Assembly: GCA_944384155.1 (NCBI GenBank)
Contig: CALWSG010000054.1
Span: 1 to 64,000, forward strand
Reading direction: 5' to 3'
Length of the DNA: 64,000 nucleotides
From: an uncultured Lachnospiraceae bacterium
GTDB taxonomy: Bacteria; Bacillota; Clostridia; Lachnospirales; Lachnospiraceae
In this document: positions 1 to 64,000 of the stretch, piece by piece
How the letters are laid out: every line of letters starts with the position of its first letter
How positions within the stretch are numbered: position 1 is the stretch's first letter
Program-made: the position numbers and the translations under genes
The notes under the pieces: model-generated
What the model saw: only the letters and a program-made list of their open reading frames with translations
The model's database searches: none
Told to the model about the DNA's origin: nothing

Positions 1-1480
1 CCACTATTCCCGAATCACCTATACCCATTATATCATTTTCTTTTATGGCATAGCCGTCAATCTCTGTATCCCTTACAGCATAAGTTATCTGACCTGTTTT
101 CACCTTGCTCATTTCCTCAGTCATGGAAGCTGCATTTTCCTCCGGCGTCTTTTCAGGAATAAAGTTGATAAGTGCTGTAATTCCCTGAGGTATAGTCTTT
201 GACGGTATAACAATAACCTTTTTATCCTCAATTAATGTTTCTGCCTGATTTGCTGCAAGAATAATATTTTTATTATTAGGGAATATAAACACGGTATCTG
301 CATTTACATGATCTATTGCATTAATCATATCCTCAGTACTTGGATTCATTGTTTGTCCGCCCTCTATAATATAATCAGCTCCAAGTCCCTTAAATATTTC
401 ATTAACCCCCTCACCTATTGAAACAGATACAAAGCCGTATTCTTTTCTAGGTTCATTTTCCTTTTCTGTTTTATCTGCTTCTTTCTTTGCCTCGTCAGCT
501 GCCTTCTGCTCTGCCGCTTTTTTCTGAGCATCCTTTATAAGCTTTTCCTGATGTTCCTCTCTCATATTGTCTATTTTCATTTTGGTGAGAGAGCCATATG
601 TTAACGCCTTCTCAATGGCAAGTCCCGGATTATTTGTATGGACATGCACTTTTACAATGTCATCGTCAGACACAACAACTATGGAATCACCTATTGATTC
701 AAGGTAATTCTTAAACTCATGCTCCTCCCTTGTATCATAATGCTTTTCAAGCATTATAATAAACTCGGTACAATAGCCGAACTTTATATGCGAGGTATCG
801 GCACTTTCAGTATTTACAGCCGTTCCTGAGGCAGTGGTTTCCATTGTGGAAAGATCTATTTCCTTGCCCATAAAAGCATCATATGCACCCTTTAATACCT
901 GCATAAGCCCCTGACCGCCTGAATCTACTACACCTGCCTGCTTCAATACAGGCAGCATTTCAGGCGTCTTGCTTAAAACGTAATCTCCATGCTCTATTGC
1001 TTTTTTGAAAATAATTTCAAGATCATCTGTCGTCTCAGCTATCTCTTTAGCCTTATCAGCAACACCCTTTGCCACTGTAAGAATAGTGCCTTCCTTTGGC
1101 TTCATAACCGCCTTATATGCAGTTTCAACAGCCCGCTCAAAGGACCTTGCTATAACATTTCCGTCTATCTGTGTAACTGTTTTAATTTCCTTTGTAAAGC
1201 CTCTGAAAAGCTGGGATAAAATAACGCCTGAATTACCTCTTGCACCTCTAAGGGAGCCTGAAGATATTGCCTTGGCAAGTGTTTCAAATGTAAGCTCTGT
1301 AAGTCCGTTTACTTCCTTTGCCGCTGAGAGTATGGTTAAGGTCATGTTTGTACCTGTATCTCCGTCAGGTACAGGGAATACATTTAATTCATTAATCCAT
1401 TCTTTTTTTGCCTCAAGATTCTTTGCACCAGCCAAAAACATTTTTTTTACAAGCTGGCAATCTATACTAGTTCTGCTCAC
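1..1480 (-). CDS. fakA: Fatty acid kinase FakA (DAK2 domain, YloV family), 3' end outside window
   Basis: ATP-binding subunit that phosphorylates fatty acids presented by FakB proteins, so that exogenous acyl chains can enter phospholipids. The frame opens with GTG at 1480, preceded by an AGGAGGA Shine-Dalgarno about 8 nt upstream, and stays open to the window edge (493 codons; the family is about 550 aa, so roughly 50-60 residues are missing). Near residue 30 is the DAK-type motif NVFPVPDGDTGTNM with the metal/ATP-binding aspartates. The last visible residues (EGDIMGIGDSGIV-like pattern) match the C-terminal region of the family. It lies 18 nt behind the Asp23/Gls24 gene, the usual yloU-yloV pair of Firmicutes. 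Identification is from motif and gene order. Confidence 0.9.
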   Translation of the reverse strand, partial: MSRTSIDCQLVKKMFLAGAKNLEAKKEWINELNVFPVPDGDTGTNMTLTILSAAKEVNGLTELTFETLAKAISSGSLRGARGNSGVILSQLFRGFTKEIKTVTQIDGNVIARSFERAVETAYKAVMKPKEGTILTVAKGVADKAKEIAETTDDLEIIFKKAIEHGDYVLSKTPEMLPVLKQAGVVDSGGQGLMQVLKGAYDAFMGKEIDLSTMETTASGTAVNTESADTSHIKFGYCTEFIIMLEKHYDTREEHEFKNYLESIGDSIVVVSDDDIVKVHVHTNNPGLAIEKALTYGSLTKMKIDNMREEHQEKLIKDAQKKAAEQKAADEAKKEADKTEKENEPRKEYGFVSVSIGEGVNEIFKGLGADYIIEGGQTMNPSTEDMINAIDHVNADTVFIFPNNKNIILAANQAETLIEDKKVIVIPSKTIPQGITALINFIPEKTPEENAASMTEEMSKVKTGQITYAVRDTEIDGYAIKENDIMGIGDSGIV

Positions 1481-1498
1481 TGCCGGTTCCTCCTATAA

Positions 1499-1858
1499 TC
1501 AATCTATAATTCGCACGCCTTCAACAAAAATATTTATTTTTTTAACCTTAAGACCTGTAAACTCCTCTACCTTATACTTTACACTCTCTACAAGATTATC
1601 ACATACTGCCGAAATGCTTACTCCGTATGACACAATAACATGAAAATCAATAGTTATGCTGTTATCTTCCTCTATCTCAACATTTATTCCCTTAGACAGG
1701 CTTTCTTTTTTCAAAAGCTTAACAAGACCGTCAGTCATGCTTACAGCAGCCATTCCCACTATACCAAAGCATGATACTGCCGTAGTTCCTGCATACTTTG
1801 CTATTACGGCTTCATCAATCATAACATCGCCAAGGCCTGTATTTAACATTCCCTTCAT
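1499..1858 (-). CDS. Asp23/Gls24 family envelope stress response protein (YloU-like)
   Basis: 119-aa small acidic Asp23/Gls24 (DUF322) protein. Members are membrane-associated or cytosolic scaffolds linked to envelope stress, and the gene almost always precedes fakA. Visible family features are the N-terminal GDVMIDEAVIAKYAG stretch, a glycine/alanine-rich VSCFGIVGMA segment and the DFHVIVSYGVSI strand. ATG 1858 is chosen because GGAGG lies 7 nt upstream; a TTG five codons earlier falls within the Shine-Dalgarno. A sigma-A-like promoter lies at 1915-1943. Function in this organism is inferred from family only. Confidence 0.88.
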   Translation of the reverse strand: MKGMLNTGLGDVMIDEAVIAKYAGTTAVSCFGIVGMAAVSMTDGLVKLLKKESLSKGINVEIEEDNSITIDFHVIVSYGVSISAVCDNLVESVKYKVEEFTGLKVKKINIFVEGVRIID

Positions 1859-1914
1859 ATATAAAACCTCCAAATCCTTGTGCAGTTATTAATATGCACC
1901 CATATTTAAATATT

Positions 1915-1943
1915 ATCTTATCATACTTTAATTATAAAATCAA
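1915..1943 (-). promoter_or_regulatory. Promoter of the yloU-fakA operon
   Basis: TTGATT (1938-1943) and TAAGAT (1915-1920) separated by exactly 17 bp, about 57 nt upstream of the Asp23/Gls24 start codon. It is divergent from the rpmB promoter. Confidence 0.6.
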
Positions 1944-2000
1944 GAAAATGCACCATGCCATTATTGGACTTCATAAAAAATAAAATATTTTTAAAAACAC

Positions 2001-2029
2001 TTGCAAAATATGGTTACTTCTGCTAAAAT
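2001..2029 (+). promoter_or_regulatory. Promoter of rpmB
   Basis: TTGCAA (2001-2006) and TAAAAT (2024-2029) with a 17-bp spacer. The predicted transcript would start near 2036, just before the stem-loop at 2041-2056. Confidence 0.75.
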
Positions 2030-2040
2030 AATTTTTGTTG

Positions 2041-2056
2041 TGGTCTTAACAGACCA
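2041..2056 (+). promoter_or_regulatory. 5'-terminal stem-loop of the rpmB leader
   Basis: TGGTCT-TAAC-AGACCA is a perfect 6-bp stem with a four-base loop, located only a few nucleotides after the predicted transcription start and about 30 nt before the rpmB start codon. It could stabilise the mRNA 5' end or serve as a ribosomal-protein binding site. Neither role can be proven from sequence. Confidence 0.5.
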
Positions 2057-2085
2057 GTAGTTCCGTATATTAAGGAGGTGCAATT

Positions 2086-2271
2086 ATGGCTAAATGTGCA
2101 ATTTGTAGTAAAGCTGCTCACTTTGGAAACGCTGTGAGCCATTCGCATAGAGTATCTAACAGAATGTGGAAGGCAAACGTAAAATCTGTTAAGGTTAAGG
2201 TAAACGGTGCTGCTAAGAAGATGTATGTATGTACTTCTTGCTTAAAGTCAGGACGTGTTGAAAGAGCTTAA
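2086..2271 (+). CDS. rpmB: 50S ribosomal protein L28
   Basis: 61-aa bL28 of the large ribosomal subunit. The N-terminus MAKCAIC, the central SHSHRVSNR and the CTSCLKSGRV C-terminus are diagnostic. Two CxxC pairs (CAIC and CTSC) make this the zinc-ribbon form of L28. AAGGAGGTG stands 7 nt before the ATG. It is a single-gene unit with its own promoter, leader hairpin and terminator, divergent from yloU-fakA as in many Firmicutes. Confidence 0.98.
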   Translation: MAKCAICSKAAHFGNAVSHSHRVSNRMWKANVKSVKVKVNGAAKKMYVCTSCLKSGRVERA

Positions 2272-2281
2272 TAATTATACT

Positions 2282-2319
2282 AAAAAAGAGACAGGTAATT
2301 ATTTACTTGTCTCTTTTTT
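2282..2319 (+). terminator. Intrinsic terminator of rpmB
   Basis: An 11-bp stem GAGACAGGTAA / TTACTTGTCTC (one G-U pair) around a TTAT loop, flanked by an A-run and followed by six T residues. It begins 10 nt after the rpmB stop codon. Confidence 0.9.
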
Positions 2320-2366
2320 GATGCACATGAATTTACAAAAAAATATCAGTAACATTAATACTGCTA

Positions 2367-2861
2367 TTACTCCTTAAATAACTCCTCCAAATATCCTGAA
2401 AGATTATAGTCTGTTTTGTAGTTTCCCGCATTATCACCGGATACAATATAAATCAACTCATTGCTTGTCACCGTAATATTTTCCGTTGCAGAATCCTTAT
2501 ATGTTATGGTTATCATATATAACCATCCTGTCTGATTTTCTTTTTGAGTATTTTCGAATATGATATTATTAAGCCTTTCCGTAAAATCATTTATTTCATC
2601 TGATGATTCCATTATTTTAAAATCCATTCCTGTATTACCGTCTTTTATTGATATCTTTTCAATTTCATTACTTTTTATGTCTAATCTCATATTTTCCCTA
2701 TTACCTTTTGTGTTTTCAGTTTCCTCCAAAGAAAACTTTTCAGTTTCTTTTTCTGTTTCATTACCTTCTGATTGTTCTGTGATTTTTTTAGAACCGCATG
2801 ACATTATACTAATTGATATAATGCACACTGCTAATATTATTCCTATTTTTTTCAGTTTCAT
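2367..2861 (-). CDS. Putative lipoprotein, unknown function
   Basis: 164-aa protein with a lipoprotein signal: KLKK, a hydrophobic stretch and the lipobox SIMSC (Cys about residue 22), followed by a long linker rich in Glu, Thr and Asn. The C-terminal half (about residues 60-160) looks like a small mixed alpha/beta domain and ends KTDYNLSGYLEELFKE. AGAGGTGAT stands before the ATG. No family is recognised; it resembles small DUF-type lipoproteins of Lachnospiraceae. It follows the remnant at 2881-3013 and probably uses that gene's promoter. Confidence 0.7.
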   Translation of the reverse strand: MKLKKIGIILAVCIISISIMSCGSKKITEQSEGNETEKETEKFSLEETENTKGNRENMRLDIKSNEIEKISIKDGNTGMDFKIMESSDEINDFTERLNNIIFENTQKENQTGWLYMITITYKDSATENITVTSNELIYIVSGDNAGNYKTDYNLSGYLEELFKE

Positions 2862-2880
2862 CCTATCACCTCTTTCTAAT

Positions 2881-3013
2881 CTATGGTAATCTCACAGTAA
2901 CAATGTCAATATCTGTTATTCCAATTGAGCAGTGAATATATCTTGATGAATTAGCCCAGCCATCTGCAACCATTATATAATTAGATGATGTATATGTACC
3001 GCCGTTTTTTTGC
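2881..3013 (-). pseudogene. C-terminal remnant of a deleted protein-coding gene
   Basis: Reading from about 3013 to the TAG at 2881-2883 gives about 43 codons without an in-frame start (TSSQKNGGTYTS..NYIMVADGW..RYIHC..DIVTVRLP); a TGA lies just upstream in the same frame. The text looks like a genuine protein end (glycine- and tryptophan-containing, proline-terminated), and about 50 nt upstream a start-like ATGATGAAGCGTGAC follows a perfect promoter. The simplest reading is a gene that lost its middle by deletion. No family can be assigned safely; the xYxVADGW pattern recalls secreted cysteine-peptidase-like proteins, but that is only an impression. Confidence 0.5.
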
Positions 3014-3067
3014 GAAGATGTAATTTTTCAACTACCATTTAGTCACGCTTCATCATTTGTTTTCAAT

Positions 3068-3096
3068 ATTATAATACATAAAGAATAAACTGTCAA
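3068..3096 (-). promoter_or_regulatory. Perfect consensus promoter upstream of gene remnant and lipoprotein
   Basis: TTGACA (3091-3096), 17-bp spacer, TATAAT (3068-3073). It now drives the remnant at 2881-3013 and, by read-through, the lipoprotein gene. The 397-base stretch 2862-3258 otherwise holds only the remnant, AT-rich DNA and the glnK terminator. Confidence 0.75.
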
Positions 3097-3200
3097 TTAT
3101 TGCATTTTTCTGAAAATATTTCTTAAATAATTTTTATTAATAAACTTAAAATTATTACAAAGTATTATGATAAATCCATTTACAAAACTGTTCTTAGCAT

Positions 3201-3241
3201 AAAAAATGACAACCGAATTTGCTCTTTCGGTTGTCATTTTT
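3201..3241 (-). terminator. Terminator of amtB-glnK
   Basis: 12-bp perfect stem ATGACAACCGAA / TTCGGTTGTCAT with A- and T-runs on both sides, so it could work in either direction. It begins 18 nt after the glnK stop. Confidence 0.9.
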
Positions 3242-3258
3242 CAAATATTTAATAATTT

Positions 3259-3639
3259 TTAATCGTCATCATCAGGTGACTGTACTGCATCATAGCCTGT
3301 TTCACCTGTACGGATTTTTACAGCCTGCTTTATGTAATAGCTGAAAATTTTTCCGTCTCCCGGATTTCCCGTAAATGCCGCTTTTTTAATGGCATTGATT
3401 GTCTTTTCCTCCCATTCCTCTGAGGATACCACAATCTCAAACTTTACCTTTGGAAGTACCTGAGGGTCTACCTTCTGTCCTCTGACATATTCCAGCATTC
3501 CTCTCTGAAGACCACAGCCTACTACCTGATAAACTGTAATTCCGTTTACTTCAATTTCTGAAAGTGCACTCTTTACATCCTGATATCTTTCTTCCCTTAC
3601 GATTGCTTCAATCTTAATTAGTGTTGTGTTATCTGCCAT
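3259..3639 (-). CDS. glnK: P-II family nitrogen regulator GlnK/GlnB
   Basis: 126-aa P-II signal protein that senses ATP/ADP and 2-oxoglutarate and normally plugs the AmtB channel. The family features are clear: the LPKVKFEIVV strand, TGNPGDGKIF (B loop) and RIRTGETG (C loop). The T-loop tip reads RGQKVDPQVLPK, so the residue at the position of the uridylylated Tyr51 is Val. The C-terminus carries an extra acidic tail (SPDDDD). ATG 3639 is preferred because GGAGGTTTTTATT precedes it; the longer frame starts inside the Shine-Dalgarno. It lies 20 nt behind amtB, in the usual amtB-glnK order for Gram-positives. Confidence 0.93.
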   Translation of the reverse strand: MADNTTLIKIEAIVREERYQDVKSALSEIEVNGITVYQVVGCGLQRGMLEYVRGQKVDPQVLPKVKFEIVVSSEEWEEKTINAIKKAAFTGNPGDGKIFSYYIKQAVKIRTGETGYDAVQSPDDDD

Positions 3640-3659
3640 AATAAAAACCTCCATTATTC

Positions 3660-4901
3660 TTATTCAAGACCGTTAAATGACGGATAAGCATTTTCACCGT
3701 GCTGAGATATATCAAGTCCAACAATCTCTTCTTTCTCTGAAACACGGATTTTGCCTGTAACAAGTCTGGTTATTCCATAGCATACAAGGGTACCGACTAC
3801 TGCCACTACAACAGTTATTGCTATGCCGGCTGCCTGTGCTCCAAACTGTGCTGCGTCACCGTAGAGAAGTCCGTCATATCCTCCAATAGATTCCTTTGCA
3901 AATACACCTGTGAGAAGGCCTCCCCAGATACCGCCTGTACCGTGACAGCTAAATGCATCAAGGGCATCATCAAATCCAAATTTCTTTTTTCCGTATGAAA
4001 TCATCAAATAACATACAGGGCTTGTTGTAAGACCGATTATAACTGCGGCCCAAATTGGAACAAAGCCTGCTCCCGGAGTTATACCTACAAGACCTGCAAC
4101 AATACCTGTACATGCACCTATAAGTGTAGGCTTTCCTGTCTTTATAATATCGCAAAGCATCCATGATAACAATGCTGCGGCTGCTGATGCTGCTGTTGTC
4201 ATAAATGCATGAGCGGCAAGTCCGTCAGCAGCAAGTGCAGAACCGGCATTAAATCCGAACCAGCCAAACATAAGAATAGATGCACCTATTACTATTGTTG
4301 GTATATTATGTATTCTGTAAGCTGCATGATTGTAATCACGTCGTTTTCCAAGAAGGATACATAATACAAGGGCTGAAACTCCGGAACTGATATGAACAAC
4401 ATCTCCTCCGGCAAAGTCTAAGGCACCGATTCCATCGAGTCCGAGAACTCCTCCCTGTGCCCATACCATATGTGCCAGTGGGTAATAAACAATAACTGAC
4501 CATACTATGATAAATACAAACAGTGATTTAAATTTCATTCTTCCTGCAACTGCACCTGTAATAAGCGCAGGTGTGATAACTGCAAACATCATCTGGAAAG
4601 CACAGAAAACCATATTAGGAATAGCTGCAGTATCGGTATATCCCTCCTCAAGTGAAACACCTTCAAGACCAAGCCAGCTAAAATTTCCGATTATACCGTT
4701 TGACGTAGGTGCAAAGGAAAGTGAATAACCGAAAAGTACCCACATTACAATTCCCGTACCTATGATAAACACTGAGGTCATCATAGTATTAACTACATTT
4801 TTCTTTCTTACTAAGCCTCCATAAAAACATGCAAGTCCGGGTGTCATAAAGAACACCAAAGCAGCACATACCAAAACAAAACCGATATCTCCTGAATTCA
4901 T
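3660..4901 (-). CDS. amtB: Ammonium transporter AmtB
   Basis: 413-aa Amt family channel with about 11 membrane spans, starting MNSGDIGFVLVCAALVFFMTPGLA without a cleavable signal. The twin-histidine pore residues are in DVVHISSGVSA and CHGTGGIWGG, and the family signature DFAGGDVVHIS is complete. AAGGAGG lies 7 nt before the ATG. It is co-transcribed with the P-II gene behind it, which should gate it. Transcription starts at a consensus promoter about 270 nt upstream and must pass the attenuator at 5019-5072, which suggests control by nitrogen state. Confidence 0.97.
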   Translation of the reverse strand: MNSGDIGFVLVCAALVFFMTPGLACFYGGLVRKKNVVNTMMTSVFIIGTGIVMWVLFGYSLSFAPTSNGIIGNFSWLGLEGVSLEEGYTDTAAIPNMVFCAFQMMFAVITPALITGAVAGRMKFKSLFVFIIVWSVIVYYPLAHMVWAQGGVLGLDGIGALDFAGGDVVHISSGVSALVLCILLGKRRDYNHAAYRIHNIPTIVIGASILMFGWFGFNAGSALAADGLAAHAFMTTAASAAAALLSWMLCDIIKTGKPTLIGACTGIVAGLVGITPGAGFVPIWAAVIIGLTTSPVCYLMISYGKKKFGFDDALDAFSCHGTGGIWGGLLTGVFAKESIGGYDGLLYGDAAQFGAQAAGIAITVVVAVVGTLVCYGITRLVTGKIRVSEKEEIVGLDISQHGENAYPSFNGLE

Positions 4902-5018
4902 AAAAAAGCCTCCTTTTTATTATATTAAATTTGGTTATGCCAATTAACATATAATAAAATACATATATCAGAGAAGCTTTTTTTGCCTTATAGCAATCCG
5001 AAAAATCTCCTATAAAAC

Positions 5019-5072
5019 AAAAAAAATTCACCTGCATTGACTTAAGACGGTTAATCCTTAGTCAAAGGTGAA
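5019..5072 (-). promoter_or_regulatory. Transcription attenuator (intrinsic terminator) in the amtB leader
   Basis: In the minus-strand leader TTCACCT (5066-5072) pairs with AGGTGAA (5027-5033), continued by TTGACT (5060-5065) with AGTCAA (5037-5042) and AAG with CTT, with small bulges. Eight T residues follow (5019-5026). This is a complete intrinsic terminator more than 110 nt before amtB, so the operon is probably controlled by antitermination. Upstream leader pieces are hairpin TTAGTGA/TCATTAG (5121-5139), which overlaps the alternative CTAA/TTAG pairing (5136-5146), and a small GAAC-AAAGAA-GTTC hexaloop hairpin (5070-5083) whose 3' arm overlaps the terminator's 5' arm. Confidence 0.75.
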
Positions 5073-5176
5073 CTTCTTTGTTCTTTATATGCATTTATTT
5101 ATTTTTATGATATATGGCATCTAATGAGCTCTTCACTAAACCTTAGCAAAAACTCAGTACCAAATTTATGAAATGT

Positions 5177-5205
5177 ATTATACTTTATTTATTACTATGT
5201 GTCAA
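5177..5205 (-). promoter_or_regulatory. Consensus promoter of amtB-glnK
   Basis: TTGACA (5200-5205), 17-bp spacer, TATAAT (5177-5182). The transcript would begin near 5170 and have a leader of about 270 nt. The 334-base gap between amtB and metH is filled by this promoter and the attenuated leader. Confidence 0.85.
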
Positions 5206-5235
5206 TAATAAAATTTAATAATTTTAATAAAAATT

Positions 5236-7716
5236 TTATTCTCCTATTACCTTCTTTGCTATGTCAACTGACTCCTTTGCATCCTTTGCATAAAAATCAG
5301 CTCCTATCTGTTTTGCATACTCAGGAGTTAAAACGGCTCCTCCTACCACTATCTTACAATCAACATTATTCTTTCTTAAAAGCTTTATAGTTTCTTCCAT
5401 TGATACTAATGTGGTAGTCATAAGTGCCGATAAGCCGACAAGCTTTACCTTATGCTCTATGGCTGCATCTACGACTGTCTGATAATCTACATCCTTTCCA
5501 AGGTCTATAACTGTGTATCCGTAATTTTCAAGAAGTACCTTAACGATATTCTTTCCTATGTCATGTATATCACCCTTTACAGTAGCAAGAACTATTTTCC
5601 CCTTGCTCACCGGCTTTGTGTCAGATTTAAGCATATTGCTTTTTATAACCTCAAAGCTGTTTTGGGCTACACCTGCCGAGAGAATAAGCTGAGGAAGATA
5701 TACCTTTCCCTGCTCAAACAACGTTCCAATTTTATCAAGAGCCGGTATAAGAATTTCATTTACTATTTCCATGGAATCCACTCCTGCCTCAAGAAGCTCC
5801 TTTGTATATTTTGTCCCCTCTGCCTTTAATCCGTTTTCCATGGCATGGCGGAGAGCTTCCCTTGAAGAATCTTTTCCAGAAGCATATTCATGTATATTTT
5901 CAATATACTTCTTATCAGTATTTACTTCTCCCTTATTTCCCTTTATCTGTACTGCTTCCCCAGGTTTTGTAACTATTGTCTTTATATTTACTGCTCCGTA
6001 ATTTTGTATAAACTCAGATGAATCCCTGTCATATCCCTTTAAAAGCTTAAATGCCCTGAAAGCTCCGGTCATTGAAGTCACATTGGGATTCATTATAGGA
6101 AGATCAAGTCCCCTTTCAAGTGCCATAGTAAGAAATGTATGATTAATAAGCTCCCTGTTTGGAAGCCCAAAGGAAATATTTGAAACGCCAAGTACAGTTT
6201 TAAGCTTCAGCTTATTTTTAACTGCCTCCACCGCCTGTAAGGTTTCTTCCACCCCATCCTGTTCTGCGGAAGCTGTCAGGGTTAGACAATCTATAATAAG
6301 GTTTTCCCTTGGTATTCCGTATTCCATTGCCCTGTTCATTATTTTCTCTGCAATTTTTATTCTGTCATCCGCCTTTTTAGGGATTCCTCCTTCGTCAAGT
6401 GTAAGGCACACTACACATGCTCCGTATTTCTTAATAACAGGCAGAATAGCCTCCATAGACTTTTCTTCCCCATTTACTGAATTTACTATAGGCTTTCCGT
6501 TATAGACTCTGAGTGCCGCCTCTAAAACCTCAGGTATTGTGGAATCAATCTGAAGCGGAACGTCAACAACAGCCTGCAGCTCCTTAATAACCCTTACCAT
6601 CATTGATTTTTCGTTAATTCCAGGAAGCCCCACGTTTACATCAAGAATTTCTGCTCCTGCCTCTACCTGCTCTATTGCCTGATTTAAAATATAATCTATA
6701 TCATTATTTATAAGTGCTTCCTTAAACTTTTTCTTTCCTGTTGGATTTATTCTCTCTCCTATAATTCTCGGCTCATTTATATTTACAGCCTTTAGCTGGG
6801 AGCATATTATGGTTTCTTTTTTCTGTCTCCCTGCAATATTGGAAAAATCATATTTTTTTAATGCCTTCGACATTGTTTTTATAAACTGTTGGTCTGTCCC
6901 ACAGCAGCCGCCAAATATTTTAACTCCGTAAGGTGCCATGTCCAGCATGTAATCTGAAAATTCCTCCGGTGTTATGCTGTAGGTATTTGTTACAGGGTCA
7001 GGAAGTCCTGCATTTGCCTTAACTATAAGAGGCAGAGATGTATATTCACTGATTCTTTTCACAACAGGCAGAAGCTCCTTAGGACCAAGAGAGCAGTTTA
7101 CACCTATTGCATCTGCATTAAGGCTTTCAAGAGTAACCGCCATTGACTCAATACTTGTTCCCGTAAAGGTTCTTAAATTCTGCTCAAAGGTCATTGTGCA
7201 CATTATTGGAAGCCCTGAGTTTTCTCTTGCTGCAAGAATTGCCGCCTTTAACTCAAGGAGATCTGTCATTGTCTCAAATACAATAAGGTCTGCATCCTGT
7301 CCTGCTATTATTTGTTCCTTATAGTATTCGTATGCTTTTTCAAATGATAAGCTGCCTGTAGGCTCAAGAAGCTGCCCTATAGGTCCTATATCAAGTGCCG
7401 CAAGAGGTCTTATATCGTCCTTTTCATACTCAAGACAAACCTCCTTTGCCAGACTTACTCCCGATTTTATAATTTCTTCTACGGAATATACAGAATGTGC
7501 AAGCTTATATCCGTTTCCGCCGAAGGTATTTGTATATATAATATCTGAGCCTGCCTCTATATACAGTCTGTGAATTTCCTTTATCATATCAGGGTTTGTC
7601 ATATTAAGCTCCTCAGGAATTCCTCCAAGCTTAAGCCCCCTTGCCTGAAGCATTGTACCCATTGCACCGTCAAGTACTATATATTTTCTTCTGTTTAGCA
7701 GTTCTCTAAAATCCAC
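5236..7716 (-). CDS. metH: Cobalamin-dependent methionine synthase (lacking activation domain)
   Basis: About 826-aa enzyme that moves the methyl group of 5-methyl-THF to homocysteine through cobalamin. Domains in order: homocysteine/Zn domain (about 1-290, with GVNCSLGP and FGGCCGT zinc cysteines), pterin-binding domain (about 310-570, IIGERINPTGKKKF), cobalamin cap (about 610-690) and B12 domain (about 690-826) with the DIHDIGKN histidine ligand motif. The C-terminal SAM/reactivation domain of the 1200-aa enteric enzyme is absent; it is encoded by the overlapping gene just upstream. GTG 7716 is chosen because AAGAGGTG lies 6 nt upstream; another GTG at 7725 is possible but has no good Shine-Dalgarno. 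The start overlaps the end of the activation gene by 11 nt, suggesting translational coupling. Confidence 0.93.
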   Translation of the reverse strand: MDFRELLNRRKYIVLDGAMGTMLQARGLKLGGIPEELNMTNPDMIKEIHRLYIEAGSDIIYTNTFGGNGYKLAHSVYSVEEIIKSGVSLAKEVCLEYEKDDIRPLAALDIGPIGQLLEPTGSLSFEKAYEYYKEQIIAGQDADLIVFETMTDLLELKAAILAARENSGLPIMCTMTFEQNLRTFTGTSIESMAVTLESLNADAIGVNCSLGPKELLPVVKRISEYTSLPLIVKANAGLPDPVTNTYSITPEEFSDYMLDMAPYGVKIFGGCCGTDQQFIKTMSKALKKYDFSNIAGRQKKETIICSQLKAVNINEPRIIGERINPTGKKKFKEALINNDIDYILNQAIEQVEAGAEILDVNVGLPGINEKSMMVRVIKELQAVVDVPLQIDSTIPEVLEAALRVYNGKPIVNSVNGEEKSMEAILPVIKKYGACVVCLTLDEGGIPKKADDRIKIAEKIMNRAMEYGIPRENLIIDCLTLTASAEQDGVEETLQAVEAVKNKLKLKTVLGVSNISFGLPNRELINHTFLTMALERGLDLPIMNPNVTSMTGAFRAFKLLKGYDRDSSEFIQNYGAVNIKTIVTKPGEAVQIKGNKGEVNTDKKYIENIHEYASGKDSSREALRHAMENGLKAEGTKYTKELLEAGVDSMEIVNEILIPALDKIGTLFEQGKVYLPQLILSAGVAQNSFEVIKSNMLKSDTKPVSKGKIVLATVKGDIHDIGKNIVKVLLENYGYTVIDLGKDVDYQTVVDAAIEHKVKLVGLSALMTTTLVSMEETIKLLRKNNVDCKIVVGGAVLTPEYAKQIGADFYAKDAKESVDIAKKVIGE

Positions 7717-8389
7717 AGCGTTCACCTCTTATTCTAAAGCTGCATTTATCACGCATATTGCAGGTAATGCACCCTTTTTTTCTTGATTTAATTTCATTGT
7801 TGCTTATGCCTATAATACAGGCCACCGACTTTGAAGGAGACATCATTCCGCCTTCAGTAACAGATACACCTACAGTCTTTTGTGCATTTAATATATTTAA
7901 ACATTCAGGCATCTGCTCTATTGGAAGATCTCCGTACCCAAAGCCAAATCTGTATGTAAAATATTTATCATTAAATTCTTCTTTGATTTTTTCCTCTGCC
8001 TTATCACAAAGCTGCTCAACGGCAACGCCTGCAAAAGCATCCATTATTACTGCCTTTGCCATATCCTTTATCTGGGTAATCCTTATAAGCTTGTCCATAT
8101 CCGAGGATAATGTTGCACACAAAAGTACTATACTGCCGCAGCCCTCAAGATGTTCTCTTATGGATTTTCCCAAAAGTATAAGATTAGTACCCTCTATATA
8201 TATTCCGTTATCTCTTCCGGATATATTTAAAACTTTATATATATATCTTGGTTTGGCTGTACGCAGTATATCTTCCTCACATTCCTTTATAAGCCTCATA
8301 ACATTATTATCCGGAGTATCTGTACCATATCCTAAATACCTGGCACCCTCCTGTATATTTAATCTGTCTAAGCTAATATCATCTATCAT
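7706..8389 (-). CDS. Methionine synthase reactivation protein (MetH activation domain as separate chain)
   Basis: 227-aa protein resembling the C-terminal activation (SAM-binding) domain of MetH: YLGYGTD, GCGSIVLLCATL, AVIMDAFAGVAVEQLCDKAEE, RFGFGYGDLPIEQ and MMSPSKSVACIIG. In MetH this domain binds SAM and presents cob(II)alamin for reductive methylation. The tail has a CITCNMRDKCSFRIRGERCGF cysteine cluster that may bind a metal; such a tail is common in clostridial stand-alone versions. It precedes metH and overlaps its start, so the two halves of the enzyme are made together. ATG 8389 follows CGGAGTG. Confidence 0.88.
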   Translation of the reverse strand: MIDDISLDRLNIQEGARYLGYGTDTPDNNVMRLIKECEEDILRTAKPRYIYKVLNISGRDNGIYIEGTNLILLGKSIREHLEGCGSIVLLCATLSSDMDKLIRITQIKDMAKAVIMDAFAGVAVEQLCDKAEEKIKEEFNDKYFTYRFGFGYGDLPIEQMPECLNILNAQKTVGVSVTEGGMMSPSKSVACIIGISNNEIKSRKKGCITCNMRDKCSFRIRGERCGF

Positions 8390-8413
8390 TCATTTTTCAC
8401 TCCGATAATCCTT

Positions 8414-8551
8414 TTAATCGCAAAATAAATTAAAGCCAATTATTATCATTACTATTATCAGGCATATAATAAAAAAATTAGCATCCAGATACAGTCCTAT
8501 AAACATACCTACTGCCATCCAGAATAAAACAAAGCCGCATAATTTACGCAT
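8414..8551 (-). CDS. Small membrane protein, 45 aa, unknown
   Basis: 45-codon frame MRKLCGFVLFWMAVGMFIGL... ending NLFCD and stop. It is almost wholly hydrophobic with two likely membrane spans joined by a short YLDAN turn, a composition typical of real small membrane proteins. It fills the otherwise empty gap between gerW and the MetH activation gene, 24 nt before the latter. The Shine-Dalgarno (GTAGGTT) is weak. No family is recognised. Confidence 0.6.
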   Translation of the reverse strand: MRKLCGFVLFWMAVGMFIGLYLDANFFIICLIIVMIIIGFNLFCD

Positions 8552-8625
8552 ATAACCTACACAACCTTTTTTTTCAGTGTTATATTATTATATGCGTTTA
8601 TGCGGTTAATCTTCACATTGTATAA

Positions 8626-9042
8626 TTATTTTTCATCAACGGAAGACTTTGCTACATCTATAATTTCTTCATCACTCATATCAATGTCACTGTCCTTTGA
8701 TTTAGACTTGTCCGTAAATTTTGACACAAGCTCAGGAACCATATCAAGAATCTTTGTAACTGCATCCTGATTTTTAATATTTACAAGCTTGCTGTCTCCG
8801 TCTTTTATTACAAGCACGGCACTTGGTGACATTTTTCCGCCCATTCCTCCTGAGCTTGTTTCCTTTCCTCCTCCGTTTTTTGAACCGGCTCCCATTCCAA
8901 AGGAAACATCTACCAGCGGAAGTATTATAGTATTGTTAATATTTATTGCCTCTCCTACCACTGTTTTTGTTGTCATAAAATTAGTCATTCCCGTAAATAA
9001 TGACTGAACCGTACCGTCAAAATTTTTGTTATTGTCTGACAT
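8626..9042 (-). CDS. gerW: Spore protein GerW (YtfJ family)
   Basis: 138-aa GerW/YtfJ family protein of spore formers, tied to germination in Bacillus. Family features are the N-terminal SLFTGMTNFMTTKTVVGEAI segment, ILPLVDVSFGMGAGS, and the glycine-rich GGMGGKMSPSAVLVI core. A charged, Asp/Ser/Lys-rich tail follows. GGGAGGA precedes the ATG. It is 17 nt behind the DUF2953 gene, the same pairing as ytfI-ytfJ of Bacillus subtilis, and supports an endospore-forming host. Confidence 0.92.
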   Translation of the reverse strand: MSDNNKNFDGTVQSLFTGMTNFMTTKTVVGEAININNTIILPLVDVSFGMGAGSKNGGGKETSSGGMGGKMSPSAVLVIKDGDSKLVNIKNQDAVTKILDMVPELVSKFTDKSKSKDSDIDMSDEEIIDVAKSSVDEK

Positions 9043-9059
9043 ACTAATCCTCCCATTTC

Positions 9060-9998
9060 CTAACCTTTCACAAAGGCTATAAACTCTTTTAATCTTTTAT
9101 TTGCATATATTTTAATTCCATAAAACAGTAAAACACCAAGCCTTATTCTGCCTTTAAGCTTAAAATTACCATCTGCAAATATGCGATTCACATCTGAAAA
9201 CTGCGGCTCTATATAAATGGTATTTCCATACCTTGCAAGAAATACACACATAAAACCGTATATCTGTCCCGTTAATGCAGGGTCAGGAAATCCAAATTTA
9301 AGATAAAGCTTAAGCCTCGTTGGCTTTATATGACAGATTATCTTAAAAATTCCAGCTTTTATATCTCTTATTGCCTGTCTTGATTCTTCCGTTGTAAGAA
9401 ACTGAATATATTTCTCTTTTATGCCGTTAACATTTTTTATTGTATCACATATTTTAATAAATTTAAATTTAATATTATTAATTTTTTTGAAAACTTTTTT
9501 ATCTGTCGGCTTTTCTTTAACATATGATTCCTTATTAAAGTCTTCATCCTTTTTTTCTAAGGCTTTATTAGTATTCTGATTTTTACTTAATTCGGAATCT
9601 ATATCCTCTAACACCTCTCCTGTATCCGGTTTTATTGCATTATCGTTTTTTTCCTTGCTTCTGCGGTGAGATGTCTTTTCTTTTAAAGGTTTTTTTCCCT
9701 TATCCTTTATCTTGTCACTATCGGCTATTTTTATTCCCAGTATTTTGCACCAATAGCATGGCTTCTTGTCCCTAAACCATATTTTTACTGACAATAGATG
9801 CAAAAACCATGTTATCTTAAACTCTCCGTTAAAATCAGGGGACAGACTGTCAAAGCTTCCCATTGCCCTGTATCTCACAGGCACAAGTAAAACAGAGCCT
9901 AATATAAGCAAAATTATCCCAAGTGCTATAAGTAAAATGATGACTGCTATTTTTAATATTGTAAAAACACAGGATAGGACTGCCATAAGTATTGTCAT
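9060..9998 (-). CDS. DUF2953 domain membrane protein (YtfI-like)
   Basis: 312-aa protein. Residues about 5-43 form one or two membrane spans (IAVIILLIALGIILLILGSVL), then VPVRYRAMG begins the DUF2953 region. Residues about 95-170 are a highly charged Lys/Asp/Glu linker, and the C-terminal part (KPTRLKLYLKFGFPDPALTGQIYGF) carries the conserved PxxTG motif of the family. Its start overlaps the stop of the 112-aa gene by ATGA, fixing ATG 9998 and indicating coupling. Partner of GerW by gene order; molecular role unknown. Confidence 0.85.
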   Translation of the reverse strand: MTILMAVLSCVFTILKIAVIILLIALGIILLILGSVLLVPVRYRAMGSFDSLSPDFNGEFKITWFLHLLSVKIWFRDKKPCYWCKILGIKIADSDKIKDKGKKPLKEKTSHRRSKEKNDNAIKPDTGEVLEDIDSELSKNQNTNKALEKKDEDFNKESYVKEKPTDKKVFKKINNIKFKFIKICDTIKNVNGIKEKYIQFLTTEESRQAIRDIKAGIFKIICHIKPTRLKLYLKFGFPDPALTGQIYGFMCVFLARYGNTIYIEPQFSDVNRIFADGNFKLKGRIRLGVLLFYGIKIYANKRLKEFIAFVKG

Positions 9999-10321
9999 AG
10001 TCTGCTTACCTGCCTTCCGTATATATATTGTTTAATATTAAAGGCACCTGTAGCTTTATAACAGTCCATAACTATTTTTTCTGCCAGCTCATAGGCTTCC
10101 CATCTGTCTGACGCAATACCTATAACATATATATCCTGCTTTTTATATATTTTTTGAAGAAAGACATAGGAAGGATATATTTCCATAATACCTGCCTCTG
10201 ACAAAGGCAATGTAATGACATAAACATTAATCTGAAGTCTGTCATGCTTCAGATTATGAAGTATTTTTCTTTTTTTTCCGGCAACACTGTCACCCACATA
10301 TATATCCCTACACCACTTCAT
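9995..10321 (-). CDS. Conserved hypothetical protein, 108 aa
   Basis: Small soluble alpha/beta protein beginning MKWCRDIYVGDSVAGKKRKILHNLK, with strands such as INVYVITLPL and DIYVIGIASD and an A/Y-rich helix (WEAYELAEKIVMDCYKATG). ATG 10321 is used because AATGGAG stands 6 nt upstream; the frame four codons longer starts inside that Shine-Dalgarno. It overlaps the DUF2953 gene by ATGA. Not recognised; its place before ytfI-gerW suggests a sporulation or envelope role, which is inference only. Confidence 0.75.
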   Translation of the reverse strand: MKWCRDIYVGDSVAGKKRKILHNLKHDRLQINVYVITLPLSEAGIMEIYPSYVFLQKIYKKQDIYVIGIASDRWEAYELAEKIVMDCYKATGAFNIKQYIYGRQVSRL

Positions 10322-10345
10322 GCTACTCTCCATTCCACGGAAAAA

Positions 10346-11746
10346 TTAATTATCCTCAGCTTTCAGATGCATTAATATTTCCACCACGGCAGCCTTTTCA
10401 GCCTCATCCCGGCATCCGCTTAATGCATTATAAATATAATCCTTTATCTCGTCTATATTGTTAAAAAATACAGGAAGCTCTGAAAGCACATGTGCCATAA
10501 CAGCTCTGTTGACAAGTCTCTCATTATTCTTAAAAAGTTCTGAAAGTTCTGCAATAAACTGCTCCGTTACCTGTTCTATATATTTATCATCTGCTTCATT
10601 CCTGTTTTTCTCCTTGAATTCTACAAACACACTTCCCGACTCCAAAAGTGTAATCTTTTTCAAAGAATCATATTCCTCCTGAAGCATTAAATCATTAAGA
10701 ATTTTCTTATTTTTATTAAGAACCTCTTCTATTACATATTCGTAAGCTGAAAACTTGCCATGCAGTACCTCCTGACGCCCCTCTAATTTTACAAAGCTGT
10801 CTGTTATATAGCTGTAATCATCTGTAACCTGCTGATTATCAAACAGATTATTAACCTTTTTAATTATATCATTACATATAGCTGTATCTTTGCTTTCTTC
10901 CTTTACATAAGCAAATGACATCAGCACCACGTACAAATCATTTAAAAGCTCTCCCAATAATATATACATATCTCCGTGCTGTATAATATATTCTATTGCA
11001 ATGCTAAGCTTTTCCCTTAAATCCCTGTACTGGTTTTCTGTAAGCTCTGAAAATTTTACATTTTTAAGCCTTTTATATATTTCTAAAATTTCTTCTGACA
11101 AAAATTCCGTATTTTCCGTTTCGCTTACGGCTGCAACTGTTTTCAGCATATAAAGAAAATCCTCCACAGTGGACACTTCACTTCCCCTGTATACCTTGAT
11201 TCCTTCTTTCAACAGCTCAAAAAATCTGCCCTTTGTCATTCTGATTGGAAGCTGGCGTACAAGCTCTGCTATTTTACTGTTAATTACAACTTTATCCTGA
11301 CTGCTCAATACATACCGTAAAAATTCAGCCGTCAGCTTATCATCATCATATCTTAAGAATTCACTTCCGTCATTATACTTATACTCTATTCTGTTAAGGC
11401 AGTATTCATAAATATTAAATATATCAGTATATGAGGTAACCCCCTCCATAATATTTATAACCTTATTTCTTAAACTGTCTGTTTGTTCAATCAGTGTTCT
11501 TAATTCTTCTTCACATGGCTTTTCCAGCATTATTTTTCTTATTATATTATTCAATGAAGCTGTTATCTCATTAAGAATATCCGTTCTGCTGTCTGTCTCC
11601 TGCATCATTTCGTAATATGTAAAATAATTCATGGAAAGACGTATAAAAGAAAAATCCTTATATACGCCCATCATATAGCGGGCGTATACAGGAAGATTTT
11701 CATTAAGATTTTTTCCTTTAACTATTTCTTCTGATATTTTTTTCAT
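10346..11746 (-). CDS. Conserved hypothetical alpha-helical protein, 466 aa
   Basis: Largely helical, charged cytosolic protein with no signal or membrane span and no recognisable catalytic motif. Sections such as KSMNYFTYYEMMQET-like, LRTLIEQTDSLRNKVINIMEG and AEKAAVVEILMHLK suggest helical repeats. It lies 14 nt behind lysA and 24 nt before the 108-aa gene, so it is probably co-transcribed from lysA into the gerW run. I cannot place it in a family; a lineage-specific Lachnospiraceae protein is likely. Confidence 0.75.
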   Translation of the reverse strand: MKKISEEIVKGKNLNENLPVYARYMMGVYKDFSFIRLSMNYFTYYEMMQETDSRTDILNEITASLNNIIRKIMLEKPCEEELRTLIEQTDSLRNKVINIMEGVTSYTDIFNIYEYCLNRIEYKYNDGSEFLRYDDDKLTAEFLRYVLSSQDKVVINSKIAELVRQLPIRMTKGRFFELLKEGIKVYRGSEVSTVEDFLYMLKTVAAVSETENTEFLSEEILEIYKRLKNVKFSELTENQYRDLREKLSIAIEYIIQHGDMYILLGELLNDLYVVLMSFAYVKEESKDTAICNDIIKKVNNLFDNQQVTDDYSYITDSFVKLEGRQEVLHGKFSAYEYVIEEVLNKNKKILNDLMLQEEYDSLKKITLLESGSVFVEFKEKNRNEADDKYIEQVTEQFIAELSELFKNNERLVNRAVMAHVLSELPVFFNNIDEIKDYIYNALSGCRDEAEKAAVVEILMHLKAEDN

Positions 11747-11760
11747 CTGATTAATTTCCT

Positions 11761-13032
11761 TTATTTTTTAAATACATCACAGAAATCAAATGTTGCAAGG
11801 TAATCGTCTATTGTCTCTGCACGTCTTATCATCTGCACATTTCCGTCTTCTTTTAGCAAAAGCTCTGCTGAGCGAAGCTTGCCATTATAATTATACCCCA
11901 TTGCAAAGCCGTGTGCTCCGGTGTCATGTATAAACAGATAATCTCCTAACTCTATTTCCGGAAGCATTCTGTCTATTGCGAACTTATCATTGTTTTCACA
12001 AAGGGAGCCTGTAATGTCATACTTATGGTCACAAGGCTGGTTTTCCTTTCCGAGAACGGTAATATGATGATAAGCTCCATACATTGCAGGTCTCATAAGA
12101 TTACATGCACAGGCATCACAGCCTATATACTCTTTGTAAATATGCTTTGCATGAAGTGCCTTTGTAACAAGACCGCCGTACGGTCCCATCATAAATCTTC
12201 CAAGCTCTGTAAATAATGCAACATCACCCATTCCTGCCGGAACCAAAACCTCCTCATACACCTTTCTTACACCCTCACCGATAACCATAATATCATTTGG
12301 CTCCTGTTCAGGTCTGTACGGTATTCCTATTCCTCCCGACAAATTAATAAATGTAATGTTTGCCCCTGTCTTATCCTTAAGTTCTACTGCAAGCTCAAAC
12401 AAAGTCTTTGCCAGTACGGGATAATATTCATTTGTCACGGTATTGCTTGCAAGAAATGCATGTATTCCAAATTCTTTGACGCCTTTTTCCTTTAATATCT
12501 TAAAGCCTTCTATCATCTGCTCTTTTGTAAAGCCGTATTTTGCATCTCCGGGATTGTCCATAATAGTTGTGCTTATTGTAAACTGTCCTCCGGGATTATA
12601 CCGACAGCATATTCTCTCAGGTATTCCCGCTGTTTTTTCAAGAAAATCAATATGCGTAAAATCGTCAAGGTTTATAATTGCCCCAAGCTTTTTGGCATAT
12701 ATAAACTCCTCAGCAGGAGTTGCATTTGATGAAAACATTATTCCGTCTTCCATTTTATCTTTGCCAAATCCCATTTTGTCAGCCATATAAAGCTCTGTCA
12801 TTGAAGAACAGTCAACGCCGCAGCCCTCCTCCTTCAATATATCAATAAGAAAGGGATTTGGAGTTGCCTTAACTGCAAAATATTCCTTAAAGCCTTTATT
12901 CCATGAAAATGCCTTCTTTACTTTTTTTGCATTTTCCCTTATTGCCTTTTCATCATATATATGAAACGGTGTAGGATATGTCTTTGTTATTTCCTTTACC
13001 TGCTCTAATGTTACAAATGGTTTCTTTTCCAT
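11761..13032 (-). CDS. lysA: Diaminopimelate decarboxylase
   Basis: 423-aa fold-type III PLP enzyme that converts meso-diaminopimelate to lysine. The PLP lysine sits in EYFAVKATPNP (about residue 53). The HAFLAS, NLSGGIGIPY glycine loop and CDACACNLMRPAMY substrate/active-site cysteine region follow in the expected order. It is the clostridial form that lacks the LysA-typical N-terminal extension. A GAGACAG-type weak Shine-Dalgarno precedes the ATG. A candidate promoter lies at 13084-13112. No lysine riboswitch is seen upstream. Confidence 0.9.
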   Translation of the reverse strand: MEKKPFVTLEQVKEITKTYPTPFHIYDEKAIRENAKKVKKAFSWNKGFKEYFAVKATPNPFLIDILKEEGCGVDCSSMTELYMADKMGFGKDKMEDGIMFSSNATPAEEFIYAKKLGAIINLDDFTHIDFLEKTAGIPERICCRYNPGGQFTISTTIMDNPGDAKYGFTKEQMIEGFKILKEKGVKEFGIHAFLASNTVTNEYYPVLAKTLFELAVELKDKTGANITFINLSGGIGIPYRPEQEPNDIMVIGEGVRKVYEEVLVPAGMGDVALFTELGRFMMGPYGGLVTKALHAKHIYKEYIGCDACACNLMRPAMYGAYHHITVLGKENQPCDHKYDITGSLCENNDKFAIDRMLPEIELGDYLFIHDTGAHGFAMGYNYNGKLRSAELLLKEDGNVQMIRRAETIDDYLATFDFCDVFKK

Positions 13033-13083
13033 GGTATTCTGTCTCCTTGTCTGAATCTGTTCAGATTATTTTTTTACATTATA

Positions 13084-13112
13084 TATATATCAAATTAGTA
13101 TGGATTTGTAAA
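13084..13112 (-). promoter_or_regulatory. Candidate promoter of lysA
   Basis: TTTACA (13107-13112), 17 bp, TATATA (13084-13089) in the 87-bp gap between cls and lysA. Further down the leader is an AATCTGAACAGATT palindrome. The very AT-rich context makes the exact -10 uncertain. Confidence 0.4.
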
Positions 13113-13119
13113 GCAATCA

Positions 13120-14718
13120 TCACATAAGAGGTGCAAAAATCCATAAAATTTTTCCTATTATCAGCTTTATTTTGCTGTATTTTCGGCAATCCTCCATAGT
13201 AATCTCATGGCACTTTATAAGTGTATCCTGAAAATCCTTCTCAACAGCCTGTACTACCTTATGCTTATAAAAAAGTGCAGCACACTCAAAGTTCAGGTAA
13301 AGGCTTCGGAAATCCATATTTATAGTTCCAACTACTGCCTTATCATCATCGCTGGAATATATTTTTGCATGGACAAAGCCCGGTGTATATTCATATATTT
13401 TCACTCCCATTCTTAAAAGTTTCTCATAATATGTTCTTGCAATCATATATGCAGTTGGCTTATCTGTAATATGGGGACCTATTATTTTTACGTCTATACC
13501 TCTTTTTGCTGCATATTCAAGTACCTTCATTGTTTCATTGTCAAGTATAAGATATGGTGTCATAATGTGAACATACCTGACTGCACTGTTAATAATCTGA
13601 TGGTAAACTACTTCCCCTACATTTTCCATATCATAGGGGCTGTCGCCGTATCCTATTACAAAGCCGTCGCACTTTGGTGAAATATCCCTGCATATATACT
13701 TTGTGTATTCCTCTTCATTTTCTGCAATCTCATCCTTTTCCGTAACATTCCACATTTGTAAAAACATCATGGTAAAGCTTGTAACTGCATCACCTGTTAC
13801 TTTTACGGCCGTATCCTTCCAATGTCCGAATCTTACCTTTTCATTTATATACTCATCGGCAAGGTTAATTCCCCCGGTATAAGCAATCTTTCCGTCAATT
13901 ACAAGTATTTTTCTATGGTCTCTGTGATTCTGGCTGGTGGAAAGTGCAGGTCTTATAGGTGCATACACCTGACATTTTATTCCCATTGAACGCAGATATT
14001 TGGGAAATCCCGGTGGAACAGTTGACAATGTACACATACCGTCATACATAAAGCGAACCTCCACGCCTTCTTTAACCTTTTCTGCAAGAATTTCCAAAAC
14101 CCTTGCAAGCATTATTCCAAAGTCAACTATAAAATATTCCATAAAAATAAACTTTTCTGCTTTCTCCAGATCCTCACACATTCGCTCAAACTTATTTTCC
14201 CCAAGAGGAAAATATTCACCGTCAGTATTTTTATATACAGGATAGCCTCCTCCGAATTTATTCATATACCGTACAAGACCTGCAAGATTTTTATTATCAT
14301 TCTCAAGCTGATTTAGCACCTCCTGTTCCTGTACCATATAAGGCTTTGTCTGATCTATCATTGCCCTTGTACGCTTCCCTACTTCCTTTGTTGTAGGCTG
14401 TATTCTGACAAATAAATAAAAGAATGCCCCGAATATAGGCAGCAATGCCACCGGAACTACCCACGCAAGCTTATACGTAGGATTTACATCATCATTTGTT
14501 ATATGAACAATCAGCATAAATGATATAATTGTAACAACTACATAGTATGCAAAAAAGTAGTCTGCCAGCTTTGTAACTAATGCTAAAAGCATAAGTATCT
14601 GAATAAACAATGCTGCGAAAAGCAGTATTGTTCTTCCGAATATAGCTCTGACTACTCTTTTTCTGTTTTTTTCAATATAATATTTTATCTGCTTCTTGTC
14701 TTCAGACAATTCTTTCAT
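13120..14718 (-). CDS. cls: Cardiolipin synthase
   Basis: 532-aa phospholipase-D-type cardiolipin synthase. Two N-terminal membrane spans (about 25-85) are followed by two HKD motifs: HRDHRKILVIDG..GGIN and HAKIYSSDDDKAVVGTINMD. It joins two phosphatidylglycerol molecules into cardiolipin at the membrane. ATG 14718 is preferred (GGAGG 6 nt upstream). Preceded by gpsA and plsY, so three phospholipid genes are in a row. The start is covered by a copy of the AAACGCTC-AATGGAG element (14719-14744). Confidence 0.95.
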   Translation of the reverse strand: MKELSEDKKQIKYYIEKNRKRVVRAIFGRTILLFAALFIQILMLLALVTKLADYFFAYYVVVTIISFMLIVHITNDDVNPTYKLAWVVPVALLPIFGAFFYLFVRIQPTTKEVGKRTRAMIDQTKPYMVQEQEVLNQLENDNKNLAGLVRYMNKFGGGYPVYKNTDGEYFPLGENKFERMCEDLEKAEKFIFMEYFIVDFGIMLARVLEILAEKVKEGVEVRFMYDGMCTLSTVPPGFPKYLRSMGIKCQVYAPIRPALSTSQNHRDHRKILVIDGKIAYTGGINLADEYINEKVRFGHWKDTAVKVTGDAVTSFTMMFLQMWNVTEKDEIAENEEEYTKYICRDISPKCDGFVIGYGDSPYDMENVGEVVYHQIINSAVRYVHIMTPYLILDNETMKVLEYAAKRGIDVKIIGPHITDKPTAYMIARTYYEKLLRMGVKIYEYTPGFVHAKIYSSDDDKAVVGTINMDFRSLYLNFECAALFYKHKVVQAVEKDFQDTLIKCHEITMEDCRKYSKIKLIIGKILWIFAPLM

Positions 14719-14748
14719 ACCAACCTCCATTACGGAGCGTTTCCGCTA
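14719..14748 (-). repeat. Intercistronic AAACGCTC/Shine-Dalgarno element, copy 1 (cls)
   Basis: Minus strand reads AGCG-GAAA-CGCT (a GNRA-type tetraloop hairpin), then CCGTAATGGAGG and the cls ATG. The CGCTCC arm is also complementary to the GGAG of the Shine-Dalgarno, so two exclusive hairpins can form. It shares the core with copies before plsY, the FlhB-like gene and rbgA. Confidence 0.65.
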
Positions 14749-14766
14749 TGGGGTTTCCATCATGGC

Positions 14767-15765
14767 TTAAAAGGAAACCTCACTTGTTTTATCTCTTTCC
14801 ATAAGATCTGCCACTGCATCTTTTACATTTTTATTTTCAAAAAGCACCTTGTTAACCTGCTCAATAATAGGCATGGAAACCTGATACTTTCCGGCAAGCT
14901 TTAAGGCTGCCTTTGCAGAGTACACGCCCTCAACCACTGCATTAACCTCTTTCATTGCCTCATCGGGACTTTTTCCCTGTCCTATTAGTATTCCTGCCCT
15001 TCTGTTTCTGCTGTGCATACTTGCACATGTAACAATTAAATCTCCTATTCCCGAAAGACCTGCCATAGTTTCAAGTCTTGCTCCCATCTTAAGTGCCAGT
15101 CTGGATATTTCCGTTATTCCTCTTGTTATAAGGGCCGCCTTTGTATTATCTCCAAATCCTAATCCGTCTGCCATACCTGCCGCAAGGGCAATAACATTTT
15201 TCAGAGAGCCTCCAAGCTCTATTCCAAGTACATCAGGGCTGATGTATACTCTGAAACTTTTATTCATAAAAGCATTCTGTATAAGCTGCGCCGTCTCTTT
15301 AGTCCTTGCACCTGCCACAACAGTTGTGGGAAGTCCTCTGCCTACCTCTTCCGCATGGCTTGGCCCCGACAGCACTGCAACATTTGCACCGGGCAGCTCA
15401 TCATTTATAACCTCAGTAAGAGTCATCAGAGTTTCTTCTTCTATACCCTTGCTTACGTTTAATATAACCTGACCGTCTCCTATTATATTTTTAAGCTTTG
15501 AAGCAGTTTCCCTTGTAAATCTTGAGGCAACAGACATAACTATTATATCCATTCCCTCAACTGCCTCCCCAAGCTTATCAGTTACATAAATATCCTCCTG
15601 AAGCTTTACTCCCGGCAGAGTAACCTCATTTTCCCTGCTGCTTTTAAGCATATCTACTTCTTTTTTTACAAAGGACATTACTGTAACATTATTTCCGTTA
15701 TTTCTTAATAATACTGCCAACGCTATTCCCCACGCACCGGCACCTATAACTCCGACTTTTGCCAT
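14767..15765 (-). CDS. gpsA: Glycerol-3-phosphate dehydrogenase [NAD(P)+]
   Basis: 332-aa enzyme that makes sn-glycerol-3-phosphate from dihydroxyacetone phosphate for phospholipid synthesis. The N-terminal dinucleotide fold GVIGAGAWGIALA, the SGPSHAEEVG loop, the catalytic ELGGSLKNVIALAAGMADGLGFGDN lysine helix and GLSGIGDLIVTC are all present and the length is standard. AAGAGGGTAAGACA precedes the ATG. It follows plsY, which uses its product. Confidence 0.97.
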   Translation of the reverse strand: MAKVGVIGAGAWGIALAVLLRNNGNNVTVMSFVKKEVDMLKSSRENEVTLPGVKLQEDIYVTDKLGEAVEGMDIIVMSVASRFTRETASKLKNIIGDGQVILNVSKGIEEETLMTLTEVINDELPGANVAVLSGPSHAEEVGRGLPTTVVAGARTKETAQLIQNAFMNKSFRVYISPDVLGIELGGSLKNVIALAAGMADGLGFGDNTKAALITRGITEISRLALKMGARLETMAGLSGIGDLIVTCASMHSRNRRAGILIGQGKSPDEAMKEVNAVVEGVYSAKAALKLAGKYQVSMPIIEQVNKVLFENKNVKDAVADLMERDKTSEVSF

Positions 15766-15784
15766 TGTCTTACCCTCTTTTCTT

Positions 15785-16465
15785 TTATATATGTTTCTTT
15801 TCGCCTATTTTTCTCTCTGTTCCCTTAATGAGACGGCTTATGTTTCCTCTGTGCTTGTATATGGCAAGTGCACAGAATAAAAATGTAAGCAGTAAAAATT
15901 CTCCCGGAAATCCTGCATTACCTGCATTAATGCAGCCTGTCATAACAAAAATAAGCACTGATACAAAATGTACCGTCATAAGACATATGGAGCCTAATGA
16001 GACATATTTTGAAATTGCCGTAACTGACACGAATGTAACCAAATCAATAAGCATTACCGGCAGATAAAATAAAGATATAATAACTCCTGATGATGCGGCT
16101 ATTCCTTTTCCACCCTTAAAGCTCATATAAAAAGGATAATTATGTCCCAAAACCACACCTAAGCCTGCATACATTATAAGAATGTATTCCATACTTAAAA
16201 ATTCATCCCCTGTACCTATATCAAATACATATGCACATAATAGCCTTACAATACAGCCTGCAATAACACCCTTAAGCATATCACCTATGTATGTTATTAT
16301 TCCTGCCTTTTTTCCTAAAACCCTCATGGCATTTGTTGTTCCTGCATTGCCGCTTCCATACTCTCTTATATCTACTTGTTTGAGCTTTCCGTATATATAG
16401 CCTGTCTGAAAAAGTCCAAATATATAACCGATAACAATACAAATAATTCTATATAAAACTAACAT
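15785..16465 (-). CDS. plsY: Glycerol-3-phosphate acyltransferase PlsY
   Basis: 226-aa membrane enzyme that acylates glycerol-3-phosphate from acyl-phosphate. About five spans; conserved loops are SGNAGTTNAMRVLGKKAG (motif 1), GHNYPFYMSFKGGKGIA (motif 2) and the C-terminal KHRGNISRLIKGTERK (motif 3). ATG 16465 is chosen from GGAGATTGAA spacing; the four codons before it are the Shine-Dalgarno read as protein. It lies between der and gpsA and carries copy 2 of the AAACGCTC element at its start. Confidence 0.96.
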   Translation of the reverse strand: MLVLYRIICIVIGYIFGLFQTGYIYGKLKQVDIREYGSGNAGTTNAMRVLGKKAGIITYIGDMLKGVIAGCIVRLLCAYVFDIGTGDEFLSMEYILIMYAGLGVVLGHNYPFYMSFKGGKGIAASSGVIISLFYLPVMLIDLVTFVSVTAISKYVSLGSICLMTVHFVSVLIFVMTGCINAGNAGFPGEFLLLTFLFCALAIYKHRGNISRLIKGTERKIGEKKHI

Positions 16466-16502
16466 TTCAATCTCCATTCCGGAGCGTTTTACACTACTGC
16501 TC
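16466..16502 (-). repeat. Intercistronic AAACGCTC/Shine-Dalgarno element, copy 2 (plsY)
   Basis: GGAGC (inside the last der codons) - 13 nt - GCTCCGGAATGGAG then 6 nt to the plsY ATG. GGAGC/GCTCC can pair, or CTCC can pair with the GGAG of the Shine-Dalgarno around a GGAAT loop. Termination of der translation at the TAG would sit in the loop of the first hairpin. Confidence 0.65.
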
Positions 16503-17822
16503 CTTTTCTTTCCTCTCCCTTATTATAAACTTAAGAGGCGTTCCCCTAAATCCAAATGCTTCCCTTATTTTATTTTCAATATATCTTGTATAAGAAAAAT
16601 GCATAAGCTGCTTATCATTGACAAAAATAACAAAAGTAGGAGGCTTTACCGCCACCTGTGTAATATAATAAAGCTTAAGACGTTTTCCTTTATCTGACGG
16701 AGGCTGCTGCAATGCCACTGCCTCTGCCATAATCTCGTTTAAGACACCTGTTCCGATTCTAAGAGTATGATTTTCAATAACAATATCTATCATATCAAAG
16801 AGCTTATTTGTTCTTTGACCCGTGAGAGCCGATATGAATAAAATCTCTGCATAAGGCATAAATGAAAGTGTCTCTTTTATTTTATTTGTATGCTGATATA
16901 TAGTCTTATCATTTTTCTCAATAGCATCCCACTTATTGACTGCAACAATAACACCTTTCCCTCTCTCATGGGCAATTCCTGCTATTTTCGCATCCTGCTC
17001 CGTAACTCCTTCCGTGGCGTCAATAAGCAGAACTACAACATCTGCCCTTTCAACAGCCGTAACTGAGCGGATAATAGAGTACCGTTCAAGCTCCTCCTTT
17101 ATTTTGCTCTTTCTTCTAAGACCTGCTGTATCAATAAATACATATTCCTTTCCATTACGTTTTATAACCGTATCTACAGCATCTCTTGTAGTTCCTGCTA
17201 TATTTGATACTATAAGCCTGTTTTCTCCAAGAAGCTTATTTATAAGAGAAGATTTTCCAACATTAGGCTTTCCTATAATGGCAACTCTTGGTCTTTCATC
17301 TTCATCAGTATATTCCTCAGTATTGTTAAAATGCTTTGTGACCTCATCAAGCAAATCTCCAATGCCAAGCTTTGATACAGCAGAAACAGGAATAGGGTCT
17401 CCTATTCCAAGATTATAAAACTCATATATATCTGCATTGTATTTGTTAAAATTATCTACTTTATTTACCACAAGAACAACAGGCTTTTTGCTTCTTCTAA
17501 GCATATCAGCAACCTTTGCATCGCTGTCAACAAGCCCCTGCTTTACGTCTACTATAAACATAATAACATCTGCCGTGGATATGGCTATTTCTGCCTGCTC
17601 CCTCATCTGTGACAATATAACATCACTGCTGTCAGGCTCTATACCTCCTGTATCAATCATTGTAAATGATTTATCAAGCCATGTTACATCTGCATATATT
17701 CTGTCCCTTGTAACGCCGGGTGTATCCTTGACTATGGCAATCTTCTCCCCTGCAAGTGCATTAAATAATGTTGATTTTCCCACATTAGGTCTTCCCACTA
17801 TGGCAACTATTGGTTTACTCAT
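16494..17822 (-). CDS. der: Ribosome assembly GTPase Der (EngA)
   Basis: 442-aa double-GTPase required for 50S assembly. Two complete G domains: [12 protein letters not shown]...DTGG...NKVD (about 9-125) and [12 protein letters not shown]...DTAG...NKWD (about 180-300), then the KH-like C-terminal domain with [11 protein letters not shown] at the end. The start overlaps the DUF512 gene by 8 nt, so it is probably translationally coupled. The gene order DUF512-der-plsY-gpsA is typical of Clostridia. Confidence 0.97.
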
Positions 17823-19218
17823 TTACCGTTCCTCCATGTTCAGGATAATTCTTAATATAAACAAATTTCCCGTTTGCCTCTCCGTGCTTAATATTGTATG
17901 CACCATTAATAAAGCTGTAAAGTAAATCCTTACCGCTTGATTTTACAATATTTACAGGTACTTGTAAAGCATTTTCCACATCCGTAAGATGAAGGTCATC
18001 AAGGAAAACGTCTTCCCCTGTTCTTAAAATATTGTTAGGAAGAAGAAGCACCTCTCCCAGATTCCTGCCCTTTAGCTGTGCAATAATGTCCTGTCCCGTT
18101 ATAAGCCCTGAAACAGTAATGGTCTCCCCGAAAAAATCATTTCTTATGGCATACACATCTATCTTAATGTTAGGAAACTTTTCCATTGTCTCCTCTGACA
18201 ATTTTTTTATAAGTCCGTATGCAAGATAACCTGTTGCAAGGGAAATATGCTTTTTTCTTTTATCTCCTTCAATATTCTTTATTGCCTCGCTAAATTCCTC
18301 TATAAGAAGTCTCATCATTCCCACACCGTTTTCAAGCTGTATATAACCGTCATATCTTTCTTCCTCAGGAAACTCTCTTCCTGCGTTAATATACCATTCA
18401 TCTGAGGCATGAATAAAATGAAGACCATATCTTTCGTAAAATTCCTGCTGATAGCTTTCTATAAGGTCAATAACCTGACCTGCTTCCTCCCTTGTAAACA
18501 GCTCTAAGGGATATAACCCTTCTCTGTATTTTGTAAGTCCTGCCGGTACAACAGAAACACTTCTCATATGAGGAAGGTATTCTGATAAATCCTCTATTGA
18601 TTTTTTAAGCTCCTCACCGTCATTTACACCCTTGCATAAAACTATCTGACCGTTCATCTCAATAGAAGCATCTGCCAGTCTTCTTAACTTTTTTAAGGCT
18701 TCTCCTGCAAATCTGTTATTTAACATTTTGCACCTTAATTCAGGATTGGTTGTCTGTACGGAAATATTTATTGGACACAGGTGATACTTTATGATTCTGT
18801 CGATATCCTTATCCTTCATATTGGTAAGGGTTATATAATTTCCCTGAAGAAATGAAAGCCTTGAATCATCATCTTTAAAATACAGCGTATCTCTCATTCC
18901 CTTTGGCATCTGGTCAATAAAACAAAATATGCATTTATTTGTACAGGAGCGGTAATCATCCATAAGCCCCTGCTCAAATTCAATGCCTATATCCTCATCA
19001 TACTCCTTATCAACCTCTAAAAGCCATTCATCACCGTCACGCTTTCTTATAAGAATTTCTATATAATCATCATTAATGGCATAGTGGTAGTCAAAAACAT
19101 CCTCTAATTCCTCACCGTTAATCTCAAGAAGAACATCTCCCGCTTCTATTCCCATTTCTTCACCTATGGAGCCGGGCTGTACACTTTTAATAAGATGACC
19201 TTTTTCTTTTTTCTTCAT
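17815..19218 (-). CDS. DUF512 family radical SAM protein with N-terminal PDZ domain
   Basis: 467-aa protein. N-terminal PDZ-like domain (about 6-75, [26 protein letters not shown]), a radical-SAM type cluster motif [12 protein letters not shown] (CxxxCxxC, about residue 92), and the C-terminal DUF512 region ending in MLP-like [18 protein letters not shown]. The substrate is unknown; fixed linkage to der across Clostridia suggests a translation- or ribosome-related role (inference). It lies 17 nt behind prs and overlaps der. Confidence 0.9.
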
Positions 19219-19235
19219 AAATGATTATGCCTTTC

Positions 19236-20414
19236 CTAAACTCTGCCCCCGTACTCTTTAACAAGTGCCTTAATACGTTCTGTAGGACTCATTACATGCT
19301 CGGTGGAGAAATCATGATTTAGAGTGTCTATAATGAGTGCAATAAATTTACTCATATCCGCCTCGAGATAATATGGTCTCTTCAAAAGCTCCGGTGTTCT
19401 GTAGGTAAGATTTGTTGTTATGACATAATTGATATAACCTTTTTCATAATACTCGTCAAACTTTGAAAGTCCGTCAGTGAACAGACCAAAGGTTGTACAC
19501 ACTATAACCTTTCCAGCTTTTCTGTCTTTTATCTGCTTTGCCACGTCAAGCATACTTTCTCCTGATGAAATCATATCATCTACTATTATAACATCTTTTC
19601 CCTCTACGTTTGATCCTAAAAACTCATGGGCAACGATAGGATTTTTACCGTTTACTACAGTTGAGTAATCCCTTCTCTTATAAAACATACCCATATCAAC
19701 ACCAAGTACATTTGAAAAATACACTGCTCTGTTCATGGCTCCCTCATCAGGACTTATAATCATCAGATGCTCATTATCTATTTTTAAATCCTTTTCCACA
19801 TCGAGAAGCGCCCTTATAAACTGGTATGGAGGCATATAATTATCAAATCCGTGAAGAGGAATTGCATTATCTATTCTTGGGTCATGGGCATCAAATGTAA
19901 TAATATTGTTTACTCCCATGCTTATAAGCTCCTGAAGTGCCAGCGCACAGTCAAGGGACTCTCTCTTTGTTCTCTTATGCTGTCTTCCCTCATACAAAAA
20001 CGGCATGATAATATTTACTCTCTTAGCATGTGCTATTGAAGCAGATATAATTCTTTTTAAATCCTGATAATGATCGTCAGGAGACATATGATTTTCATAA
20101 CCGCATACATTATATGTAAGGCTGTAGTTTCCCACATCAACCATGGCAAACATATCTACTCCCCTAACAGATTCATCTATTACACCCTTTGCCTCACCTG
20201 AACCGAATCTTGGGCAATGACACTTTAAAAGATAAGAATCGCTTTTATATCCCTTAAACTCTATCGGTGAATGCTGTACAATACTTCTTTCCTTTCTCTG
20301 TGCTACCAGATGCTTATCCGTTTTTACTGCCAAATCCATGCAGCCTTCAAGTGCAGCAACCTTAAGAGGTGCAACAGGAAGCGTGGTTGTCTCGGAAATA
20401 AATTTACTGACCAT
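19236..20414 (-). CDS. prs: Ribose-phosphate pyrophosphokinase (long clostridial form)
   Basis: 392-aa PRPP synthetase, making PRPP from ribose-5-phosphate and ATP for nucleotide, histidine and tryptophan synthesis. Recognisable parts: IIMPFLYEGRQHKRTKRESL (equivalent of the RQDRK ATP site), NIITFDAHDPRIDNAIP (metal/ribose-phosphate site) and the PRPP loop VIVDDMISSGESM. The protein is about 75 aa longer than the usual 315-aa enzyme, mostly in the N-terminal domain. First gene of the prs-DUF512-der-plsY-gpsA-cls run, with its own promoter. Confidence 0.9.
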   Translation of the reverse strand: MVSKFISETTTLPVAPLKVAALEGCMDLAVKTDKHLVAQRKERSIVQHSPIEFKGYKSDSYLLKCHCPRFGSGEAKGVIDESVRGVDMFAMVDVGNYSLTYNVCGYENHMSPDDHYQDLKRIISASIAHAKRVNIIMPFLYEGRQHKRTKRESLDCALALQELISMGVNNIITFDAHDPRIDNAIPLHGFDNYMPPYQFIRALLDVEKDLKIDNEHLMIISPDEGAMNRAVYFSNVLGVDMGMFYKRRDYSTVVNGKNPIVAHEFLGSNVEGKDVIIVDDMISSGESMLDVAKQIKDRKAGKVIVCTTFGLFTDGLSKFDEYYEKGYINYVITTNLTYRTPELLKRPYYLEADMSKFIALIIDTLNHDFSTEHVMSPTERIKALVKEYGGRV

Positions 20415-20457
20415 GATATTCCTCTTTTCTCAATGTATATTAGTATTTTGTTATAAA

Positions 20458-20486
20458 ATTTTATCATTTTAAAATTTATGCGTCAA
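20458..20486 (-). promoter_or_regulatory. Promoter of the prs operon
   Basis: TTGACG (20481-20486), 17 bp, TAAATT (20458-20463). The -35 box overlaps the stop codon of the GH25 gene, so this separates the prs run from the rplS operon upstream. Confidence 0.5.
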
Positions 20487-21580
20487 TCCCATTCCTTAAA
20501 AAATATATTAAGGTCACAGTTTCCTGAGATTCCGTCTACCTTTCCCTCACTTGAATACTGCCAGCCTGCAACTTCATATGGTATATAAATTTCGTCACTG
20601 TAAAAAGCATACCACATATCATATTTTGAAAGCTTTTCAATATCCACCATTGACACAAGACATTTAATGTTGCCATAAAGCATAGGACTATAACCGGCAT
20701 TTTCTATTTTTTCCATAAATGCAAGACATACCTGTGTAAGCTCTTCCTTTGACAGTGCTTCATTTCTTCCGTCCTCTCCCGGTATTTCCTCTATATCAAT
20801 TACAACAGGAAGCGTCACATTATAATCCTTTATTCTTTCAAGTACAAACTCGGCCTCCTCCACTGCCTCATCTGTATTTACTGCCTCCGAGAAGAAATAT
20901 ACTCCCACCTTTAAATCTGCCTCAAGAGCTCCCTTAATATTGTCATGAAATTTCTCATCCTCAACTATTGCTCCCGTGCCGTAGCCTCTTATGCCTACAC
21001 GTATAAACACATAATCTACACCGTCAGCCTTAACCTTACTCCAGTCTATATCCCCCTGAAACTTTGATACATCTATGCCCTTGTATGTTTTTATATCCTC
21101 CTCTCCTGCATACTCCAGTATACCTGTTTCCTTATTCAGGAAAAAATCATTTTCCTTAAAGCTGTTTTTGGGAATATCAAGTATATCTCCAAATACATAG
21201 CCTCCCGTCTCATTATACACAAGCTTATCCGGATACAGCTCCCTTAAAAGTGAAAGTGTTGTTGTTCCTGTAGACATTTTATCCTGAATCACCTTAAGAA
21301 GCTCTCCCTGCCCTTCTTCATATGCCTTGTCATATACTGCTCCGTGCTCCGCCTCTATAAGCTCTGCAACCTGCTTCGGGGAATACATGCTGTCTCCCGT
21401 AACCTCTCCGCTGACCTGGGCTGCCTCATTGTTTCCGGCAAAAAAGCTTTGATATATTATTATCCCGACTGCTATTACTGCCACAGCAGTGATAAATACT
21501 GCATAAAGCTTTAACCCTTTTTTTCTACCCTTTTTTTTGTTTTTTTCCCCTCTATAACTTTCATCCCTGTTTATATCCAT
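20483..21580 (-). CDS. Membrane-anchored GH25 lysozyme (N-acetylmuramidase)
   Basis: 365-aa protein with a lysine-rich cytoplasmic start, one membrane anchor (about 25-47), a linker of about 120 aa and a C-terminal glycoside hydrolase family 25 domain (about 165-365). GH25 motifs: YKGIDVSKFQGDIDW (first catalytic Asp), VDYVFIRVG, VGVYFFSEA, and LPVVIDIEE with the acidic pair. It would cleave peptidoglycan outside the cell. It follows pgeF by 23 nt and ends the rplS operon. Confidence 0.92.
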   Translation of the reverse strand: MDINRDESYRGEKNKKKGRKKGLKLYAVFITAVAVIAVGIIIYQSFFAGNNEAAQVSGEVTGDSMYSPKQVAELIEAEHGAVYDKAYEEGQGELLKVIQDKMSTGTTTLSLLRELYPDKLVYNETGGYVFGDILDIPKNSFKENDFFLNKETGILEYAGEEDIKTYKGIDVSKFQGDIDWSKVKADGVDYVFIRVGIRGYGTGAIVEDEKFHDNIKGALEADLKVGVYFFSEAVNTDEAVEEAEFVLERIKDYNVTLPVVIDIEEIPGEDGRNEALSKEELTQVCLAFMEKIENAGYSPMLYGNIKCLVSMVDIEKLSKYDMWYAFYSDEIYIPYEVAGWQYSSEGKVDGISGNCDLNIFFKEWD

Positions 21581-21602
21581 TTCTCTTTATCCTTTCTGTG
21601 AT

Positions 21603-22517
21603 TTACTTATGTACTATTTCCATAAAAGCACATAAATTTCCTCTTTTTCCCATATGTCCCCTGTGTGAAAACAGTATATCCTTATTGCAGCATGTGCATA
21701 TATCAGGCATGCTTATGTTTTCTTTTCCCACCCCGGCATCTGTAAGGACTTTATAATTTGCGGCCCACAGGTTTATCATATACTTTCCGTTCTTCTTTCT
21801 ATAAACAATATTTTCTGTGTCTGTAAAAATATCATTTTCCTTATATTTTTCATATTCCCTTACAATACAATTAAACTTATCTTTAAATTTATATGCTACA
21901 TCTTCCGATACCTCATAGCACCTTACACATATAGACGGACCTATTGCTGCTATAATATCCTCAGGCTTTGTTCCAAATTCCTCTGCCATGGCTAATATTG
22001 TTTTTTCACCCATTCTTTCCACTGTTCCTCGCCAGCCTGAATGTGACAGCCCTATTGCCTTATTTTTAGTATCAACAATATAAAGAGGAACGCAGTCGGC
22101 ATAAGATGTCACCAAGGTTATTCCCGGCTCATTTGTAATAAGACCGTCAATATCATGATAATCCCTTTGTCTGTATATTCCCTTTCCTATATCTTCTTTC
22201 GTCACTCTTTTTACATTAACAGTATGAGTCTGATGGCTCATAACAGGATTTGAAAAGCCGTTTTCCTTTAAAAATATATCAAAATTTTTTATTACATTTT
22301 CCTGTGTGTCCCCAAGATTCCATGAAAAATTCATGGAAGAAAAAACTCCTGTGCTTACACCGCCTATTCTCGTTGAAAATCCATTATGTACAAATCCTGT
22401 ATTTTCAAGATTAATATAGCTTATATATGGAGCCTTTGTTTCCACAAGTCTTGTAGTTATATTGTTTGTGCTTCTTTTTATATTTATTTTGCCTATACTT
22501 CCTTCGTTAACACCCAT
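21603..22517 (-). CDS. pgeF: Peptidoglycan editing factor PgeF / YfiH-YlmD family
   Basis: 304-aa Cu/Zn 'laccase-domain' enzyme, in homologues a purine nucleoside phosphorylase/adenosine deaminase and a quality-control factor for peptidoglycan precursors. Metal-site motifs: SHQTHTVNV (His), YADCVPLYIVD (Cys) and LSHSGWRGT (His), followed by IGPSICVRCYEV. About 40 residues precede the usual family start (MGVNEGSIGKINIKR...). It lies 3 nt after yraN. Which biochemical role applies here cannot be told from sequence. Confidence 0.9.
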   Translation of the reverse strand: MGVNEGSIGKINIKRSTNNITTRLVETKAPYISYINLENTGFVHNGFSTRIGGVSTGVFSSMNFSWNLGDTQENVIKNFDIFLKENGFSNPVMSHQTHTVNVKRVTKEDIGKGIYRQRDYHDIDGLITNEPGITLVTSYADCVPLYIVDTKNKAIGLSHSGWRGTVERMGEKTILAMAEEFGTKPEDIIAAIGPSICVRCYEVSEDVAYKFKDKFNCIVREYEKYKENDIFTDTENIVYRKKNGKYMINLWAANYKVLTDAGVGKENISMPDICTCCNKDILFSHRGHMGKRGNLCAFMEIVHK

Positions 22518-22520
22518 ATT

Positions 22521-22871
22521 TTATATTCCTCCAAAAGCATTTTTATAAAGCCTTATTTGATTTTTGAATATGGCAACCACATCAAATCTACAGGGAATAT
22601 TTGCTCCGCCAAAGTATTTATACATATAATACCTTGCAGATTTATATATTCTTTTCTGCTTTTTTATATCTACAGCCTCCTCAGGAATCCCCATTTGACT
22701 GCCTGCTCTGTATTTAACTTCAATAAATGCCATTGTATCTCCGTCTCTTGCTATAATATCTACCTCCCCAAAATATGTGTAAAAATTCCGGCAGATTATT
22801 TTATATCCCCTTTCCTCAAGATACTTTGCCGCCTTATCTTCCCATATACTTCCCACTTTTCTTTTATTCAT
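22521..22871 (-). CDS. yraN: YraN family (UPF0102) endonuclease-like protein
   Basis: 116-aa protein of the PD-(D/E)xK-like UPF0102 family. The start MNKRKVGSIWEDKAAKYLEERGY and the nuclease-like core FGEVDIIARDGDTMAFIEVKYR are diagnostic. Conserved neighbour of rnhB in many bacteria, as here. Biochemical function is not established for most members. Confidence 0.93.
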   Translation of the reverse strand: MNKRKVGSIWEDKAAKYLEERGYKIICRNFYTYFGEVDIIARDGDTMAFIEVKYRAGSQMGIPEEAVDIKKQKRIYKSARYYMYKYFGGANIPCRFDVVAIFKNQIRLYKNAFGGI

Positions 22872-22878
22872 AAGCCCC

Positions 22879-23172
22879 TCACTTTAATACTTTTGACCGT
22901 ATCTTATCCATTTTATCCACAAACACAAGTATTTCTGCCACCACGCCATAAAGCTCAGGAGGAATCGTTTCCCCTAACTCAAGCTTTGACAATGTTTTTG
23001 CAAGTCCCTCATCCTCATAGACAGGAACATCTGATTCCCTGGCAGTGTCTAAAATTTTTTCTGCCAAAATACCCCTTCCGGATGCAATAACCTTTGGGGC
23101 CTCCTCATCAGGATTATACTGAAGTGCAACTGCTATTTTCTTTTTTTCCTTCTTTTCACTGTTATTCTTCAT
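22879..23172 (-). CDS. FlhB C-terminal-domain homologue (YlqH/FlhX type)
   Basis: 97-aa protein equal to the cytoplasmic C-terminal domain of the flagellar export switch protein FlhB (EscU/YscU family): KKIAVALQYNPDEEAPKVIASGRG, ILAEKILDTARESDVPVYEDEGLAKTLSKL, GETIPPELYGVVAEIL. The membrane part and the NPTH self-cleavage site are missing; the chain begins just after where cleavage would occur. ATG 23172 follows GGAGATTAGC. It follows a FliK-like gene, as ylqG-ylqH do in Bacillus subtilis, with no flagellar genes in the window. Role unknown. Confidence 0.9.
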   Translation of the reverse strand: MKNNSEKKEKKKIAVALQYNPDEEAPKVIASGRGILAEKILDTARESDVPVYEDEGLAKTLSKLELGETIPPELYGVVAEILVFVDKMDKIRSKVLK

Positions 23173-23258
23173 GCTAATCTCCATTCAGGAGCGTTTATCT
23201 TCAATTTGTGTCTGCCCTCAGGGCTTATTTGTGACGCTCCGGCACAAACAGCTTATTC
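23173..23258 (-). repeat. Intercistronic AAACGCTC/Shine-Dalgarno element, copy 3, with possible pseudoknot
   Basis: This 86-nt spacer between the FliK-like and FlhB-like genes contains hairpin TTTGTG-(CCGGAGCGT)-CACAAA (23228-23248), then GCCC-TGA-GGGC (23214-23224), then AAACGCTCCTGAATGGAGATT before the ATG. The loop sequence GGAGCGT is complementary to ACGCTCC (23188-23194), which would form a pseudoknot; CTCC can instead pair with the Shine-Dalgarno. Confidence 0.6.
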
Positions 23259-24878
23259 TCACAATCTAATATCAAAGGAATATCTTTTTATATCTTTTCT
23301 CGGTCTGTCAACCTCCATTATTTTTTCAAAGGGACTTTTATTTTCTACTGCTTCTGCCTTCTCTATCGTAAGCTCCGCACTATATCCCATGGCTTCCAGC
23401 CTTTCTTTAAGCCATGGCAGATTTTGCTCAACAATATCCTGTGATACTCTATCCTCTAATGTAAACTTCGTGGTAATCTTTGATTTATCCATTGTAACCT
23501 TTACATCTGTTGCTCCAAGATACTCCATATCAAGATGAAGAAATGCAGTTATTGGACCGTCTTCAAGTGTTTTATTTTTATTTCTGCTATATATATACAG
23601 CTCACTGTCAGCCTCTCCGTTATGTGTTTTAAAAGGTATCTGAACATATGCTGCCATCTGATTCAAATCATTCATAAAGGTAATATTGCTCTTAAGATCT
23701 TGTGCAGTCTTATACGCTTCAGTTCCCTCCATGCCTATGCCCTTAAGTGTGTCCATAATCTTTTCCGTTCCCTTAAGCATAGACTCATATACTTCCTTTA
23801 CTGCTTTCTTTATTTCCTCAGGGCTTCCCTCTGCAAGTGTTTTAATATCAACTGTCCAATTTTCCCTAAGTGCCTTCACCGCACCCTCAAATACTTTTTT
23901 TATACTGTCACTTTGTGACATATTTTCCGTAACGGCTCCCGCTATGGTATCAGATGTTTGTATATTTTCCGCAATGTCCTTTTGATAAGTTAAAGAATTA
24001 CCATCCTCTATATTGGCATTTGAAGTAATTACCCTTTTTTCCACACTGACGATTTCTCCCTCTGTCATTCCTTTTGCCTCACCTATAGATACTGTTCCCT
24101 CCTTATCCCTTAGTACAAATACACCTTCCTTAAATTCATTGGCATAATTATCTAAACTATGAGTTAAAGATACCTGCCTGCCACTCTCATTTTCCACTGC
24201 CTGCCGGTCAGTAAGACTGCTTAAAATTGATTTTACCGTATCTAATATACTTTTTACAGCATTACTGTCCCCATTGTCTGCCAGCTTAAGTATTTCCTCT
24301 GCCAGCCTTCCTATTGCCTCAGATACTTTGTGCCCATATGCTTCATATTCTTTAAACTGATTTATATTTTCCTGATTTATGGGAATATTATGGATTTTCA
24401 TTGATACGATATGTGATATATCCGCATCGGGATATAAGGCTGCAAATCTTTCTATTTCTCCAATGCTGCCTGAATCTATTGGCATCCCATATGCCATCAT
24501 TTCTTTTACTATATTAATGTTATCGTTGTCCAATGTGATTCCTGAAGCCTTAAGTGAATTTAAAATAGTTTCATTAAAAGCTGCTTCACCGTGAAACGAC
24601 TGGAGTAAAATCCTACTGCCGTCATTGCTTTTTACAAGGAAATTAACCCTTTCCCCAATATTAAAATCTATTCCGTTTTCCATGGCGGCATAAAGAATTT
24701 TCCCGTCTCCCAGACTGATTTTCACATTATTTCCAATAATATCCTGTATCTTTCCGTTAAAAACATCTCCCTCAGACAGATTAAGTGTTAACCGTCCGTT
24801 TTTTACTTCCAGTGAAACCTTACTGTTTTTTGATGCCTGTCCTGTCTCAAATAATCCTGTATTAATGTTTAATTTCAA
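23259..24878 (-). CDS. FliK-like hook-length-control C-terminal domain protein (YlqG type)
   Basis: 539-aa protein. Long, low-complexity, polar N-terminal part (Asn/Ser/Glu-rich, about 1-420) and a C-terminal domain (about 430-520) resembling Flg_hook of FliK: LHLDMEYLGATDVKVTMDKSKITTKF, then IVEQNLPWLKERLEAMGY. It starts with TTG at 24878, set by GGAGGA 6 nt upstream. Matches YlqG by place (after rnhB, before the FlhB-like gene). FliK and FlhB work together in flagellar export, so this pair may be an analogous non-flagellar switch; that is inference. Confidence 0.75.
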   Translation of the reverse strand: MKLNINTGLFETGQASKNSKVSLEVKNGRLTLNLSEGDVFNGKIQDIIGNNVKISLGDGKILYAAMENGIDFNIGERVNFLVKSNDGSRILLQSFHGEAAFNETILNSLKASGITLDNDNINIVKEMMAYGMPIDSGSIGEIERFAALYPDADISHIVSMKIHNIPINQENINQFKEYEAYGHKVSEAIGRLAEEILKLADNGDSNAVKSILDTVKSILSSLTDRQAVENESGRQVSLTHSLDNYANEFKEGVFVLRDKEGTVSIGEAKGMTEGEIVSVEKRVITSNANIEDGNSLTYQKDIAENIQTSDTIAGAVTENMSQSDSIKKVFEGAVKALRENWTVDIKTLAEGSPEEIKKAVKEVYESMLKGTEKIMDTLKGIGMEGTEAYKTAQDLKSNITFMNDLNQMAAYVQIPFKTHNGEADSELYIYSRNKNKTLEDGPITAFLHLDMEYLGATDVKVTMDKSKITTKFTLEDRVSQDIVEQNLPWLKERLEAMGYSAELTIEKAEAVENKSPFEKIMEVDRPRKDIKRYSFDIRL

Positions 24879-24917
24879 TAATAGTCCTCCATTGCAAATA
24901 GCCGTGTTAATATCACC

Positions 24918-25580
24918 CTAATTTATAAAATTACCTATAAAACTGTTTCTGTGTATAGGAGTTTTCCCTAAAGCTTTAAGTGCATCTATATGCTGCCTTG
25001 AGCCATACCCCTTATTTGATGCAAAGCCATATCCCGGATATATACTGTCATACTCTGCCATAAGCCTGTCTCTTGTGACTTTTGCCACTATACTTGCTGC
25101 TGCTATGGAAACGCTTTTGGCATCTCCCTTTATAATAGGAACCTGCTCTATCTCAACCTCCGGTATTGTCACTGCATCATTTAATAATATATCGGGTGTA
25201 ACTGACAAATTCTTTATTGCCGTTCTCATTGCTTTATATGTTGCCTGGAGAATATTTATCTCATCAATCACGGCCGGACTTTCCATTCCTATGCCCACCG
25301 CTACTGCTTTTTCCATTATCTCATCATAAAGAGACTCCCTCTTTTTTTCCGACAGCTTTTTTGAGTCATTTATATATAATATCTCCTCATCCGGCGGAAG
25401 TATAACTGCACAGGCAACCACAGGACCTGCTAAGGGACCTCTGCCAACCTCATCTATTCCGCATATATATTTTCTGTCTCCGTATATACGCTCATATGCT
25501 TTCATATTATAAATCCGTTCTCTTTCTTCCTCAAGCTTTATTCTCTGTCTTTCCAATCTCTCCTGCTCTTTTTTAGTCAT
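24918..25580 (-). CDS. rnhB: Ribonuclease HII
   Basis: 220-aa endonuclease that cuts RNA in RNA-DNA hybrids and removes misincorporated ribonucleotides. Catalytic carboxylates are seen in YICGIDEVGRGPLAGP (Asp-Glu) and INDSKKLSEKKRE; the RDRLM, YPGYGFASNKGYG and HRNSF signatures follow. About 35 charged coiled residues precede the usual start. It lies 21 nt behind a signal peptidase gene and belongs to the rplS-rbgA-rnhB block. Confidence 0.96.
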   Translation of the reverse strand: MTKKEQERLERQRIKLEEERERIYNMKAYERIYGDRKYICGIDEVGRGPLAGPVVACAVILPPDEEILYINDSKKLSEKKRESLYDEIMEKAVAVGIGMESPAVIDEINILQATYKAMRTAIKNLSVTPDILLNDAVTIPEVEIEQVPIIKGDAKSVSIAAASIVAKVTRDRLMAEYDSIYPGYGFASNKGYGSRQHIDALKALGKTPIHRNSFIGNFIN

Positions 25581-25601
25581 TGTGCCTTCTCCTTACGTAA
25601 A

Positions 25602-26183
25602 TCAATTTATAAACCCAAAATCCTTTAAAGGAAATATTCTAAACACTGCCTTTCCTACTATATCATCACCGCTTATGCAGCCTATTCTCCTGCTGTCAAC
25701 ACTCAAATTTCTGTTATCCCCCAAAACAAAATACTGGTTTTCCTCTATAATATATTCCTCTTCAGCATCATACCCTTCCATGGGCATATCATTTACATAA
25801 TATCCGTAATTTTCTTTAAGCTCTTCTCCATTTATGTATATTTTCCCATCTGTTATTCTTATTGCTTCTCCCGGAAGTCCTATAACTCTCTTTATGTAAT
25901 AAACATCTTCTCCCCTTTTATCATCATAATAAGGAAATACCACTATATCAAATCTGTGAATGTCTCCAAAAACATATGACACCTTTTCTACTATAAGACT
26001 GTCTCCGTCATTTAATGTTGTATTCATGGAGTTGCCGTCTACTATTGTTCTCTGTGCCACAAAATTAATTATAATATATGCAGCCGCTGCCGCTGCTAAA
26101 AGGAATATTCCAAATTCAATAAATCCATAAAATTTCTTTTTTCTTGCTTCTCTTTGCTCCCTTTCATATGCGTATTCTTCCAT
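25602..26183 (-). CDS. lepB: Signal peptidase I, paralogue A
   Basis: 193-aa type I signal peptidase with one N-terminal membrane span (about 20-42). Catalytic serine in VDGNSMNTTLNDGD and catalytic lysine in YYIKRVIGLPGEAI; the GDNRNLSVDSR box is present. It removes signal peptides on the outer face of the membrane. It is the third of three lepB genes within 2.7 kb and the most N-terminally charged (YEREQREARKKK). Confidence 0.93.
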   Translation of the reverse strand: MEEYAYEREQREARKKKFYGFIEFGIFLLAAAAAAYIIINFVAQRTIVDGNSMNTTLNDGDSLIVEKVSYVFGDIHRFDIVVFPYYDDKRGEDVYYIKRVIGLPGEAIRITDGKIYINGEELKENYGYYVNDMPMEGYDAEEEYIIEENQYFVLGDNRNLSVDSRRIGCISGDDIVGKAVFRIFPLKDFGFIN

Positions 26184-26230
26184 CTGTATTATTCTCCCAA
26201 TACTATTTTATTCATGAAAATGATACTTTT

Positions 26231-26800
26231 TTATTGATACTTTAGTGACCCAATAGCATTAAAGGGCCATATTCTGAAACATAATTTTCCTATTATTTCA
26301 TCTTCCTTTATGGCTCCCACATCATCTGACCTGCTGTCATCACTGTGGTCCCTGTTATCACCCATAACAAAATATTCATCATCTCCAAGCTTTACAGGTC
26401 CAAAATGACTGTATCTTGTAACCATATTTTTATCATATATTCCGTAATATTCCTCTAATTCCTCACCATTAATATATATAACACTGTCTATTATTTCAAC
26501 GGTTTCTCCCGGAAGCCCTATGACTCTTTTAATAAGCTTCCGGCTGTTATCATATTTATACGGAAAAATTACCATATCAAATCTTTCGGCACCGTTTACT
26601 TTATATGAAATTCTGTCAACTATAACTAAATCCTTATCTCTTAAAGCAGGATTCATTGAATCTCCTGACACCTTTAATGGTGAGAAAAAAAAGCTGTTCC
26701 ATATAAATGCTATTAAAGCAATAACTGCAACATAAGCTGCCCCGTGTAATATTGACTTTTGTTTTCTGCTAAGACTATTATATTTTTCCTTCATTATCAT
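26231..26800 (-). CDS. lepB: Signal peptidase I, paralogue B
   Basis: 189-aa type I signal peptidase. One membrane span (about 20-38), serine in VSGDSMNPALRDKD, lysine in KLIKRVIGLPGETV, box GDNRDHSDDSR. The start ATGATAATG overlaps the last 23 nt of rbgA, with CGGAGG about 12 nt upstream, so translation is coupled to rbgA. Sequence differs markedly from A and C, so the three copies are not a recent duplication. Confidence 0.93.
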   Translation of the reverse strand: MIMKEKYNSLSRKQKSILHGAAYVAVIALIAFIWNSFFFSPLKVSGDSMNPALRDKDLVIVDRISYKVNGAERFDMVIFPYKYDNSRKLIKRVIGLPGETVEIIDSVIYINGEELEEYYGIYDKNMVTRYSHFGPVKLGDDEYFVMGDNRDHSDDSRSDDVGAIKEDEIIGKLCFRIWPFNAIGSLKYQ

Positions 26801-27653
26801 CTTTATTTTCTGCCTCCGGAAGCTCCAAGGTTATTCTTCCAAGTTTTCCGTTTCTGAAATCATCTATAAGTATCTTTGCTGCCTTGTCCAAATCAAGCTT
26901 ATTTCCTTTTACAACACATAGTCTTGCCTTTGCAATCTCAGTAAGGGTTTCCATGGAATCTATGCTTGTTTCTATATTATATCTGGTTTGCAGCAAGTCC
27001 TCATAGTCGGAATTTAAAATTTTTATAAGCTCTAAGGCAAGCTCTGTTATATTTAATATATCATCATTTATGGAACCTGCCAGAGCAAGTCTCAAGCCTA
27101 CATTCTGATCCTCAAATTTAGGCCACAATATTCCCGGGGTATCTAAAAGCTCTAAAGTTTTGCTAAGCTTTATCCACTGCTTTCCCTTTGTAACTCCCGG
27201 CTTATTTCCTGTTTTTGTACATGCCTTTTTTGCATAGGAGTTAATAAATGTAGACTTGCCTACATTAGGAATACCTACCACCATAGCCCTTACAGGTCTG
27301 TTAAGAATTCCTCTTTTTCTGTCTCTTTCTATTTTTTCCCTGCAGGCCTCCTGTATAACTGCATTAACTTTCTTTATCCCTGCACCTGATTTAGAATTTA
27401 CTTCAAGAACATAAAAGCCCTTTCCCTTAAAATATTCGGTCCACAGTATGTTTGCTTTCTCATCTGCAAGGTCTGATTTATTTAATAATATAAGTCTTGC
27501 TTTTCCCTTTCCAAGCGTATCTATATCAGGGTTTCGGCTGCTTAAGGGAAGTCTCGCGTCAACCAGCTCAATAACCAAGTCTATAAGCTTTATATCCTCC
27601 TGCATCATTCTTTTTGCTTTTGTCATATGACCCGGATACCATTGAAAATTCAT
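26778..27653 (-). CDS. rbgA: Ribosome biogenesis GTPase RbgA (YlqF)
   Basis: 291-aa circularly permuted GTPase needed for late 50S assembly. Begins MNFQWYPGHMTKAKRMM; the permuted motif order is visible: G4 NKSDL (about 60), then G1 GIPNVGKSTFIN (about 125), then G3 DTPGIL. ATG 27653 fits GGAGATTAAT; the longer frame reads the Shine-Dalgarno. It sits between two lepB genes and downstream of rplS, as in other Firmicutes. Copy 4 of the AAACGCTC element precedes it. Confidence 0.96.
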   Translation of the reverse strand: MNFQWYPGHMTKAKRMMQEDIKLIDLVIELVDARLPLSSRNPDIDTLGKGKARLILLNKSDLADEKANILWTEYFKGKGFYVLEVNSKSGAGIKKVNAVIQEACREKIERDRKRGILNRPVRAMVVGIPNVGKSTFINSYAKKACTKTGNKPGVTKGKQWIKLSKTLELLDTPGILWPKFEDQNVGLRLALAGSINDDILNITELALELIKILNSDYEDLLQTRYNIETSIDSMETLTEIAKARLCVVKGNKLDLDKAAKILIDDFRNGKLGRITLELPEAENKDDNEGKI

Positions 27654-27685
27654 ATTAATCTCCATTCCTGAGCGTTTTTATGCTC
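27654..27685 (-). repeat. Intercistronic AAACGCTC/Shine-Dalgarno element, copy 4 (rbgA)
   Basis: GAGC-ATAAAAAC-GCTC followed by AGGAATGGAGATTAAT and the rbgA ATG, starting within 5 nt of the lepB stop. The GCTC arm can pair with the upstream GAGC or, as CTC, with the GAG of the Shine-Dalgarno. Same core as copies 1-3. Confidence 0.65.
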
Positions 27686-27688
27686 CTT

Positions 27689-28243
27689 TTAATCTATAAA
27701 ACCTATTTCCTTAAAGGGTGATGCTATAAGCCATGCTTTCCCTATAATGTCCTCCTCACTTATATTTCCTATATACTCAAATCTGCTGTCCTCACTTAAG
27801 TTTCTATTGTCTCCCATAACAAAATACTGGTTATTTCCCACCTTTATCTCATTTTGTGCATAACCGCTTTCATAAGTTCCATCAAAATATTTATCCTCCA
27901 AAACCTCACCGTTGATATATATTTTACTATCCTCTATCTTTACTGTTTCTCCCGGAAGTCCTATTATTCTTTTAATAACATATTGATTTTCTGTCGTCTT
28001 TGACTTATATACAATAACATCAAATCTGCCTGGTGACGTAATCTCATAGCTCATTCTGTCAATAAGTATGACTTGACCGTCGTCAATGGCAGGAGCCATG
28101 GAGCTTCCCACTATACTTGTTTCTTCTCCTAAATATATAACAAAAAACACTGCCACGGCTACAAACACAATAATGTCTGTTATCCACTTTAACACCTTGT
28201 CCACTATAAAATTACTCTCCGGTCTTGGGTTATAAAATCCCAT
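27689..28243 (-). CDS. lepB: Signal peptidase I, paralogue C
   Basis: 184-aa type I signal peptidase. Membrane span about 20-40, serine in IVGSSMAPAIDDGQ, lysine in YVIKRIIGLPGETV, box GDNRNLSEDSR. ATG 28243 is chosen because GGAAGGAGAGCTT precedes it; a longer frame runs back through the rplS-lepB hairpin and is not credible. First of the three lepB genes, directly after rplS. Confidence 0.93.
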   Translation of the reverse strand: MGFYNPRPESNFIVDKVLKWITDIIVFVAVAVFFVIYLGEETSIVGSSMAPAIDDGQVILIDRMSYEITSPGRFDVIVYKSKTTENQYVIKRIIGLPGETVKIEDSKIYINGEVLEDKYFDGTYESGYAQNEIKVGNNQYFVMGDNRNLSEDSRFEYIGNISEEDIIGKAWLIASPFKEIGFID

Positions 28244-28266
28244 AAGCTCTCCTTCCCATATTTTAA

Positions 28267-28301
28267 AACAAGGCAAATACACATTATGTACCTGCCTTGT
28301 T
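28267..28301 (-). terminator. Hairpin between rplS and lepB (partial terminator or processing site)
   Basis: Perfect 9-bp stem AACAAGGCA / TGCCTTGTT with a 17-nt loop, followed by TTTTAAAA. The T-run is short and the operon continues, so it may lower expression of the downstream genes relative to the ribosomal protein. Confidence 0.6.
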
Positions 28302-28309
28302 CTTTTAAA

Positions 28310-28657
28310 CTATTTAACTAATTCTTTAACCTTTGCAGCCTTACCTACTCTGTCTCTTAAGTAGTTAAGTTTAGCACGTCTAACCTTACCTAATCTTACA
28401 ACTTCAATTTTTTCGATTGTAGGAGAATGTAACGGCCATGTCTTTTCAACGCCTATACCATTAGAATTTTTTCTTACTGTAAAGGTTTCTCTTGAGCTTC
28501 CGCCCTGTCTCTTAAGAACAACACCTTCAAATACCTGAATTCTTTCACGGTTGCCTTCCTTAATCTTAGCGTGAACTTTAACTGTATCACCTACATTAAA
28601 TTCAGCAATGGAATCCTTCAACTGAGCTGCTTCAATATTCTTAATAATTTCGTTCAT
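28310..28657 (-). CDS. rplS: 50S ribosomal protein L19
   Basis: 115-aa bL19 at the 30S-50S interface. [14 protein letters not shown] start, [59 protein letters not shown] are diagnostic. ATG 28657 has AAGGAGGTTCACATCA in front; the longer frame has no Shine-Dalgarno. It heads the operon through rbgA, rnhB, yraN and pgeF. Confidence 0.98.
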
Positions 28658-28739
28658 TGATGTGAACCTCCTTAATATATTCGATATTCTTAATACCATA
28701 TGTAACAGAGGAATATCTCTCTTTTATCACAACATTCAA

Positions 28740-28769
28740 ATCATATCATACACGTTCTTATAAAGTCAA
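28740..28769 (-). promoter_or_regulatory. Promoter of the rplS operon
   Basis: TTGACT (28764-28769), 18 bp, TATGAT (28740-28745), about 80 nt before the rplS start. Confidence 0.6.
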
Positions 28770-28791
28770 GCATTTTGAGAAATAATTATCA

Positions 28792-29220
28792 TTATATTTT
28801 CAGCATCCTGTATCCGTCTGCTGATTCTTTGACTATCTCCGGATTCCTTTTACATTCTTCTTTTATGGCATCATACAGCCCGCCTCTTAAAAGCTCTATA
28901 AGCTTTTCATCACTTTGCTCAGAAAAGGCAGGACATATTTTAGCTATTCCGATTTTAATATGATTTTCATCTCTAAAAACCCTTAAAGGCCAAATCTTGC
29001 ACTCAAACGGCTTATTGTCACCTAAAATACAGCCTTCCTTTTCATTAAGCATAGGACACAAAAGTATCTCCTCACTTGTTTTAAAATTATACTCTGCCCT
29101 ATACTTTTCTTTTGTTTGAAAATTTGTAAGAACAGGTGCTTCCCACACATCTTCCATTGTAAAGGAACAGCATATTCTGCACCCGGCACACTGCTCTTTT
29201 GTAAGCACACTTTTTAACAT
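28792..29220 (-). CDS. YkgJ family cysteine-cluster protein
   Basis: 142-aa protein of the CxxCxxCC (YkgJ/UPF0153) family, a presumed metal- or Fe-S-binding cluster: QCAGCRICCSF near residue 10, then LCPML, GCILG and FECKIWPLR. Function unknown. GGAGGACAGGA precedes the ATG. It lies 18 nt behind scpB and is probably the last gene of the scpA-scpB transcript. Confidence 0.9.
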   Translation of the reverse strand: MLKSVLTKEQCAGCRICCSFTMEDVWEAPVLTNFQTKEKYRAEYNFKTSEEILLCPMLNEKEGCILGDNKPFECKIWPLRVFRDENHIKIGIAKICPAFSEQSDEKLIELLRGGLYDAIKEECKRNPEIVKESADGYRMLKI

Positions 29221-29238
29221 TCCTGTCCTCCCTGACTT

Positions 29239-29817
29239 TTATATATCAAGCTTAAGCTGTGCCTCCTCCTCTGCCTCATGCTTAAAGTCCTCTACCTTTT
29301 CTGCATTGATTTCCGGCAAATCCTCTATTGACTGAACACCAAACTTTCTTAAAAACTCCTCTGTGGTGCCAAATAACAATGGTCTTCCCGGTGCATCCAT
29401 TCTCCCCACCTCCATAACAAGATTATATTCTATAAGCTTGTTTACTGCATGGTCACATTTTACACCTCTTATTTTTTCTATCTCACTTCTTGTTATAGGC
29501 TGCTTATATGCTATAATAGACAGCGTCTCAAGAAGAACATCTGTTAAAACCTGCTTTTTCGGCTGACTGGCTACCTTTATCAGATAATCATACATTTCCG
29601 GTTTTGTACACATTTGATATGCATTTTCCAGCTCAATTATTTTTACGCCCCTGTCCTCACTGTTATATCTGTCCATCATATTATGAATAATCTTTTTTGT
29701 AGTAGCAGCATCATGCTCTATGGCATTTGCAATTTTTTCTATCTCAACGGAATCTCCCATTGTAAAAAGAATTGCCTCTATTATTGCCTCATATTTCCGG
29801 ATTTCCACTTCTGTCAT
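29239..29817 (-). CDS. scpB: Segregation and condensation protein B
   Basis: 192-aa winged-helix partner of SMC-ScpA condensin. EAIIEAILFTMGDSVEIEKIANAI at the start and LLETLSIIAYKQPITRSEIEKIRGV in the second winged helix, GRMDAPGRPLLFGTTEEFLRKFG at the end are diagnostic. It follows scpA by 29 nt. Confidence 0.97.
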   Translation of the reverse strand: MTEVEIRKYEAIIEAILFTMGDSVEIEKIANAIEHDAATTKKIIHNMMDRYNSEDRGVKIIELENAYQMCTKPEMYDYLIKVASQPKKQVLTDVLLETLSIIAYKQPITRSEIEKIRGVKCDHAVNKLIEYNLVMEVGRMDAPGRPLLFGTTEEFLRKFGVQSIEDLPEINAEKVEDFKHEAEEEAQLKLDI

Positions 29818-29846
29818 ACCGTACCTTTCATTTATGCTAAATATGG

Positions 29847-30608
29847 TTATTGATTTGCAGCCATAAGACTGTTGCTTTCTATTATAATATCGTCAAATAT
29901 ATTCTCCTGAGATATTGTTATTTCACCTGTTTTCATCATCTCAAGTATGGCAAGAAAGGACACTATAATATGCATCTTACTTTTCTGATTTTCAAGAAGG
30001 CTCCTAAAGCTGAAGCTTCCTTTCAGCCTTACATAATCTCTTATGTAATTAATCTTGTCCGTAAGGCTCACTTCTTCCTTTTCTATATTGCCGAATTTGC
30101 TTCTTATAGGGTCTACCTTGTCTTCCTTACGCTTCATTACAGACTGGAATACTTGGTTAAGCTTTATAAGATTAACATCTTTCAAAAGGCTGTCCAAATC
30201 TAAAGGAGCTTCATATTTAAGAACCTCCACCGGAACAGTCGGCTTTTTAAATAATGAACGTCCTGCATCAAGCTCTCTGTCTCTTAACTCCAAGGACATA
30301 TACTTATACATTTTATATTCCAAAAGCTTTTCAACAAGCTCATCTCGCGGATCCTCCTCTTCTCCCTCATCATTTACCTGTTTTGGAAGAAGCATTTTAG
30401 ATTTTATATCTATAAGAGTAGCTGCCATTACAAGAAATTCACTTACAACATTTAAATCCTGCCTGTCCATGTTATTTACATAATCAAGATATTGGTCTGT
30501 TATCTCTACTATGGGAATATCATATATATCTATTTTATTTTTATCTATAAGGTGAAGCAGAAGATCCAAAGGACCTTCAAAAACCTTAAGCTTTACAGGT
30601 ATAGCCAT
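29847..30608 (-). CDS. scpA: Segregation and condensation protein A
   Basis: 253-aa kleisin bridging the SMC heads in the chromosome-organising condensin. VFEGPLDLLLHLIDKNKIDIYDIPIVEITDQYL at the N-terminus and SFLAILEMMKTGEITISQENIFDDI at the C-terminal winged helix are typical. Paired with scpB downstream. Confidence 0.97.
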   Translation of the reverse strand: MAIPVKLKVFEGPLDLLLHLIDKNKIDIYDIPIVEITDQYLDYVNNMDRQDLNVVSEFLVMAATLIDIKSKMLLPKQVNDEGEEEDPRDELVEKLLEYKMYKYMSLELRDRELDAGRSLFKKPTVPVEVLKYEAPLDLDSLLKDVNLIKLNQVFQSVMKRKEDKVDPIRSKFGNIEKEEVSLTDKINYIRDYVRLKGSFSFRSLLENQKSKMHIIVSFLAILEMMKTGEITISQENIFDDIIIESNSLMAANQ

Positions 30609-30646
30609 ATTTTTAGCCTCTCGTCTCTTTTTTCACAAACTACATT

Positions 30647-31540
30647 TTAACAGATTTCTTTGTTTTTTCCAAGACCTTTTTCCGGCACAAGTGTAATGAT
30701 TACCGCTTCAGGCATATTAAAAAGCCTGAAATGTATTGTATGGTCTCCAAGCCCTGATGTTACAAGCATTTTTTTGTGATTTTTTTCATATACTCCGTAT
30801 GAGTACTTGGGAAAGAGCTTGTAATCCCTTGAAACTACTCCCCCGATAAAAGGAAGCCTGACGGTTCCTCCATGATTGTGACCGCATAAAACAAGATCTA
30901 TGTTTTCTTTTGCATATTCATCAAAAAATTCAGGAGAGTGAGCAATAAGAATCCTGTATCCTTCTTTTCCTTCTCCAAACAAACTGTTATTTATCTTGAA
31001 GTTGTCCCTTCTGTCATAAGCCTCCTCATCTATCTCTAACCCCGTTATTATTAAGGTATTCCCGTCATTCTTCCATATACGCGTTTTGTTATTTAGAAAT
31101 TCTATATCCGGATTTTTTATCATTCCCATATATGCATCATATAAAGGATTTTCTTTTCTTCTGTTCTTTACTCTTGTTTCATGATTGCCAAATGTATAAT
31201 ACACAGGCATTTTTCCCATTAATCCATTTAAAAGTGCCGCACTATTACCGCAATAGTCATATGGATTTGTATCTCCTATATTTCTTTTTCCAACTAAAAG
31301 ATCTCCTCCTATAATAAGGAAGCTGCATTTATGTTTCTCAAATGCTTCTATAACTGATTTGTTGTCTTTGCCGTACAGACAATTATGCAAATCAGTTATA
31401 AAGCCTATTTTTATCTCCTCTGTAATTTTATCCGTTACAAAATTGTATTCCTTTACCTTAAAATGCTTCACCTCATAACGGCTTCTTAATATAATACATG
31501 CCCCGGCCACCCCACATAACACTAAAATTATATATATCAT
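30647..31540 (-). CDS. Membrane-anchored metallophosphoesterase (YkuE-like)
   Basis: 297-aa calcineurin-like phosphoesterase behind one N-terminal membrane span (about 1-20). Metal-ligand motifs in order: ITDLHNC (D-x-H), GGDLLVG (GD), YTFGNHE (GNHE) and VLCGHNHGG (GHxH). Substrate unknown; relatives act on UDP-sugars or lipids at the envelope. It lies between the carboxypeptidase and scpA. Confidence 0.9.
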   Translation of the reverse strand: MIYIILVLCGVAGACIILRSRYEVKHFKVKEYNFVTDKITEEIKIGFITDLHNCLYGKDNKSVIEAFEKHKCSFLIIGGDLLVGKRNIGDTNPYDYCGNSAALLNGLMGKMPVYYTFGNHETRVKNRRKENPLYDAYMGMIKNPDIEFLNNKTRIWKNDGNTLIITGLEIDEEAYDRRDNFKINNSLFGEGKEGYRILIAHSPEFFDEYAKENIDLVLCGHNHGGTVRLPFIGGVVSRDYKLFPKYSYGVYEKNHKKMLVTSGLGDHTIHFRLFNMPEAVIITLVPEKGLGKNKEIC

Positions 31541-31589
31541 TTATATTTCCTCTTTACTGTTTGTTATTATCATATATTACACCATGTAT

Positions 31590-32837
31590 TTATAACCACA
31601 GCATATTTACTGCCTTCTTTAAATATTCCTTAAATCCTGCCTTTTCTATGCTTCCATCTGATATTATGTCTACACTTCCCACAAGCTTATCACCCAGATA
31701 ATATTCTGCTTTACCTACCACATCTCCTTTTTTTACAGGTGCAGCCAACTCTTCCTCCATAACTATCTTCTTTTCTATAGCATCTATATTCTCACCGGTG
31801 GTGCTCAAATATGAAAAATCACCGGCATATTTGCAGCTTATTTCACTTTCTATGCCTCCCTTGACTTTAACTGTTCCGGGAATATCATCATTAATAGACC
31901 TGTAAAGCTTACAGTTGGCATATCCGTAATTAAACAGTGTCACAGCCTCCTTAAATCTTACCTTATAGTCAGGTGCAGCCATTATCACTGCAATCAAATC
32001 AATATCATCTTTTCTTGCAGTTGCACTTACACAATATTTTGCCACACTGGTAGAGCCTGTTTTTAATCCCGTAGCCCACTGATATTGCTTTAACAGCTTA
32101 TTTGTATTGGCAAGACCAAACTCACTTGTTCCCTTATCAGTAACATGAGTTATATTTTCCATCCATATGGTTGAGTAATTAAATATTTCCGGATATTTTG
32201 TTATAAGCTCCTTTGACATTATAGCCACATCTCTCGCAGATGTATAGTGATTTTGTGAATCTGTCAGACCACAGCAATCCTCAAAATGAGTTGAGGTCAT
32301 TCCGAGACCTTTTGCCCTTTCATTCATACGATTTACAAATTCCGTTTCACTTCCTGCTATGTATTCTGCCATAGCCACACTTGCATCATTGCCTGAAGCT
32401 ACTACTATACATTTTATAAGAGTCTCCACAGACTGCACCTCACCTGTTTCAAGAAATACCTGTGAGCCTCCCATGGACTTGGCATACTCTGATGTTGTAA
32501 CACTGTCCTCCAAGGTTATTTTACCTTCACTTATGGCATCAAATATCAGTATAAGTGTCATAATCTTTGTAATACTGGCAGGACTAAGCTTTTCATCAGG
32601 GTTATGCTCATATATAACCGTTCCCGTAGATGCCTCCATCAATATTGCTGACCTGCATGTAAGACCCAAATCAGCCTCTCCTGCCGTTTCAGACACTTCT
32701 TCACCTGCCGTATCTTCTGCTGCAATCTCTGTTTCTTCTGTTTCCCACAGACTTATCCCTCCTGCCATTCCCTCTCCGGTGATTACAAGAGCTAAAGCTA
32801 ACGACAAAAACAGGGAAAAGATTCTTTTTATATTCAT
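31590..32837 (-). CDS. D-alanyl-D-alanine carboxypeptidase (DacF/PBP5 type)
   Basis: 415-aa S11 peptidase trimming the peptidoglycan pentapeptide. Signal peptide (about 1-25), then the serine-lysine box SPASITKIM (SxxK), SGNDASVAMA (SxN) and GLKTGSTSVA (KTG); the C-terminal beta domain (about 300-400) and an amphipathic tail FKEYLKKAVNMLWL are as in family members anchored at the membrane. ATG 32837 fits GGAGGAATTT. A 17-bp tandem repeat lies just upstream. Confidence 0.94.
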   Translation of the reverse strand: MNIKRIFSLFLSLALALVITGEGMAGGISLWETEETEIAAEDTAGEEVSETAGEADLGLTCRSAILMEASTGTVIYEHNPDEKLSPASITKIMTLILIFDAISEGKITLEDSVTTSEYAKSMGGSQVFLETGEVQSVETLIKCIVVASGNDASVAMAEYIAGSETEFVNRMNERAKGLGMTSTHFEDCCGLTDSQNHYTSARDVAIMSKELITKYPEIFNYSTIWMENITHVTDKGTSEFGLANTNKLLKQYQWATGLKTGSTSVAKYCVSATARKDDIDLIAVIMAAPDYKVRFKEAVTLFNYGYANCKLYRSINDDIPGTVKVKGGIESEISCKYAGDFSYLSTTGENIDAIEKKIVMEEELAAPVKKGDVVGKAEYYLGDKLVGSVDIISDGSIEKAGFKEYLKKAVNMLWL

Positions 32838-32887
32838 AAATTCCTCCAAAGAAATTCTTATAATATATTAGTAATCTTTTCCCAAAA

Positions 32888-32935
32888 ATATGCAATATTT
32901 TTTTATATGCAATATTTTTTTATATACAATATTTT
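32888..32935. repeat. 17-bp tandem repeat, about 2.8 units
   Basis: ATATGCAATATTTTTTT at 32888-32904 and again at 32905-32921, then a diverged third unit ATATACAATATTTT at 32922-32935. It sits between the LTA synthase stop and the carboxypeptidase start. Too short to be a CRISPR array. The short period and T-runs suggest slippage-prone promoter-region DNA. Confidence 0.8.
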
Positions 32936-32951
32936 ATGCGTTAATTTTTAA

Positions 32952-35117
32952 TCAGATGTTCTCCGTATCCTCTGAATTTTCTTCCTGCTCTACAGTTATA
33001 TACATATATTCATCAGTAGTACTTATTACGGTTTTTGATTTCCACATTTGCTTTACAACAACAACATCCAACGACTTTAATTCAGGAACATATGCCAAAA
33101 GCGTGCTTTCATCAATATAAATAGTATCACACTTCTCATCATTTACAAACACATGACTGTAGCTTGTAAAGTTATTGCCCTTAACAACTATATAACCCGG
33201 CTCTACCGTTTCAGTGTCGGCATCTGTTCCCTCATCATCACCTGTGATTTTATCAATCAAAGACTCATTATCCTCTTCATCATCATCCGCAGGTCTTGGT
33301 ATGGGATTATTAATATCCTCAGGCATCACACTTGTTATTTCAATAGGATATGTTCCCATCTGCATATCTGTTGCCACATATGGATTGCTTCCTCCAAATA
33401 CATATCTGTCACCGTAGAGAATATCATATTCCAGTTTTTTAAGTGCAGATAAGTAATCATCTTCATTCTGATATACCTGATGGAACTTATTAATTATGCC
33501 CTCATCCATATTTAGTGACTGCAAAATCCTTGAGCCTAACTGATATGTTTCTATATCCTTATTTTCCAGGCTGTATCCGTAATTACTCCATATTACATAT
33601 TCTGTCTGGTACAGATTTTTATTAATGAGATCCTCCTCTGTAAGTCCGAGACTAGGCAGGTGGTCTCCATACATTACAAGAATAACCTCCTCATCATAAT
33701 TGGATAATTCATTTATAAGCTCCCCGATAAACAAATCCATCTCATGTATCTGATTTGCATAGTAAGTAAACTGATTTAACTTTTCCTCGTCATCTATTCC
33801 GCCTGTTATCTGTATATAAGGCTCCTCCAGCACTTCATATGAAGGATAGGAGCCATGTCCCTGAACGGAAATAGCATATACATAATCCTGCTCCTCCGTT
33901 GATTCCAATGTTTTCATTATCTCATCTGTAAGAATACTATCCTTTACCCAGCCAAGAGGCGTAAATTCTTCCGGATTCATATATTCAACAGATGTATAAG
34001 TATCATATCCAAGATTTTTAAATACCTGGTTTCTTGAATAAAAGCTTCCCGTATTATTATGAATTGCATGACTGGTATATCCGTATTCCCTTAAGATATA
34101 GCTTAAGCTTTCACATGTTTCAGTTTTTAATATTGTCTTATAAGGGAACTCACCTACACCAAAGTCCTCCAGATTCATTCCCGTCATAATCTCAAACTCA
34201 GTATTCGCCGTTCCATAGCCCACATTATTTACCGTAAGATATCCTGATGTATACTCCTGCTTAAGACTTGTAAAGTTTGGGGTGGCAGGTGTGTTAAGCT
34301 GGATATCCGTTACATTTGTAAGGTCTATAAAGGATTCGAGCTGCAGGAAAATAATATTTGGAGTTTCTACATTATCTGCATCTACTGTTGTTACACTCTC
34401 AATTTTTTCAGCTATGCTTTTTATATCCTCATTATTATATGTTTCAGGCTTCTCCACTCCCACGCTTATAAAGCTATATGAAAAGCAGTATGAAAAACCA
34501 TAATCAAGATATGCAATAGTCATATTAGGAAACTTTACGGATACTCTGTCAAGTGCCTGTCCTATATTTGCAGACAAAATCATCACCAGCCACACTACCG
34601 CTATATATATTCCGCTTCTTATATAGTTGATTTTTTTGTCATACTTAGGTGCTTTATACCATATAAATATTATTCCTGCAAACACTGCCAGTATAATAAT
34701 TACAAGGAATATAAGCTGTAAGTCAGACATATACTTGTCAAATACATCTATAACCGATTTTAAATCCTGCATATCGCTGTATGAAAAAGGTGTTTCTCTG
34801 TTGGATTTAATAATAAAATTAGCTATCCCCATACCTATCCACACTATTGACAAAAGTATAAGTGCAGGTATTCTTTTTCTAAGGAGAAGAGTAATGGAAA
34901 GAATAGCCATTATAATCATCATATTTATGAAAAAAACATCAAAGGATGTAATCATAAACTTCAAACACTCTATAAAAGAACGTCTGTTTAATGTCTCCAC
35001 CACAATATTAATAAAAAACGGCAATATGAAATATAACAAAACCGTTATTCTTTTATTTTTGTCCTGCCAAATTTCTTTTAAATAAATTTTTACCTTTTCC
35101 TTTATCTTATTATACAT
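32952..35117 (-). CDS. LTA-synthase family sulfatase-like membrane protein with C-terminal extension
   Basis: 721-aa protein: five membrane spans (about 20-185), then an extracellular sulfatase/alkaline-phosphatase fold (about 235-560). The active-site threonine lies in NVGYGTANTEFEIMTG, and metal ligands in YAISVQGHGSY and VMYGDHLPSLG. This would transfer glycerol-phosphate or a similar group to a surface polymer. Beyond about residue 590 comes an acidic linker (PADDDEEDNESLIDK) and an IPT/TIG-like beta domain (VVKGNNFTSYSHVFVNDEK), which ordinary LtaS proteins lack. The start has only a weak Shine-Dalgarno (AAGG). Confidence 0.85.
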   Translation of the reverse strand: MYNKIKEKVKIYLKEIWQDKNKRITVLLYFILPFFINIVVETLNRRSFIECLKFMITSFDVFFINMMIIMAILSITLLLRKRIPALILLSIVWIGMGIANFIIKSNRETPFSYSDMQDLKSVIDVFDKYMSDLQLIFLVIIILAVFAGIIFIWYKAPKYDKKINYIRSGIYIAVVWLVMILSANIGQALDRVSVKFPNMTIAYLDYGFSYCFSYSFISVGVEKPETYNNEDIKSIAEKIESVTTVDADNVETPNIIFLQLESFIDLTNVTDIQLNTPATPNFTSLKQEYTSGYLTVNNVGYGTANTEFEIMTGMNLEDFGVGEFPYKTILKTETCESLSYILREYGYTSHAIHNNTGSFYSRNQVFKNLGYDTYTSVEYMNPEEFTPLGWVKDSILTDEIMKTLESTEEQDYVYAISVQGHGSYPSYEVLEEPYIQITGGIDDEEKLNQFTYYANQIHEMDLFIGELINELSNYDEEVILVMYGDHLPSLGLTEEDLINKNLYQTEYVIWSNYGYSLENKDIETYQLGSRILQSLNMDEGIINKFHQVYQNEDDYLSALKKLEYDILYGDRYVFGGSNPYVATDMQMGTYPIEITSVMPEDINNPIPRPADDDEEDNESLIDKITGDDEGTDADTETVEPGYIVVKGNNFTSYSHVFVNDEKCDTIYIDESTLLAYVPELKSLDVVVVKQMWKSKTVISTTDEYMYITVEQEENSEDTENI

Positions 35118-35146
35118 ATCTTATAACCTTGCTCCTTTTCATGCTT

Positions 35147-35755
35147 TTAATAGAATATCTTTTCTTCATCTATTACTTCATATTTCCCCTGATTAAGCCT
35201 TACAATTATAACATTGCAGTTTTTCTGAACTCCTCCCTTCCAGAAATCCTCCGGCTTATTTTGCTTTATATGGGCCATAAGTGCTTTGTTTATGGCACCA
35301 TGTGCCACTATCATCACCCTTGTAAAAATTTCTTCATTTGCCTCTATTTCACTGACAAGAAAATCTCCTGCCCGCTCCTTAAGTGCATCTATTGTTTCTC
35401 CCTGCTCATCAGGCACATACAAATGAGGTGCATCAAAAAAGTGTGTAAAATGTGACAAGGGATCCTTTTTCATATCCTCTATTTTTTGTCCCTCAAGCTT
35501 TCCAAAACAAAGTTCTTTTATTCTTGAATCAGTAACGATAGGTATATCTCTGTCCCCTCTTATATAGCACGCTGTATCATATGCTCTTTTTAATGGGCTT
35601 GAATATATCTTATCAAAATATACATCCTTCAGTGCCTCGCCTGTTTTTTTTGCAAGATTTATTCCGTTTTCATTTAACATAATATCGGCACTTCCCTGAA
35701 GCCTTCCTTCTTTATTCCATACGGTCTGACCGTGCCTTACAATATATAATTCCAT
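35147..35755 (-). CDS. Histidine phosphatase family protein (phosphoglycerate-mutase-like)
   Basis: 202-aa single-domain phosphatase. Catalytic RHG box at the very start (MELYIVRHGQTVWN), IYSSPLKRAYDTA arginine motif and the second histidine in VMIVAHGAINKALM. Substrate unknown (phosphosugar or cobalamin-pathway members exist). ATG 35755 is set by CGGAG 7 nt upstream and lies inside the last 19 nt of the phosphodiesterase gene, so the two are coupled. Confidence 0.9.
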   Translation of the reverse strand: MELYIVRHGQTVWNKEGRLQGSADIMLNENGINLAKKTGEALKDVYFDKIYSSPLKRAYDTACYIRGDRDIPIVTDSRIKELCFGKLEGQKIEDMKKDPLSHFTHFFDAPHLYVPDEQGETIDALKERAGDFLVSEIEANEEIFTRVMIVAHGAINKALMAHIKQNKPEDFWKGGVQKNCNVIIVRLNQGKYEVIDEEKIFY

Positions 35756-36285
35756 AATATTTCTCCGTCTATTGCCTTCCACTGTGCCATTTTATCATCT
35801 AAAATCATGTACCCGTTTTTACTGTTTTCTTTTGGAATAGATACCGAACCGGGATTCATGTATATATACTTGCCTCCACAAAGCTCCTTGCACACCGGCA
35901 CATGAGTGTGTCCGTGGAGAAGTATATCTCCCTCCTTTAGCTTTGGCAGTGAAGTTTCATTATATATATGTCCGTGTGTGGCAAATATCATTCTCCCTGC
36001 CACATAGAATACGGCATATTCTGCCAAAACAGGAAAATCAAGAACCATTTGGTCTACCTCTGCCTCACAGTTTCCTCTTACACATAAAAGCTCACTGCTA
36101 ATATTGTTAAGAAGCTCTATAACCCTTTTAGGTGCATACTCCTTTGGCAGATCATTCCTTGGACCATGATATAATATATCTCCTAAAATAACAAGTCTGT
36201 CACACCTCTCCCTTTTATATGCCTCTATCATTTTTTCGGCATAATAGGAAGAACCGTGTATGTCAGATGCTATCATAAATCTCAT
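35737..36285 (-). CDS. YfcE/MJ0936 family phosphodiesterase
   Basis: 182-aa small calcineurin-like phosphodiesterase: MIASDIHGS (D-x-H), VILGDILYHGPRN (GD), VRGNCEAE, FATHGH and LLHGHTHVP metal motifs, ending with MNPGSVSIPKE. Relatives hydrolyse artificial phosphodiesters; the physiological substrate is unknown. Followed by an overlapping histidine phosphatase gene. Confidence 0.92.
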   Translation of the reverse strand: MRFMIASDIHGSSYYAEKMIEAYKRERCDRLVILGDILYHGPRNDLPKEYAPKRVIELLNNISSELLCVRGNCEAEVDQMVLDFPVLAEYAVFYVAGRMIFATHGHIYNETSLPKLKEGDILLHGHTHVPVCKELCGGKYIYMNPGSVSIPKENSKNGYMILDDKMAQWKAIDGEILWNYIL

Positions 36286-36387
36286 AATTTTTATCCTTCC
36301 TTTGTCTTATCTTTACTGTTTCTCCTGCTGATAAGTCACTATATCACATTTTGGAATAAAATGCAAATAAAGTATGTTTTAATATAT

Positions 36388-36417
36388 TTAAAAGAGACAT
36401 GGGATTTAAGTCCCATG
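36388..36417 (-). terminator. Terminator after pyruvate:ferredoxin oxidoreductase
   Basis: CATGGGA-CTTAAA-TCCCATG stem-loop followed by TCTCTTTT on the minus strand, about 45 nt past the stop codon. It lies in the 175-nt gap before the phosphodiesterase gene. Confidence 0.65.
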
Positions 36418-36460
36418 CCTCCAAACAATTAATGCTCCGCCAAGCTAAAGCACTTTACTT

Positions 36461-39400
36461 TTATTCGTACAGACTTGCCAGCTTTGTGAGATACTCATAC
36501 TTATCTGATGCTGCTTTCTCTGCTTTCTCAAATAATTCCTTAGCTCTCTCAGGATTGCTTCTTTCAAGAGCACTGTAACGAACCTCGTTCCTTAAGAAAT
36601 CACAGTACTCTGTTGTTGGAGCCTTGCTGTCCATTATAAACGGATTCTTTCCGGCTTCTTTAAGTCTTGGGTCAAATCTGAACAGATGCCAGTAGCCTGA
36701 TGTAACGGCTTTCTTTTCTTCTGTCTGCGCACCGCTCATACCACCCTTAATACCATGATTAATACATGGAGCATAAGCAATAATAATGGATGGTCCCGGA
36801 TAGCTTTCCGCCTCCACAAATGCCTTTATACACTGATTCATATCTGCGCCCTGTGATATCTGTGCAACATATACATATCCGTAACTCATGGCAATCTGTG
36901 CAAGGTCTTTCTTCTTAACGTCCTTACCACCTGCCGCAAACTGTGCAGTTGCTCCAATAGGTGTAGATTTAGATGACTGACCTCCCGTATTAGAATAAAC
37001 CTCTGTGTCAAACACCAGAATATTTACATCCTGTCCGCTTGCAATTACGTGATCTAATCCGCCAAATCCAATATCATATGCCCAGCCGTCACCGCCGAAT
37101 ATCCACTGTGATTTCTTTGATAAGAAATCCTTATAAGGAAGAATTTCCTTTGCCTTATCACAGCCGCAGGCTTCAAGTGCTGCAACAAGCTTATCTGTAG
37201 CTGCACCGTTTAATGCACCTGACTCAAATGTATCAAGATATTCCTTTGCTGCCGCCTTAACATCTTCTTTATCTGTATTTTCAGCAAGATACTGAATTTT
37301 TTCCTTTAAGCCCTTTCTTATTGCATTTTGGGCTAACTTCATACCAAAGCCAAATTCTGCGTTATCCTCAAACAATGAGTTGGACCATGCAGGTCCCTTT
37401 CCTTCCGGAGTTACAGTATATGGTGTAGAAGGTGAGGAGTTGCCCCAAATAGATGAACATCCGGTTGCGTTGGCAATATATGCCCTGTCACCAAATAACT
37501 GTGTCATAAGCTTTGCATACGGTGTCTCACCGCAGCCTGCACATGCTCCCGAATACTCAAGAAGCGGCTGCTTAAACTGGCTTCCCTTAACAGTTGTCTC
37601 CTTAAACTTTTCAAGAACCTCAGGTTTCTTAGGAAGCTTCTGACCATAATCAAATACCTTCTGCTCATTTAACTGTGACTCCAATGACTTCATTGTAAGA
37701 GCCTTATTGCCCTTCATTCCCGGACATACTGTTACACATGAACCACATCCCGTACAGTCAAGTGCAGACATTGTCACTGCAAACTTAAGTCCCGGAATGC
37801 CTGTTAAATCCTTTGACTTTGTTCCCTCCGGAGCATTTGCAAGTTCCTCCTCTGTCATTGCCACAGGTCTTATAACTGCATGAGGACAAACATATGAACA
37901 GAAGTTACACTGAATACAGTTTTCAGGTATCCACTCAGGAACATCTACTGCAATTCCTCTCTTTTCATATGCTGAGGCACCTGAAGGTGTTGTACCGTCA
38001 ACATAAGGAAGGAATGTTGATACAGGCAGACTGTTGCCCTCCTGTGCGTTAATATGCACCTGCACATTATTGACAAAATCAACTACGTCCTTTCTGTCTC
38101 CGCTAACTCTGCGTGTAAGGTCTTCACTATCTGCATTCTTCCAGCTTTCAGGAATTTCAACCTTAACTACGTCTGTTGCTCCTCTGTCAATGGCATTGTA
38201 GTTCATCTGTACAATATCATCGCCCTTTTTGCCGTATGCATTCTTAGCGGCAGCCTTCATATATTCAATAGCTTTTTCTTCAGGAATAATATTGGCAAGC
38301 TTAAAGAATGCTGACTGAAGAATTGTATTAATTCTTCCTCCAAGTCCTATTTCTTTTCCAATCTTTATGCCGTCGATTGTATAGAGACTTATATTATGAT
38401 CAGCAATATATTTTTTTACCTGTCCCGGAAGATTTTCCTCGAGACCTGCCAAATCCCACTCGCAGTTGAGAAGGAAGGTTCCGTTATCCTTAAGATCCTG
38501 AACCATATTATATTTTCTTACATATGACGGATTATGACATGCCACAAAGTTTGCCTTCTTAATAAGATATGTTGACTTAATTGGCTCTTTACCGAACCTT
38601 AAGTGAGATATGGTGACACCTCCTGACTTCTTAGAGTCATAATCAAAATATGCCTGTGCATACATATCTGTATTGTCGCCAATAATCTTTATTGAATTCT
38701 TGTTTGCACCTACAGTACCGTCTGCACCAAGTCCCCAGAACTTACAGCATATAATAGATTCAGGCGCTGTGTCAGGATTCTCTGTAACAGGAAGAGAAAG
38801 ATTTGTAACATCATCTGTAATACCTATTGTAAACTTCTTCTTTTCCGTATTTTTGTAGACTGCCACTATCTGTCCCGGAGTTGTATCCTTTGAACCAAGT
38901 CCATAGCGTCCTGAAAATACAGGAACATTTTTAAACTTACTTTCCTTTAATGCCGCAACAACATCAAGATAAAGAGGCTCTCCCAATGCTCCCGGCTCCT
39001 TTGTTCTGTCAAGTACGCTAATCTGCTTAACAGTGTCAGGGATAACGTCAATTAAATGCTTAACACTAAATGGTCTGTAAAGTCTTACCTTTACCACACC
39101 TACCTTTTTGCCCTGCTTTGTAAGATAATCTATAGTTTCCTCTATTGTTTCACATACAGAACCCATAGCTACAATAACATGCTCTGCATCAGGTGCTCCG
39201 TAATAGTTGAACAATCTGTAATCTGTTCCAATCTTAGCATTAACCTTATTCATATAAAGCTCCACAACTTCCGGAAGCTTGTCATAATACTCGTTGCATG
39301 CTTCTCTTGCCTGGAAGAAAATATCAGGATTCTGTGCCGAACCTCTCTGGCATGGGTGATTAGGATTTAAGCAGTGGTTTCTGTATTCCATAACTGCATC

Positions 39401-39991
39401 CTTATCCATCATGTCATTTAAATCCTCGTAATCCCATACCTCTATCTTTTGTATTTCATGGGATGTACGGAAACCGTCAAAGAAGTTAATAAACGGAACT
39501 CTTCCTTTTACAGCCGAGCAGTGTGCAACGGGAGTTAAATCCATAACCTCCTGTACTCCTGAGCTGCAAAGCATGGCAAAGCCTGTCTGACGACATGCAT
39601 ATATATCGGAATGATCACCGAAAATGGACAATGCATGACTTGCAAGAGCTCTTGCCGAAACATCAATAACTCCCGGCAATAATTCACCTGCAATCTTGTA
39701 CATATTAGGAATCATAAGTAAGAGTCCCTGTGATGCAGTAAATGTAGTTGTGAGAGCACCTGCTGCAAGAGAACCGTGTACTGCACCTGCCGCACCTGCC
39801 TCAGACTGCATTTCCTGAACAAGCACTTCCTGTCCGAAAATATTTTTCCTTCCCTCAGTTGCCCACTTGTCAGATAACTCTGCCATTACCGATGAAGGGG
39901 TTATAGGATAGATTGCCGCCACGTCTGAGTACGCATAAGACACATGTGCTGCAGCGGTATTGCCATCCATGGTTTTCATTTTTCTTGCCAT
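36461..39991 (-). CDS. nifJ: Pyruvate:ferredoxin (flavodoxin) oxidoreductase
   Basis: 1176-aa homodimeric PFOR oxidising pyruvate to acetyl-CoA with reduction of ferredoxin, central to anaerobic energy metabolism. Domains in order: pyruvate-binding (MKTMDGNTAAAHVSYAYSDVAAIYPITPSS), gamma domain (about 410-600, FWGLGADGTVGANKNS), ferredoxin domain with two 4Fe-4S motifs (CIQCNFCSYVCP, CTGCGSCVTVCP) and the thiamine-diphosphate domain (GCGETPY, GGDGWAYDIGFGGLDH, YSNTGGQSSKSTP). ATG 39991 follows AGGAGGAAAAGTTTA; the longer frame lacks a Shine-Dalgarno. Own promoter at 40068-40096. Confidence 0.97.
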   Translation of the reverse strand: MARKMKTMDGNTAAAHVSYAYSDVAAIYPITPSSVMAELSDKWATEGRKNIFGQEVLVQEMQSEAGAAGAVHGSLAAGALTTTFTASQGLLLMIPNMYKIAGELLPGVIDVSARALASHALSIFGDHSDIYACRQTGFAMLCSSGVQEVMDLTPVAHCSAVKGRVPFINFFDGFRTSHEIQKIEVWDYEDLNDMMDKDAVMEYRNHCLNPNHPCQRGSAQNPDIFFQAREACNEYYDKLPEVVELYMNKVNAKIGTDYRLFNYYGAPDAEHVIVAMGSVCETIEETIDYLTKQGKKVGVVKVRLYRPFSVKHLIDVIPDTVKQISVLDRTKEPGALGEPLYLDVVAALKESKFKNVPVFSGRYGLGSKDTTPGQIVAVYKNTEKKKFTIGITDDVTNLSLPVTENPDTAPESIICCKFWGLGADGTVGANKNSIKIIGDNTDMYAQAYFDYDSKKSGGVTISHLRFGKEPIKSTYLIKKANFVACHNPSYVRKYNMVQDLKDNGTFLLNCEWDLAGLEENLPGQVKKYIADHNISLYTIDGIKIGKEIGLGGRINTILQSAFFKLANIIPEEKAIEYMKAAAKNAYGKKGDDIVQMNYNAIDRGATDVVKVEIPESWKNADSEDLTRRVSGDRKDVVDFVNNVQVHINAQEGNSLPVSTFLPYVDGTTPSGASAYEKRGIAVDVPEWIPENCIQCNFCSYVCPHAVIRPVAMTEEELANAPEGTKSKDLTGIPGLKFAVTMSALDCTGCGSCVTVCPGMKGNKALTMKSLESQLNEQKVFDYGQKLPKKPEVLEKFKETTVKGSQFKQPLLEYSGACAGCGETPYAKLMTQLFGDRAYIANATGCSSIWGNSSPSTPYTVTPEGKGPAWSNSLFEDNAEFGFGMKLAQNAIRKGLKEKIQYLAENTDKEDVKAAAKEYLDTFESGALNGAATDKLVAALEACGCDKAKEILPYKDFLSKKSQWIFGGDGWAYDIGFGGLDHVIASGQDVNILVFDTEVYSNTGGQSSKSTPIGATAQFAAGGKDVKKKDLAQIAMSYGYVYVAQISQGADMNQCIKAFVEAESYPGPSIIIAYAPCINHGIKGGMSGAQTEEKKAVTSGYWHLFRFDPRLKEAGKNPFIMDSKAPTTEYCDFLRNEVRYSALERSNPERAKELFEKAEKAASDKYEYLTKLASLYE

Positions 39992-40038
39992 TAAACTTTT
40001 CCTCCTATATTTTAAATTAAATAAATACATAACCAGAA

Positions 40039-40061
40039 AGGCTTATATAAAAAGCCTTTAC
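40039..40061 (-). promoter_or_regulatory. 5'-terminal stem-loop of the PFOR leader
   Basis: AAAGGCTT-TTTATAT-AAGCCTTT, starting within a few nucleotides of the predicted transcription start. No T-run follows on the minus strand, so it is not a terminator for this direction. Comparable in place to the stem-loop at the start of the rpmB mRNA. Confidence 0.45.
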
Positions 40062-40067
40062 TGATAA

Positions 40068-40096
40068 ATTATATCATTGACGACAAATATTTACAA
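40068..40096 (-). promoter_or_regulatory. Promoter of the PFOR gene
   Basis: TTGTAA (40091-40096), 17 bp, TATAAT (40068-40073). The -10 box is perfect. This separates PFOR from the pdp-deoB transcript. Confidence 0.75.
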
Positions 40097-40115
40097 GTTT
40101 TATATTATAATATTT

Positions 40116-41450
40116 TCAGTAAATTTCTGCAAAAATAACGGAAGTGTTTTCCACTTTTTTGTCAGAAAAGCTATATGCCTTCAATACCATATCCTCTGCT
40201 TCCCCTGCTGCTTCCATTGTATTTGCGTATATTACACCAAGTATGTCACCTTTTTTTACAATGTCACCTGTCTTTTTCAAAAGCCGTACTCCAACTGACA
40301 AATCAATAATATCATCTTTCCCTGTTCTTCCTCCTCCAAGCCTTGTGACAGCCATACCGACTGCTTTTCCGTTAATGGCTGAAACATACTCTGCCATACC
40401 CCTGTTTTCTGATTCACCATTTTTTCCGGTGTATAATATTTGTTTTTCTATTGCTGCTTTTTTAAACAGCTCTGTATTATACACCATTTCACCGTTTCCT
40501 CCCTGCCTTTCAACCCACTGTGCCATTTTCTTCAGTGCACTTCCGTTCTTTATAGTATTTAAAAGCAGTGCCTTAGCCTCTGAAAGGGAGCTGCACCTGC
40601 CATTAAGTAAAAGCATATGGCTTCCCAGCACAAGTGCAACCTCCAGCACACTGTCAGGTCCCTTCCCATTTAAAACATTAATTGCCTCTATCACTTCTAT
40701 GGCATTGCCTACGGCACAGCCTAAAGGCTCGTTCATATCAGTAATAACGGCGGCCATTTTCTTTCCCTGCCTCCTGCCTATTTTAATCATAAGCCGGGCA
40801 AGCATCTCTGCCTCTTTAGGATTTTCCATAAAAGCACCTGTTCCGTATGTAACATCAAGTACAATACCTGCCGCACCTGCTGCAAGCTTCTTGCTCATAA
40901 TACTTGAGGCAATTAACGGCATACTGTCTACTGTGGCAGTGACATCACGAAGTGCATATATTTTCTTGTCGGCAGGTGCCAGATTTGCTGTCTGGCCGGC
41001 CCATGATATCCCAATATCATTTACGTTTTTTATAAACTCATGGACTGAAGGGCTTGTATTAAAGCCTGTAAAGCTTTCGAGCTTATCAATGGTGCCTCCT
41101 GTGTACCCTAAGCCTCTCCCTGACATTTTGGCCACAGGCACACCGCATGCTGCAACCATAGGTCCCATAACTAAGGAAACCTTATCACCTACACCCCCCG
41201 TACTGTGCTTGTCTACCACCGCTCCCTTTATTCCGCTTAAATCAAGCTCATCGCCGCTTTCTTTCATTGCCATGGTAAAATTATATGTTTCTTCCTCACT
41301 CATTCCATTAAAACACACTGCCATAAGAAATGCAGCCATCTGATAATCGGGAATATCTCCATTTGTATATCCGTTTACAATATAATACAGCTCTTTTCTT
41401 TTAAGCTCTCCATTGTTTTTTTTCCTGTCAATAAGCTCGTACATATTCAT
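40116..41450 (-). CDS. pdp: Pyrimidine-nucleoside phosphorylase
   Basis: 444-aa phosphorylase of uridine, deoxyuridine and thymidine, releasing (deoxy)ribose-1-phosphate. KHSTGGVGDKVSL phosphate site, KMSGRGLGYTGGTIDKLESFTGF signature, and the C-terminal PYNP domain with RLGGGRTGKDDIIDLSVGV. Shine-Dalgarno GGAATGGAG. It directly follows deoB, which isomerises the pentose-1-phosphate product, forming a nucleoside-salvage pair. Confidence 0.95.
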   Translation of the reverse strand: MNMYELIDRKKNNGELKRKELYYIVNGYTNGDIPDYQMAAFLMAVCFNGMSEEETYNFTMAMKESGDELDLSGIKGAVVDKHSTGGVGDKVSLVMGPMVAACGVPVAKMSGRGLGYTGGTIDKLESFTGFNTSPSVHEFIKNVNDIGISWAGQTANLAPADKKIYALRDVTATVDSMPLIASSIMSKKLAAGAAGIVLDVTYGTGAFMENPKEAEMLARLMIKIGRRQGKKMAAVITDMNEPLGCAVGNAIEVIEAINVLNGKGPDSVLEVALVLGSHMLLLNGRCSSLSEAKALLLNTIKNGSALKKMAQWVERQGGNGEMVYNTELFKKAAIEKQILYTGKNGESENRGMAEYVSAINGKAVGMAVTRLGGGRTGKDDIIDLSVGVRLLKKTGDIVKKGDILGVIYANTMEAAGEAEDMVLKAYSFSDKKVENTSVIFAEIY

Positions 41451-41471
41451 AGCAACTCCATTCCTCCCTGC

Positions 41472-42650
41472 TTATATTTTAATTGCATTATAAAAGGACT
41501 GACCCACAGACAAAGTATTTTTATTTAAGCCAAGTATCTCCCCTACTGTCTGTCCAATATCCCCAAAGGTTTTTCTTGTTCCAAGATTTATTCCTTTCTT
41601 AATATTTCTGCCGTATACAAGCAATGGTATATATTCTCTTGTGTGATCCGTTCCCGGAACCGTAGGATCACAGCCATGGTCCGCATTTATTATAAGCACA
41701 TCATCAGACCTCATATTGTCTATTATCTCCCCGATTCTTCTGTCTGCATCATTTAGTCCTCTTCCATACCCTTCATAATCATTCCTGTGCCCCCACTTAG
41801 AATCAAACTCCACAAGATTTGTAAATATAAGCCCACTGTCTACTGTTTTCATATAATCAAGGGTTTTATCCATACCGTCCATATTGTCTTTAGTGTGAAC
41901 AGCTTTTGTTATTCCCTTTCCCGCAAATATATCTTCTATTTTCCCCACGGCAGCAACAGTAAATCCTCTTTCCTTAAGGCAGCTTAAAAGATTATTGTCC
42001 GGCGGCTCCAATGAAAAATCACGTCTGTTTGATGTTCGCTCTCTGCCTTTTTCCGTCTTTATATAAGGACGTGCTATAACTCGCCCAACTCCATGCTTTC
42101 CCTTAAGGATTCCTCTTGCTTTTATGCACATATCATACAGCTTATCAGGTGGATAAACAGCCTCATTGCAGGCTATCTGAAACACACTGTCTGCCGATGT
42201 ATATATAATAGGTTTCCCTGTTCTTTCATGTTCCTCTCCAAGCTCCTCTATTATCTTGGTTCCTGACGCCGTGCAGTTTCCCAATATTCCCGGAATATTA
42301 CACTGCCTGATAAATTCCTCCGTTATCTCACCGGGAAAGCCTTGAGGATATGTGGGAAAAGGCTTTTCTACGTATATTCCCACCATTTCCCAATGTCCTG
42401 TGGTAGTATCCTTGCCCTTTGAAATTTCTCTGCATCTTCCGTAGCATCCCACCGGATTATTTTTCTTTGGAACTCCTATCATTCCATCTATATTGCCAAG
42501 TCCTAAGCTTATCATATTTGGAATATTAAGCCCTTTATTTTTCTGCCACACATGACCTATAGTATGACATCCCTTGTCACCGTATTCTTCACAATCGGGC
42601 AGGTCTCCTGCCCCAACACTGTCTAAAACTATCCATATTACACGGCTCAT
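41472..42650 (-). CDS. deoB: Phosphopentomutase
   Basis: 392-aa alkaline-phosphatase-fold enzyme converting (deoxy)ribose-1-phosphate to the 5-phosphate. MSRVIWIVLDSVGAGDLPD (metal Asp), KGKDTTTGHWEMVG (phospho-threonine site), GHRNDYEGYGRGL and NADHGCDPTVPGTDHTRE. ATG 42650 follows AGAAAGGAGTAGT; the 13 codons upstream are untranslated leader. The leader includes a GCGTC...GACGC hairpin resembling the AAACGCTC elements. Confidence 0.95.
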   Translation of the reverse strand: MSRVIWIVLDSVGAGDLPDCEEYGDKGCHTIGHVWQKNKGLNIPNMISLGLGNIDGMIGVPKKNNPVGCYGRCREISKGKDTTTGHWEMVGIYVEKPFPTYPQGFPGEITEEFIRQCNIPGILGNCTASGTKIIEELGEEHERTGKPIIYTSADSVFQIACNEAVYPPDKLYDMCIKARGILKGKHGVGRVIARPYIKTEKGRERTSNRRDFSLEPPDNNLLSCLKERGFTVAAVGKIEDIFAGKGITKAVHTKDNMDGMDKTLDYMKTVDSGLIFTNLVEFDSKWGHRNDYEGYGRGLNDADRRIGEIIDNMRSDDVLIINADHGCDPTVPGTDHTREYIPLLVYGRNIKKGINLGTRKTFGDIGQTVGEILGLNKNTLSVGQSFYNAIKI

Positions 42651-42683
42651 ACTACTCCTTTCTGAAGCGTCCGCACTAAAGAG
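42651..42683 (-). promoter_or_regulatory. Hairpin leader of deoB, diverged relative of the AAACGCTC element
   Basis: GCGTC - 11 nt - GACGC stem, then TTCAGAAAGGAG and the ATG. The CGCTTC segment can alternatively cover GGAG with one wobble pair, so the layout resembles copies 1-4 but the sequence has drifted. Confidence 0.35.
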
Positions 42684-42795
42684 ACGCATCTTAAACGTTA
42701 AATTTGATGTTAATATTCTATCAGATTACAACGCTTTTTTGTATGACTTTAATAAACATTTTGCAAATTTATATAAAATTTATCTTTTTTAGCCA

Positions 42796-42824
42796 TTGTC
42801 AATTTTTCACCACTGTACTATACT
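42796..42824 (+). promoter_or_regulatory. Promoter of aroF
   Basis: TTGTCA (42796-42801), 17 bp, TATACT (42819-42824), about 60 nt before the aroF start in the 233-bp divergent gap to deoB. No T-box or other known riboswitch is seen in the leader. Confidence 0.65.
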
Positions 42825-42883
42825 ATTATCCGTATAGACATTATATTACATAAATTTATGACTAAATAAGACGAGGAGGAAAA

Positions 42884-43918
42884 ATGAGTTTTGAATTTAT
42901 AAGAAAATTGCCTGCACCATCAGAAATAAAGGAACAATATCCGGTTCCTGAAAAACTTGCAGCAATGAAAGCTCAAAGAGATGGTATGATAGCCGATGTT
43001 TTTACAGGCAAATCAGATAAATTTCTTGTTATAGTCGGACCTTGCTCTGCCGACAATGAGCCTGCACTTCTTGATTATGTAGAAAGGCTTGCCAAGGTTC
43101 AGGAAAAAATAAAGGACAGAGTTATTATTATACCAAGAGTATATACAAATAAACCACGCACTACAGGAGAGGGCTATAAGGGTATGCTTCACCAGCCTGA
43201 CCCTGAAAAGAAGCCTGATATGCTAAACGGACTTCTTGCCATAAGACATATGCATATTAAAGCTATGGATGTATCAGGACTTACAGCGGCAGACGAAATG
43301 CTTTATCCTGACAACTACCGTTATTTATCTGATGTTCTTTCATATGTTGCAGTAGGTGCCCGCTCCGTTGAAGACCAGCAGCACCGGCTGACTGCCAGCG
43401 GTATGGACGTTCCATGCGGCATGAAAAACCCTACAAGCGGTAATTTATCAGTTATGATGAACTCTGTTGTTGCGGCTCAAATAGGACATACATTTCTTTA
43501 CAGAGGCTTTGAGGTTAAAACTACCGGAAATCCTTTGGCACACACAATACTTCGAGGCTCCCAGAATAAGCACGGTCAGTGTATTCCAAACTATCATTAT
43601 GAAGATATTATGCTGCTTGACCAATTATACAAAGAAAAAAAACTTACAAATCCGGCAGTTATAATTGATGCAAACCACTCTAACTCTAATAAGCAATTCA
43701 AGGAGCAGATTCGTATATGCAAGGATGTGCTTCACAGCCGAAATTACTCTGCAATTGCAAAAAATCTTGTAAAGGGACTTATGATTGAAAGCTACATCGA
43801 GGAAGGCTCTCAGCCTATCGGATGTGACAATCATATTTACGGAAAATCAATAACCGACCCTTGCCTTGGCTGGAATGACACTGAAAGGCTTCTCTACGAT
43901 ATAGCGGAATTAGTTTAA
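42884..43918 (+). CDS. aroF: 3-deoxy-7-phosphoheptulonate synthase (DAHP synthase, AroG/F type)
   Basis: 344-aa class I-alpha DAHP synthase, the first step of the shikimate pathway (phosphoenolpyruvate plus erythrose-4-phosphate). LVIVGPCSADN, RVYTNKPRTTGEGYKGM, GARSVEDQQHR, GCDNHIYGKSITDPCLGW signatures and normal length. AGGAGGAAAA precedes the ATG. It is one of only two protein genes on the plus strand here and carries its own promoter and terminator; aroK and aroD lie 11 kb away. Confidence 0.97.
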   Translation: MSFEFIRKLPAPSEIKEQYPVPEKLAAMKAQRDGMIADVFTGKSDKFLVIVGPCSADNEPALLDYVERLAKVQEKIKDRVIIIPRVYTNKPRTTGEGYKGMLHQPDPEKKPDMLNGLLAIRHMHIKAMDVSGLTAADEMLYPDNYRYLSDVLSYVAVGARSVEDQQHRLTASGMDVPCGMKNPTSGNLSVMMNSVVAAQIGHTFLYRGFEVKTTGNPLAHTILRGSQNKHGQCIPNYHYEDIMLLDQLYKEKKLTNPAVIIDANHSNSNKQFKEQIRICKDVLHSRNYSAIAKNLVKGLMIESYIEEGSQPIGCDNHIYGKSITDPCLGWNDTERLLYDIAELV

Positions 43919-43927
43919 GAGAAAAAT

Positions 43928-43972
43928 AAAAGCTCTATGGGAATGGTTATCACCACTCACATAGAGTTTTTT
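43928..43972 (+). terminator. Terminator of aroF (overlaps 3' end of convergent recombinase gene)
   Basis: CTCTATG (43933-43939) pairs with CATAGAG (43960-43966), with an inner TGGT/ACCA, followed by six T residues. The stop codon (43957-43959) and last codons of the convergent xerD-like gene are inside it. Confidence 0.85.
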
Positions 43973-44739
43973 AATTTTTCCTTATTCTTTAAAGCTTTAT
44001 TATAGTGACTCCTAAAAGTATAAGATGTAATATTTTCCTCTATTCCTGCTTTCTGTGCATAATCCTTTATTATTTTCCAAAAGCCCTGCCTGCTTAATTT
44101 ATTTCCGTGACAGTTCACAAACAGATAATCGCACTGTCCTGCCCCTATCAGTATACTTCTTCCGTTTTCTATATATTTTCTTAAGGCATTGCCTGTCTTT
44201 TTCCCAAAAAATATGGCTCTTTCATTCTTACCGTTTTTACATTCAACATATTCCATTTCCATTTTTATATCACTTAACCTTATATCAGTAATTTCACTTA
44301 CCTTCATGCCTGTACTATACAAAAGCAGCAGCATTGCCCTATCTCTTAATACCATAGGAAAATCTCCTTTAGGCTGTCTTAAAAGCTTTTCTATTGTTGC
44401 CTCCGATGCTTCTTTTGTCTGCTTTTTTTCCACCCTTGGAGGCTCTATAAGCTCTGTAGGCTCCATCTCAATGTATCTTTTAGCTATCATAAAACGGAAA
44501 AATGTCTTCATTGATGATATATTTCTCACTATGGTTGACGGTGACTTTCCTGTCTTTTCCATATATAAAATATAAGCATTGATATTAGTATATGTAACCC
44601 TGTCAAAGCTGTTAATCCCGCTTTCAACCAAAAAATCTGCCATATGATTTAAATCTCTTCTGTAGGAATCGGCTGTATTTCTTGAGCTTTTTTTAATTCT
44701 TACTATATATTCGATATATTCGTTTATTTTATCCTTCAT
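43957..44739 (-). CDS. XerD-like tyrosine recombinase, truncated and lacking catalytic residues
   Basis: 260-aa tyrosine recombinase. The N-terminal SAM-like DNA-binding domain (about 1-95) is intact, but the catalytic domain is damaged. By alignment from memory with XerD, Arg148 is replaced by Lys146 (YSTGMKVSEI), His244 by Tyr240 (ITSYTFR), only Arg247 (Arg243) remains, and the chain ends before the GH box and tyrosine nucleophile. The beta-hairpin lysine (GKNERAI) is kept. The order nudix-spoIIM-xerD-deoB matches that around xerD in Bacillus, so this is the xerD position rather than a mobile element. A promoter is present, so it may be expressed as a non-catalytic protein. Confidence 0.8.
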   Translation of the reverse strand: MKDKINEYIEYIVRIKKSSRNTADSYRRDLNHMADFLVESGINSFDRVTYTNINAYILYMEKTGKSPSTIVRNISSMKTFFRFMIAKRYIEMEPTELIEPPRVEKKQTKEASEATIEKLLRQPKGDFPMVLRDRAMLLLLYSTGMKVSEITDIRLSDIKMEMEYVECKNGKNERAIFFGKKTGNALRKYIENGRSILIGAGQCDYLFVNCHGNKLSRQGFWKIIKDYAQKAGIEENITSYTFRSHYNKALKNKEKLKNSM

Positions 44740-44784
44740 CTGTATCCTCCGCCTTGAAAATTATATTAATGCAAGACGGATAAC

Positions 44785-44813
44785 ATTATATAAAAAACTT
44801 AAGTTTTCTGCAA
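44785..44813 (-). promoter_or_regulatory. Promoter of the XerD-like gene
   Basis: TTGCAG (44808-44813), 17 bp, TATAAT (44785-44790). The -35 lies next to the spoIIM stop codon, giving the recombinase a vegetative promoter separate from spoIIM. Confidence 0.65.
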
Positions 44814-44817
44814 CTGT

Positions 44818-45480
44818 TTATATAAATTTTTTTATAATAGCTGAATTTACATATACCTCCAAAAAAGCAGTAATTACTATAAGCAGTATAACGCACAATA
44901 AAAACAACGGTATTTTTTTTTCTCCAACCAGTTCCCTTATAAACAGCTTTATACTGTACAAAAAGCTTTCACCCATGCATCGGCTCTTTCTAAAGAGCTT
45001 CATTTTCTCCCATACATAAAAGCCTGTTGTTATAATAATCACCAGAAGAACGCCGTATGTTATATAATGGGGCATAATACTTAAAAGGTAAATTACAACA
45101 CCTCCAAAGCCATATTTTAAAACAGAAGATGATATAAGCAGGGCTATCACTGCCCCTTTATAGGCACAGTATAGATTCAGAAAAATTCCGCCAACAGAGG
45201 TAAAGGAAATTACCATCACAATCATTACCTCAGCAAACATATTCTTTATAGCATATACAAGAAGGCTTTTACTGTCCACGTCAATATTTTTATATGTTTC
45301 CATAAAATATGAGCTGTAAATGCCAAGCTTGTCATAAAAATAGTCGCAAAAAATATTCATGCAAAAGGTTCCTGCTGCAAGCCCCACAAAGAACCACAGC
45401 AGAAATCTGTAATTTTCATATATATTTTTTACTGATACGCCGTTAATTATATGTACCCTTTTTTTTATCATATCTTCCAT
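44818..45480 (-). CDS. spoIIM: Stage II sporulation protein M
   Basis: 220-aa SpoIIM, part of the SpoIIDMP peptidoglycan-degrading machine of engulfment. Five or six membrane spans with the family's FVGLAAGTFCMNIF start, NLYCAYKGAVIALLISSSVLKYGF and IMPHYITYGVLLVIIITTGF segments. The start may be at 45480 or the ATG three codons later (IKKRVHI); neither has a strong Shine-Dalgarno. A sigma-E-like promoter lies upstream. Shows the host makes endospores. Confidence 0.92.
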   Translation of the reverse strand: MEDMIKKRVHIINGVSVKNIYENYRFLLWFFVGLAAGTFCMNIFCDYFYDKLGIYSSYFMETYKNIDVDSKSLLVYAIKNMFAEVMIVMVISFTSVGGIFLNLYCAYKGAVIALLISSSVLKYGFGGVVIYLLSIMPHYITYGVLLVIIITTGFYVWEKMKLFRKSRCMGESFLYSIKLFIRELVGEKKIPLFLLCVILLIVITAFLEVYVNSAIIKKFI

Positions 45481-45505
45481 TCCCCTTATATATTATTCTT
45501 CACAA

Positions 45506-45534
45506 TATATATGATATTAATTGAAAAATATGAC
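45506..45534 (-). promoter_or_regulatory. Candidate sigma-E (mother-cell) promoter of spoIIM
   Basis: GTCATATT (45527-45534), 13 bp, CATATATA (45506-45513). This resembles the Bacillus sigma-E pattern (KMATATT, 13-14 bp, CATACANT), unlike the TTGnnn/TATAAT promoters elsewhere in the window. spoIIM is a sigma-E target in Bacillus. Confidence 0.5.
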
Positions 45535-45545
45535 CTGTCTTTTAT

Positions 45546-46097
45546 TTATTTTTTATACTTCACATAGTATGCCATAATAGCTGATACTGTCTTTGAATCC
45601 TGTATGGTACAGTCATATACCATTTTCACCAAATCCTCTATATCATACTCGCACACATCAACATACTCTCCCTCATCAAGATGCTGCTTTGACGGTATAA
45701 GCTCCTTGGCCACATATATGTCTATAAATTCATTACAAAACGCTACAGTTGTCTTTATGCTTATTAGAAGCTCAAGATTATCCGATTTATATCCCGTTTC
45801 CTCCTCAAGCTCCCTTGCGGCACAATCCTTTGTAGGCTCATCAGGGGTATTCCTGCCTCCTGCCGGTATCTCTAAGGTAAATCTGTCAAGGGCATTTCTA
45901 TACTGCCTTACCATAAGAATCTTTCCATTATCCGTAACCGGAATCACTGCCGCTGCACCGCCATGCTTTATAAAATCATAATACTGAATATGTCCATCCT
46001 TATCCTGTATTGTATCCTTATAAAGCTCAATAATTGCTCCCTTATGTACAAGCTCTCTGTTTAGCCTTTCTATAGGCTTTTCATTTATACTGCTCAT
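45546..46097 (-). CDS. NUDIX hydrolase (ADP-ribose pyrophosphatase type)
   Basis: 183-aa nudix enzyme of the NudF/ADP-ribose family. Nudix box GGRNTPDEPTKDCAARELEEETGY is complete, preceded by FTLEIPAG. Likely hydrolyses ADP-ribose or related nucleotide-sugars. The start codon shares its A with the proC stop (TAATG), giving coupled translation. Confidence 0.92.
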   Translation of the reverse strand: MSSINEKPIERLNRELVHKGAIIELYKDTIQDKDGHIQYYDFIKHGGAAAVIPVTDNGKILMVRQYRNALDRFTLEIPAGGRNTPDEPTKDCAARELEEETGYKSDNLELLISIKTTVAFCNEFIDIYVAKELIPSKQHLDEGEYVDVCEYDIEDLVKMVYDCTIQDSKTVSAIMAYYVKYKK

Positions 46098-46897
46098 TAT
46101 TTCTTAAATCCCTCCGCCACGTTATAGCAGGCCTCAGTTGCCTTTATAAGGCTGTTTCTAAAGCCGTTTTCCTCAAGTGCCGCCACTCCCGCTATTGTTG
46201 TTCCTCCCGGTGAACATACCATATCCTTAAGCTCTCCCGGATGCTTTCCTGTATCTAATACCATCTTTGCCGCACCTAATACAGTCTGTGCCACCATTTC
46301 GTAAGCGGCTGCCCTTGGCATTCCTTTCATAACTACTGCATCCGCCATTGCTTCTATAAACATATAAACGTATGCCGGCGAGCTTCCTGATGCACATGTT
46401 ACTGCACTCATAAGCCTTTCCTCCACCAGCTTATATTTTCCAAAGGAATTAAACAGCCTTGATATTACATCTCTTTCCTCAAAGCTAAACTGCTTGGCAT
46501 CATAGCATACACCTGTCATTCCCTCACCTAAAAGTGCAGGAGTGTTAGGCATTGCACGAACTATTCTTGTATCAAACCCCAGAGAATCCTTAAGGCTTTG
46601 TATGCTTATTCCCGGAGCTATTGATATTACCACATTATCCTCTTTCACTATATTTTCTATATTTCGAAGCACCTGATTATAAAATTGGGGCTTTACTGCC
46701 AGCACTATATATTTTGCACTGTTTGCAAGCTCTGCGTTTGTCTCTGTATATGCTACTTTTGTTTCCTTTGACACGGAAAGAACTCTGTCTGTATTTACAT
46801 CCGTAAAAATCAGCTCCTCACTGTCAAACACTTCAAGGGCTCCTTTAAGCATGGCATAGCCCATGTTTCCCATTCCTATAAATCCTATTTTTGCCAT
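46097..46897 (-). CDS. proC: Pyrroline-5-carboxylate reductase
   Basis: 266-aa NADPH-dependent enzyme, last step of proline synthesis. KIGFIGMGNMGYAMLKG dinucleotide fold, VVISIAPGISIQSL, RAMPNTPALLGEGM, and the C-terminal signature MVCSPGGTTIAGVAALEENGFR. AAGGAAGTTTATATT precedes the ATG. Confidence 0.97.
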   Translation of the reverse strand: MAKIGFIGMGNMGYAMLKGALEVFDSEELIFTDVNTDRVLSVSKETKVAYTETNAELANSAKYIVLAVKPQFYNQVLRNIENIVKEDNVVISIAPGISIQSLKDSLGFDTRIVRAMPNTPALLGEGMTGVCYDAKQFSFEERDVISRLFNSFGKYKLVEERLMSAVTCASGSSPAYVYMFIEAMADAVVMKGMPRAAAYEMVAQTVLGAAKMVLDTGKHPGELKDMVCSPGGTTIAGVAALEENGFRNSLIKATEACYNVAEGFKK

Positions 46898-46947
46898 AAT
46901 ATAAACTTCCTTTCTTTTTTATACATAAACATATTATTTCAAATATC

Positions 46948-47607
46948 CTAACATAACAAATATTTTAACAGCTCCTCAGGCTTATCTATAAAATTTTTTC
47001 CCCCCTGCTTTATAAGGAGCTTCTTATCCCTAAAGCCCCATGTAACCAGAACATTCATGATTCCTGCATTTCTTGCAGTAGCTATATCTACCTCGGAATC
47101 ACCTACATATATAACATTTTCCTTCTTACTTCCAAGTATTTTTATTGCCTCATATACTGAATCAGGTGCAGGCTTTCTGTTAAAGCCGGGTCTGTCACCT
47201 ATTGCCACATCTATAATATCTCCAAAGTATAAGCGGCTTAACTCACTAACTGCCCCCTGATTTTTATTTGACACTATTGCCTGTTTTATTCCCATAGACT
47301 TTAGTTTCTTTATCAAGTCTGTTACACCGTCATATGGTTTTGTTTTATTCAGGCAGTTATCCGTATAATAGCTTTTAAACTCTGACAAAACCTCCTGATA
47401 CAGCTTATCATCAACATACTCAGGAACTGCTTGTCTTATAAGCTTTCCTATACCATTTCCCACAAAACATCTTATCTCATCTATAGTACGCGTAGGAAAA
47501 CCAAAGACTTCCATTGTATGATTAACTCCGTCCGTTAAATCTTCTAAGGTATATAGGAGAGTTCCATCTAAATCAAAAATAACAGTATCGTATTTTTTCG
47601 TTTCCAT
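46948..47607 (-). CDS. HAD-superfamily phosphatase (phosphoglycolate-phosphatase-like)
   Basis: 219-aa HAD subfamily IA hydrolase. VIFDLDGTLL (nucleophile Asp), QAIVSNKNQG, GFNRKPAPDSVYEAIKIL lysine motif and YVGDSEVDIATARNAGI. Candidate Gph or PpaX; the substrate cannot be told. ATG 47607 follows GGCGGTGATATA. The upstream terminator makes it a new transcription unit or a weak read-through gene. Confidence 0.9.
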   Translation of the reverse strand: METKKYDTVIFDLDGTLLYTLEDLTDGVNHTMEVFGFPTRTIDEIRCFVGNGIGKLIRQAVPEYVDDKLYQEVLSEFKSYYTDNCLNKTKPYDGVTDLIKKLKSMGIKQAIVSNKNQGAVSELSRLYFGDIIDVAIGDRPGFNRKPAPDSVYEAIKILGSKKENVIYVGDSEVDIATARNAGIMNVLVTWGFRDKKLLIKQGGKNFIDKPEELLKYLLC

Positions 47608-47646
47608 TATATCACCGCCTAATCTGCAAAATTCTAAAATTGCAAA

Positions 47647-47679
47647 ATGCACGGACAATTAAATTATCTGTCCATGCAT
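47647..47679 (-). terminator. Terminator of the aldolase-like gene
   Basis: Eleven-base arms ATGCATGGACA / TGTCCGTGCAT (one G-U) around an 11-nt loop, then TTTTGC. It lies between the aldolase-like gene and the HAD gene. Confidence 0.7.
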
Positions 47680-47703
47680 TTCATTTTATCACATTATTTT
47701 TTA

Positions 47704-48687
47704 TTACTCAATATCTAAAAGCTCCTGATACAGTTTAGAGTAATCTGTTCTTTTTTCTTTCAGGAATTTTATTGCAGTGCTTGGATGGCTGTTTAATATT
47801 CCTGTTAAAAGATATGGTATATCATATCCCCACACAACGCCGTCATCCTTAAGCTTTAATATATGCTTTTCAACAAAATCCATTATAGGTACAAGATTGT
47901 ATTTAGGATTTCTTAAAAAGCCTAATAGCGATTCTAAAAAGCAGTTGCCGGCACCCCTTCCCATGCCGCTTACTGTTGCATCAAGAATGCTTACTCCCTG
48001 CTTCATGGCTGTAATAGTATTTGCAAATGCCAGCTGTTGATTGTTATGTGAATGTATTCCAACATTTTTACCTGATGCCTTTGCAATGGCGGTATATTTT
48101 TCTGCAAGTCTCTCTATCTGCTCTGGATAAAATGAACCGAAACTGTCTACAAGATATATTGTATCTACACCTCCGCTTTTTGCTATAAGCTCAAGTCCAT
48201 TGTCAAGGTCCTCATCATTAACCTTTGATACTGCCATAATATTTATTGAGGTCTCGTATCCCTTTTGCTTTGCATCCTCTGCCATCTCTATTGCGGCAGG
48301 TATCTGGTGTATATAGCAGGCTGTTCTCACCAAATCTATAACGCTGTCCTTTCTGTCAATAATATCCTTTTTAAAATCAGTTCTTCCCACATCTGTCATA
48401 ACAGATATTTTTAAATCCGTATTATTCTCTCCAACAATTCCCCTTATAGCTTCCTCATCACAGAATTTCCACTTTCCGAAATCCCCTACATTAAAAATCT
48501 CCTTTGATGCCTTATATCCAAACTCCATATAATCAACACCGGCTTTTACATTTGCCTTATATAAATCCTTTACAAACTCATCAGTAAAGTAAAAATTATT
48601 TACAAGACCTCCATCTCTCAATGTACAATCCATAACCATTATGTCAGGACGATATGACACTAAGGTTCCGTTATTTGTTGTATCCAT
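47704..48687 (-). CDS. DRE-TIM metallolyase / aldolase catalytic domain protein
   Basis: 327-aa HMGL-like TIM barrel, similar to 4-hydroxy-2-oxovalerate aldolase: VMDCTLRDGGLVNN (metal and general-base residues), TIYLVDSFGSFYPEQ, HSHNNQQLAFAN and GMGRGAGNCFLE. It probably cleaves or forms a C-C bond next to a keto acid; true substrate unknown. GGAAGG precedes the ATG. The promoter at 48783-48811 and a palindromic leader precede it. Confidence 0.85.
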   Translation of the reverse strand: MDTTNNGTLVSYRPDIMVMDCTLRDGGLVNNFYFTDEFVKDLYKANVKAGVDYMEFGYKASKEIFNVGDFGKWKFCDEEAIRGIVGENNTDLKISVMTDVGRTDFKKDIIDRKDSVIDLVRTACYIHQIPAAIEMAEDAKQKGYETSINIMAVSKVNDEDLDNGLELIAKSGGVDTIYLVDSFGSFYPEQIERLAEKYTAIAKASGKNVGIHSHNNQQLAFANTITAMKQGVSILDATVSGMGRGAGNCFLESLLGFLRNPKYNLVPIMDFVEKHILKLKDDGVVWGYDIPYLLTGILNSHPSTAIKFLKEKRTDYSKLYQELLDIE

Positions 48688-48714
48688 TTCTGCATTCCTT
48701 CCTCTTTTCCCTTT

Positions 48715-48772
48715 TGTTTTATGTATTGCTTTAAACCATTACGCTTTAAAGCGTTGAAGTTTAAACCAATAA
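48715..48772 (-). promoter_or_regulatory. Palindromic leader/operator before the aldolase-like gene
   Basis: Around 48740 the 14-bp perfect palindrome ACGCTTTAAAGCGT lies between two direct repeats TTGGTTTAAA and ATGGTTTAAA. It is downstream of the -10 box, where a repressor operator or an mRNA hairpin would be effective. Confidence 0.45.
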
Positions 48773-48782
48773 ACTGTTTAAT

Positions 48783-48811
48783 ATAATACAACCGGAAATA
48801 AATTTTGTCAA
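48783..48811 (-). promoter_or_regulatory. Promoter of the aldolase-like gene
   Basis: TTGACA (48806-48811), 17 bp, TATTAT (48783-48788), with a leader of about 85 nt. Confidence 0.75.
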
Positions 48812-48834
48812 GCATCTGTTCCATATAATAGCTT

Positions 48835-49671
48835 TTATTCTTCACTGCCTACATTTTTCAACGCATCATACACTTTCTTTAAATCGGCATCACTTTCCAA
48901 AGCTATTCCAAGCTGATTGTTTATATTAGATATAAGCTCTGAATATTGGGCATTATCCTGAACTCTGTTTGTGTACATGTCAATCTCCTCGCCCACCTCG
49001 AAATTGTGAAGCTTATAGCCGCTGTCTGTTTTTACAAGAAGGAATGTATCCATGGCAGGAGCTACTGTGTTTATATTTTTAAACTTCATGTTATAAGTAA
49101 CACACACAATCTCCTTTCCGTCCTCAGTTTCATACAAAACGTAACATACAATATTCTGAACTGCTTCAACATATTTATTTAAATAAGAATAGCTTGATTC
49201 AGAAACATTCTGCATATTTTCATAGCACTGTGACAGTGCCTCCTCGTTCCATTCTACAACAGAATTTTGAAAATACTTCTCAAAAAGCTGGTTATACTCC
49301 GAATCGGCTGCTTCTGCCAAAAGAACCTCCTCTTCCGGTGTCTCTGTGGTTTCCTGCAAAGCCTCTGTTGTCTTAGGTTCCGTTGCCTTCTGACTGTCCT
49401 TTTCCTTACCTGTGTTTACAATAATCAGTGCTACTAAAAGTATTATTATCAAAATACCTAAAATTGTCCAAAGCACCTTCATTTTATTACTTTGATAAAA
49501 TTTAATTATAGGGTTTTCCTTAAAACTCCAGCCTTTTTTATTCCTGTCCCTTCTATTTTCTTCTGCCTTTACAGCCCTTTCGTACCCGTCAAGGTCTCTC
49601 TCTAAATATTCTACAATATCATTATCTTCCGTCTCTTCATCTAATATATAATTCTTATCCTTATCGCTCAA
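48835..49671 (-). CDS. Single-span membrane protein, unknown function
   Basis: About 278 aa. Cytoplasmic charged N-terminus (about 60 aa), one span (MKVLWTILGILIIILLVALIIV), an acidic/Thr-rich linker and an extracytoplasmic domain of about 170 aa (YNQLFEKYFQNSVVEWNEEALSQCYENM...). The best start is TTG 49671, with TTTGGAGG 8 nt upstream; the longer frame begins inside that Shine-Dalgarno. The outer domain looks like an NTF2- or DUF4352-type module, but I cannot assign it. It ends only 24 nt upstream of the aldolase promoter. Confidence 0.75.
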   Translation of the reverse strand: MSDKDKNYILDEETEDNDIVEYLERDLDGYERAVKAEENRRDRNKKGWSFKENPIIKFYQSNKMKVLWTILGILIIILLVALIIVNTGKEKDSQKATEPKTTEALQETTETPEEEVLLAEAADSEYNQLFEKYFQNSVVEWNEEALSQCYENMQNVSESSYSYLNKYVEAVQNIVCYVLYETEDGKEIVCVTYNMKFKNINTVAPAMDTFLLVKTDSGYKLHNFEVGEEIDMYTNRVQDNAQYSELISNINNQLGIALESDADLKKVYDALKNVGSEE

Positions 49672-49787
49672 TTTTATTTCCTCCAAAAATACACTTGAAT
49701 TTCTGTAAATTGCATTTCAATGTGCCAAAATGTATTGGGGTGATTTTGACACTATAAACTAAAATGCGGAAACTAAAAAATACAGTA

Positions 49788-49816
49788 TTGCCATTTTTGA
49801 TTTTATTGGGTATAAT
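49788..49816 (+). promoter_or_regulatory. Promoter of tRNA-Arg
   Basis: TTGCCA (49788-49793), 17 bp, TATAAT (49811-49816), 8 nt before the mature tRNA 5' end. Confidence 0.8.
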
Positions 49817-49824
49817 CTTGTTAT

Positions 49825-49896
49825 GCATGCGTAGTCCAATGGATAGAACGTACCTCTCCGGAAGGTAAAATGCGAGTTCGATTCTCGCCGCGTGCA
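49825..49896 (+). tRNA. tRNA-Arg (anticodon CCG)
   Basis: Full cloverleaf: acceptor GCATGCG/CGCGTGC (one G-U), D-stem GTCC/GGAT, anticodon stem TACCT/AGGTA around CTCCGGA (anticodon CCG at 49858-49860), four-base variable loop, T-arm GCGAG-TTCGATT-CTCGC, discriminator A. CCA is not encoded. It is a lone tRNA on the plus strand, convergent with the DUF5688 gene, and reads the rare CGG arginine codon of a low-GC genome. Confidence 0.95.
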
Positions 49897-49920
49897 TTTT
49901 TGTTATGGTAAAACATGTAA

Positions 49921-49951
49921 AATACTTAATCACTTTTAAGGGATAAGTATT
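49921..49951 (-). terminator. Weak terminator of the DUF5688 gene
   Basis: AATACTTA / TAAGTATT stem around the stop codon region, followed by TT only beyond the stem. It overlaps the end of the gene and lies in the 39-bp gap to the tRNA, so it may separate the convergent transcripts. Confidence 0.4.
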
Positions 49952-50871
49952 CTGTCCTTCTTTAAATCATACATGTAAATATGGTCTGATAATATTTCAT
50001 ATCGTTCAACCTCATCCTTATTTACATTTCTAACCATATGATTCAGCTCATCCTTATCTGCACCGCCCGCAGAAATTAAAATCACCTCATGTATGCTGCT
50101 GGGAATTATATACAAATCATTACCCATAAATGCTGCAAAATTTCGTATTACATCATCATATAAGATACATGCTGCCCCATTTATTTTCAAATTATTTGTA
50201 AGCACAAACATCTTTCCCTTTTTATTATTATTTCCGGCTTCAGCTTTTTCTATTCCATCTGTCTCATTAGCAAACTCACTGTCTGCTTCATTTCTTTCAT
50301 TATCAAATCCGTTTATCACATCATTTATATCTTTTATCTCATACCTGAGCAGCCTTGGAGTATTACGCTTTGCAATGGCAAACAACGCCTCTTTTCTCAC
50401 ATTCCACATTTCAAGATATCTGTTATGAATAAGTGCAGTTGCATTTTTTATTTCATCAGTATTTATTATAAAATAAAAAACCACTGCCAAATCAAGATAC
50501 TCATAATACGGAACATCCTTAAGAAGCTTTTTATTGCTGTCTCTGTTTACCACTTTAAATACTATGCTGTTTTTTACCCTGCTAAAATCTTTAAAATAAT
50601 CAATACTTATGCTGCTGTTTATTTTATAATTCTTATAGGCTTTGTATATCATTGATATTATATCACTGATACACTTACCCCTTTTATATTCTTCATAATA
50701 ATCATTTAAATATATGGTAGGTGATATAACTCCTTCACCCTCCATTATAACAAGGGCATCCAGCTCACAATCATTATTTTTTATAATTGTCTTTAAATCT
50801 ATCCTGCTGTTTCCCCCCATTATTTCCTTAAAGCTGTCTTTTATATAGTTAATAAACTCAGTGTAATCCAT
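49936..50871 (-). CDS. DUF5688 family protein
   Basis: 311-aa soluble protein similar to DUF5688 proteins, which are frequent in Lachnospiraceae and often multi-copy. Typical parts: PTIYLNDYYEEYKRGKCISDIISMIYKAYK, LKDVPYYEYLDLAVVFYFIIN, and the late NNLKINGAACILYDDVIRNFA...DLYIIPSSIHEVILI. Function unknown. ATG 50871 is set by GGAGGTATTT; the longer frame reads the Shine-Dalgarno. Confidence 0.85.
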   Translation of the reverse strand: MDYTEFINYIKDSFKEIMGGNSRIDLKTIIKNNDCELDALVIMEGEGVISPTIYLNDYYEEYKRGKCISDIISMIYKAYKNYKINSSISIDYFKDFSRVKNSIVFKVVNRDSNKKLLKDVPYYEYLDLAVVFYFIINTDEIKNATALIHNRYLEMWNVRKEALFAIAKRNTPRLLRYEIKDINDVINGFDNERNEADSEFANETDGIEKAEAGNNNKKGKMFVLTNNLKINGAACILYDDVIRNFAAFMGNDLYIIPSSIHEVILISAGGADKDELNHMVRNVNKDEVERYEILSDHIYMYDLKKDRILIP

Positions 50872-50995
50872 AAATACCTCCATTAGTATAAAGGCTATTA
50901 ATGAATTAATAATAAACTTTGCTTTAAGATATTTATATATTATATTAACACATTATTAATGTCAATATGTTTTCGACAAAATATGACATTTCTCT

Positions 50996-52807
50996 TTACT
51001 TTTTAAGGATTAAAACTTTTTCCTCAATCTCTCCAAATACTATATATCCCTGCTCCTTAAGCTCCTTTATCACTTTTTCATATTTTGTCCTTGAAGATTC
51101 ATACCTCATGTCAAACACAAAATAATCTGTTATTGTATCTTTATATGAATCATAATCATGTATTTCATCTCTTTGTGACAATGCAGGTACAAACCATGTT
51201 GAAGCACTGACTGATGCGTTCTTTGGTATTGTTTCAAAAAGCTCTAAAATCTCCATATTATCTTCCAGGCAGGCCTCTGCCTCCGTATAGTAGGAATTTT
51301 TATCTGCCAATGCATTTGTGGTACAAAGAAGGGATGCCGTAACCATAAGAAGTATGCATCTTTTTTTCCTAAGTGTCTCTGCTCCCTCAAAATACATAAT
51401 CGCCATATATATAAGAAGGGTACATGAACCATATGTATATTGAAATCCAATATCATACTGGTATCCGTAGTTTGTAAGAAAATTCATTACCATATAAGGA
51501 ATCATTAATATATACATGGATATTTTTTTTGCAAACAGAGGAGTAAATAATAAAGGTACCATTGTCCAAAGGAAAAACTCAAGCTTTTCCGTTTTCATAA
51601 GCTGCTTTATTACATATGCCGGATCCTTTAATATATTCATAACCATGCCTGTCAGTCCGTCCTCTGAGGAAACCATAAGATTGTCATACCTTCCTATGGA
51701 GTTAATGGAGCTTCCATGACCAAACTTATTAAGACAATAAAACACTATACAGAAATATAATACTGCTCCTGCCAATATTATTAAACCTGTTAATTTTTCT
51801 TTCTTTTCTCTTTTGTATGCCAGTATAAATAAGCCGATACATGCCACATAAATGGCCGCATCTTCTTTTACCATCAGGCTTAAAAGAGTAAATATTATAA
51901 TGCCTGCCCTTCTTTTTTTAACTGACATATTTTCATTGTCAAGAAAATATATAAGCCACAAAAGAAGCGGCGGAAGAAATTTATTTTCATGGAAATCATA
52001 AAACAAACCGCTTCTCATAGTCGGATAAAGCAAAAATACCGTTACAAGACCGCCTGTTATAAGATTTGACATTTTTTTATTTCTGCATATAAAATATATA
52101 GGAATGGCACCTGACATCACTATAAGAAGCTGCATAACTATAAGCGTTACAGGACTTGGAAATATCATATATACAGGGAGTATAAGATAAAAGACAGGTG
52201 AAAAATGAATGGCAAAATGTGAAAGATAGTAATTTCTCTCACAGGTTGTCATAGGCATTCCAGTCTCTTTCATATAATAATACATTTGTGAAAATATGCC
52301 AAAATCAAATGTAGGCGTTCTAAACAAATAATATCTCAAAACAACGAGAGAGCCTACATATATCAGCGTAAGCACCGCCACAAATATAATAAACATAAAA
52401 ACCATTTTTTTTCCTGGCACAAATTGCTTTAATGTACATGGAAAACGAAGAAGAATATATCTTACTGCCAATATTACAAAAAAGACAACAGTTACAGTAA
52501 AATATATATCCCTTCCAACAAACAATATGAAAAATCCAAATGCAACAGACACAGCCATAAATATAACTGCATCAATATTATGAATCCTGCTTTTTTTTGC
52601 CATAACAGAAATACAGGTTACAATAATGAATGTACAAATAATTAATATTATAAAACCTATATTATTAATGTGATTAACATATTCTATCTTATTCCACTCA
52701 CTGTCTATTGTCACAAGATTGACAAGTGCCACAATAAGTAATGCTGAAATTACTCTCATAACATACGTCTCACATATACTTAAATCCCTATCCTTATATC
52801 CCTTCAT
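50996..52807 (-). CDS. DUF2079 family polytopic membrane protein
   Basis: 603-aa protein with about 12-14 membrane spans and few loops. The signature TPTFDFGIFSQMYYYMKETG...HFAIHFSPVFYLILPVY with DFHENKFLPPLLLWLIYF identifies DUF2079, a family fold-related to GT-C glycosyltransferases. The acidic DFG/H..HF..P motif fits a polyprenyl-phosphate-sugar-using enzyme, but donor and acceptor are unknown. AAAGAGAAGG precedes the ATG. Confidence 0.88.
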   Translation of the reverse strand: MKGYKDRDLSICETYVMRVISALLIVALVNLVTIDSEWNKIEYVNHINNIGFIILIICTFIIVTCISVMAKKSRIHNIDAVIFMAVSVAFGFFILFVGRDIYFTVTVVFFVILAVRYILLRFPCTLKQFVPGKKMVFMFIIFVAVLTLIYVGSLVVLRYYLFRTPTFDFGIFSQMYYYMKETGMPMTTCERNYYLSHFAIHFSPVFYLILPVYMIFPSPVTLIVMQLLIVMSGAIPIYFICRNKKMSNLITGGLVTVFLLYPTMRSGLFYDFHENKFLPPLLLWLIYFLDNENMSVKKRRAGIIIFTLLSLMVKEDAAIYVACIGLFILAYKREKKEKLTGLIILAGAVLYFCIVFYCLNKFGHGSSINSIGRYDNLMVSSEDGLTGMVMNILKDPAYVIKQLMKTEKLEFFLWTMVPLLFTPLFAKKISMYILMIPYMVMNFLTNYGYQYDIGFQYTYGSCTLLIYMAIMYFEGAETLRKKRCILLMVTASLLCTTNALADKNSYYTEAEACLEDNMEILELFETIPKNASVSASTWFVPALSQRDEIHDYDSYKDTITDYFVFDMRYESSRTKYEKVIKELKEQGYIVFGEIEEKVLILKK

Positions 52808-52851
52808 AAAACCTTCTCTTTCCTACAGTATTTTATTCCTATATCATAAAT

Positions 52852-52880
52852 AATGCTGCCGCATAATATGCAGCAGCATT
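52852..52880 (-). terminator. Terminator of efp
   Basis: AATGCTGC-T-GCAT / ATGC-G-GCAGCATT hairpin with an ATT loop, about 12 nt past the efp stop. The following T-run is weak (ATTTATG). Confidence 0.55.
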
Positions 52881-52891
52881 TCTTTTCCGCC

Positions 52892-53449
52892 TTATACTCT
52901 TGAAAGATATTCACCTGTTCTTGTATCAATTTTTATTACATCATTCTGCTCTACAAATAACGGAACATAAACCGTTGCTCCCGTTTCCACTATAGCCGGC
53001 TTAGTTGCTCCTGTTGCAGTATCACCCTTAAATCCAGGTTCAGTATCTGTAACCTCAAGCTCTACAAACAACGGCGGCTCAATGGCAAATACCTGTCCGT
53101 TATGAGAACATATCTTTACCATTTCATTTTCCTTGACAAACTTTAATGAATCACCTACACTATCTTCATTTAATGCTATCTGCTCAAATGTTTCAGTGTC
53201 CATAAAGTTGTATAATTCACCATCGGTATATAAATACTGCATGTCCTTTCTTTCAATACGTGCCTGTGGGAACTTTTCTGTAGGACGGAAAGTTTTTTCC
53301 ACAACACCGCCGTTTTTAATATTCTTTAATTTAGTTCTTACGAAAGCCGCTCCCTTACCCGGCTTTACATGCTGAAATTCAATAATCTGGAATACATTTC
53401 CTTCAATTTCCACTGTTAATCCGTTTCTAAAATCGCCTGCTGATATCAT
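52892..53449 (-). CDS. efp: Elongation factor P
   Basis: 185-aa factor that relieves ribosome stalling at polyproline. Three beta domains; the tip lysine of domain I is in [12 protein letters not shown] (about residue 32), and the C-terminal signature [11 protein letters not shown] is complete. AAGGAGGATTTTT precedes the ATG. Confidence 0.98.
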
Positions 53450-53504
53450 AAAAATCCTCCTTAATCAGGTGCCGTAAGATGTATATAAGGCACACACTGA
53501 ATAT

Positions 53505-53533
53505 ATTTTATAATATATAGATATTTTTTTCAA
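53505..53533 (-). promoter_or_regulatory. Promoter of efp
   Basis: TTGAAA (53528-53533), 17 bp, TAAAAT (53505-53510). The leader after it contains GTGCC...GGCAC (about 53470-53492), a possible small hairpin. Confidence 0.6.
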
Positions 53534-53579
53534 CATATTTTTTACATTTTTTATCTTACACCAGCATACATCATTCTTA

Positions 53580-54050
53580 TTATTTTTTAAGGTCTCCTGA
53601 TGCCGGATTATCAATCAGCTCCCCATGGCTCGTAAAACGTGAGCCATGACATGGACAATCCCATGAATTTTCCTGTGGATTCCATTTTAATGCACAGCCC
53701 ATGTGAGGACAGCGTTTGCCGGATAATGTTAAAAGATTTCCAATCGCCTCAAAAGTATTTACCGCAAGCTGAGGATGAATAATACTACGGGATGGTGAAA
53801 ATACCGAAGCATAAGGTGTTTCTCTTCCCATAACCATATCCGTAAGTATTTTTGCCGTTGTATTCTTTGTAATTCCGCTGCATATTCTGTTTTTCTCCAC
53901 CAAGGCATAGTGAATACCTGATTTCTCAAGCATATATCCGCAAAGAATTCCTGCCATACCACCGCCTATCACTAATACATCCACATTTATATCATTTTGC
54001 AGACGCTCAAAGCAAGGCAGCTCCCATGTTTCTGTCCAAACAGACTTCAC
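53580..54050 (-). pseudogene. Collapsed FAD-dependent oxidoreductase/Rieske gene (in-frame internal deletion)
   Basis: 156-aa frame. Residues 1-68 are the N-terminus of a DAO-type oxidoreductase (VDVLVIGGGMAGILCGYMLEKSG FAD fold; CSGITKNTTAKI). From about residue 70 it jumps to the C-terminal part (MGRETPYASVFSPSRSI) and a complete Rieske module (CPHMGC, WDCPCHGSRF). Intact relatives are about 480-510 aa, so roughly 330 residues of FAD and substrate domain are missing while the frame is kept. It probably encodes a short Rieske-like protein or nothing useful. The start codon has the Shine-Dalgarno AGGAGGTGAT. Confidence 0.8.
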
Positions 54051-54110
54051 AGTATCACCTCCTTGGGTTAGTATGCATCATATCGAAAAAAATATTTTAA
54101 ACAGCCTTTT

Positions 54111-54632
54111 CTACAGCATATTAATATTAGAATACTTTTCCATTATCTCACCGCAAATATTCTTTATGGATTTTTTATCTGTTTCCACTATTATATCTGC
54201 CACCTCATAATATCTGTCTTTTCTCTTATTCATAAGCCCGGTTATAAACTCAATATTCATATTACCGTTTAAAATTGGTCTGTCCTTTGAATTTTTTACT
54301 CTTTCATATATTGTTTCAGGCAATGCCGTTAGCAAAACAATAACACCGTTTTCCTTCATTAATTTTACATTTTCATCCTTTATGACTGCTCCTCCTCCGC
54401 AGGATACTATAAGTCCCCTTTCTCTTTGTATATCTGCTAAATACCTTGTCTCTAACTGTCTGAAATATTCCTCTCCATGATTTTTAAATATATCATTAAT
54501 AGAACAGCCTTCTTTTTCTACTATGTACGCATCCATATCTATCTCTTTTCTTCCTGTCAATATACTAAGCTCTCTTGACACAGTAGTCTTTCCGGCTCCC
54601 ATAAAGCCTATAAGCATGATGTTTTTTTTCAT
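54111..54632 (-). CDS. aroK: Shikimate kinase
   Basis: 173-aa P-loop kinase of the shikimate pathway. LIGFMGAGKTT Walker A, DMDAYIVEKEG, EEYFRQLETRYL, VSCGGGAV shikimate-binding motifs and the RPIL lid region. It lies 40 nt behind aroD. Confidence 0.95.
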   Translation of the reverse strand: MKKNIMLIGFMGAGKTTVSRELSILTGRKEIDMDAYIVEKEGCSINDIFKNHGEEYFRQLETRYLADIQRERGLIVSCGGGAVIKDENVKLMKENGVIVLLTALPETIYERVKNSKDRPILNGNMNIEFITGLMNKRKDRYYEVADIIVETDKKSIKNICGEIMEKYSNINML

Positions 54633-54672
54633 ATGCAGTAATCTCCTTAAGTTATTTATGTTTTTATAATAT

Positions 54673-55437
54673 TTATTTTTGCTGTAAGCTTAATAGCTGC
54701 AGGCTTCTTTTTAGTTGCGCTGCCTCAGGCTGTCCCGGTGCAGATGCTCTCTGTACTGTGCCGAATGTGACTGCTGAGCCGAATATTTCTCCTGTAATAC
54801 GGCTCACCATCCCAAGCTGTCCCATGGATATTAAGATAGCCGGAATCTTTAAAAGTCTTTTTGCCCCCACAGATGCCTGAAGAAGTGTTATCACGTCCTC
54901 CTCATTAGCCGGCATAACGGCTATTTTTGCTATATCAGCACCTGCTCTCTCCATTTCCATTAATATGTTTATTATCTTATCTTTATCCGGAGTTCTATTA
55001 AAATCATGATTTGATGCAATAACCGCCACATTAGCTTCTGCTGCTTTTTTTATTATATCTCCGGTTACATTGCTGCCAAGCATAATCTCCACATCTATAA
55101 GGTCAATCATGCCACCCTCCAGAACTGATTCTAACAGTGCCTTATAATTATGGCTTGCAATTTCCATTTCTCCCCCCTCCTGTTTTGTTCTGAAAGTAAA
55201 AAGCAAAGGAATATCCTCTATTACTTTTCTTATATCACCTAAAAGATTATTTACCCTGCTATAGTTAAGCACATCTTCAAAAAAGTCGATGCGAAGCTCT
55301 ATTATATCTATTTCACTTTTATAATTATCATGTATATTTTTTATTTCGTCTATAATTTCATTGTATTTTACTGCTGTGACAGGAACACATATCTTAGGTG
55401 TTCCCTGACCTATATTAACGTTTCTTACTTTTACCAT
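54673..55437 (-). CDS. aroD: 3-dehydroquinate dehydratase, type I
   Basis: 254-aa Schiff-base dehydratase. EIDIIELRIDFFED, the catalytic histidine in VIASNHDFNRTP (about 146) and the Schiff-base lysine in ADIAKIAVMPANE (about 173), then GSAVTFGTVQRASAPGQ. Its start overlaps the preceding hypothetical gene by 23 nt. The lysine and histidine are intact, so the enzyme should be active. Confidence 0.96.
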   Translation of the reverse strand: MVKVRNVNIGQGTPKICVPVTAVKYNEIIDEIKNIHDNYKSEIDIIELRIDFFEDVLNYSRVNNLLGDIRKVIEDIPLLFTFRTKQEGGEMEIASHNYKALLESVLEGGMIDLIDVEIMLGSNVTGDIIKKAAEANVAVIASNHDFNRTPDKDKIINILMEMERAGADIAKIAVMPANEEDVITLLQASVGAKRLLKIPAILISMGQLGMVSRITGEIFGSAVTFGTVQRASAPGQPEAAQLKRSLQLLSLQQK

Positions 55438-56104
55438 TATACTTTTTCTCCCTGGAAAATAAATTTTTTATTTTTTTAAGCCAGCCTTTTATACAGGCCT
55501 TTATATATTCATACCGGCTTTTCCCGTATGTATTATTTTCCCGTAAATCATATTTGTCTTCAGGCTCCTCCATTAAATCGCCCAAGGAGTATTTTCTTAC
55601 TCCCTTCCTGCCTTCACCGTATAGCAAATCCTCCTCTAATTCATCAAATTCATCATATACACTGTTATACCGTGAAGCATTGTACCTTTCGCTTCTATTC
55701 CTTATCTCAGACCTGCCTGCATTTATAAAGGCATCTCTTCTTGCTTTTTCTACTCTTCGTCTAGCCTCCTCAAGCTGCCTTTTTTCTTCCTGAAGCCTTT
55801 TTCTTTTAAAACTTTCCCTCTTTTTCCGCTTTATCATGCTCCTTATAAAAAGAATAATTATAATAAAAGATAAAACTACTATAAATGCTATGGCTGCCCT
55901 GCCTGATTTTAATGTATCCTCCTTTTTTACGGAGCCTGTGCCTGTCTTAGTTATTACATACATAATATCTGGATTGCTGTTTATAATCAGGCTTGATGCA
56001 CCTGCCAGAATTATCACCGCCAAAATCGCAAGAACTGTCAGCACATCCTGTGCACTGTCACCGTATTTATACCTTTTTTTCTTTTTTTTATTCTTTTCAG
56101 ACAT
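55415..56104 (-). CDS. Two-span membrane protein with long basic/coiled-coil tail, unknown
   Basis: 229 aa: basic start (KNKKKKKRYKYG), span 1 (about 18-42), a short outer loop, span 2 (about 70-90), then a long arginine/glutamate-rich cytoplasmic coiled coil (RLQEEKRQLEEARRRVEKARR) and an acidic segment. No family is recognised. It lies between the DUF815 ATPase and aroD and overlaps aroD; this ties it to the same transcript but not to aromatic synthesis. Confidence 0.75.
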   Translation of the reverse strand: MSEKNKKKKKRYKYGDSAQDVLTVLAILAVIILAGASSLIINSNPDIMYVITKTGTGSVKKEDTLKSGRAAIAFIVVLSFIIIILFIRSMIKRKKRESFKRKRLQEEKRQLEEARRRVEKARRDAFINAGRSEIRNRSERYNASRYNSVYDEFDELEEDLLYGEGRKGVRKYSLGDLMEEPEDKYDLRENNTYGKSRYEYIKACIKGWLKKIKNLFSREKKYNGKSKKR

Positions 56105-56139
56105 ATTATCACAGCCTTCCGCTTAAATATTATACCTTC

Positions 56140-57450
56140 TTATAACCCTTCACAGCCGGACAGATAATTTATAAACTGCTGTGCCGTCCTTCCCGATATT
56201 CCGCCATGACTTAATTCCCATTTGTTAGCCTCTGCCTTAAGCTCGTCATCAGACATTTTTATTCCTGCCCTTCTTGCAAGACCTATTACTATGTTAAAAT
56301 ACTCCTTCTGATTAGGCTTAGAATAGCATATTGTAACACCAAACCTGTTTACAAGAGACAGCTTTTCTTCTATTGTATCTGAACGGTGTATTCCGTTTTC
56401 ATTTTTCACATCATCTCTGTCACTCCATGTTTCCTTTATAAGATGACGCCTGTTTGATGTGGCATATATAAGTATATTTTCAGGCTTTGTCTCAACTCCT
56501 CCCTCAATAACTGCCTTTAAGAACTTATACTCAATCTCAAATTCCTCAAAGGACAAATCATCCATATAAATAATAAATTTGTAATTTCTGTTTTTTATGT
56601 TTGCTATAACATTTGATAAGTCCTTAAACTGATGCTTATATATTTCTATAAGCCTTAGCCCTCTGTCATAATACTGGTTTACTATTGCCTTTATGCTTGT
56701 TGATTTTCCCGTTCCGCTGTCTCCAAACAGCAGTACATTATTTGCCTTTCTGCCCGACACAAATGCTTCAGTATTGTCAACAAGCTTCTTTTTTTGTATC
56801 TCATAGCCAATAAGGTCATCTAACATTACCCTATCCATATTATTTATTGCATAAAACTTAATCCTTCCATTATTATTATCGGCGATACGAAAGGCTTTAT
56901 TTAATCCGAACATTCCTACTCCGTATGCCTTGTAAAAGCCCGTAACATAATTAAAAAACTGATTTTCATCCTCTGCTGCTTCAAGCTTTCTGCTTAGCTC
57001 AATAACCTTTTCACTTACATTTTTATTGTACATAAGCTCAGGCTTTCCTATGGCTTTATAATTTGAAAGAATTGAAAAGCAGTTTACTGACAGCTCTTTT
57101 TCCAGCCTTGAAAAGTCATAGTCAAAAAGTGCCTTAAATGCCTTAAAATCATTTTTTGCAAAGTAATTTACACTTCCGTCTCCCGCACCCACCTTTTCAC
57201 ATGTAATACTAAAAGGATTTTCATCTGTAATTAACAGATATGTAAGATAATTATGCCAGAGATTTTCATTAAAGCCATAATCAGTTGCTAACTTTAATAT
57301 TCTTTTAATCTGACAATATAACCTTGTTGTAAGCTTATCCTTTGTCTCTGTATTATTTTCAAGCTTTTCACATATATCGCTTAACTCCATTAATATAGAT
57401 TCCTTATCCATATCTCCGTATATTAACAATTTTGAAATTATATGATTCAT
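56140..57450 (-). CDS. DUF815 family AAA-type ATPase
   Basis: 436-aa protein with an N-terminal helical region (about 1-200) and an ATPase domain: [17 protein letters not shown] (Walker A, about 240), [14 protein letters not shown] (Walker B) and [20 protein letters not shown] (sensor). It corresponds to DUF815, seen widely but without known function. It is followed by a membrane protein and preceded by an HD-domain gene. Confidence 0.92.
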
Positions 57451-57478
57451 AATTCTTCACTCTTTTCCTAAATATTTT

Positions 57479-58105
57479 TTATTTATATATGTTATTTTTA
57501 TCGTCTATAAACAAATCACTTTCAAGCTGCCTCAAAAATTCCCTGTACAGACTACTTTTTTTCTCCCAGATTTCCTTTGCCTTTGGAGTAACCATTGTGT
57601 TTGGCATATCATTTTTAAACTCTATCATTCTGTCATAGGCGTCCTTATAGCTTTTAGCACCAAGCCTTCCTGTAACAAGACAATCCCACAGCACCCTCAT
57701 AGTGCCCTCCTCATCCATCTGGTCTGCCTCCATTAAAAGTGTAAGCTCCAATGGTATATCCGTTCCAAGAAGATGCTTATTCGAGTGAAGCTCTATCATC
57801 CCTGCAACCTTTTCTATAAATTCAGGCTTAAACCCGTGATTCTTTCCAAACTTTCTAAAGACCTCTGCCCCTCGTTTTCCGTGCTCACTTTTATTCTTGT
57901 CCTCATATCCCACATCATGAAATACCGCAGCCATATATAAAGCTTCCCTGTCTATATCCATACCCTCTGATAAAATATCAAGCCACTTTAATACTCTTTT
58001 AGTATGGTCATATCTTGACCTGAAGGGCTGATTCGGATTTTCCGATATAAGTCCTTTATGCTCAATAAGGTAATTTTTAACAAATTCCAAGTAATCCTCG
58101 TACAT
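57479..58105 (-). CDS. HD-domain phosphohydrolase
   Basis: 208-aa HD protein: SRYDHTKRVLKWLDIL (first His), AAVFHDVGYED (HD), EHGKRG and MIELHSNKHLL. Probable metal-dependent phosphatase or nucleotide hydrolase; substrate unknown. ATG 58105 follows AATGGAG. It lies between the DUF6062 and DUF815 genes. Confidence 0.88.
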   Translation of the reverse strand: MYEDYLEFVKNYLIEHKGLISENPNQPFRSRYDHTKRVLKWLDILSEGMDIDREALYMAAVFHDVGYEDKNKSEHGKRGAEVFRKFGKNHGFKPEFIEKVAGMIELHSNKHLLGTDIPLELTLLMEADQMDEEGTMRVLWDCLVTGRLGAKSYKDAYDRMIEFKNDMPNTMVTPKAKEIWEKKSSLYREFLRQLESDLFIDDKNNIYK

Positions 58106-58150
58106 TTTATTCTCCATTCTACAGCCAAAGCAATTAATCTTTTTTATATT

Positions 58151-58918
58151 CTATGATTTTTTGTAGGGAGCATCCGCCGGATATCCTCCCCTTAGCTTCT
58201 GCATACCTCTTTGCACCGCATCCTTTGAGTTTTTCCAGTCTGCATCCTGATTCTTATAATCAAACTTTTCAACAAGCCAGCTTACATCATCCCCCACTCT
58301 CTTCATTGCCCTTTCCATTACTCCAAACACAAGAGGATAAAACTCTTCCTTCTGCTTACTGTTAAGCTCTGTATCAGCAAGGTCACATATTTCTCCAAAA
58401 TGATGCAGACAGAAACCTTTACTTTTTTCTATCATTTTGTACATGGTATTATCTTTTTTGTACATAAAGAAAAATGTATCTAAATACCTTTTATATGTAT
58501 TATTAAAGCGGCGGCATATATAGCATGACCTATCTCTCATTTTTGTCCATTCTGCAATAGAATTTTTCCTGCCTTCCTCCCCGGTCTTTTTCTTAAGCCT
58601 GTCTATAAAGGAAGTCTTTGAAGGTGCAAACATTTTTATTTGATTTTTTAACTCATAATTAATCTGCTCATAGTGTGTTTTTAAAATCCAGCCGTTTCCA
58701 AGGGTATTTCCATAATCAAACATTTTCTTAAAATGATTACGGCAAAATCCTTCCTTATCAGTCATGGCTCTAACATCACTTTCCATATATGTTGAGCCCG
58801 AACCAAGGACAAAATCCAGAAGGTCGTTTTCTATTTTTTTCTCCGCATTGCAAAGGGGACACTCATCATCTGCCTCAAAGCTCTCTGTAAGTGGAATTGT
58901 ATATAATTTTTCTTCCAT
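58151..58918 (-). CDS. DUF6062 family cysteine-containing protein
   Basis: 255-aa protein resembling DUF6062. Four cysteine/histidine groups are regularly placed: ECPLC (about 20), GFCRNHF (about 65), CYICRRF (about 140) and GFCLHHF (about 175), suggesting two zinc- or metal-bound repeats. No membrane span. ATG 58918 is set by GAGGATTTAT; the longer frame includes untranslated leader. Function unknown. Confidence 0.82.
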   Translation of the reverse strand: MEEKLYTIPLTESFEADDECPLCNAEKKIENDLLDFVLGSGSTYMESDVRAMTDKEGFCRNHFKKMFDYGNTLGNGWILKTHYEQINYELKNQIKMFAPSKTSFIDRLKKKTGEEGRKNSIAEWTKMRDRSCYICRRFNNTYKRYLDTFFFMYKKDNTMYKMIEKSKGFCLHHFGEICDLADTELNSKQKEEFYPLVFGVMERAMKRVGDDVSWLVEKFDYKNQDADWKNSKDAVQRGMQKLRGGYPADAPYKKS

Positions 58919-59005
58919 ATAAATCCTCATTTCCTTTTTCTTTAACTTTTCTTTATACAATATATGCTCCCTTTGCAAAGGGAGCATACACAATATATTA
59001 ATATT

Positions 59006-60715
59006 TTACATCATTTGCTCAATAAGCTCTTTAACTCTTTGGAGAACCTTATCTATAGCTACTTTTTCCTGAACTGACTTGTCTCTTGTTACAAGCTCAA
59101 CTACTGATTCCTCCATATTTCTCGGACTTACAATAATTCTTACGGGTACTCCGAGAAGGTCGGCATCGGAAAACATAACTCCCGGTCTTACCTTCCTGTC
59201 ATCATATATTACCTCAATATGCTGCTTTAACATCTCATCATATAATGTATCTGCACAGCTTTTTGCATTAATATCATCAGAACGGAGACAGCAAAGATGC
59301 ACCTGCCATGGTGCTATTGACATAGGCCATATAGGACCATACTCATCATGATGTGCCTCACACACTGAAGCTGCCAGTCTTCCAACTCCTATGCCATAGC
59401 AGCCCATAATAGGATACTGGGGCTTTCCGTCCTTATCAAGGTAGGTCATATTCATAGACTTTGTATACTTTGTACCAAGCTGGAATATATTGCCAACCTC
59501 AATCCCTCTTGATATGGATATAGCCTTCTTCTTACAGCACGGACATATTCCGCCCTCTGTAATCTTTGCAAAATCTCCGAATACTCCGTCCTTTATATCT
59601 CTGTCCATTGAAAGACCTATATAATGATAGTCTGTCTCATTTGCACCACATGATAAATTATTGGCACCCTTTAATGAATTATCGAAAAGCACAACTGCCT
59701 TGCCCCTAAAATCCACAGGACCTATAAATCCTGCTTTTATGCTGCTTTCCTCTGTAATAACGGCAGGGTGTATATTTTCTCCAAGATAATTGGTAAGCTT
59801 TGTCTCGTTAATATCAAGGTCTCCCCTTATAAATACCACTACATACTCATCATCATTATTTTTCTGATATACTACCGCCTTACACGATTTTTCGACAGGC
59901 TCACCCAAGAATTTACATACATCTTCTATTGTTTTCATATCAGGTGTATGAACCTTTGTAAGCTCTTTAACATTAGAATCTGCTGCATTTTCAATAATGC
60001 TTTCTGCCGCCTCCATATTCGCCTTATAGCCGCACTCCTTGCATATTGCAATAGTATCCTCACCTATAGGTGTAAGCAGCATATATTCATGTGAAAGATT
60101 TCCTCCCATCATTCCTGAATCTGACGCAACAGCAACCACATCCGGTATTCCTGCTCTTGCAAATATGCGGTTATATGCATCATAGCACTTTTCATAATAC
60201 TCTTCTAAGTCCTCCTGAGATGTATGAAATGAATATGCATCCTTCATGGTAAATTCCCTTACTCTTATAAGTCCTGCTCTTGGTCTTGCCTCATCTCTGA
60301 ACTTTGTCTGTATCTGATATATCATAAAAGGATACTTTGTATAGCTGTTTGCATACTCACGGACAAGCTGTACCGCAGCCTCCTCATGAGTCATACCTAA
60401 AACCATTCTTGAATTATTTCTGTCTCTAAATCTTAAAAGCTCGCTTCCTACAGACTCATATCTTCCTGACTCATCCCAAAGAGATGCAGGAAGTGCAACA
60501 GGAAATAATACCTCCTGACCGTCAATACCATCCATTTCCTCTCTTATAATATTCTCAATTTTTTTACAAATTCTTTTTAACGGCATATACTGGGAATAAA
60601 TTCCGTTTGCCACATTTTTCATATAACCGCCGCGTATCATAAGAGCATGACTGTCAATCACACAATCAGCCGGCTTTTCCTTAAATCTCTCTCCAACAAG
60701 CTTATCAAGTTTCAT
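59006..60715 (-). CDS. proS: Prolyl-tRNA synthetase
   Basis: 569-aa class II ProRS of bacterial type with the editing insertion. Motif 1 region (GQEVLFPVALPASLWDESGRY), motif 2 (FRDEARPRAGLIRVREFTMKDAYSFH), the INS editing domain (about 225-400, with a CKAVVYQKN lead), and motif 3 (GCYGIGVGRLAASV). ATG 60715 follows AGAGGTAAATTAATA. Its short leader shows no T-box. Confidence 0.96.
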   Translation of the reverse strand: MKLDKLVGERFKEKPADCVIDSHALMIRGGYMKNVANGIYSQYMPLKRICKKIENIIREEMDGIDGQEVLFPVALPASLWDESGRYESVGSELLRFRDRNNSRMVLGMTHEEAAVQLVREYANSYTKYPFMIYQIQTKFRDEARPRAGLIRVREFTMKDAYSFHTSQEDLEEYYEKCYDAYNRIFARAGIPDVVAVASDSGMMGGNLSHEYMLLTPIGEDTIAICKECGYKANMEAAESIIENAADSNVKELTKVHTPDMKTIEDVCKFLGEPVEKSCKAVVYQKNNDDEYVVVFIRGDLDINETKLTNYLGENIHPAVITEESSIKAGFIGPVDFRGKAVVLFDNSLKGANNLSCGANETDYHYIGLSMDRDIKDGVFGDFAKITEGGICPCCKKKAISISRGIEVGNIFQLGTKYTKSMNMTYLDKDGKPQYPIMGCYGIGVGRLAASVCEAHHDEYGPIWPMSIAPWQVHLCCLRSDDINAKSCADTLYDEMLKQHIEVIYDDRKVRPGVMFSDADLLGVPVRIIVSPRNMEESVVELVTRDKSVQEKVAIDKVLQRVKELIEQMM

Positions 60716-60753
60716 TATTAATTTACCTCTCCAAGAATTTTTAACCTTTTGGT

Positions 60754-60782
60754 ATTTTAACATTTTAGTTTTTCCATGTCAA
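60754..60782 (-). promoter_or_regulatory. Promoter of proS
   Basis: TTGACA (60777-60782), 17 bp, TAAAAT (60754-60759). It gives a leader of about 30 nt, too short for a T-box riboswitch. Confidence 0.75.
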
Positions 60783-60823
60783 GCAGAGCAAGAACCAATA
60801 TTAAAGGAAAACTAAAATAATAT

Positions 60824-61810
60824 TTACTTTAATATATCCTGTATTTTCTCAAGCTCCTCACTGGAAAACGAGAGATTATTTATTATTTTCACATTATCCT
60901 CTATCTGCTCAGGTCTGCTTGCTCCTATAAGCACAGATGTAACACGGTTTTTCCTTAATACCCAGCTAAGAGCCATCTGTGCAAGAGTCTGCCCTCTCTC
61001 CAACGCTATTTTATTTAATCTCTTAACCTTATTAACCACATCTTCCGTTATGCTGCTTTCCTTTAAAAACATATTTTTTGCTGCTCTGCTGTCCTTTGGT
61101 ATACCATTTAAATATTTATCAGTTAACATACCCTGTGCCAAAGGACTATAGCATATGCACCCTACACCGTTTTCCTCAAGCACATCTAACAAGCCTTCTG
61201 ATTCTACCCATCTGTTAAACATATTGTAACAAGGCTGATGTATAAGCAGAGGTGTTTTATTTTCCTTAAGTATTTTTATTGCCTGTTTTGTATCCTCGGT
61301 TCCGTAATTAGATATGCCTATATATAAAGCCTTTCCCTGTTTTACCATATCAGACAATGCCTCCATGGTTTCCTCCATAGGTGTATTTTTATCAGGTCTG
61401 TGATGATAAAATATATCTACATAATCCAGCTTCATTCTCCTTAAGCTCTGATTAAGGCTTGCCATAAGATACTTTCTAGAGCCTCCGTCTCCGTATGGTC
61501 CCTTCCACATTCCAAAGCCTGCCTTTGTTGATATAAGTATCTCATCTCTGTATGGCTTTAAATCATTTTCCATTATTCTGCCTAAATTCTCCTCGGCACT
61601 TCCTCCCCTTGGTCCGTAATTATTAGCAAGGTCAAAATGAGTAATTCCATTGTCAAATGCCTTAAATACCATTTTCCTTTGATTCTCAAAATTATCAACG
61701 CTGCCAAAATTATGCCAAAATCCAAGGGAAACTCTTGGAAGCTTTAAGCCGCTTTTACCGCACCTTATATACTCCATGCCTGTATATCTCCCGTCATCTG
61801 CCTTATACAT
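60824..61810 (-). CDS. Aldo/keto reductase (YghZ-like, AKR14 type)
   Basis: 328-aa NADPH-dependent oxidoreductase. Catalytic residues: FDLANNYGPRGGSAEENLG (Asp, Tyr), ISTKAGFGMW (Lys), VDIFYHHRPD (His). Close in pattern to L-glyceraldehyde-3-phosphate reductase YghZ. Substrate not provable. ATG 61810 follows GGAGGTTTTT. It follows a second aldo/keto reductase gene, with a small remnant in between. Confidence 0.9.
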   Translation of the reverse strand: MYKADDGRYTGMEYIRCGKSGLKLPRVSLGFWHNFGSVDNFENQRKMVFKAFDNGITHFDLANNYGPRGGSAEENLGRIMENDLKPYRDEILISTKAGFGMWKGPYGDGGSRKYLMASLNQSLRRMKLDYVDIFYHHRPDKNTPMEETMEALSDMVKQGKALYIGISNYGTEDTKQAIKILKENKTPLLIHQPCYNMFNRWVESEGLLDVLEENGVGCICYSPLAQGMLTDKYLNGIPKDSRAAKNMFLKESSITEDVVNKVKRLNKIALERGQTLAQMALSWVLRKNRVTSVLIGASRPEQIEDNVKIINNLSFSSEELEKIQDILK

Positions 61811-61837
61811 AAAAACCTCCATTATTTTTAATTTCCA

Positions 61838-61924
61838 TTACATTCTTTCTTCTATAATTACGTGTACACTGTCACCCGGCGTCTTATTAATAACTGCATT
61901 AAACTCATATATCCTGCCGCTCAT
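61838..61924 (-). pseudogene. 28-codon fragment, DUF1905-like N-terminus
   Basis: MSGRIYEFNAVINKTPGDSVHVIIEERM then stop, behind a good GAGGATATAT Shine-Dalgarno. The YEFNAVINKTP pattern resembles the start of DUF1905 proteins, which are about 90-150 aa, so this looks like a truncated remnant between two aldo/keto reductase genes. It could also be a small real gene. Confidence 0.4.
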
Positions 61925-61938
61925 ATATATCCTCTTAT

Positions 61939-62913
61939 CTATCCTATTTTTCTAAATACAGGCTTATAGTCAAGTATTTCTTCAATCTCCTCCATTGCAT
62001 CTGCCGGTATTTCAAAGCCGCTTGCTTTTATATTGTTTTCAAGCTGGGAAGGCTTTGTTGCACCTGTTATAACGCTGCTTATAACAGGCTTTCTAAGATT
62101 CCATGCAAGTGCCAGAACTGAAAGATTTGTTCCAAGCTCCTCCGCTACCTTTATAAGCTTTTCAACCTTTGTAAGATTTTCCTCTGTCAAAAGCCTGTTT
62201 ATCTGTTTATCTGCCTGATGAGTTGCTCTTGAGCCCTCCGGCACAGGCTGATTTAATCTGTACTTTCCTGTAAGAAGCCCCTGTGATAAAGGTGAAAACG
62301 GCACTATTCCTATTCCGTTTTTCTCACAGATTCCCATTATCTCGTCTTCTATGAATCTGTCCATCATATTATACTGGGGCTGTATTACATTCATTGGTCT
62401 TAAGCGAAGCTCACTTATAATTCCAAGTGCCTCAGTTATCTGCACGGGAGTCCACTCACTTACGCCATAATACAGAATTTTTCCTGCTGCCACCATATCA
62501 CTTAACACCTGCATTGTTTCCTCAATAGGCGTTGTAGGGTCAGGCCTGTGGCAAAAATACATATCAATATAATCTACCTTAAGATTTTTTAATGATTTAT
62601 CAAGCTGCTCTATAATATGCTTTCTTGATAATCCCCAATCATTAGGTCCGGGACCCATAGGAAAGAACACCTTGCTTGACACTACATAAGAGCTTCTTGG
62701 AAGCTCACTTAATATGCTGCCTAAAAACCGTTCTGCCCCTCCTCCGCTGTAAGCATCTGCACAGTCAAAAAAGTTTACTCCATTATCATATGCAAGCTTT
62801 ATTGTATCTCTTGCAACATCTGTGGCTGTTCCCGGATGTAAATCTGTCATCCAGCTTCCTACTGACACCTCACTTACTTTTAATCCCCACTTTCCAAGAT
62901 TGCGATACTTCAT
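61939..62913 (-). CDS. Aldo/keto reductase (Kv-beta/YajO-like)
   Basis: 324-aa oxidoreductase with FDCADAYSGGGAERFLG (Asp, Tyr), VSSKVFFP (Lys) and DMYFCHRPDP (His). Close to potassium-channel beta-subunit/YajO-type reductases and less close to its neighbour than expected for a recent duplicate (different motif spacing). Substrate unknown. Confidence 0.9.
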   Translation of the reverse strand: MKYRNLGKWGLKVSEVSVGSWMTDLHPGTATDVARDTIKLAYDNGVNFFDCADAYSGGGAERFLGSILSELPRSSYVVSSKVFFPMGPGPNDWGLSRKHIIEQLDKSLKNLKVDYIDMYFCHRPDPTTPIEETMQVLSDMVAAGKILYYGVSEWTPVQITEALGIISELRLRPMNVIQPQYNMMDRFIEDEIMGICEKNGIGIVPFSPLSQGLLTGKYRLNQPVPEGSRATHQADKQINRLLTEENLTKVEKLIKVAEELGTNLSVLALAWNLRKPVISSVITGATKPSQLENNIKASGFEIPADAMEEIEEILDYKPVFRKIG

Positions 62914-62931
62914 TTTTCAACATCCTTTCTC

Positions 62932-64000
62932 TTATATTTTACTTTTAATATTTGCCAAAAACTCATCAGCTCTGTTTTTCCATGTATGCTTTTTTATTGC
63001 CCTTTCATATCCGTAGTCAGCTATTTTTTGCATATTGTTCATATCCGACAGCAGATATTCTATTTTTTCCGGAAGCTCATCTATATGTTGTAAATCATAA
63101 TAAGCCACACCACATCTCTCAGGCATTTCTTCCTGCTGAAATTTGCTTACGTCAGATACACTCACTGCTCCGTTTAAAACTGCATTAAACACTCTGTCAT
63201 GGACTCCGTCTTTAAACCACGGCATAACATTTACTACTATCTTTGCATTTTCCATGGCCTCCATACATGTAACAGAATCTGAAAACTGCCTAATAACTAT
63301 ATTTTCCTTATGCTTACACTTAAGCTTTTCCCAATCCTTTCCAATAACATGTACTTTAAGTCCTGCATCCGCCAGTGTCCCTACAACAAGTCCTCTATAG
63401 TAGTTTCTTACATAAAGATCAATAAAAATCATTTTGTTTAAAGCCTTTCTCATATCATAATACGCTACATTTCCAAGCTCCCGTACTATATGGTCTATTC
63501 CCACTTCCTCTACTGTTTTATACGGATGCTTAAGCAAATCATCAATTATTCCAAGATAAAATTCTGCATATTCCTCATTTATCATATATGCGTATTTTTT
63601 ACAAAACTCAGGAGGCGTGAAATTTCCCGGAAACAATATGTCTATTTCTCTTTCCTTTATTTTCTTAAGCTCTGTTTCCTTATTAAGCCTGCTTCCTGCA
63701 AGCGGAAGAAAGCCTCCTGATTTAAACTCAGGATAATATTCTTTAAAATATTTTTCATGGAGCTTATCTATACTTATATGTATATAGTTTTCCGGCAAAT
63801 CCCCAAGCTGCCTGTCATAATAGTAAGGATGGTCTGCCGCTATATTAAAGCATGGCAGCTTATACTCCTGCCATATATATCCTGTCCCCTCTTTATACAA
63901 ACCCTCCTCCTTTGACAGTCCTTGAAAATTAAAGGTTAAAACTGATGTTTCTCCTGTTTTTATAAACTTACGCACCATTTTCCCGCTTTCAAATGGATTT
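62932..64000 (-). CDS. Glycosyltransferase family protein (CgeB-like), 5' end outside window
   Basis: At least 356 codons; the frame stays open upstream to the window edge (NPFESGKMVRKF..), so the visible ATG at 63978 is probably not the start. The C-terminal domain resembles glycosyltransferase-1-like PF13524: FSDSVTCMEAMENAKIVVNVMPWFKDGVHDRVFNAVLNGAVSVSDVSKFQQEEM, the pattern of the CgeB/SpsG-like group often used for spore coat or surface glycans. Sugar and acceptor unknown. Confidence 0.8.
   Translation of the reverse strand, partial: NPFESGKMVRKFIKTGETSVLTFNFQGLSKEEGLYKEGTGYIWQEYKLPCFNIAADHPYYYDRQLGDLPENYIHISIDKLHEKYFKEYYPEFKSGGFLPLAGSRLNKETELKKIKEREIDILFPGNFTPPEFCKKYAYMINEEYAEFYLGIIDDLLKHPYKTVEEVGIDHIVRELGNVAYYDMRKALNKMIFIDLYVRNYYRGLVVGTLADAGLKVHVIGKDWEKLKCKHKENIVIRQFSDSVTCMEAMENAKIVVNVMPWFKDGVHDRVFNAVLNGAVSVSDVSKFQQEEMPERCGVAYYDLQHIDELPEKIEYLLSDMNNMQKIADYGYERAIKKHTWKNRADEFLANIKSKI

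Follow-up and report, generated by a model that had tools for sequence, protein, structure and literature searches.

A truncated XerD-family protein and a candidate XerS-type system for chromosome dimer resolution in Lachnospirales

XerD is generally regarded as a conserved enzyme that catalyses the resolution of chromosome dimers. At the place where xerD is expected, the window studied here, which is the whole analysed stretch of 64,000 nucleotides from an uncultured Lachnospiraceae bacterium, carries a gene for a XerD-family protein that has lost its catalytic end, and this raises the question of how the host resolves its chromosome dimers and what such a protein is kept for. The first-pass annotation of the locus had left two readings, that another Xer protein does the work or that this protein acts as a non-catalytic partner. 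The account to which we lean, from the sequences at hand, is that a single XerS-like recombinase with a dif site at the terminus would resolve dimers, and that the dead XerD would be retained as a non-catalytic DNA-binding protein.

The XerD-family gene of the window and its locus

The features of the locus, in window coordinates, are as follows.

43957..44739, minus strand: truncated, catalytically dead XerD-family protein, 260 aa (open reading frame, family match and alignment)
44302..44304, minus strand: Lys146 codon in place of catalytic Arg I (alignment with intact relatives)
44020..44022, minus strand: Tyr240 codon in place of His II (alignment with intact relatives)
44011..44013, minus strand: Arg243 codon, which is Arg II, retained (alignment with intact relatives)
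44074..44094, minus strand: SRQGFWK motif, residues 216-222, presumed DNA-recognition helix (R217, Q218, W221 and K222 kept in 10/10 truncated XerDs)
44818..45480, minus strand: SpoIIM-family neighbour, upstream of xerD (PF01944)
45546..46097, minus strand: NUDIX-family neighbour (PF00293)
42884..43918, plus strand: DAHP synthase (aroF), convergent neighbour, between xerD and deoB (PF00793)
41472..42689, minus strand: deoB (phosphopentomutase), named from sequence alone
43931..43972, no strand assigned: terminator hairpin common to xerD and the convergent aroF, its right arm encoding KLKNSM (read from sequence)
44785..44813, minus strand: promoter-like TTGCAG-17-TATAAT upstream of xerD, with a weak -35 (sequence)

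Against the XerD model TIGR02225 the window protein scores 216 bits (5.8e-64) over profile positions 2-246 of 290, which is below the curated equivalog cut-off of 329.6 bits; its N-terminal SAM-like domain is intact and its catalytic domain is missing its end. Our alignment with intact relatives bears out the earlier claim that Arg I is Lys146, that His II is Tyr240 and that the second His and the tyrosine are absent: the window protein reads TGM-K146-VSE where the relatives read TG-R-VSE, and S-Y240-TF-R243 where they read P-H-TL-R. The beta2-3 lysine region (NGKNER) is retained, and the stop comes 17 residues past Arg243, with the second His/Trp and the tyrosine nucleophile missing, which leaves the catalytic set R-K-H-R-H/W-Y incomplete. 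Judged by these residues, the protein is unable to cut DNA. The accompanying claim that no frameshift near the end restores the motif also holds, as the motif is encoded in none of the frames downstream of xerD and the stop of the convergent aroF is only 38 bp from the xerD stop. In an AlphaFold model of the protein, made with a three-sequence alignment (mean pLDDT 85.7), both domains are confident, the relative placement of the domains and the last helix are not, and the catalytic domain is at 1.7 Å rmsd to E. coli XerD over 140 columns.

The gene had been placed in a conserved order nudix-spoIIM-xerD-deoB and credited with a good promoter. The nudix and spoIIM neighbours are as described, but aroF separates xerD from deoB, and the orthologous locus reads nudix-spoIIM-xerD-aroF; aroF-xerD-spoIIM is found in G001, a sister species (uncultured Roseburia MAG) of the window host, G000, and L093 carries nudix, intact xerD and aroF at the same locus. 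As to the promoter, the -10 TATAAT is perfect, but the -35 is weak and promoter-like sites upstream of xerD are no more numerous than in shuffled sequence. At the other end of the gene, the last six residues of the protein (KLKNSM) are translated from the aroF terminator hairpin; we infer a deletion, which probably fused the shortened xerD to this terminator.

XerS-like recombinase and inverted-repeat site at the terminus

The search for other Xer proteins and a dif site that the first-pass annotation had proposed yielded a XerS-like gene and a candidate inverted-repeat site, and XerC above its cut-off in 0/61 genomes of the order, the host included. The host encodes seven PF00589 proteins. 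In the XerS-like protein at G000:C1:44498-45556 the residues R, K, H, R, H and Y are all present, and the XerS model (NF003462) is its best match, but at 220.4 bits it stays below the cut-off of 267. The XerS-like gene occurs in nearly all of the 61 genomes, XerD-less ones included, and other XerC/D-like proteins are sporadic among them. The host itself has a complete XerC/D-like recombinase (309 aa; L249 260-3454, G000:C50) between NusG-like and LytR-CpsA-Psr genes, a setting that resembles polysaccharide loci, and this is possibly a phase-variation recombinase.

The cumulative GC skew of G000 peaks near C1:46856, close to the XerS-like gene, and the position of the gene coincides with the skew switch there, in G001 and G002 and in many other genera; the contig of G003 stops a little beyond the gene, with the skew falling at that point, and in some genomes no switch falls inside the stretch read around it. 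The XerS-like protein of the XerD-less congeners (G002:C110 and G003:C87; L251 and L252), at or near the skew switch, is divergent, being about 40% identical. A separate observation is that the terminus of G006 has a close pair of XerS-like genes (G006:C2 103249-108095, in L222).

Comparison of the intergenic DNA around the XerS-like gene in about 46 genomes revealed de novo a 34-bp inverted repeat, AACTATTCGCRAAA-N6-TTTAACGAATAGTT. With a leave-one-out matrix the site was found in 25 genomes at scores of 16.4 to 52.6, the maximum of 208 controls being 15.9. About half of the genomes scanned near xerS, G002:C110 and G003:C87 included, have no match above controls, and in these the site differs or lies elsewhere. 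The site is often less than 500 bp from the skew maximum (G025, G057, G006, G055, G042, G030, G027), and it occurs in genomes with and without XerD. The host copy is 1.5 kb from the XerS-like gene, and no second copy is present in the window or in C50:

C1:43001-43034: host copy of the 34-bp site, ATTTATTCGCAAAA-CGCAAG-TTTTGCGAATAAAT, with perfect 14-bp arms (score 30.7)

We regard the 34-bp repeat as the putative dif of the XerS-like enzyme, which would act there. An unmasked k-mer search of the xerS flanks had brought up nothing but the conserved coding region of the gene upstream and was set aside. In about ten genera (L277 6551, L279 2725, L261 (G025:C60:14992) and others) the intergenic DNA near xerS holds a further conserved motif, CGAACATATTTTCGGAATATATGTTTGC, possibly a LexA-type site or a different class of dif.

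The complete XerS-like recombinase and the conserved inverted-repeat site at the terminus strongly support the earlier suggestion that another Xer protein resolves dimers. Chromosome dimers in Lachnospirales would then be resolved by one XerS-like tyrosine recombinase at an inverted-repeat dif of the terminus. The distribution of the genes suggests that XerS replaced XerCD in dimer resolution, that XerC was lost and that XerD, having no XerC partner and being unneeded for dimer resolution, may have been freed to lose catalysis.

Truncated XerDs across the order: distribution, constraint and possible role

The XerD of G001, at the same locus, has 242 aa, is 48% identical to that of the host and ends at the second catalytic Arg, close to where the host protein breaks off, with Arg I kept and His II replaced by Asp; palindromic repeats come after the truncated gene, and its 3' junction differs from that of the host. 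Several of these repeats are REP-like (GTGCCGC...GCGGCAC, AATTCGCATTCGCGAATT) and lie between the truncated xerD and aroF at L009 1116-1500. A XerD match is absent in the other two of the genus's four species (G002, G003), where spoIIM is present, and in three of the four species of another genus. The first-pass annotation had reasoned that an intact gene in close relatives would make this one a recent pseudogene; in this genus the relatives proved to have a truncated gene or no XerD match. About 139 of 250 genomes of the family have a XerD ortholog (counted at above about 230 bits). Eight further orthologs end near position 243-258 of a 292-position profile, and one more truncated XerD is present in another family of the order (L037). 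On the question, raised earlier, of whether the same residues are lost at xerD across Lachnospiraceae, truncated dead forms were found in nine of the family's genera and in another family of the order, about ten genera in all. Full-length XerDs with lost catalytic residues are present in G055, G020, G027, G154 and G142, and the interval from spoIIM to aroF is cleanly devoid of xerD in G011, G025 and G032. Because XerD is missing in the congeners and cleanly absent in these three genomes, its function is dispensable. A tree places the dead XerDs in several spots (8 changes, bootstrap 7-8), and only 2 of these changes are forced by strongly supported branches, the long branches making the tree rough. 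A single origin of dead XerDs, which was considered, finds no support in this rough tree.

The main rival to retention is slow decay. If XerS resolves dimers, an orphan XerD would be useless, and the lineages would stand at various stages of catalytic decay, truncation and deletion. This is possible for the window's own gene; as the general explanation we consider it rather doubtful. It draws on the patchiness of XerD, its clean absence at the same locus and its loss in sister species, on long branches and fast evolution with inactivation more than once, and on the host tail read from the aroF terminator. It is difficult to reconcile with G184 and G279, two species of a related genus, which share the same truncation and the same catalytic losses, with a hairpin directly after the gene in both. 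Their truncated XerDs have 71% amino acid identity over 240 codons with no internal stop, and are better conserved than the neighbouring spoIIM (55%); pN/pS is 0.27 [0.20-0.35], with synonymous sites near-saturated. This codon comparison shows that the shared truncated XerD of the G184 genus is under purifying selection. It is in that genus that selection on the truncated form is shown; between G000 and G001 the pN/pS of xerD is 0.49 [0.40-0.60], similar to 0.45 for spoIIM, and these two truncations could be recent. Against decay speak also the frames that stay open and stop-free up to about residue 243, that of the window gene among them, where about 5 stops would be expected after neutral drift by 0.2 changes per site, and the truncation points, which in many lineages are clustered directly behind the second catalytic box. 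The recognition motif does not vary either: R217, Q218, W221 and K222 are kept, together with R72, in 10/10 truncated XerDs, and from their place in the Xer fold these residues would contact DNA. The catalytic residues drift among the same ten proteins, His II being kept in 2/10 and Arg I in 6/10. The persistence of truncated forms under selection in at least one genus therefore points to a non-catalytic role, and from the earlier suggestion of a non-catalytic partner the idea of a retained non-catalytic protein gains backing from the shared truncation in the related genus.

Could that partner be the XerS-like enzyme, with the truncated XerD regulating or assisting it at or near its dif? We find this improbable. 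In its favour, a palindrome of two XerD-type half-sites, AGTTNNCATAA-N5-TTATGNNAACT, is present in 18/30 genomes with XerD and in 5/31 without (p = 0.0006), with no such difference for the reversed control (7/30 and 9/31), but the test was devised after the data were seen and the evidence is moderate. The palindrome is often near xerS, in several genomes within tens of kb of the terminus, and the host copy (C1:43950, two mismatches) is 0.95 kb from the candidate dif. However, that copy lies inside coding sequence, the palindrome is separate from dif, the XerD-less genome G036 has good copies of it, and the candidate dif and XerS are also found in XerD-less genomes. The palindrome may be a XerD-binding site. 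Some copies extend to longer perfect hairpins with arms of about 17-18 bp (L114 (G073), L229 (G036:C14:80815)). In G112, whose XerD is dead, single XerD half-sites are not concentrated at the terminus, and nothing close to a canonical dif was found in the termini of G112, G129 and G073. Two earlier candidates were dropped. A cluster of the half-site TTATGTAAAC in G073 turned out to lie around the origin (dnaA at position 25), with hit flanks that share nothing, and the AGTTTACATAA palindrome was given up as host dif when its reversed control gave many chance matches and the de novo comparison turned up a motif with better conservation; we now treat this palindrome as no more than a candidate XerD-type site.

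That an assembly or sequencing error truncated an intact gene is hardly credible, for although one assembly of the host species was seen, the catalytic residues are already substituted before the end is reached, the 38 bp that follow run straight into aroF and a second species (G001) is truncated too.

Retention of the dead XerD alongside a XerS-like resolvase is thus the reading that we carry forward. In many genera, the host included, XerD has lost catalytic residues together with the tyrosine-bearing C-terminal helices, and the truncated protein keeps its arm-binding N-terminal domain and the presumed recognition helix. Its likeliest role may be sequence-specific, non-catalytic DNA binding, perhaps the unloading of SMC as in Bacillus, where SMC expulsion by XerD of B. 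subtilis reportedly needs neither the catalytic residue nor XerC. SMC as the target is a tentative suggestion made by analogy. It is conceivable, if speculative, that the truncated dead XerDs of Lachnospirales form a separate functional class of proteins dedicated to binding the terminus, such as SMC unloaders, left behind when XerS/dif took over recombination.

Comparison with known Xer systems

XerS is described in the literature for streptococci, lactococci and Lactobacillus helveticus, and a partial literature search turned up neither a XerS/dif system for Lachnospirales nor dead XerDs. An order of bacteria seems to have passed dimer resolution to an enzyme of XerS type that has a terminus site of its own, and a candidate dif is named for a major group of gut bacteria. 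A XerD that is catalytically dead yet persists would offer a testable natural separation of recombination from a proposed non-catalytic role.

The window protein shares with XerD of the XerCD/dif system (E. coli XerD, B. subtilis RipX) the locus, the two-domain fold, the best-matching family and the recognition-helix motif. It differs in the absence of Arg I, His II, the second His/Trp and the tyrosine, the last about 45 residues being gone, and in that no XerC exceeds the cut-off in the host or in the 61 genomes of the order. The XerS-like protein resembles XerS/difSL of streptococci and lactococci (PMC5357621) in its size, in having XerS as its best model, in being a single recombinase and in the position of its gene near the site and at the skew switch, but it falls below the model cut-off (220 versus 267 bits) and is found in Clostridia. 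While a length of 31 bp and an 11-bp centre are given for difSL (PMC5357621), the Lachnospirales site is 14+6+14 bp. In B. subtilis, XerD is described as expelling SMC at the terminus independently of recombination (Karaboja 2021, as cited in PMC8523169 and PMC10945525). The likeness to that SMC unloader would be by analogy, in a XerD with a proposed terminus role free of recombination, but the B. subtilis protein is catalytically intact, unlike the window protein. Finally, in L. helveticus XerC, XerD and XerS occur together, which has been described as a possible evolutionary intermediate (PMC3025954). The coexistence of XerD with XerS at the terminus is common to both cases, whereas Lachnospirales have lost XerC, and many of their genera have a dead XerD or none.
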